A DNA stretch of 22,991 nt. Source: a virus. The position numbers and the translations under genes are program-made. Positions 1-22,991 of this stretch are shown in pieces (position 1 is the first letter of the stretch; every line of letters starts with the position of its first letter). The notes below the pieces were generated by a model that was not told the origin of the DNA, did not search any database, and worked only from the letters and a program-made list of their open reading frames with translations. The stretch is from positions 1 to 22,991 of IMG/VR virus record IMGVR_UViG_3300027901_000037; one strand, written 5' to 3'.

Positions 1-1554
1 ATCGGAGATGAAATTGGCGATGCCCTTGCGGAGATCCCCGCCAGCTTCCTTGATGAATGGCTCCATGCCTGGACCCTTGGCAGCTTCGGCCAGGTCCTTG
101 TCGGCAATGTCGGCTAATCTCCGGCCCTCAAGGTGGGATCTCTCAGTAAATTCCTCAAGAGATTGCTTCCAGGCCACCTTATGGGTGGGCATTAGACCAA
201 AACCACCTTCAACAGGAACCGGAGTCCAATCTTTAATGCCGTATTTCTTCTGAGCCTTGACCACGTTGAGCATGGCTCCGCGCTCAGTCCTGAACGGCTC
301 ACCCTTGCTGCTAACAACTGGTTCTTCTGGTCCCTTGACACGAGCTGGCGGCTCGTAGGCTTTCGCCTTGGGCTTGACCATAACAAAGTCAGGCTCCATT
401 GCCTTTTCGATTGGTTTTTCCAAAATATCTTCGACGATCTTCTGATCGACAGGCCCCTCACGCTGCATGGCCTTCCACCACGTTGGGTTCGCCCATATCC
501 TCTGGATCTCTGCGGGCTTGAGCTTGCGACGACGAGCCCAATAAGGATCTCTCAGGCCCTTAGAAGTCATTCCAGTTTCGGATCTATGCAGGGTTTCCTC
601 AAACGTCTGGAGAGCTAACCCTCGCTGTTTAATTGTAGCCCTTCTATACGGTTCGCTTTTTCTAATAGCTTCGGGAATTTTAGTGGCGTAGCCAGCAGCC
701 TCGAACACGCCGAATAGCGCCATGTTCTCCATTGTCTTTTCAACTTCGCCTTCACCGAGGAGAGCACCGCCGATCATGCCGGAAAGAATGTCCCTAAAGA
801 ATGGGCGTGCATAGAGACTCGTCCACAGACGAGAAATGCGCGGCAGACCCAACTTCAATCCCTCCTCGACAGCCAAGCGTCCGGCTCCCATACCGACCTT
901 AATAGGACCATAAACAGCAGCGCCGAGGCCAACAGTCTGAGCTAAAATATCTCTGGCAGGGACATCGGGTAGTCTCTCGACTCGCGGTATCCACCACTTG
1001 TTCGGGGTGGGTTCTATCCCATAGTTGGGGAACATCAACTGTGCCTTGCCACGCCTCTTGTCCCAATACTCTACGGCTTCATCGAATACATTTTGTATCC
1101 TCTCCGCTCCGATTGGCTTGCCCTTCTCGTACCAGAGTTGACCGAGCAATGGAGATAGCCAGCGCAAGGTATTGCTTGCACCTACAGAGACGAGATATGG
1201 GATCTCCTCAGCGTATCTCTTGAACTCAGGATAGAGGCCGCTAATGTCTGGTAGCCTGAATTCCATGTCCGATACGATCTCAGGATCTACGTCCGCAGCG
1301 GGGGGAGTCGGCGCAGCGGCAGGGGTCGGCGCGGGGGTAGGACGCCGAGCTGTCGCTAAGAATCCTGGCGCTTCGGGCTCAGGCTCTTGAGTGACGGCCC
1401 TAGTTGGAAATCTTGGGAAGAGATCGCCAATGTTTGGCAGACCCACTGGCTCCTCTGCTTCTGGCAGAGTAGGAACCGGAGGCGGTTTGATCTTGACAAA
1501 CTCATAGTCCGGCTCTCGTGTCATTTTGATAAAATTATATTCTTCTTCGGCCAC
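1..1554 (-). CDS. Large hypothetical virion protein, C-terminus cut by left edge
   Basis: The frame is open for 518 codons from a GTG at 1554-1552 to base 1 and has no stop in the window. The GTG is supported by GGAG seven bases upstream; this ribosome site is fused to the stop of the preceding gene. Residues about 20-60 are Pro/Glu-rich and residues 60-90 form an Ala/Pro linker (TPAPTPAAAPTPP). Residues 203-230 and 254-292 are rich in Gly, Ala and hydrophobic residues (GLGAAVYGPIKVGMGAG; SGMIGGALLGEGE) and could insert in or cross membranes. The rest is charged and mostly helical in composition. I recognise no catalytic motif in the visible part. It follows two coiled-coil genes at the end of the structural block, which in short-tailed phages is where proteins ejected with the DNA are encoded. 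An ejection or large multidomain 'polyvalent' protein is my inference. The reading frame itself is certain. Confidence 0.85.
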   Translation of the reverse strand, partial: MAEEEYNFIKMTREPDYEFVKIKPPPVPTLPEAEEPVGLPNIGDLFPRFPTRAVTQEPEPEAPGFLATARRPTPAPTPAAAPTPPAADVDPEIVSDMEFRLPDISGLYPEFKRYAEEIPYLVSVGASNTLRWLSPLLGQLWYEKGKPIGAERIQNVFDEAVEYWDKRRGKAQLMFPNYGIEPTPNKWWIPRVERLPDVPARDILAQTVGLGAAVYGPIKVGMGAGRLAVEEGLKLGLPRISRLWTSLYARPFFRDILSGMIGGALLGEGEVEKTMENMALFGVFEAAGYATKIPEAIRKSEPYRRATIKQRGLALQTFEETLHRSETGMTSKGLRDPYWARRRKLKPAEIQRIWANPTWWKAMQREGPVDQKIVEDILEKPIEKAMEPDFVMVKPKAKAYEPPARVKGPEEPVVSSKGEPFRTERGAMLNVVKAQKKYGIKDWTPVPVEGGFGLMPTHKVAWKQSLEEFTERSHLEGRRLADIADKDLAEAAKGPGMEPFIKEAGGDLRKGIANFISD

Positions 1555-1563
1555 TTTATCTCC

Positions 1564-2739
1564 TTACTTCTTGGCGGGTCCAATGCTATAAAGTTCGCCG
1601 TCTGATCCGTGGATTGTAATGTTCCCTTCGGCATCAGCTTCTATCTTCTCGACCTTCACCGGAGCCATCTTTGCGTTGAATTGACGCCTAACAGTGGCAA
1701 GGTCGGGACTCTTAGCTTTGGGCTTGGCTTTAGCCTCAGCCTTTGTCGGAGCGGGCGTAGGAGCTTTGCCAGTTAGCCTACTCTCCAGATCAGTAGCCAA
1801 TTCAGCGGAGCGGCCACCCTTTGCCTTGGCTTTATCAATGATGGCCTGGGTCGCTTCATCTAGCTCTTTGGTCTTGGTAGTTGTCCCTTTCTCTGCAGCG
1901 CCAAAGAATCGCATGATTTCATCTCTGGATGGGTTCTGTTTCATAAAATTCTCAAACTTCTCTTGAAATTGACCCTTCTTTTGGTTCTGCATCATGTCGA
2001 GAACCTTATAGAGATGCTGCATTGGAACATCTGGAGTGGGTTCCTCAGCATATTTTTTCTGCGCCCAGGCTGTCAGGTCTATATCACCAGGACCTAATGG
2101 CATCTGAGCACCTGGACCCATGCCGCCACCCATCATCTGTCCGACTCCCATACCTTGGCCAGGAATTCCAGGCATCTGAGGGGCTGGACCCGCTGAGGCT
2201 GCGGCCTCCGTTTTCGGTTCTCCATGATAGATGGGATAGTAGTCAGTCGCTAGATCCGCTTGGAACGGTGGGCCTTTGGGCTCCGGCGGCTTGATACCTT
2301 TGGTTATAAGACCTAGAGCATCAGCTCTGCGCTTCGTATCCTCAAGCATCCTCAGTTTTTTCAGATGCTCAGGATCTATCACCATCCCACCTGGAGCACC
2401 ATAGGGTACGCCAGGGCGATAAGGCGTGCCTTCCGTGCCTTCATGGACGATTACCTTGCCGATCCTGGGCGTCTTGCCCTTGAAGATCCCGACAGGCTCC
2501 TCGCGGGCGATACTCATTATTAAATCTTCTTTGAACTGTGCCGCTTTCTCTGCCGCTTGGCGATCCTCATAGTCCTGTATGCGTTTCCGGCGCAATTCGC
2601 CTTCTTTGAGACGAAATTGTTCCCACTTGTACTGGCGCTCATCCTCTTCTCTGTATCTTCTTTCTGCGGCCTTTTGCTCGCTTCGCTCCATAGCGCGGAC
2701 ATTGGCTGCATAAGGAGATACGACATTTCTAACGGCCAT
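1564..2739 (-). CDS. Hypothetical virion-associated protein, charged coiled coil plus Gly/Met/Pro-rich middle
   Basis: The product has 391 residues and starts at an ATG preceded by AGGAGGGG. Residues about 15-75 are a highly charged helix (many Glu, Arg, Gln) likely to form a coiled coil. The middle, about residues 185-225, is rich in Gly, Met, Pro and Gln (for example GMGVGQMMGGGMGPG) and looks flexible. Near residues 310-345 there is a Lys/Ala/Pro tract, followed by a short C-terminal domain ending in GSDGELYSIGPAKK. I recognise no enzyme motif. It sits 22 bases after the preceding coiled-coil gene and its stop TAA is fused to the ribosome site of the next gene, so the three are probably translated together. 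An internal virion or ejection-complex component is plausible from position and composition only. Confidence 0.8.
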   Translation of the reverse strand: MAVRNVVSPYAANVRAMERSEQKAAERRYREEDERQYKWEQFRLKEGELRRKRIQDYEDRQAAEKAAQFKEDLIMSIAREEPVGIFKGKTPRIGKVIVHEGTEGTPYRPGVPYGAPGGMVIDPEHLKKLRMLEDTKRRADALGLITKGIKPPEPKGPPFQADLATDYYPIYHGEPKTEAAASAGPAPQMPGIPGQGMGVGQMMGGGMGPGAQMPLGPGDIDLTAWAQKKYAEEPTPDVPMQHLYKVLDMMQNQKKGQFQEKFENFMKQNPSRDEIMRFFGAAEKGTTTKTKELDEATQAIIDKAKAKGGRSAELATDLESRLTGKAPTPAPTKAEAKAKPKAKSPDLATVRRQFNAKMAPVKVEKIEADAEGNITIHGSDGELYSIGPAKK

Positions 2740-2761
2740 TTCCCCCCTCCTATTCTACTGG

Positions 2762-3400
2762 CTACAGCCAGCCCCAATTCCTAGCAGCTTGCTCCTTGTA
2801 GTAGCGACTAGAGCCAGGATAAAACTTGCTTAGTGCCATCTGTTGCGATGCGGTCAAGCCACTATAGCCAAAGCCCCCACCCATTGGTGAGAATGGTTGT
2901 CCAGGTAGATTGTATCGTCCCAATTGCCGCTGGAATCTGTTCCAATCTCCGGCTCCGCCAAAACCTCCCAAGAGTGATTCGAGCCCTGATTGTTTGAGCA
3001 ATTCCGGCGAGAAACCCGTGTACTGGAAGAGCTGCAACATGGCTTGTTGCTGTCTCGCCTTCATTTGCTCTTCGAGCTGCTGTGCGAATTGCTGCTGCTG
3101 GATTGCAGTTTGCTCTCGTGCCAAATTGATTTTGGCTGCATACTCTTTTTCTTGCTGTGCCAGCCTTTCTGCCGTTGATGCAGCCGTAGCTCCCGCCTGT
3201 CCCATAGCTTGAGCCCAGGGCTCTATGCTCTGGAGGGCTGTCAATTGTGGATTGACTGTACCCATCCGCTGCATCTGCGTCTGCAATGCCTGAGCTTGCT
3301 GCGCTCTCTGCTTTCTGATGTCGGGCATGAGTCGCGCCAGCTCTCTCTGGTACAGACTTTCCTGTGATGATGGTACATACTGCTCATAATCTACGGCCAT
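2762..3400 (-). CDS. Hypothetical Gln/Ala-rich coiled-coil virion protein
   Basis: The product has 212 residues. About residues 28-125 are strongly enriched in Gln, Ala and Glu with runs such as AREQTAIQQQQFAQQLEEQ, predicting a long coiled coil. The C-terminal 80 residues are rich in Gly, Phe, Tyr and Leu (LLGGFGGAGDWNRF, SPMGGGFGYSGL). The start ATG has AGGGGGT upstream and overlaps the end of the preceding gene by 17 bases. P22-type phages encode Gln/Ala-rich internal proteins (gp7, gp20 class) after the tail genes, and both composition and position fit that role. I see no alignable motif, so ejection protein is an inference. A tail-fibre chaperone or other structural coil remains possible. 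Confidence 0.8.
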   Translation of the reverse strand: MAVDYEQYVPSSQESLYQRELARLMPDIRKQRAQQAQALQTQMQRMGTVNPQLTALQSIEPWAQAMGQAGATAASTAERLAQQEKEYAAKINLAREQTAIQQQQFAQQLEEQMKARQQQAMLQLFQYTGFSPELLKQSGLESLLGGFGGAGDWNRFQRQLGRYNLPGQPFSPMGGGFGYSGLTASQQMALSKFYPGSSRYYKEQAARNWGWL

Positions 3401-3833
3401 CTCTTGTTACCCCCTTTCGCCAGGGCCTATTGCCTCTTGGCCCTTCTGGTGTTTTGAAAAATTCTATGTAGTAACTACACTCCGAACATTCCTCTAGTCT
3501 CATCCGGCCTGAAACTTTTGTTTCGCATCTTGGCATGTCAACACCACCCATTTTTGCTCCACACTCAGGGCAATTCTTGTCTATCGGTGGCAAGGGTGGT
3601 GGATCACCGGATTTTGCAAGGTTTCTGTCCTCTATCTCTTTCGCTCTTAACTGAGCTAGTATTCTCTGTTTCTGTTGCCGTACTCTTCTGGCATCATTTA
3701 TGAAATCTCTGAGAGCTGACTCCAATTCGTGGCAACAATCAAAAGCCTCAAGGAATTGCTGCACAGAATGGAGATGCAGGGGATCAAAAGACTTAACAAA
3801 ATTTTCAAAATTTCTGCCATTGATGATTGTCAT
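3384..3833 (-). CDS. Zinc-ribbon protein of the tail-gene region
   Basis: With the start at ATG 3833 the product has 149 residues. I chose this ATG because it overlaps the stop of the tail gene before it as ATGA and has GGAAGG about 10 bases upstream; the GTG at 3851 lacks a ribosome site. Residues 30-75 are a charged helix. Residues 88-119 carry CPEC (88-91) and CSEC (116-119), with an extra Cys at 103, a typical four-cysteine zinc-ribbon arrangement. Residues 127-149 are a basic tail. The neighbours are the Cys-rich protein upstream and coiled-coil proteins downstream. The function is not recognised. It could be a virion component or a small host-interaction factor encoded within the structural operon. 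Confidence 0.8.
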   Translation of the reverse strand: MTIINGRNFENFVKSFDPLHLHSVQQFLEAFDCCHELESALRDFINDARRVRQQKQRILAQLRAKEIEDRNLAKSGDPPPLPPIDKNCPECGAKMGGVDMPRCETKVSGRMRLEECSECSYYIEFFKTPEGPRGNRPWRKGVTRDGRRL

Positions 3834-5059
3834 GTGCAGTTGGCCTTCCACTCATAGAGCGTGTACCCACGACCTGTCTCTCCAGTGTGTGTCCTTGCCT
3901 GGAACACCCACATAAAATCTGCGGGTCCACAAATAGCCAACTTGGAGCAGCCGCATGGCAAGTCATAGTTAAAGTTGCACGGATCAGTGGAATAGAAATA
4001 GGTTTCCTTTTCCCATTCCGTGCCGTCCGCCCAACTCCAGCCAGCGCAACAAGCTACCCAAATATCATCGTACTTATAGCGGCCATTGGTGCATGGACCA
4101 CAGCTACTTCCTGGTACATGACTAGAGGTGCTACATCTGCCAGCGGCCAGGGGATACCACTGGTCAAACCATGAACCAGGACAAAAGCCGGAGATGTCTG
4201 GACTCCTTATCTCTGCAATCTCAACCCAACTTGGTGATGGTTGCGGATCTCCATAATGATTTATGCGAACGCTCTTGTAAGCCTTTACGTCACAGCCCTC
4301 GTTCTGATCGACAACCTGGATCTCGAAGGAGCCACCAGCATCACTAGCGACATCTACATAAACATAGTCTCCCTCGTCAGTTATCGTGGCTTCCAAACGG
4401 TCATTGCAATTGGAGTTAGATGAGACGTAAGCCTTGGCCCCAGGACATGCTGGAATGATGTCGCCCTTATAGGTATTGCCTGGGTTTGTAGTCTCTGGCC
4501 CATAAATTTCCATATCCTTGCTGCAACACTCGCATTGGATCTGGATTCTGGCTTCGTCGTAACAATCATTCCAAATGCTACTTACAGAGATAACTACCTC
4601 ATCGCCATGACAGCACTCTGGAGCCGTCCATTTTGCACCAACGACTGTCCCTTGATCGAGATCGCCCGCACTTGCCCCCCAAACTAACACCCAGGCTCCT
4701 GGCGGGACCGCGCAGCCATGTACTTCATGGATCGTCCTGAACCAGAATGATCCTCCACACTCGATTACTGATGGATAGTCACGAATAATTTCTATAAAAC
4801 CACAACCATCCTTGGCACTACATGGGCCTATCTCTCCAGGCGGGGGATAATCGACCCAAGGGGGCCAGGGGAGCATGTCTGGAAAGTCCCATTCATAAGA
4901 TTGGTAAGTATCATCCTCTTCATTGTTCTTGAGATAGGGCTGATCGAATTCACTCTGAGGGATTTCACGGCCCTGGACTTCGACCTTATCTCTACGCCGC
5001 CGCACATCGCCATATTCTCGATCTTCATAGATATAATTTTTCTTGGTTATATCTTTCAT
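3830..5059 (-). CDS. Cysteine-rich beta/Ig-like protein, probable tail or surface component
   Basis: The product has 409 residues. The first 79 residues are charged, then Trp/Pro-rich (DMLPWPPWVDYPPPG), and contain no cysteine. The remaining 330 residues contain 24 cysteines, several paired (ECC, CECC, ACC, CGC). Residues about 95-175 read like a bacterial Ig-like domain: a strand ending in WGASAGDLDQG, then KWTAPECCHGDEVVISV, resembling the common 'G-x-YTAP...G-x-V-x-I' pattern. A second beta-rich segment covers about 205-270. It is translationally coupled to the 804-residue tail protein upstream by an ATGA overlap and to the zinc-ribbon gene downstream by another. I see no signal peptide or transmembrane segment. 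Location and beta-rich composition suggest an exposed tail appendage stabilised by disulfides or metal, which is an inference; a tail spike or adhesin is possible. Confidence 0.8.
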   Translation of the reverse strand: MKDITKKNYIYEDREYGDVRRRRDKVEVQGREIPQSEFDQPYLKNNEEDDTYQSYEWDFPDMLPWPPWVDYPPPGEIGPCSAKDGCGFIEIIRDYPSVIECGGSFWFRTIHEVHGCAVPPGAWVLVWGASAGDLDQGTVVGAKWTAPECCHGDEVVISVSSIWNDCYDEARIQIQCECCSKDMEIYGPETTNPGNTYKGDIIPACPGAKAYVSSNSNCNDRLEATITDEGDYVYVDVASDAGGSFEIQVVDQNEGCDVKAYKSVRINHYGDPQPSPSWVEIAEIRSPDISGFCPGSWFDQWYPLAAGRCSTSSHVPGSSCGPCTNGRYKYDDIWVACCAGWSWADGTEWEKETYFYSTDPCNFNYDLPCGCSKLAICGPADFMWVFQARTHTGETGRGYTLYEWKANCT

Positions 5060-7470
5060 AGATCGCTGCGGTCCCTATCCCAATTGGTGGTGTAGCCGTA
5101 AGGAATAAAGGGGCGGTTTAAGCTGCGATGCCTGATCCTGAATTTGGCCGTCTGTTGACCTTCCCACTCTTTCAGCCGCCACTGGACATCGGCCTTGGTC
5201 TTGCCTAGTTCGGTCTGCTTAACCTTTCCCGCTGGCTGTGCCGTCTTGGAGGCATCTGGATACTCATCAAGTTCGATCATGCCGCCCACCTGTGATTCGA
5301 CTACTAAGCTGAATACTCTTTGTTTCACTCCTTCCTCGTAAGCCGCCCACATATCGGCAGTAATCATAAAGGCGTCTATGGCGACAGCGACGCCTTGGGC
5401 ATTAACGTCCTGGTCGCCGTAATTGAGACGATAGTATTTGCCAGAGGCATGACCGCCAGCGACTAGGTAAAATCGCTTGTTAAATGCAGAGAGGATGCAG
5501 GAAATGTCTGTCCCGTAACTGTAAATTCCGTACCACATCGTTGGCACATGGAGCGCAATGATCTTGTTAGGCGTAGTTTGACCCGCCCCGCTATAGATTA
5601 TCCAGTGAGCGCACTGAGTCTCAGGATCGTATTCGCCGTAGGTCTTGTCGGCATAGTCTGGATTTATGTAATCTGCGTGATTTGGATTGAAGAAATTGTC
5701 GATGTCGGGTGCGGAAATTAGCCACCACTTGATGCCGTCAAACATCCAAATTCCTTGAAAAAACCAGGCCAGAGTGACTTTGTATTTGCCTTGCGAATCC
5801 CTCACTCCGGTTTCGATGCTGACGGCGGACATGGGGGCATCTATCCCCACAGTCGCACTCATTCTCATCCTGCCATAGCTGGAAGGAGAATCGCCCTGCA
5901 GCATCCACATCTCACGATCAGCCCAAATCACGAGCTCATTAAAGAAGGGCAGAGCTCTTCGCAGCGGACGTTCTCCGAAGTAGATGTAGCCTGAGTCGGC
6001 TCCATTGAAAGTGTTGGGCAGACTCGACGCCGAATACCTCATGGCATTGGCCGCGCCTCGCGGCGCTAACTGCCACGCTCTGCGCTTCCAGCCTACTACG
6101 CCGTAGCAATAGGCTGGATCTTCGGCGGCTGGCACTCCCTCAATGTAGTAAACTCCAGTAGGATCACTCGTTGTTCCTGTGGCGTTATAGAGCCGATACC
6201 AGTAGAGGGCCAAGAGATCCTGGCCTATGACCACTGGCTTCTCATCAGTGGGCGAATCCCACGCGAGATAACCACTTTGGGCATAACTGGTGCTGCCTGT
6301 GTTTGTCGTGTCGGTGAATGTTCCAACACTGGTCCATGCGCCAGTATCCTTGAAGTAATGGATTGCGCTTATAGGAGAGGTATTCGTGTTCTTGTCGTCA
6401 TTGATCGACAGGATTATGTGACTTACTGGCTGAGAGAATCCCACATAGATATAATTAGAAAGATCAACACCCCCGAAGTTGGCTGCATCTACTGTGGAGA
6501 TGCTATTCACCTGGGCGGTGTAATCTTCATAGGTTGTTCCGCCATCAGTGGAAACCTTGCAGCCTTGACAGCCTATGTATTGGCCGTCCCAAATGTTCTT
6601 CAAGTTATTCCACGGGCTATGTACTGTTATGGCACTGACTGTCACATCGGAATCGAGGGCGGCGTCGAAAGTTATCTGGTAGGCGAATCCAGGCAATCCC
6701 TCAATGAACGTCTTGATCTCATCTGTGGCGACTGTCCAGGTTACAGCACCACTCTGGCCCAGGCTGGTATTGCCACCCGTTTCAGTACCGTCTGCGATGC
6801 TAAGGCTGGTCCAGCTACCATTGTATTTCTTTACAGTCATTGCTGAGGCATTGCCGTTGACAGTGGCCATAGTGAAGGTGATCTTATTGAGTGGCTGGTC
6901 TGCCAGCACATAGATTTCATCGCTGGTCGTCATGGAACTCAGGCTCATAACCGAGCTGGCATCGCCGTCAGTACACTCGTCGTACCAGTTGATGTAGTTT
7001 CCAGTACCATCGTCGTAGAAATAGACACCCGTGGGCCTATGTTCTTCTCCTCGCCAGATCAAGAATTCCTTGTTATTCGCGGCGATCACGGCGTCTTGCA
7101 CTTGGGCAAATTGAGTAACGCTGCAGCCAGCGGTTAGTGCTTGATCCTCGCTCCAGGTCGTCGGGCTACTGTCCGGCGGCAGCTCACTAGCCCTCATAAT
7201 GCGCTCTCCGTTGCTTGCGTCGTATGTGTGCGCGAGGATATAATTGCCACCTTCATTTAGCTGAGTGAATTGGAACAAGCTCTTAAATCCCAGGTTGCTG
7301 GCGACAGCAGAAGTCGTAAGCTCTCCCTGGCCTTTCCTCTGTTTCCACTGGAATCCAGGCTGCATATTTTGGGTATCGGAAAGCTCATCTTCTTTGAGCA
7401 AATAAGAGCTAATACCTTTAATCATCTGCCCGAAGAGCTTGCTAAATTTGCCAGAAGTGCGCTTAATCAT
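5056..7470 (-). CDS. Large tail hub/nozzle-like or stopper protein with duplicated beta domain
   Basis: The product has 804 residues. The N-terminus (about 18-50) has the 'ISSYLLKEDELSDTQNMQPG' then WKQRKGQG pattern commonly seen at the start of phage tail hub and stopper proteins. Residues about 183-285 and 338-446 are two copies of a roughly 100-residue beta domain sharing IYV...QP, GxWTS, QSG...W and TDE landmarks. The C-terminal half alternates Trp/Tyr-rich strands (GIWMFDGIKWWLI, PTMWYGIYSYGTD) like a beta propeller. The tail of the protein is charged and ends in TTNWDRDRSDL. The start ATG has GGAG about eight bases upstream, 12 bases after the adaptor gene. Position right after the adaptor matches P22 gp10 or T7 gp12-like nozzle proteins, but I cannot align it to them. 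The hub role is fairly confident; the exact family is not. Confidence 0.8.
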   Translation of the reverse strand: MIKRTSGKFSKLFGQMIKGISSYLLKEDELSDTQNMQPGFQWKQRKGQGELTTSAVASNLGFKSLFQFTQLNEGGNYILAHTYDASNGERIMRASELPPDSSPTTWSEDQALTAGCSVTQFAQVQDAVIAANNKEFLIWRGEEHRPTGVYFYDDGTGNYINWYDECTDGDASSVMSLSSMTTSDEIYVLADQPLNKITFTMATVNGNASAMTVKKYNGSWTSLSIADGTETGGNTSLGQSGAVTWTVATDEIKTFIEGLPGFAYQITFDAALDSDVTVSAITVHSPWNNLKNIWDGQYIGCQGCKVSTDGGTTYEDYTAQVNSISTVDAANFGGVDLSNYIYVGFSQPVSHIILSINDDKNTNTSPISAIHYFKDTGAWTSVGTFTDTTNTGSTSYAQSGYLAWDSPTDEKPVVIGQDLLALYWYRLYNATGTTSDPTGVYYIEGVPAAEDPAYCYGVVGWKRRAWQLAPRGAANAMRYSASSLPNTFNGADSGYIYFGERPLRRALPFFNELVIWADREMWMLQGDSPSSYGRMRMSATVGIDAPMSAVSIETGVRDSQGKYKVTLAWFFQGIWMFDGIKWWLISAPDIDNFFNPNHADYINPDYADKTYGEYDPETQCAHWIIYSGAGQTTPNKIIALHVPTMWYGIYSYGTDISCILSAFNKRFYLVAGGHASGKYYRLNYGDQDVNAQGVAVAIDAFMITADMWAAYEEGVKQRVFSLVVESQVGGMIELDEYPDASKTAQPAGKVKQTELGKTKADVQWRLKEWEGQQTAKFRIRHRSLNRPFIPYGYTTNWDRDRSDL

Positions 7471-7482
7471 GTCTTGACTCCG

Positions 7483-8682
7483 CTATCGTGGATAGGTGAA
7501 TCCCAATCCACTTTCGTAATGCTCCCACTTTATTTCCTGGCGGAAGTGCCTTGCCCCTGCGTCTCGCGTTGTGTCGATGTCGGCCATCTCCATAATGATG
7601 TCGTCCTTAATCCTGGCGATCATATCTGTGTCTTTCATCGCATTGGCCAGGATCTTGGCCGAGAGGAGCACCAGGAGCCGCTCGTAGTCATAGCCGAGAT
7701 CCGTCTCATCCGAATCGGCGGACAGATTGCTAGGCCATGCCTTATAGAGAAGATGCAGGAGATTGGGAGTGATGGTCGTCTTATTTGGCCACAACCAGAT
7801 CCGTGTCTTGTCATTGTAGAGCCCCATCTCCCACGGATCGCCCGTAGATTTGGAATACATCAGGACTTCCTGAATGTGCTGGCGTCCCAGGCCGATCCTG
7901 CTTGTGCCGTTCATGTAATATGCGGCGATAAGATTTTTGAGATCCGTAGGAAGGTTCTGGCCGATGTTGAAGTTGTTGGCTGTGTAGGTCCCATTCACAT
8001 CACAGGTAGCCCCGCTAGTGCCGCCAGTTAGCTCCTCGTTGTCCTCGAACAGGGCTGTATTATCCAGGTCGCCACTGGCATCCTTATGATCCTCGACCAC
8101 GAGGAAATCAGCAGCGACATATTCGACAACGGCGGTGTAACTGTTAGTCCCTCCGGTGACAGTTTCCCCCACTACGAAGGTCCCTGAGACGTTATCGACG
8201 GCCACCTTGCTCTGGACCTTAATATCCTGATGGACATCGGTTTTCTCGATCCCCCCATACTTTCGAGCAACCTGTTTTTGTGCTTGGTTGATGGCGTCCC
8301 TGACCTCAGAATTGGTGAAACGGGTATGGTCAAGACCCTTCTGTGCATGACGGCTATAGATGTAGATCACATCGTTATTGTCGTAGTCATTATTCTGACC
8401 ACCATCTATTGAATCGGTGAAGAGCTTGTCATTTGTGCCGCCAGCACTACTGGTTATCGCCCTGATCGTAGCAAGAGAGCCGCCATCGCTTACGTTGTAG
8501 ATCACATCACCTACGGCGACGCCATGATTCACGAAATTCTCCGATGAATCCTGAAAGAAATCCGTGCGATTACTGCCACCGTCATGGGCGAAGGTGGTGC
8601 TCGAATCGGGTATGCGCTCAGGAGCAGGATCGTCAACCTCTTGGCGGACATACTTCCTCAGAGTTTCTAGCGTTGCTCCCAT
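7483..8682 (-). CDS. Head-tail adaptor/connector with beta insertions
   Basis: The product has 399 residues from ATG 8682, chosen because GGAGG lies six bases upstream; the in-frame TTG at 8694 overlaps that site. The ends of the protein form a helical core: residues 1-20 (ETLRKYVRQEVDDPAPE), about 118-145 (TRFTNSEVRDAINQAQKQVA) and the C-terminus with LPTDLKNLIAAYY and a Leu/Ala helix. This resembles small phage adaptors that dock under the portal. Three beta segments are inserted: about 31-110, with VAVGDVIYNVSDGG and a DNNDVIYIYS end; 165-190, with VGETVTGGT; and 214-230, with EELTGGTSGA. The last two are copies of a motif common in phage structural proteins. The gene follows the terminator hairpin at 8701 and precedes the tail hub. 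The role is well supported by position and fold pattern, not by a family match. Confidence 0.75.
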   Translation of the reverse strand: MGATLETLRKYVRQEVDDPAPERIPDSSTTFAHDGGSNRTDFFQDSSENFVNHGVAVGDVIYNVSDGGSLATIRAITSSAGGTNDKLFTDSIDGGQNNDYDNNDVIYIYSRHAQKGLDHTRFTNSEVRDAINQAQKQVARKYGGIEKTDVHQDIKVQSKVAVDNVSGTFVVGETVTGGTNSYTAVVEYVAADFLVVEDHKDASGDLDNTALFEDNEELTGGTSGATCDVNGTYTANNFNIGQNLPTDLKNLIAAYYMNGTSRIGLGRQHIQEVLMYSKSTGDPWEMGLYNDKTRIWLWPNKTTITPNLLHLLYKAWPSNLSADSDETDLGYDYERLLVLLSAKILANAMKDTDMIARIKDDIIMEMADIDTTRDAGARHFRQEIKWEHYESGLGFTYPR

Positions 8683-8688
8683 CTTTCC

Positions 8689-8718
8689 CTCCAAATTAAA
8701 GGGCGGGTTTCCCCGCCC
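8689..8718 (-). terminator. GNRA-capped intrinsic terminator or 5' hairpin
   Basis: On the minus strand GGGCGGG, GAAA and CCCGCCC (8718-8701) form a perfect 7-bp GC stem closed by a GNRA tetraloop. TTTAATTT follows at once. It lies six bases after the stop of the 84-residue gene and its U-rich run ends where the adaptor ribosome site (GGAGG) begins. The U-run is imperfect, so termination may be partial. Confidence 0.65.
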
Positions 8719-8724
8719 GATCTG

Positions 8725-8979
8725 TTACCAGCCGATAGCGAATAACCGCTGATACTGCCCGTTGGTTATTGCCGCCGTTAGGGTGATCGTTGTTGATGTA
8801 ACTGCCATCCCAAGGGCTGCGCCATCGTCGATGTCTTGGAGCCACGCGAATTGAATTTTTGCAAGGCCAATATCTGTATTGGCAATGGTCGTGTCTGAGC
8901 CATCGCCAGCTACTTTTGTGATCGTGAGGCGCATGTCGCCCATGTGGGTCATTTTCTCGATTGTATATGTGTTTGCCAT
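8725..8979 (-). CDS. Small beta-rich phage protein
   Basis: The product has 84 residues starting MANTYTIEKMTHMGDMRLTI. It is dominated by short beta strands separated by Gly/Asp/Thr turns, with a Thr-rich strand (VTSTTITLTAAI) before the C-terminus. The start has GGAG six bases upstream, located inside the last codons of the glycosyltransferase gene, which ends two bases before. A G-rich hairpin with a U-run follows the stop. Small proteins of this layout ('MANTYTV...FGDMRV...DTGL...') are frequent next to capsid genes in environmental phages, and from memory they are unnamed. A virion decoration or head-completion role is possible. The function is unknown. Confidence 0.75.
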   Translation of the reverse strand: MANTYTIEKMTHMGDMRLTITKVAGDGSDTTIANTDIGLAKIQFAWLQDIDDGAALGMAVTSTTITLTAAITNGQYQRLFAIGW

Positions 8980-8980
8980 T

Positions 8981-9772
8981 TCATTTCTCCTTTACGCTTT
9001 GTTTAGCGCCTTCCACTATGCGCTTTCTGGCATAGATAACAGCCTGTTCATCTATTTCCTCTACCGCCTTCTCGCCACTGGATTGGCCGAATTGTCTCCA
9101 CTCATCGGGCCAGCAACGAGCATCATGGTAGTGAGGGCTCTTGATTCGTGTGTCTAGGTGGACATGGTATCCATGTTCCTGAGCCAGTTCGCAGAAGAAG
9201 GTGTCCTCCGTCTTGAACGGGGCCTTTCCGTCCGCTGTCTCGAATCCCTCTATCTCGTAAAACTGAGTCTGGAACCAGGGATAGGGTAGATTCTCAAAGA
9301 CCTCGCGCCTTATCATCATGCAGCCAGTACCGAGCATCCCCCTGTGAGATCCGCCGTAGGTGGTGAGATCAATAAGGCCAGCACTGAGAAACATCAGGCT
9401 ATCGCTCGTGTAACCGTCCTCTGCATAGAGAGCCATGCCAGCAACGGAACGCATCTCTGGCTCCTTGCGATAGTAAAGGCCGGAAAGGATATTGATGTTT
9501 GGATCTTTCATGTCCTCCATGAAAAGGTCAAAGGCATCGGGGAAGAGGCCGTTGTCGTGATCCCAAAAGAAGAGGAAGTCACAGTCAGTCCGCTTGAGAA
9601 AGGTAGCGGCAATGACATTGCGGTTGACCTCTATGTAGATGCCATTTTGGAAAATGACTTCAAAGTGATAGGCAGACCAATCTCGCCCACCCATCATGTG
9701 AATGAGCGAGATTGGCTGCGCTAGATGCACCTTGAAGCTACCTGTGGCAATTCCGATAGCTATTCTGTGCAT
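8981..9772 (-). CDS. Glycosyltransferase, GT-A fold, inside the capsid gene block
   Basis: The product has 263 residues. Residues 65-74 (DFLFFWDHDN) contain a DHD metal/nucleotide-sugar motif at the end of a hydrophobic strand, as in GT-A enzymes. GTGCMMIRREVFE (148-160) and the following TEDTFFCELAQEHGYHVHL (188-206) match the acceptor/catalytic region of GT2-like transferases, where an acidic pair follows a conserved strand and helix. No signal peptide or TM segment is seen, so it probably acts in the cytosol. The start is supported by AAGGAG six bases upstream, fused to the stop of the previous gene. The neighbours are capsid and adaptor genes. It may glycosylate virion proteins or a host glycan. 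Donor and acceptor cannot be read from the sequence. Glycosyltransferase is fairly secure; the family number is not. Confidence 0.75.
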   Translation of the reverse strand: MHRIAIGIATGSFKVHLAQPISLIHMMGGRDWSAYHFEVIFQNGIYIEVNRNVIAATFLKRTDCDFLFFWDHDNGLFPDAFDLFMEDMKDPNINILSGLYYRKEPEMRSVAGMALYAEDGYTSDSLMFLSAGLIDLTTYGGSHRGMLGTGCMMIRREVFENLPYPWFQTQFYEIEGFETADGKAPFKTEDTFFCELAQEHGYHVHLDTRIKSPHYHDARCWPDEWRQFGQSSGEKAVEEIDEQAVIYARKRIVEGAKQSVKEK

Positions 9773-9780
9773 GATGCTCC

Positions 9781-10539
9781 TTACGAATAGAGGCGCAAAT
9801 GGATCGTGGTGTACTTGGTATCCACGCCAGCAGCTCCGATGTTGCTACCGACGATGGGATAGGCGTACTTCGCCCAATCGTTGGTTGCGGCTGTGATTGC
9901 AGCCACAGAGCCAGCGACAGTGCCGAGCACCACCATGATCCCCAAGGGAATAGAACCATCACAGAGACAGGTTGCAGGACCGAAGGTCTGCAGCCAGAAA
10001 TAATAGCCGCTGGTTACAGCGATCAGCGGCACTCCGGCAGCGCCATTTTCCTCAGCCGCACTGTGCGTCACCTTGTAGAAGGGGTTCGGCAACAGATCGG
10101 CTTGGCCTGTGGCCAGCAGAGCTGTCTTGATCGGATCGTACAGGGTTAAGGTTGATGTCCCTGTGGTTTCAGTGGTCGCGGTGTTCTTTCTGATCTTGAA
10201 AGTCTGACCAACACCGCCCGTCTCACGGGTTGAGATGTAGCCCTCAGCGTACATATTGGCGGTAACTGCCGTGGTATTCACCGTGACAGTTATTTCTTTG
10301 TCGCCAGCGGACTGAGCTGAGGTATCAACATCTTCATGGCCGGAAGGCGGGGCAGTTGAGATGCACATCTTACCAGCGGCCAGCGTGCCACCAGCCAAGG
10401 CATAGTGAAACACTCTGCCGTCAGCCAACTGCATCCTGGTCCCAAGGGCGTGCTTCGCGGTTGCAGACTCCTCGAAGATCCCCTGCTGAATGACAAGACC
10501 AGTGGTTTTCTCAAACCCATACTTGCTTCCAGATCCCAT
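9781..10539 (-). CDS. Capsid-associated (decoration-like) virion protein
   Basis: The product has 252 residues, encoded directly after the major capsid gene. It is rich in Ala, Gly, Thr and Val with alternating beta strands. It includes a conserved-looking stretch at about 31-58 (ALGTRMQLADGRVFHYAL followed by AGGTLAAGK) that I have often seen in phage proteins beside the capsid gene. A repeated-strand region (EITVTVNTTAVTANMYAEGY) follows, and the C-terminus is Gly/Ala-rich. The start ATG has AGGAG eight bases upstream and follows a hairpin. The stop TAA is fused to the ribosome site of the glycosyltransferase. Position suggests a capsid decoration or head-stabilising protein; I cannot name a family. 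Confidence 0.75.
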   Translation of the reverse strand: MGSGSKYGFEKTTGLVIQQGIFEESATAKHALGTRMQLADGRVFHYALAGGTLAAGKMCISTAPPSGHEDVDTSAQSAGDKEITVTVNTTAVTANMYAEGYISTRETGGVGQTFKIRKNTATTETTGTSTLTLYDPIKTALLATGQADLLPNPFYKVTHSAAEENGAAGVPLIAVTSGYYFWLQTFGPATCLCDGSIPLGIMVVLGTVAGSVAAITAATNDWAKYAYPIVGSNIGAAGVDTKYTTIHLRLYS

Positions 10540-10560
10540 AGTAATTCTCCTTTAAGCGTA

Positions 10561-10580
10561 GGGACGGTTCGTGCCGCCCC
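10561..10580 (-). promoter_or_regulatory. RNA hairpin between capsid gene and decoration-like gene
   Basis: On the minus strand GGGGCGG, CACGAA and CCGTCCC form a 7-bp stem with one G-U wobble. The plus-strand copy has an A-C mismatch at that position, so the structure favours RNA made from the minus strand. No U-run follows, so it is a weak terminator candidate at best. It lies about 20 bases before the ATG of the next gene and could be a processing or mRNA-stabilising element. Confidence 0.45.
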
Positions 10581-10598
10581 TCTCCGCCAGTTGTTTGT

Positions 10599-11546
10599 TT
10601 AGGTCAGGTTGCTGTGCTTGCGATGGCTGTTCCTCCGTGTGCAGATCATGTTGCCTTTCCACAAAATCTGCATGGACTTGGTTGCCTGATTGGTGGGGAC
10701 CTTCCAGGCCGTCCTGACGAACTGACCAGACCTATGGACAGCAAAACCCCAATGCCTGTCGTTCATGGCATAGGCGTAACCGGAGGGGCATTTGCCATCG
10801 CTGAATATCTCAGCCTGGTCCAGCATGTAAACGCCATCGAATCCAGCTTTTGCCGCCCTGGACGACACAAACCTTTGCTGAGTCTGGAGCTGGTTCAGCC
10901 AGCTATCGAGCAGAGCATCGGTTGTGACAATCAGGTTCGGCTTGTCATTCACTGAATCGCCAATTTTGGCGTCGGTACGCATGGTGCGAAAGACGGCAGA
11001 GGTAGCGGGCTCCGAAGTTGTGGTAACTCCGGCACTCCAGCGGCTCATATCGTCCTGCGCGATTGATCCATACGCGGTTGATGTGGTGGTGTTGAAAAGC
11101 GCCTCCAGACCATCTAGGTCCTTGTTCTCATTGCCTGTCCCGTCCGAGTACAGGCCGTCCGCAAGGTCGTCCCGAATGGATTCCTGAGCGTTTTCCAACT
11201 TGGTTACGACCATGTCCACCTCTTCTTCGGGGCCAGCGTTCTCCAGCTCCTCAGTCCAGATGATGGTCACGTTGACGTAGTAGTGTTTCCAATCGAACAG
11301 CGCCGAATTGATGATGTCCTTGCGGGCAATATCAAACTGATCCGCGCCGTCGAAGGAGCCACCCGTTAGCCGATCATAGGTTAAGGGGACCTTGATCTGC
11401 TTGCCGCCAGAGGGACGCTGCTTCGGGTTCCTCAAGGCTCGATAGATGAGCCAGTTAGAGAGGAAATACTGATCGAAAGCTCGTCCACCATCTGAAATAA
11501 AATGGTCGCGGGTAACAGACTCAAGCTCCGAACGGGTAAGGGCCAT
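10599..11546 (-). CDS. Major capsid protein, HK97-like fold
   Basis: The product has 315 residues and forms the icosahedral shell. Residues 1-30 are an N-terminal arm and helix. Residues about 45-95 fit an extended loop of beta strands (GGKQIKVPLTYDRLTGG, then KHYYVNVTIIWTEE). Residues 107-133 form the long spine-type helix (EEVDMVVTKLENAQESIRDD). DGLEALF (145-151) and LIVTTDALLDSWLNQLQTQ (205-223) are typical of capsid proteins of this type, where the P-domain helix follows. The C-terminus reads QILWKGNMICTRRNSHRK. The length is normal for the fold. It follows the scaffold gene by 14 bases and has a strong AGGAGG site. No protease gene is visible nearby, consistent with a separate scaffold. 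Homology to a named family is not established. Confidence 0.85.
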   Translation of the reverse strand: MALTRSELESVTRDHFISDGGRAFDQYFLSNWLIYRALRNPKQRPSGGKQIKVPLTYDRLTGGSFDGADQFDIARKDIINSALFDWKHYYVNVTIIWTEELENAGPEEEVDMVVTKLENAQESIRDDLADGLYSDGTGNENKDLDGLEALFNTTTSTAYGSIAQDDMSRWSAGVTTTSEPATSAVFRTMRTDAKIGDSVNDKPNLIVTTDALLDSWLNQLQTQQRFVSSRAAKAGFDGVYMLDQAEIFSDGKCPSGYAYAMNDRHWGFAVHRSGQFVRTAWKVPTNQATKSMQILWKGNMICTRRNSHRKHSNLT

Positions 11547-11560
11547 AATTTAACCTCCTA

Positions 11561-12520
11561 TTACCACCGCTCTCTTAGCCTTCGGAGGCGGTCTGCAAGG
11601 ACGGCCCTCCGGCCACCGTGCTGTGCGGTATCTGCCAGCTCCGGCGGTACGGCGGTAGAGGCCCCCGCTTGAGGTCCAGTGCTGGTTGCCCCATCTAATA
11701 CCTGGGCTCCCTGCTTGGCCCTCACAGCTTCAAGGGTCTTTTTGCGCTCGTCCTCGCGTATTTGTTTTTCTAGTTCTTCCCTTGCCGACTGTTGTTCTTC
11801 GGAGCCCTTTTTCGCTTGGATGGCATGGAAGGCCGAGATTGCGTTATGGATAGGATTCTTCTGAATAAACCGCGAAATCTCGCCAGATGAAACCATTGTC
11901 ATAAAATCGGGATTTTCCTCAGCAAATTGCTCAATCCCCTTGGCAATGGCCTCTTCCTGAGCCCTCTGTGCAGCTTCCTCTCGAAGTCTTGTCAGGGCCT
12001 TGGACTCTACACTTTCACGAAGTCCACTCAGAAATGCTTTTGGCGATCTCTGGAAGTCCTCGATGATTTCCTCTTCACCTTTGGAGAGGATCTCGTCGAA
12101 AGGATCTTTCTCAGGCTCAGGCACGGGCTCAGGCTGGCGCTGCGGGTATTGGAATTGTCCCATCATCCGCATGTGAGCATCGTACTGGTCGATGCGCTTG
12201 GCCTGGTCCTCCATAGTCCCTTTGGCTTGTTGAAGTTCTTGCCGCAGGGCATCCCTTTCCTTAATCATCTCTTGCCATCTTGGATGCTCATGGAAAGGGG
12301 CTTTTGCGTCAGGCTCCTTTGGCTCTTCCGCGATTAACTGTCCCTCGTCGTCCGACTCATCATCCGTTTTTAGCGGGTCGTCACCCGTATCGTCGTCGAG
12401 GTGGTCGTAATCATCTAGGTCGAGGTTGTGAGTTCCTAGTTCGTCGGCGGACGGCCCGACACCAGCTTGAGCATCATGCTCACGAAGGTCTTTAGCGTCT
12501 CTTTCGTCGTCATGTTCCAT
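11561..12520 (-). CDS. Capsid scaffold protein
   Basis: From ATG 12520 the product has 319 residues. This ATG has GGAGGAA six bases upstream; the in-frame ATGs further upstream lie in or next to the terminator and lack a site. Residues 1-70 are extremely acidic with Asp runs (DLDDYDHLDDDTGDD). About residues 80-125 (ERDALRQELQQAKGTMEDQA) and 180-215 are charged coiled-coil helices. The C-terminus is basic (RRAVLADRLRRLRERW). Acidic, helical proteins with a basic C-terminal tail immediately before the capsid gene are the hallmark of phage scaffolds: they guide shell assembly and leave before or during DNA packaging. The basic tail probably contacts the capsid protein. No protease motif is visible. 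Function is confidently inferred from position and composition. Confidence 0.8.
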   Translation of the reverse strand: MEHDDERDAKDLREHDAQAGVGPSADELGTHNLDLDDYDHLDDDTGDDPLKTDDESDDEGQLIAEEPKEPDAKAPFHEHPRWQEMIKERDALRQELQQAKGTMEDQAKRIDQYDAHMRMMGQFQYPQRQPEPVPEPEKDPFDEILSKGEEEIIEDFQRSPKAFLSGLRESVESKALTRLREEAAQRAQEEAIAKGIEQFAEENPDFMTMVSSGEISRFIQKNPIHNAISAFHAIQAKKGSEEQQSAREELEKQIREDERKKTLEAVRAKQGAQVLDGATSTGPQAGASTAVPPELADTAQHGGRRAVLADRLRRLRERW

Positions 12521-12541
12521 GATTCTTTCCTCCATCGGACA

Positions 12542-12567
12542 TAAAAAAACCGCCAGCAAGTGGCGGT
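12542..12567 (-). terminator. Intrinsic terminator before scaffold
   Basis: On the minus strand ACCGCCA, CTTGC and TGGCGGT form a 7-bp stem with a 5-base loop, followed by a run of seven T in total. It lies 27 bases after the stop of the basic protein gene. The scaffold ribosome site begins about ten bases after the T-run, leaving no room for a promoter in between, so readthrough or a promoter within upstream genes must feed scaffold and capsid. Confidence 0.8.
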
Positions 12568-12593
12568 CTGTCCAGGTTGTTGAGAGTTAAGTT

Positions 12594-13031
12594 CTACGGC
12601 GGCGTGCCAAGCCGTTGGGCAGCCTCTTTCCTCCGGTCTGTTTCGGCTTCGGCAAGTCGCCTGTCAGCCTCTTTACTAAGAAATCGCTGCATCTGAGCTG
12701 GTGTGTATCCAGCGGCTTTCAGAACGGCCATTTTGCGCTCTACACTTCCACTAGGTTTGGAGAGATCCAACTGTCTCTTTGTTGGTTTGGGCTTCTGCTT
12801 CTTCGCTGGCTTTGTTAGCCTAGTTATCTTAGCGGCCTGTGGGACCCCCGCAGCTTTCAATACATCAGCTCGTGTAGATGGGTCATTGATTTGACTCATT
12901 ACTCGTTCTGTAAAGGACTTCTGCGCTGGTCCCAGGCCCTTGTCGAGGAGACTACTTTGGCCCACCCGCGTCTGAGGGGTAGCTTTCTTTATCGTCTTAT
13001 TTCGCGTAGTTGCCTGGACTTCTCCGTTCAC
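12594..13031 (-). CDS. Small basic protein of the head-gene region
   Basis: The product has 145 residues from GTG 13031, chosen because AGGGGG lies six bases upstream and because the GTG overlaps the stop of the previous small gene as GTGA. The in-frame ATG further upstream (13076) would overlap that gene by 49 bases and has no site. It is rich in Lys, Arg, Ala and Gln. Two copies of VLKAAG occur at 57-62 and 103-108, each followed by Pro/Gln, suggesting an internal duplication. The middle (KPAKKQKPKPTKRQ) is strongly basic and could bind nucleic acid. It precedes the terminator before scaffold. The function is unknown; a DNA-contacting head or packaging factor is possible. Confidence 0.7.
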   Translation of the reverse strand: MNGEVQATTRNKTIKKATPQTRVGQSSLLDKGLGPAQKSFTERVMSQINDPSTRADVLKAAGVPQAAKITRLTKPAKKQKPKPTKRQLDLSKPSGSVERKMAVLKAAGYTPAQMQRFLSKEADRRLAEAETDRRKEAAQRLGTPP

Positions 13032-13183
13032 TTTTTGCCCCCTTTCTTTTTCGAGTTGTCGTAAATGCCAAAGCATTTTCCGGCAACTTGGCGAGTGGGG
13101 CGATTGTCTCCCTCGTGGCGCAAATACTGGATGCAGCGTGAGACAAACTTGCCCCTGTTTTCTCCTGCTTTTGGCGTCGGCAT
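13028..13183 (-). CDS. 51-residue conserved-type phage protein, easily missed
   Basis: This short gene starts at an ATG with AGGAGG five bases upstream. It encodes 51 residues beginning MPTPKAGENRGKFVSRCIQY and ending in a Lys/Gly tail (KKKGGKK). The MPxPKxGE...FVSRC...RQVAGKC pattern resembles the short N-terminal 'P-K-x-x-E...F-x-x-R-C...R-x-A-x-C' motif that I know from small proteins or protease leaders encoded between portal and capsid in many phages. It has Cys 17 and Cys 37. It sits 14 bases after the FmdB-like gene, and its TGA overlaps the GTG of the next gene. The role is unknown; a head assembly helper is plausible. Both start and stop are well supported by context. Confidence 0.72.
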   Translation of the reverse strand: MPTPKAGENRGKFVSRCIQYLRHEGDNRPTRQVAGKCFGIYDNSKKKGGKK

Positions 13184-13197
13184 AGCTCCCTCCTCTC

Positions 13198-13518
13198 CTA
13201 GAATCTTTCTAAGTATTCTTTTCTGCGCTCCTGCACTCTTGGATGAGGATCTGCGTACTCTCTCTCAATGTGAGCCCTTGCTTGCTCTCTAGTGGAAATA
13301 TACTCTTGCTTACCTTTCTGCGCGAATTCCAGATCGTTTAAGTATCCATTGACAGAGCGTATCCAAGAGGCGTCGCTTCGCTTTACCCCTCCATGACCGA
13401 GTGTTATTAGCCTACGCATTTGAGTGTGGCATTTGTCGCAGCGTGGCTTTTCATCCATGCCAGTTGAGAGTTCGACCTGAACCATGCAATTCGTACATTC
13501 GTAATCGTATAGCGGCAT
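13198..13518 (-). CDS. FmdB-like zinc-ribbon protein
   Basis: The product has 106 residues. MPLYDYECTNC with a second CDKC (C8, C11, C27, C30) is the signature of the FmdB/CxxC_CxxC zinc-ribbon family, which starts MPxYxYxCxxC. The remaining 75 residues are charged and helical, including a C-terminal Arg/Glu-rich helix (HPRVQERRKEYLERF). It follows the portal gene; the portal stop TAA is fused to AAGGAG six bases before the ATG. FmdB-type ribbons occur in phages next to portal genes, but their job there is not established. It probably binds zinc and may help head assembly or act on host regulation. Family assignment is confident, function is not. Confidence 0.8.
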   Translation of the reverse strand: MPLYDYECTNCMVQVELSTGMDEKPRCDKCHTQMRRLITLGHGGVKRSDASWIRSVNGYLNDLEFAQKGKQEYISTREQARAHIEREYADPHPRVQERRKEYLERF

Positions 13519-13528
13519 TAGCGGCTCC

Positions 13529-15502
13529 TTACATGGCTATCTGAGCTTGTTCGCCCTGCAGTTCTTTTACTTGCTGGACGTAAGCGTTATAGGTAGTCTC
13601 ATCCATATTGGCTATTTCTTGGACTGTTTGCATGACTCTAGGATCAACGCCTAGATTCTGCATCCTTTCGATCAGAGGCCCGACTATACCCATCTCCATT
13701 CTCGCGGTGACTTCGGCACGATCCGGCCACTCCAGGGCTTCAAGCAATTCCCTGATGTCGATAGCTCCGAGCTTAAAGAGATCCATAGCCTCTTCTCTTT
13801 GCTGTAACCTGGACACTGGCATGGTAGATCCACTAACGACTTGGAAATAAATCGGGGCAATCGACTCCATTCCCACCAGGGACCCTCTCACAGGTAGGCC
13901 ATTTTCCTGCAAATAATAGAATCTCTGCTCTGTGTACCAGTTCTGAACGTGGGAGATAAACATTCTGCCGCGATCACGAATCATGCGCCCGTAAGTCCTA
14001 ACTTTGCCCCTGATAACTGTGTGCATATTTTCTAGGATGGCTGCGATTGACTTATATGCGAGGCGTCCTTTCATTACCTGGGGATCGGTGAGATCGAAAG
14101 TCCCTGCTATCTTGTCAAAAAGCTCCCGATACACTGTGAGGATGCGCTCTATGTCATTCTGTACGGGCGGACTGTCCATGTAACGGATCGCCTTGGCAAC
14201 GATGCTATTCTTGGGATTGACTATCCTGGCTGCATTGCTGAAATCGGAATTGGGAACCATTGTGTCTTTCGGGTTAATGAGCGGGGATCTGGCCAAGCGA
14301 TCTTTCATGTAATTAAGCTGACTTAGGCACTTGTCGATCTCGATATTTATCTGTTCCAGTTGTTCTATCGCAGCATAGCCCCACGGACTGACGGGATCTC
14401 TCGTGGATGGGGTGAGCGTGAATGGGAATCTGCCGAAGAGGAAAGTCTGCGATGTTTTTTCTACTGGCAAGGCATGGTTGATGCTTGGATTTGGCCTGTC
14501 CGACAGTACGACATCGCCACCGTTGCAAGTTGTAACGCAGCGTATATAGCCAGGATATTTGGGCAACCTTTCCAACATGGCTGGCTGCAATGTTTTCAGT
14601 TCACCCGACGACAGATCCAGACTGTGAATCGCCTCTTTAGTTTGGGCAGTTACAAGTGTGTAGTCTTTTACCCATATTTCGAGGATAAGAACATCATCGC
14701 CTCGTCCCATTACGCTCAACATGGCAGGATTGCCTTCCAGGTAGGCGCGGTCACGAGCATAATCCCCGAAGTGTGAACGAGGCACTGGTCTTGCAGATCC
14801 ACCCACTATCTCTTGTCTTTTCTCACCGAGATCGGCTTTCCATTCTTCATCCGCCTTAATCTCTTTCTTCATGTGAGGCCATTTGCGACGAGCTTGATTG
14901 ATTGGCATCGTGTAGTAGTGAAGTGCAGCTTCCCATTTCTCTGGCCTTCTCTCATTGAGGGGCCAGAAACCGAAATTGTGAGGATCGACTACGATAGTCT
15001 CAGCCTCACCCAGGCCATTATTCAACGCCGGATTGAATATGACCTTCTCGATAGTGGCTCCGTGAACCTCAGCCATCTTGACAGAATCTCCATAGATGTC
15101 CTGTTGCTCAGTTTCACTCCACCAGTACCTCGCTATGTTATGGAGCTTATCCGCAATGTCGTCATTCTCACCGACCACATCGAATGTGGGATTATTGTCG
15201 GTAAGAAGGTTGACAGTCCGCTCTATGTGAGCGTTGACGAGGCTGATGGATGCCAAAGGGATCGGCGCTGATGCGCCGGATCTCCAGTGATGGTTGCGAT
15301 ACATCTCATAGTTCCGATGCCATTTCTCTGGTAGGCGCTTTTTGTGCTTGTCCCTGATTACTGCATCGAGAATGGCGAAGGCAGCGTGGCCAACGTGCTC
15401 ATCCTTTTCCGGCGGGATAAGACAATTGACTTGCTGCTTTTCCTTCTCATCCAGGTTAGCTGCACCACTATCCGGCGTTCTTCTAACCTCTACAATGGCC
15501 AT
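13529..15502 (-). CDS. Portal protein
   Basis: With the start at ATG 15502 the product has 657 residues. This ATG has GGAG nine bases upstream, whereas the TTG at 15511 directly abuts it. The protein forms the ring at one capsid vertex through which DNA enters and leaves. The N-terminal segment (about residues 40-85) has WHRNYEMYRNHHW followed by IPLASISLVNAHIERTV, a typical portal start. The middle has GYAAIEQLEQINIEIDKCL and NYMKDRLARSPLINP, which look like the portal clip/stem helices. The C-terminal 100 residues form a helical wing/crown ending in Gln/Glu-rich sequence. The length is close to P22 gp1 (725 residues), consistent with a short-tailed phage. It lies between the Cys-rich protein and the FmdB gene. 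The assignment is supported by sequence pattern and by the TerL-portal-scaffold-capsid order. Confidence 0.87.
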   Translation of the reverse strand: MAIVEVRRTPDSGAANLDEKEKQQVNCLIPPEKDEHVGHAAFAILDAVIRDKHKKRLPEKWHRNYEMYRNHHWRSGASAPIPLASISLVNAHIERTVNLLTDNNPTFDVVGENDDIADKLHNIARYWWSETEQQDIYGDSVKMAEVHGATIEKVIFNPALNNGLGEAETIVVDPHNFGFWPLNERRPEKWEAALHYYTMPINQARRKWPHMKKEIKADEEWKADLGEKRQEIVGGSARPVPRSHFGDYARDRAYLEGNPAMLSVMGRGDDVLILEIWVKDYTLVTAQTKEAIHSLDLSSGELKTLQPAMLERLPKYPGYIRCVTTCNGGDVVLSDRPNPSINHALPVEKTSQTFLFGRFPFTLTPSTRDPVSPWGYAAIEQLEQINIEIDKCLSQLNYMKDRLARSPLINPKDTMVPNSDFSNAARIVNPKNSIVAKAIRYMDSPPVQNDIERILTVYRELFDKIAGTFDLTDPQVMKGRLAYKSIAAILENMHTVIRGKVRTYGRMIRDRGRMFISHVQNWYTEQRFYYLQENGLPVRGSLVGMESIAPIYFQVVSGSTMPVSRLQQREEAMDLFKLGAIDIRELLEALEWPDRAEVTARMEMGIVGPLIERMQNLGVDPRVMQTVQEIANMDETTYNAYVQQVKELQGEQAQIAM

Positions 15503-15507
15503 TTCTG

Positions 15508-15975
15508 TCAACTCCTATCTTTCTTCCCTGGTTGTTTGAATACCCATCTCGTGTGACACTGTGCCGTCGCATACACATTGCCACTTGAATGTTCGAGAAT
15601 GGGTTCTCGACCACAGCCACAGGGACAGAGCTTGATTCCTTCCTCCACCTTGGGCTGCGCCCTTACCGTGTATTGCTCTGCCTGTCCGTCAATCACAAGC
15701 GTATTAGCCTCCTCTTCCCTGCCTGGAATATGAGGAATGAATAAATGAGCATCTCCGCCTTCTGACATGGGACAGACTAACCCCTTACCAGTTGCATCGG
15801 GCTCTGGCATTATCCAGTGATCGCAGCCTACTCTCCTCTGAAACATGGAGCCCTTGAGTGGTATATCCAGCTCTTTCACCTGGGCGTTAGCGATCCACCG
15901 CCTACACATGGCGCAAGCGATTTTAAGTACCCGATGTTGCTCTTGGAATTCCTGAACCTCTTGTATTAGTGCCAT
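15508..15975 (-). CDS. Hypothetical Cys-rich protein between TerL and portal
   Basis: The product has 155 residues starting MALIQEVQEFQEQHRV. Eight cysteines fall in groups: CAMC (21-24), C51, C68, CPCGC (117-121) and C140. The first and the CPCGC/C140 groups could each bind zinc. The rest is a mix of helices at the N-terminus and beta strands (EEEANTLVIDGQAEQYTV). The start overlaps the stop of the small membrane gene as TAATG and has GAGGG upstream. The TGA lies six bases before the portal start, and the portal ribosome site lies inside this gene, so the two are coupled. I do not recognise the family. It may be an assembly or packaging accessory factor. Confidence 0.75.
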   Translation of the reverse strand: MALIQEVQEFQEQHRVLKIACAMCRRWIANAQVKELDIPLKGSMFQRRVGCDHWIMPEPDATGKGLVCPMSEGGDAHLFIPHIPGREEEANTLVIDGQAEQYTVRAQPKVEEGIKLCPCGCGREPILEHSSGNVYATAQCHTRWVFKQPGKKDRS

Positions 15976-16238
15976 TACATACCCTCATAAGGTCTAGCCC
16001 TTGCCATTTTGTCCAGCTCCGCATCGGTGTAGCCGCCTTCTTCTGGCGATAGCAGCGCCCTTTCAAATATATCTTCCTCTGGCGGCTTCTCGTTTGGCTT
16101 AAAAAGGATTGGGCCTTCAAAAGTTCTTTCACCACGGGTCTTTCTTCCCAGGATGAATCCAAAAAGAATCAAGACCAGGGCGAATACAATGCCAATACTC
16201 ACTAAAATCCCTGCCCCGATAACTTGTGGTGCAATCAT
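15975..16238 (-). CDS. Small single-pass membrane protein
   Basis: The product has 87 residues. Residues 5-31 (VIGAGILVSIGIVFALVLIL continuing FGFILG) form one long hydrophobic helix with small-residue spacing, directly followed by RKTRGER. The remaining 50 residues are acidic and mixed (KPPEEDIFERALLSPEEGG), so by the positive-inside rule the C-terminus probably lies in the cytoplasm. Its ATG overlaps the TerL stop as ATGA and its stop overlaps the next gene, so it is tightly coupled to packaging genes. No lipobox or cleavage site is evident. Holin, spanin-like or terminase/portal-docking roles are all conceivable; none is demonstrated. Confidence 0.72.
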   Translation of the reverse strand: MIAPQVIGAGILVSIGIVFALVLILFGFILGRKTRGERTFEGPILFKPNEKPPEEDIFERALLSPEEGGYTDAELDKMARARPYEGM

Positions 16239-17875
16239 AGTAACCCCGCAAATTCGTCCTCGAAGTAGATCATGTCTCCCATGTCCTCTTTCATTCGTTT
16301 AAGTGCGAAATTCTGCCAGGGATCTTGTTCCACTGGCGGTTTTTCTGTCGCCTCGATCCATTTCTGCTGCCATGTTTTCGGTGCTGTTTTCTCGATTTCT
16401 GGATAGTAATCTGCGAAAGCAAGCATCAGAGCTTCCGCTCTATCTGGCGACCTAATTCCCTCCTTTTTCATGCGTTGCTTGCTCCAGATCAAAATTCTGC
16501 CACGCGAATCCAGTTCGTATCGTAGCGATGCCAGTTCGCGGATCAGGATTTTGTCATTCGGTATGCTGATATGGCCAGCCTCGAAATACTCCCTGAGCTG
16601 CCAATAAAGCTCAGATCGCTTGTTCACATAGAGAGTGGGATCACTCGTTGCTTCACGAACGTCAATTCCCATAACATCTATGCCTTGCTCCATGAGCCTC
16701 TCAAACACACCTATTCCCACACCACAGACATCAATCCTGATAAGTTCCGGCGGTATGGGCTCACGCCTCTTAGAAAATTTGCCATTCTCAATTCCTCGAC
16801 GAGTCAAGCCAGCGATCCGGCCAGCAGCCTTCATGCTCTCTTCTTTTTCAAAGGCGACCAGACCCATTACCTTTACGCCCTTGACGAAACAAAAAACTGT
16901 ATCGTTGTCGCCTCCGGCAGCTATATCCACCCCCACTGAATCCACTACCCTGTGCGATAGCGGCTTGATGTATTCAATCTGGCGATCAACCGCCGCCTCG
17001 ATCCAAGGCAATGGGATAACAGTATTGTCGTCCTCGATTGGAAACTCACCGAGCACATGGACGCGGTAGAAATTAGATGTCTTACCACCAGGACGGTCAG
17101 CCATGTTGTCGAGCCACTGTCTGTTCTTGCTTACCAGTTCTGATTCTTCACTGTTGAAATGAAAAATCTTCCAGGGCTTGTCGGCATATTCATGGTGAGT
17201 GGAGTAAAAGTAGCCGATAGTTCTGGTAGGGTTGCCCACCAGGAGGGCTTTATTGCCTACATCAGTCATGGCTCCTTCCATGACATCGAATATCTCGTCC
17301 GGCACACCACTAGCCTCATCGACTACGAACATCATGTTCTTCTCGTGGAAACCCTGAAAACTCTCACTGGCTTCCTTCCTGGCTGTCCTGGCGACGGCGA
17401 ACCATGTTCCTTTGTGTTCTTTATGAAACACTCTGTCGGTGGTCATTTCAAACTTGTCGGCAAAATAAGGGTCCATATTGCGATGCTGCTTGCCCAATTC
17501 AGCCCAAAGCACATCACGGAGCTGGTTCTCAGTGGGGGCCGTGCAGGGAATACGGCAGAAAGGCCGCGTGATAATGTACCACCAGATGATCTGAGCCAGC
17601 CCCGTAGTCTTGCCGATACCACGACCAGACCGCGCACTGACATGATCGTTCTCGAAGATGGCTCTCGAAAGCTCGATTTGCTCTCGCACGGGCTCCATGT
17701 GCAATACTTCCCTGACGAATCTCACTGGATGATCGACGTAGGGCTCGATTTTGAGCTGGTACAGGAGGTCAGGATCTCTTTTTTCGAGAATGGCGTCGAT
17801 CAGGGATAGCTCTAACTGGTCTATCCTTTCCAGTTCCGACGGTGATAGCATTTCTTCGGGCGACAAGTTTTTCAA
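16235..17875 (-). CDS. terL: Terminase large subunit
   Basis: The product has about 546 residues and is the ATP-driven DNA packaging motor and nuclease. Walker A is GRGIGKTT (84-91), Walker B is MFVVDE (182-187), and a coupling motif LLVGNPT lies at 211-217. The RNase H-like nuclease domain begins near 312 with VGVDIA (D317), then RIDVCGVGIG (D382) and RSPDRAEALMLAF (D478), the usual three acidic positions. Length is typical. The best start is the TTG at 17875, with GGAG ten bases upstream; ATG 17851 is an alternative. Either start leaves at least 83 bases of overlap with the preceding gene. The stop overlaps the small membrane gene as ATGA. Identification is firm; the start is not. Confidence 0.93.
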   Translation of the reverse strand: MKNLSPEEMLSPSELERIDQLELSLIDAILEKRDPDLLYQLKIEPYVDHPVRFVREVLHMEPVREQIELSRAIFENDHVSARSGRGIGKTTGLAQIIWWYIITRPFCRIPCTAPTENQLRDVLWAELGKQHRNMDPYFADKFEMTTDRVFHKEHKGTWFAVARTARKEASESFQGFHEKNMMFVVDEASGVPDEIFDVMEGAMTDVGNKALLVGNPTRTIGYFYSTHHEYADKPWKIFHFNSEESELVSKNRQWLDNMADRPGGKTSNFYRVHVLGEFPIEDDNTVIPLPWIEAAVDRQIEYIKPLSHRVVDSVGVDIAAGGDNDTVFCFVKGVKVMGLVAFEKEESMKAAGRIAGLTRRGIENGKFSKRREPIPPELIRIDVCGVGIGVFERLMEQGIDVMGIDVREATSDPTLYVNKRSELYWQLREYFEAGHISIPNDKILIRELASLRYELDSRGRILIWSKQRMKKEGIRSPDRAEALMLAFADYYPEIEKTAPKTWQQKWIEATEKPPVEQDPWQNFALKRMKEDMGDMIYFEDEFAGLL

Positions 17876-18257
17876 TTTCTGACTTCTCCAGGTCTTGGAC
17901 GATTACCAGGACATTTTGATCCACCTGAATGTCCGTTTTGATTGTCTGTTCCTTGGGCTCTTTGCGCTTGATGATCTCTTGGATGATATACATAATCATC
18001 GAGCGATCCCGCAGCTCTATGGCTTCGGCCAGTAGCACTCTGAGTAGATCCCAGGAGTGTTCGAGAAGTTCCTTGGGAACAGTCAAGCCTGTAAGCTCAC
18101 GAAGTTGAGCAGAAATCCTGTCGAAATCAGCACCGCTCTTCTCGATCACTTCCTTTATGCGAATCTGATCTATGAGAGCATCTTCGATAAAAGCTGTAGC
18201 TGCCATCCCAAGGGCCTTAGACTGATTCGCCTTTCCTCTTTTTCCACCTGTAGGCAT
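17769..18257 (-). CDS. Putative terminase small subunit
   Basis: The product has 162 residues. It begins with a Lys-rich segment (MPTGGKRGKANQSK), followed by mainly alpha-helical sequence at 18-110 (IEDALIDQIRIKEVIEKSG, then ELLEHSWDLLRVLLAEAIEL). A beta-strand-like segment follows (QTIKTDIQVDQNVLVIVQDL), then a basic C-terminus. Placement directly before TerL, size, helical core for oligomerisation and a basic N-terminus fit a small terminase that recognises the packaging site. I see no clear helix-turn-helix. Its ATG overlaps the previous stop as TAATG, with AGGAA eight bases upstream. It overlaps TerL by 83-107 bases depending on the TerL start. The role is inferred from position. Confidence 0.65.
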   Translation of the reverse strand: MPTGGKRGKANQSKALGMAATAFIEDALIDQIRIKEVIEKSGADFDRISAQLRELTGLTVPKELLEHSWDLLRVLLAEAIELRDRSMIMYIIQEIIKRKEPKEQTIKTDIQVDQNVLVIVQDLEKSEIEKLVARRNAITVGTGKDRPVRAIPDRRHSRKKRS

Positions 18258-18601
18258 TAGCCAGTTCCTATGTGAAAGATGATTCTTGCCCCTGCGCTGT
18301 AGCTCCCGCCCGCTACGTTCAAGCAGGGACGAATTGGGAGCCCACCGAAGGTCTGTTGATATGGCCTACTATCCCAGGTAGCTTGCGCTGCTATGTCCAC
18401 ATCTATCTGGAAAATGACGGGTCCAGTGGCACTACCTTCCCTAATCGTACATTTGTCGGTAATAGCTGTAGGAACAAAGGTAATGCTCATCATCGGTATT
18501 CCAGCCGCAGCTTGCTCAGGCCATAGATCCGCTGTGACGAAATCGGTATCAATGGCACTCAGGGTTACAAAAGCGCCAGCTCTCCTTACTGTATTTGCCA
18601 T
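18257..18601 (-). CDS. Small beta-rich phage protein, first partner of a pair
   Basis: From ATG 18601 (AGGAGGT six bases upstream) the product has 114 residues; the upstream in-frame ATG at 18640 lies inside the previous gene. The sequence is almost all beta-type with short turns: a strand ending in TFVPTAITDKCTIREG, then SATGPVIFQIDVD, then FGGLPIRPCLNVAG and AGARIIFHIG. This 'FVP-A-DK...REGSATGP-IF...P' pattern is common in small phage proteins near terminase genes that have no known function. Its neighbour upstream (97 residues) is similar in style. Location before the packaging genes and the small beta fold suggest a virion decoration or fibre protein, which is an inference. Confidence 0.75.
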   Translation of the reverse strand: MANTVRRAGAFVTLSAIDTDFVTADLWPEQAAAGIPMMSITFVPTAITDKCTIREGSATGPVIFQIDVDIAAQATWDSRPYQQTFGGLPIRPCLNVAGGSYSAGARIIFHIGTG

Positions 18602-18612
18602 GACTTTACCTC

Positions 18613-18906
18613 CTAGTAAGTTTCGTAATAGACTATGCACTCATAATTCGTGCCGGATTCCTCGTTGAAGTAAATCCCATTTGGACAATGGACCAAGAAC
18701 GTGAACATGACACCATTCAGACCAAGTGCTGCAGCATCGTAGGTAGCGGACGGCACAACTTTCTGATCGCTTGAGCTCGTTCCATTGTGGCAACTGAATC
18801 TCACGTTATTGATCCCATCCGTGCCAAGCAGCACACCTAGCAGATTGGCGCGATTGGCTTCCACTGGACCCGATGTTGTCATTTCTTTCACTCTGGCAAG
18901 TCTCAT
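18613..18906 (-). CDS. Small beta-rich phage protein, second partner of a pair
   Basis: The product has 97 residues. GGAGGA lies five bases upstream of the ATG. The sequence has strand-like stretches: a start around ANLLGVLLGTDGINNVRFSC, a middle KVVPSATYDAAALGLNGVMF, and an end CPNGIYFNEESG then ECIVYYETY. The 'LLGVLL-TDG...NNV...NGIYF...YY' layout is recurrent in small phage proteins of unknown role. It is the first gene after the terminator at 18922. Its TAG is fused to the ribosome site of the 114-residue beta protein, so they are probably made together. No catalytic motif is visible. A virion surface protein is possible. Confidence 0.75.
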   Translation of the reverse strand: MRLARVKEMTTSGPVEANRANLLGVLLGTDGINNVRFSCHNGTSSSDQKVVPSATYDAAALGLNGVMFTFLVHCPNGIYFNEESGTNYECIVYYETY

Positions 18907-18921
18907 GCTCTCCTCCAGGCA

Positions 18922-18957
18922 TAAAAAAAGGGGTAATGCCGTCCGGCTATTACCCCC
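18922..18957 (-). terminator. Intrinsic terminator between accessory and packaging genes
   Basis: On the minus strand GGGGTAAT, an unpaired A, GCC, GGAC, GGC and ATTACCCC form a stem of 8 plus 3 bp with a one-base bulge and a four-base loop. Seven T follow. It ends the accessory cassette. The ribosome site of the first beta-protein gene starts only about five bases after the T-run, so no promoter fits between. Confidence 0.82.
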
Positions 18958-18989
18958 TTTAGAGGTTATTACCCTATTTACTTACCTGA

Positions 18990-19334
18990 TTACCAAGGCC
19001 AGTTAGCAGCGAAATCCATCCATCTACTGAGCCTATTGATGAGTTTGCTATCTTCCTGGGCCTGGGTCCACTCCAGGCGAATGGCCTTTATTTCCTCTCT
19101 TAACTCCTCGAACGAATCAAGATCCCCCTCAACTGGCCGGAAATGGCCAGCCATCTGCCATATATCCCAAACTCGCCAGCGAGGAGCAACGTCATGGCCT
19201 TGCTGAACCAGCTCATACATCTTTTCAATAGCTTGCTCGACCTGTTTTCTTCCAAGATAATGTGGTCTGCGCCTTATGATAAGGTGAACGGGCTGCTTCT
19301 GATTGGCAAACCATCGGACCAGTTCTTCATTCAT
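18990..19334 (-). CDS. Hypothetical protein at the end of the accessory cassette
   Basis: The product has 114 residues starting MNEELVRWFANQKQPVHLII. It is charged and Trp-rich, with an Arg-rich stretch (IRRRPHYLGRKQVEQAIEK) and helical composition. I recognise no motif. Its ATG overlaps the glycosyltransferase stop as ATGA, so it is translationally coupled to that enzyme and may assist it. It precedes the terminator at 18922. The 55 bases between the stop and that hairpin contain three copies of ATTACC (plus strand) at about 20-base spacing, possibly by chance. The function is unknown. Confidence 0.72.
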   Translation of the reverse strand: MNEELVRWFANQKQPVHLIIRRRPHYLGRKQVEQAIEKMYELVQQGHDVAPRWRVWDIWQMAGHFRPVEGDLDSFEELREEIKAIRLEWTQAQEDSKLINRLSRWMDFAANWPW

Positions 19335-20185
19335 TCGATTAACTCATTAAACCGCTTTAGCAATGTGTTGATAGCATTGTTCGTCTTACCCTGGCCTTTA
19401 AATGCTATCTGCTCATCCCGCCAGTAACGTGCCATAGTACACGGGAGATCCTGCAGCCATCCCTCATCCCACCATTTGCCATGCACCATATAGACTTGCT
19501 CTTCTGTGCCTGAGAGTAGCAGTTTTTCCTTCTCGAACACAGCCGTCTCAGGCTTCATGTGCCAGTGATGGATACCAGTAAAACAGTAAGGCGGCATACA
19601 GATCATCTTCTCATGCTTGCCCATCTTGATTCCCAATATATTTAAATAGAGGAAATCATCCCAATGGTCAATCCGCCTAGAGATATAGAGCTCTCCGAAC
19701 CAATCGAAATTGCGAGGATCTATAAAGATTGGTACGCTCGTATGGATCTTGGTGTAAGGAAATTCATCGACTCCCAATGGACACTGATACTTTTTCTGAT
19801 AATCCTTGTTGAAATTGATAATCATGCCATTGGAGCCCGTCACAATCAGCCCCTTGGATGCTGCCAGGAAAAAGACATCGACATTCGCCTCTATCCACAT
19901 ATCGGCGTCGAGGAGACAAACGGCTTGATATTTATGTCCAAGCTCACAGATGATGCGAAATCTCTCTATGGCTGTGGCATGGACCTGATGATCGCCTTCA
20001 CTGTTGACGATTTGCACCTCGAAGGGATACTGCTGTGTTTTTTCAATGAACGACTCAGGCAACCTAAATGAGATCAGGACCACAGTATGCTCGTTCTTGA
20101 TCTTCTTTAGACTATTGAGCATGGCGGTGACGCCAGGGATATAATTATCACTGGCCGCAACAAAAAACGCATAATTGGAGCTCAT
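19331..20185 (-). CDS. Glycosyltransferase, GT8/GT-A-like
   Basis: The product has 284 residues. The N-terminus (NYAFFVAASDNYIPGVTAML) is the first strand and nucleotide-binding loop of a GT-A fold. LLDADMWI (91-98) holds the DxD-type metal/UDP-sugar motif (DAD 93-95). HGKWW (235-239) lies where GT8 enzymes carry a metal-binding His. VPIFIDPRNFDWFGELY (151-167) matches a similar segment in the truncated glycosyltransferase at the right edge, which suggests shared ancestry. No signal peptide or TM segment is seen. The start has a weak AAGGAT site fused to the stop of the basic protein. It probably transfers a sugar to a cytosolic acceptor. Donor and acceptor are unknown. Confidence 0.8.
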   Translation of the reverse strand: MSSNYAFFVAASDNYIPGVTAMLNSLKKIKNEHTVVLISFRLPESFIEKTQQYPFEVQIVNSEGDHQVHATAIERFRIICELGHKYQAVCLLDADMWIEANVDVFFLAASKGLIVTGSNGMIINFNKDYQKKYQCPLGVDEFPYTKIHTSVPIFIDPRNFDWFGELYISRRIDHWDDFLYLNILGIKMGKHEKMICMPPYCFTGIHHWHMKPETAVFEKEKLLLSGTEEQVYMVHGKWWDEGWLQDLPCTMARYWRDEQIAFKGQGKTNNAINTLLKRFNELIE

Positions 20186-20190
20186 TATCC

Positions 20191-20448
20191 TTACGCTGCC
20201 TTTCTTCTCCTCCCTGCCGCTGCCATCTCCTGAAACCTCTTCTTGCCGTACTTTTTCCGGCCAGCAGCAGCAGCTACGGCTGCGGGATTCTTTGCGCCAC
20301 CAGCCCTCGCTGAGGCTTCAACGGCCTTAAATCTTTCCCCGCTACCCAAAGGAGCAGACTGTTGGACCTTTTTTTGATGTTCTCTAGCTGCTCTCCGCTT
20401 TTGGAGATTAGCCGCCATCTTCTTGATTTTTTTCTTTCTCCTCGACAT
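20191..20448 (-). CDS. Small, very basic protein with GRKKYGKKRF motif
   Basis: From ATG 20448 (GGGGG five bases upstream) the product has 85 residues; the longer reading from 20472 lacks a site. It begins MSRRKKKIKKMAANLQKRRA and ends with GAKNPAAVAAAAGRKKYGKK then RFQEMAAAGRRRKAA. More than a quarter of residues are Lys or Arg. The 'K-NPAA-AA-GRKKYGK-FQ-MA' tail is a recurring sequence in small phage proteins and recalls KGG-type repeats. It may bind nucleic acid or a capsid partner. It overlaps the preceding gene by 41 bases. The function is unknown. Confidence 0.72.
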   Translation of the reverse strand: MSRRKKKIKKMAANLQKRRAAREHQKKVQQSAPLGSGERFKAVEASARAGGAKNPAAVAAAAGRKKYGKKRFQEMAAAGRRRKAA

Positions 20449-21112
20449 TTTGTCCCCCTCTAGGAGCCTCATAAAATCTGCAGTATCCCTTATATGAGCT
20501 CCATTGTTTCATTGGTCGCCAGCCCGCCTCTTCGAGCACAGCTACCTGTCCTGCTTCTGGATCGTGCATATAGATGTAGTCGTCCACATGCCCTATGGCA
20601 TGGGCCGCTTCCCTCTGACGAGCTCCCGAAAGCTGCGGTGCATCCACCAGGCCGAAATTAAACCGCTGATCCAGTGGCGGAGGTCCCTCATTTTCCTGAT
20701 ACGCATGAACATTCTTATGAAACCGCTTGCACATATCAGCGTACCATTTGGCTGGTTCATAGCTCGTGACCTTGTATCCTTCGAGCAGTAGCAGCTCAGT
20801 AGAGAGTCCCGCGCCGTTTTCGATGATTCTTGTTTTCTCAGCCAGTGGATAATGCCTGAGCAAAAATCTTTTTAGCTCAATCCAGTGGGGCCTGTAGATT
20901 GAGCGATTCCCCCACTGGATCTTGAGATTTGCCCCCTGAATCACTGATTCAAGAAAACCATTTAGCATCCAGGTACACCAGGGACAGATGAGGAATTCTT
21001 TGTTTGGTGGTGTTTTAAAAACCTGAACCTTGGAACTTTGGAAATGATACCTACAGCACTGGCAGATCATTGGCATATCTTCGCTCATACTCAGCTCGTA
21101 GGCAGTAATCAT
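20408..21112 (-). CDS. Zinc-ribbon fused to Rossmann (class I methyltransferase-like) domain
   Basis: The product has 234 residues. The N-terminal 50 residues carry CQCC (17-20) and CPWC (43-46), a four-cysteine ribbon. From 94 the sequence reads TRIIENGAGLSTELLLLEGY, then SYEP: a glycine-rich loop and acidic strand end as in SAM-binding Rossmann folds. FNFGLVDAPQ (151-160) fits motif IV, and YIYMHDPEAGQ (179-189) the next strand. The tail after 215 is charged. I see no second diagnostic motif, so methyltransferase is likely but not certain; another Rossmann enzyme is possible. It overlaps the methyltransferase before it as ATGA and the basic protein after it by 41 bases, so all three are coupled. 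Confidence 0.65.
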   Translation of the reverse strand: MITAYELSMSEDMPMICQCCRYHFQSSKVQVFKTPPNKEFLICPWCTWMLNGFLESVIQGANLKIQWGNRSIYRPHWIELKRFLLRHYPLAEKTRIIENGAGLSTELLLLEGYKVTSYEPAKWYADMCKRFHKNVHAYQENEGPPPLDQRFNFGLVDAPQLSGARQREAAHAIGHVDDYIYMHDPEAGQVAVLEEAGWRPMKQWSSYKGYCRFYEAPRGGQNVEEKEKNQEDGG

Positions 21113-21714
21113 CTCTTGAATTCCATAAAAATCCTACTTCGCTCATGCCGATTAGTTAATTGAAAACCCGCCCCTCCAAAAAATCCTTCATAGGCTTCGG
21201 CCAATGTCGGCTTTCTAACTCTAACGATTACATGGTCCGTAATTGCAGCCAAATGAAGAGCTATAGGATGCTGCAATTCCATTAAACTTCTTTTTACTTT
21301 TTTGAGTTTCCCAAGGTGATATAGTATTGAGATAGCCAGCACAGAATCAAAATAACCTAAATCGAGCTTGGGAATATCTTCAACGTAACCCTGAATAAAT
21401 CGGATATTATATCTTTTGCCATCTTTCTGGCAGAAATAATCATAAATGAAATCAAATTGATCTTTGTACTGATCCTGAGCTTCAATGCAGACGACTTCTT
21501 TAGCTCCCGCCTGAGCTGCCCGTATAGCGTGGATGCCAGCATTGGCTCCAAGATCCAATATGCGTTTCCCTTCAATCGGCTCCAAGAATTCTTTTATGAA
21601 AGGCCACGCTGGATCTCCACAGCCTCCATGTCCTTTAATCAAAGGGCCGTCGTCGAGCTGGATAGTCTGATACCAGGGCTTGAGTTGCTCTATCCGCTCA
21701 TCTATATCCGTCAT
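21109..21714 (-). CDS. Class I SAM-dependent methyltransferase
   Basis: The product has 201 residues. WYQTIQLDDGPLIKG (14-28) and FLEPIEGKRILDLGANAG (43-60) match the start of CmoB/DUF1698-like methyltransferases, where a 'W-x-x-x-I-x-L-x-D-G' lead precedes motif I. ILDLGANAG is motif I. E78 in VVCIEAQ would bind the ribose. YFDSVLAISILYHLG (121-135) is motif IV/V. The C-terminus (FFGGAGFQLTNRHERSRI) is the usual last strand region. The start has AGAAGG six bases upstream and overlaps the kinase-like gene by 17 bases. The substrate is unknown; the context suggests a glycan or small molecule rather than DNA. Methyltransferase assignment is firm. Confidence 0.85.
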   Translation of the reverse strand: MTDIDERIEQLKPWYQTIQLDDGPLIKGHGGCGDPAWPFIKEFLEPIEGKRILDLGANAGIHAIRAAQAGAKEVVCIEAQDQYKDQFDFIYDYFCQKDGKRYNIRFIQGYVEDIPKLDLGYFDSVLAISILYHLGKLKKVKRSLMELQHPIALHLAAITDHVIVRVRKPTLAEAYEGFFGGAGFQLTNRHERSRIFMEFKR

Positions 21715-22213
21715 GGAAAGCCTTCTCTTGTTCTTTTGTTGCCCCGCGCAACAATTTCTTTATGCAGACAGGAGTGTGCTTCTGAGTCCTGTTAAACATA
21801 TCTACGTCGCACTGGAAAGTAATGTCGTATGTCCAGGCATGGAAGATATTCCCAGGCGTGCAATCACCGATACCTATGCCGTGGGCGTCGCAATCTTTCA
21901 TAAATTGTCCAAACTGCTTGTATAATCTAGGGGCGATGCCGAACGGTCTGAGCTGTTGGAAATTCATTCCGTCGAACCATTCAATCAATTCCACATGCCA
22001 GGTCTTATCTAATTCCTTGGTGTGTACGCACTTTGGTAGATAATGAAGTTTCTGCGTAACCTCTCGATATAGCTCAGTATGTACCTTTGGAGTTAATCTC
22101 GCCCTGAACTTTCCTTTCTCAGTCACCAGGAGGAATACCTTGGGTGTGCCAATGTACTGGACGAGAATAGGATTGAGCTGCAGGGCCACGGCTGCACCCT
22201 CTATTACACCCAT
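21698..22213 (-). CDS. Compact kinase-fold phosphotransferase-like protein
   Basis: From ATG 22213 the product has 171 residues. The site TTAGG, six bases upstream, overlaps the previous stop; longer starts (22270) would overlap that gene by 50 bases. HGIGIGDCTPGNIF (111-124) looks like the catalytic loop of protein kinases and aminoglycoside/LPS-type kinases: D117 as base and N122 five residues later. CDVDMF (135-140) stands 19-21 residues after D117, like the metal-binding DFG/DFD. WHVELIEWFDGMNFQQL (72-88) fits the hinge between lobes. FLLVTEKGKFRARL (27-40) may hold the N-lobe strands. It is short: no glycine-rich loop is evident and little follows the DxD. Phosphotransferase is my inference from spacing; loss of activity is possible. 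Confidence 0.55.
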   Translation of the reverse strand: MGVIEGAAVALQLNPILVQYIGTPKVFLLVTEKGKFRARLTPKVHTELYREVTQKLHYLPKCVHTKELDKTWHVELIEWFDGMNFQQLRPFGIAPRLYKQFGQFMKDCDAHGIGIGDCTPGNIFHAWTYDITFQCDVDMFNRTQKHTPVCIKKLLRGATKEQEKAFHDGYR

Positions 22214-22220
22214 TCTGTGC

Positions 22221-22991
22221 CTAAGAGTATTCAGAGGGGTATCCACCCCATTTGTCCTCATCCCATTCAATCTTGTGTTTAAGGCTCAAATTATAGTGCC
22301 GAGTGAAATCCCAAAATAGCCGGACATTATTCTTCGCAAACTCCTTTGCTATCGGCTCCTTTGGCATGGCTAAAAACTGGCGGCACACCGATTCGTACCA
22401 CCAACGCCTATGGAAAGCATTGATCCGATCTCCCATCTTGTTAAGGCAAAGATACCACTTTCCACCGATGATCCGTTTGACCAGATTGACATAGTAGTAA
22501 TTGGACTGAATCCAGAAGAGATTGGGCAGCGGCATGATATTTTTAATCTCGCCTGTTTTTATCAAGACCCTGCTTAGTGAGCTCATATCACCGAGGGTTT
22601 CTGCCAAGCTCTCCTCTGGTATTTGCTCCATGATCCAGCCGAATTTATCAGGGCAAAAGAAATTCGGCATATTATGTAGTGGGGGCGAAGAAGCCCCCTT
22701 AATCGCTTGCAGGTTGTACTGGTCATACTCCTGACCACTGTAATCATTATTGGGTAACAATAACCTCCCTGTCTCCGCTGCGATTTCAAACCAAATCATT
22801 ATGTTGTTGGTGATCTGCATATCTGCATCGAATACAGATACGGCGCTGTACTCCGTTAGCTCTCGCACGGCGAAGAGATAGCGATACATCTTGCAGTACC
22901 AGACATTCTCACCAGCTTTGGGATGCCTGGGGTAGCCATCAGCCTGGAGATCCGCAATCGAAATGGGATAGAAGAAATCAAAAGCCTCTTT
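22221..22991 (-). CDS. Glycosyltransferase-like protein, N-terminus cut by right edge
   Basis: The frame is open for 256 residues to base 22991, so the first part lies outside the window; an internal ATG at 22889 is not the real start. YSAVSVFDADMQITNN contains DAD (55-57 from the edge), the metal/nucleotide-sugar motif of GT-A transferases. MPNFFCPDKFGWIMEQI resembles VPIFIDPRNFDWFGELY of the other glycosyltransferase at 19331-20185, and both carry DADM-x-I, so they are probably related. RRWWYESVCRQFL follows later. The stop TAG is fused to the ribosome site of the kinase-like gene. Sugar donor and acceptor are unknown. Confidence 0.72.
   Translation of the reverse strand, partial: KEAFDFFYPISIADLQADGYPRHPKAGENVWYCKMYRYLFAVRELTEYSAVSVFDADMQITNNIMIWFEIAAETGRLLLPNNDYSGQEYDQYNLQAIKGASSPPLHNMPNFFCPDKFGWIMEQIPEESLAETLGDMSSLSRVLIKTGEIKNIMPLPNLFWIQSNYYYVNLVKRIIGGKWYLCLNKMGDRINAFHRRWWYESVCRQFLAMPKEPIAKEFAKNNVRLFWDFTRHYNLSLKHKIEWDEDKWGGYPSEYS

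Follow-up and report, generated by a model that had tools for sequence, protein, structure and literature searches.

A kinase-like gene overlaps a methyltransferase gene in the glycosyltransferase cassette of an uncultivated phage

Results

Gene arrangement of the cassette

The window analysed here is IMG/VR virus record IMGVR_UViG_3300027901_000037, a stretch of 22,991 bases from an uncultivated phage, in which all principal genes are carried on the minus strand. The gene KIN (22213 to 21698 in the open reading frame list, minus strand) encodes a putative kinase-like protein of 171 amino acids, or of 190 amino acids if an alternative TTG start at 22270 is used. It is followed by MT (21714 to 21109, minus strand), which encodes a class I SAM methyltransferase of 201 amino acids. 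The 17-base overlap of these genes reported in the first-pass annotation was confirmed: the end of KIN and the start of MT share bases 21698–21714 of the minus strand, and an SD-like GAGAAGG precedes MT within the 3′ end of KIN. GC3 is 0.39 in MT vs 0.53 in KIN, a difference that counts against a single joint acquisition.

Proteins with DAD motifs are encoded on both sides of the pair, as had been described. Upstream, the ATG of KIN lies 7 nt past the stop codon of GTup (22221–22991, minus strand), a GT8-like gene with FDADM and HRRWW motifs that is cut by the window end. Downstream of MT, the minus strand encodes MT2 (20408–21112), a Rossmann/methyltransferase-like protein with N-terminal CxxC pairs; a Lys/Arg-rich protein of 93 amino acids (20191–20472) whose gene overlaps MT2 by 65 bases; and GTdn (19331–20185), a GT8-type GT-A glycosyltransferase with an LDADM motif. 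Putative small (17769–18257) and large (16235–17875) terminase genes lie downstream of the cassette on the same strand, and a further GT-A-like gene (phrog_1574; 8981–9772, minus strand) is found among the head and tail genes. No transmembrane segments were predicted in the visible cassette proteins.

Neither GTup nor GTdn was recognised by profile searches against Pfam, PHROGs, NCBIfam and the PDB. The earlier description of the region as a glycosyltransferase cassette is supported for the downstream gene by predicted structure: the GTdn model (pLDDT 89.9) matches WbbM, glycogenin and LgtC with E-values from 8.7e-10 to 2e-7, and GTdn is by this model a GT8-type GT-A fold protein with a DxD motif. 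GTup is a distant paralogue of GTdn and includes the same invariant Ala-Asp and His; the Ala and the second Asp of the DAD motif are invariant in 24 sequences.

MT resembles CmoB, TIGR04290 and EvdMO1

The assignment of MT to the class I methyltransferases held up well. Its Pfam match to Methyltransf_9 scores 44.2 bits against a cut-off of 23.8 (E 1.6e-11), Methyltransf_11 is also above its cut-off, and the profile match extends over the SAM-binding region typical of class I SAM methyltransferases. Among NCBIfam models, MT matches CmoB (2.5e-15) and TIGR04290 (9.7e-15), both far under the equivalog cut-offs; the CmoB match reaches 56 bits vs 209 and spans only profile positions 109–203 of 324. 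CmoB and EvdMO1 are matched in the PDB, and the N-terminus of MT is covered by TIGR04290 and EvdMO1 only. WbdD is not among the best 60 of the 66 PDB matches of MT (E ≤ 1). Judged from these profile matches, MT belongs to a CmoB/TIGR04290/EvdMO1-like group and is not detectably WbdD-like. It shares with these proteins the SAM-binding domain, and with TIGR04290 and EvdMO1 an overlap from the N-terminus on, but differs from them in its scores far under the equivalog cut-offs and in being a single domain of 201 amino acids.

The presence of CmoB models and structures among the best matches could indicate that MT is a CmoB-like tRNA wobble-uridine enzyme with no tie to glycans. We consider this scarcely credible, since the N-terminal third of CmoB is missing (the match covers profile positions 101–207 of 315), the score is a fraction of the CmoB cut-off, and the gene sits within a glycan cassette.

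KIN carries a kinase-like catalytic-loop motif

The residues on which a kinase fold had been proposed for KIN are all present as described. A putative catalytic loop, HGIGIGDCTPGNIF, includes D117 and N122, which have the D-x4-N spacing of Asp and Asn in the protein-kinase-like fold, and D136 and D138, 19 and 21 residues after D117, form at motif level a putative DFG-type metal site. KIN also has a hinge, LIEWFDG, and a putative beta3 strand, GKFRARL. In this strand R39 appears to occupy the position of the VAIK/beta3 lysine; it falls near the lysine of WaaY in a global N-lobe alignment whose register was set by eye and is uncertain. The HRD histidine position is I115, and the C-lobe is very short, with only 33 residues after D138.

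In order to score the loop, a PSSM was built from the loops of 50 real kinases belonging to four families, WaaY and WaaP families being part of the training set. KIN scores 19.3 bits, a value equalled by none of 5,000 shuffles. In a ranking of 514 open reading frames, a small and partly hand-collected set, only the true kinases WaaY and WaaP stand above KIN; the next below it is a methyltransferase-kinase fusion of a related phage (L027, 18.4 bits), and outside the kinase candidates the best frame scores 13.7 bits. A regular expression for the loop matched 24 of 1,745 open reading frames, namely those of kinase-fetched loci, the L027-type fusion, KIN, and two further frames (L038 and L039) that had been fetched with a nearly identical pattern. 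The catalytic-loop motif of KIN is thus well beyond chance.

Family searches gave a different picture from the motif. KIN had no match up to E 10 in the PDB and NCBIfam, no match to a kinase family in Pfam and PHROGs, and none up to E 10 to PF06176 (WaaY), so that it is below the curated cut-off of that family. A Pfam match to Tsi6 (E 0.2) was rejected as unrelated. With the APH, KDO and UbiB profiles KIN reaches no more than the upper 1.5–3.5% of its own shuffles, and the APH and KDO profiles do not set it apart. The profile comparisons suggested earlier place MT with the CmoB group and not with WbdD. A scan of IMG/VR proteins for relatives of KIN returned one identical copy, with no differences in either KIN or MT, and a scan of IMG/VR with the loop motif returned KIN and unrelated sequences only. 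No relatives were found in GTDB genomes and plasmids, in phages (best E 0.4) or in 21 related viruses searched over their entire records. KIN is therefore known from one independent sequence, and a score for its motif does not establish a fold. The structure prediction proposed in the first-pass annotation, run as a single-sequence AF2 model, had a pLDDT of 33 and is unusable either way. The claim of a kinase-like catalytic loop thus stands at motif level, by PSSM and shuffles, but not by fold model or family search.

These searches bear on the possibility that KIN is no kinase at all and that the D/N/D pattern arose by coincidence in an unrelated small phage protein. The lack of profile matches and of a usable model would agree with this, as would the similar loop pattern in two apparently unrelated frames (L038, L039) out of the millions of viral contigs scanned. 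However, apart from kinase candidates no frame of the comparison set scores as high as KIN, nor does any of its shuffles, and KIN is co-linear with WaaY at the hinge and in the putative N-lobe; we regard a coincidental pattern as improbable.

KIN is closest in motif layout to WaaY

The best match of KIN to a single kinase is to WaaY, the E. coli LPS heptose II kinase (BLASTP E 0.015). Only 1.2% of shuffles align as well; WaaY was picked after four E. coli kinases had been inspected, and both values are therefore optimistic. YrbL, WaaP and ThiK were also considered as the closest kinase, and were not clearly better than shuffles. Against a WaaY-family HMM, KIN scores above 4,997 of 5,000 shuffled versions of itself, with an E-value of only about 2–5. 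KIN and WaaY (PF06176) share in register a hinge, IE[WY].DG, and a loop, HG[IM]..GD...GN; their putative N-lobes are co-linear and the HRD histidine is absent in both. WaaY differs from KIN in that it has the lysine and is 232 amino acids long, and the similarity is under the family threshold.

The arginine at the lysine position, the isoleucine at the HRD histidine and the very short C-lobe might suggest that KIN is a pseudokinase without catalytic activity that assists or regulates MT or the glycosyltransferases. This seems distinctly unlikely given that D117, N122 and D136/D138 are all kept and that WaaY, likewise without the HRD histidine, carries the annotation of an active heptose kinase. 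On sequence evidence KIN probably has a kinase fold, and we hold with somewhat less confidence that it is catalytic. Most likely it belongs to the protein-kinase-like fold as a minimal and extremely diverged form.

KIN and MT sit in a slot that varies among related phages

Related loci were found via the large terminase and the glycosyltransferases. Their common cassette precedes the terminases and encodes a serine-rich protein, a methyltransferase, two heptosyltransferase-like proteins, GTup, a variable slot and GTdn. The heptosyltransferase-like (GT9-like) proteins were named by eye, neither Pfam nor the PDB giving a match. L004 and L011 are the two closest relatives, with GTup proteins 84% and 82% identical to that of the window; in both of them KIN and MT are absent and the GTup stop codon touches or overlaps the start of MT2. 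This direct junction indicates that KIN and MT are an inserted or variable pair, and from these comparisons the two genes appear to be a unit that was inserted in the cassette or forms a variable part of it. Neither L004 nor L011 has the Lys/Arg-rich protein of 93 amino acids at the equivalent position.

Other relatives have other genes in the cassette. In L005, L006, L007, L010 and L013 a UDP-GlcNAc 2-epimerase (WecB-like) is encoded between the two glycosyltransferases; L016 also falls in this group, and L007:3225-4241 gives example coordinates. A methyltransferase joined to a ParB_N-like domain lies in the same stretch in L017 (6708-7541) and L020 (5615-6568), by Pfam, and in the cassette of L022 (7051-8016), by eye; methyltransferase and ParB_N are an unusual combination. 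L018 includes a sulfotransferase-family gene (7183-7974) between MT2 and GTdn. With the exception of the ParB_N part, glycan-modifying functions are plausible for these slot occupants.

Serine-rich proteins are encoded directly upstream of the cassette in L004 (2-4507), L006 (2-2998), L010 (2-4225), L011 (3-4580) and L013 (2-3703), and likewise in L028 (3-7019) and L034 (3-7229). These proteins, all incomplete, comprise 28–52% Ser over about 1,000 to more than 2,400 amino acids, and show dozens of runs of four or more serines with repeated globular segments between them and, in some, CDSAF motifs. Such a giant serine-rich protein is an obvious candidate acceptor for O-glycosylation. The window record ends within GTup, and the presence of this gene in the window phage is predicted from the relatives.

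Kinase and methyltransferase genes recur in related phages

The first-pass annotation had likened the pair to a split form of WbdD. In favour of such systems in this phage group, L027 encodes, beside a distant GTdn homologue, a fused methyltransferase-kinase (6224-7447; frame length 407 amino acids, start not fixed) whose best PDB match is WbdD (E 3.4e-7), via its methyltransferase part; its kinase half matches Pkinase and APH under the cut-offs. A second case is L040 (1096-2922), on the L019 record, where the gene for an APH-like kinase (sub-threshold) is followed after 3 bases by a methyltransferase gene whose best PDB match is again WbdD (E 7.8e-5). This pair lies about 22 kb from the glycosyltransferase cassette of its record. 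An ECF-type sigma factor gene (554-1087) precedes it.

A second search of IMG/VR for WbdD-type fusions returned L027 itself only, and neither the fusion of L027 nor the kinase of L040, used as queries, matched any of 50,697 annotated phage records. Phage kinase-methyltransferase pairs of this kind were not found in the literature searched. The two relatives support the WbdD analogy for the phage group, but the pair of the window is unlike them in each of its two members. For this pair the analogy is weakened by a methyltransferase that is not WbdD-like and by the seeming lack of the VAIK lysine in KIN.

Discussion

We tentatively favour the view that KIN and MT form a decoration module for a glycan that the phage itself builds, probably on the virion, with KIN a kinase-like protein nearest to WaaY in motif layout. 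Under this scheme the GT8-like enzymes and, in the relatives, the heptosyltransferase-like ones would build an oligosaccharide, KIN would phosphorylate one of its sugars, and MT would methylate the glycan at a sugar hydroxyl or at the new phosphate. The most likely acceptor would be a virion protein, of which the giant serine-rich protein whose gene directly precedes the cassette in the relatives would be one example. The scheme builds on the genes and their overlap, the KIN motif, the GT-A fold of GTdn, the variable slot and the kinase and methyltransferase genes of relatives; from these we infer the catalytic activity, the order of the steps and the acceptor. Host surface glycan and virion glycan had both been proposed as targets. 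The place of the cassette in the late operon, beside terS/terL and portal, and the absence of predicted membrane segments suggest that the acceptor is cytoplasmic, a virion protein being the simplest choice; they also make virion glycan a likelier target than host surface glycan.

KIN and MT may also act independently, KIN phosphorylating one sugar as WaaY does and MT O-methylating another, in which case methyl phosphate would not be formed. MT most closely resembles stand-alone methyltransferases such as TIGR04290 and EvdMO1, L017 has a methyltransferase without a kinase at the same place before MT2, and the two window genes differ in GC3. Their 17-base overlap, their joint absence from the two closest relatives and the recurrence of kinase plus methyltransferase in L027 and L040 argue against independence, to which we give a real but minor chance. 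Within a joint decoration module, capping by methyl phosphate is possible. The fuller proposal of a split methyl-phosphate capping system that differs in architecture from WbdD, employs a kinase-fold enzyme among the smallest, caps the phage's own virion glycans and forms with L027 and L040 a recurring class of phage terminators appears rather unlikely.

If such phage kinase-methyltransferase pairs are real, they would be evidence that phages make glycans, capped or charged, for their own virions or for their hosts, and would supply a minimal kinase core from nature, about 170 residues in size.

Comparison with known systems

In bacteria, O-antigens with methyl-phosphate or methyl terminators are known. 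The WbdD enzyme of E. coli O9a and Klebsiella O3 is a single protein of 708 residues with the methyltransferase first and a C-terminal coiled-coil; it adds phosphate to the terminal mannose and then a methyl group to that phosphate (PMC3482155). KIN and MT resemble it in combining a kinase-like protein with a class I methyltransferase near polysaccharide enzymes, and KIN has the same catalytic loop layout, G-x-x-x-x-D-x-x-P-x-N. They differ from it in being two separate genes with the kinase first and in the lack of detectable WbdD homology in MT, WbdD being the top match for the methyltransferases of L027 and L040.

In Klebsiella pneumoniae O7, ORF6 combines a methyltransferase with a kinase that is unrecognisable by sequence and makes a terminal methyl phosphate (PMC11231755). 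This is a precedent in glycan termination for a methyltransferase alongside a kinase invisible to sequence search; ORF6 is likened to the window pair by description and not by sequence, and unlike the pair it is a bacterial multidomain protein with coiled-coil and glycosyltransferase modules. As for phages, we know of no kinase-methyltransferase pair in mycobacteriophage virion glycosylation. The mycobacteriophages Che8, Corndog and Myrna are reported to encode glycosyltransferases that glycosylate virion proteins (PMC12363180), and the window phage, which likewise encodes its own glycosyltransferases, may do the same.
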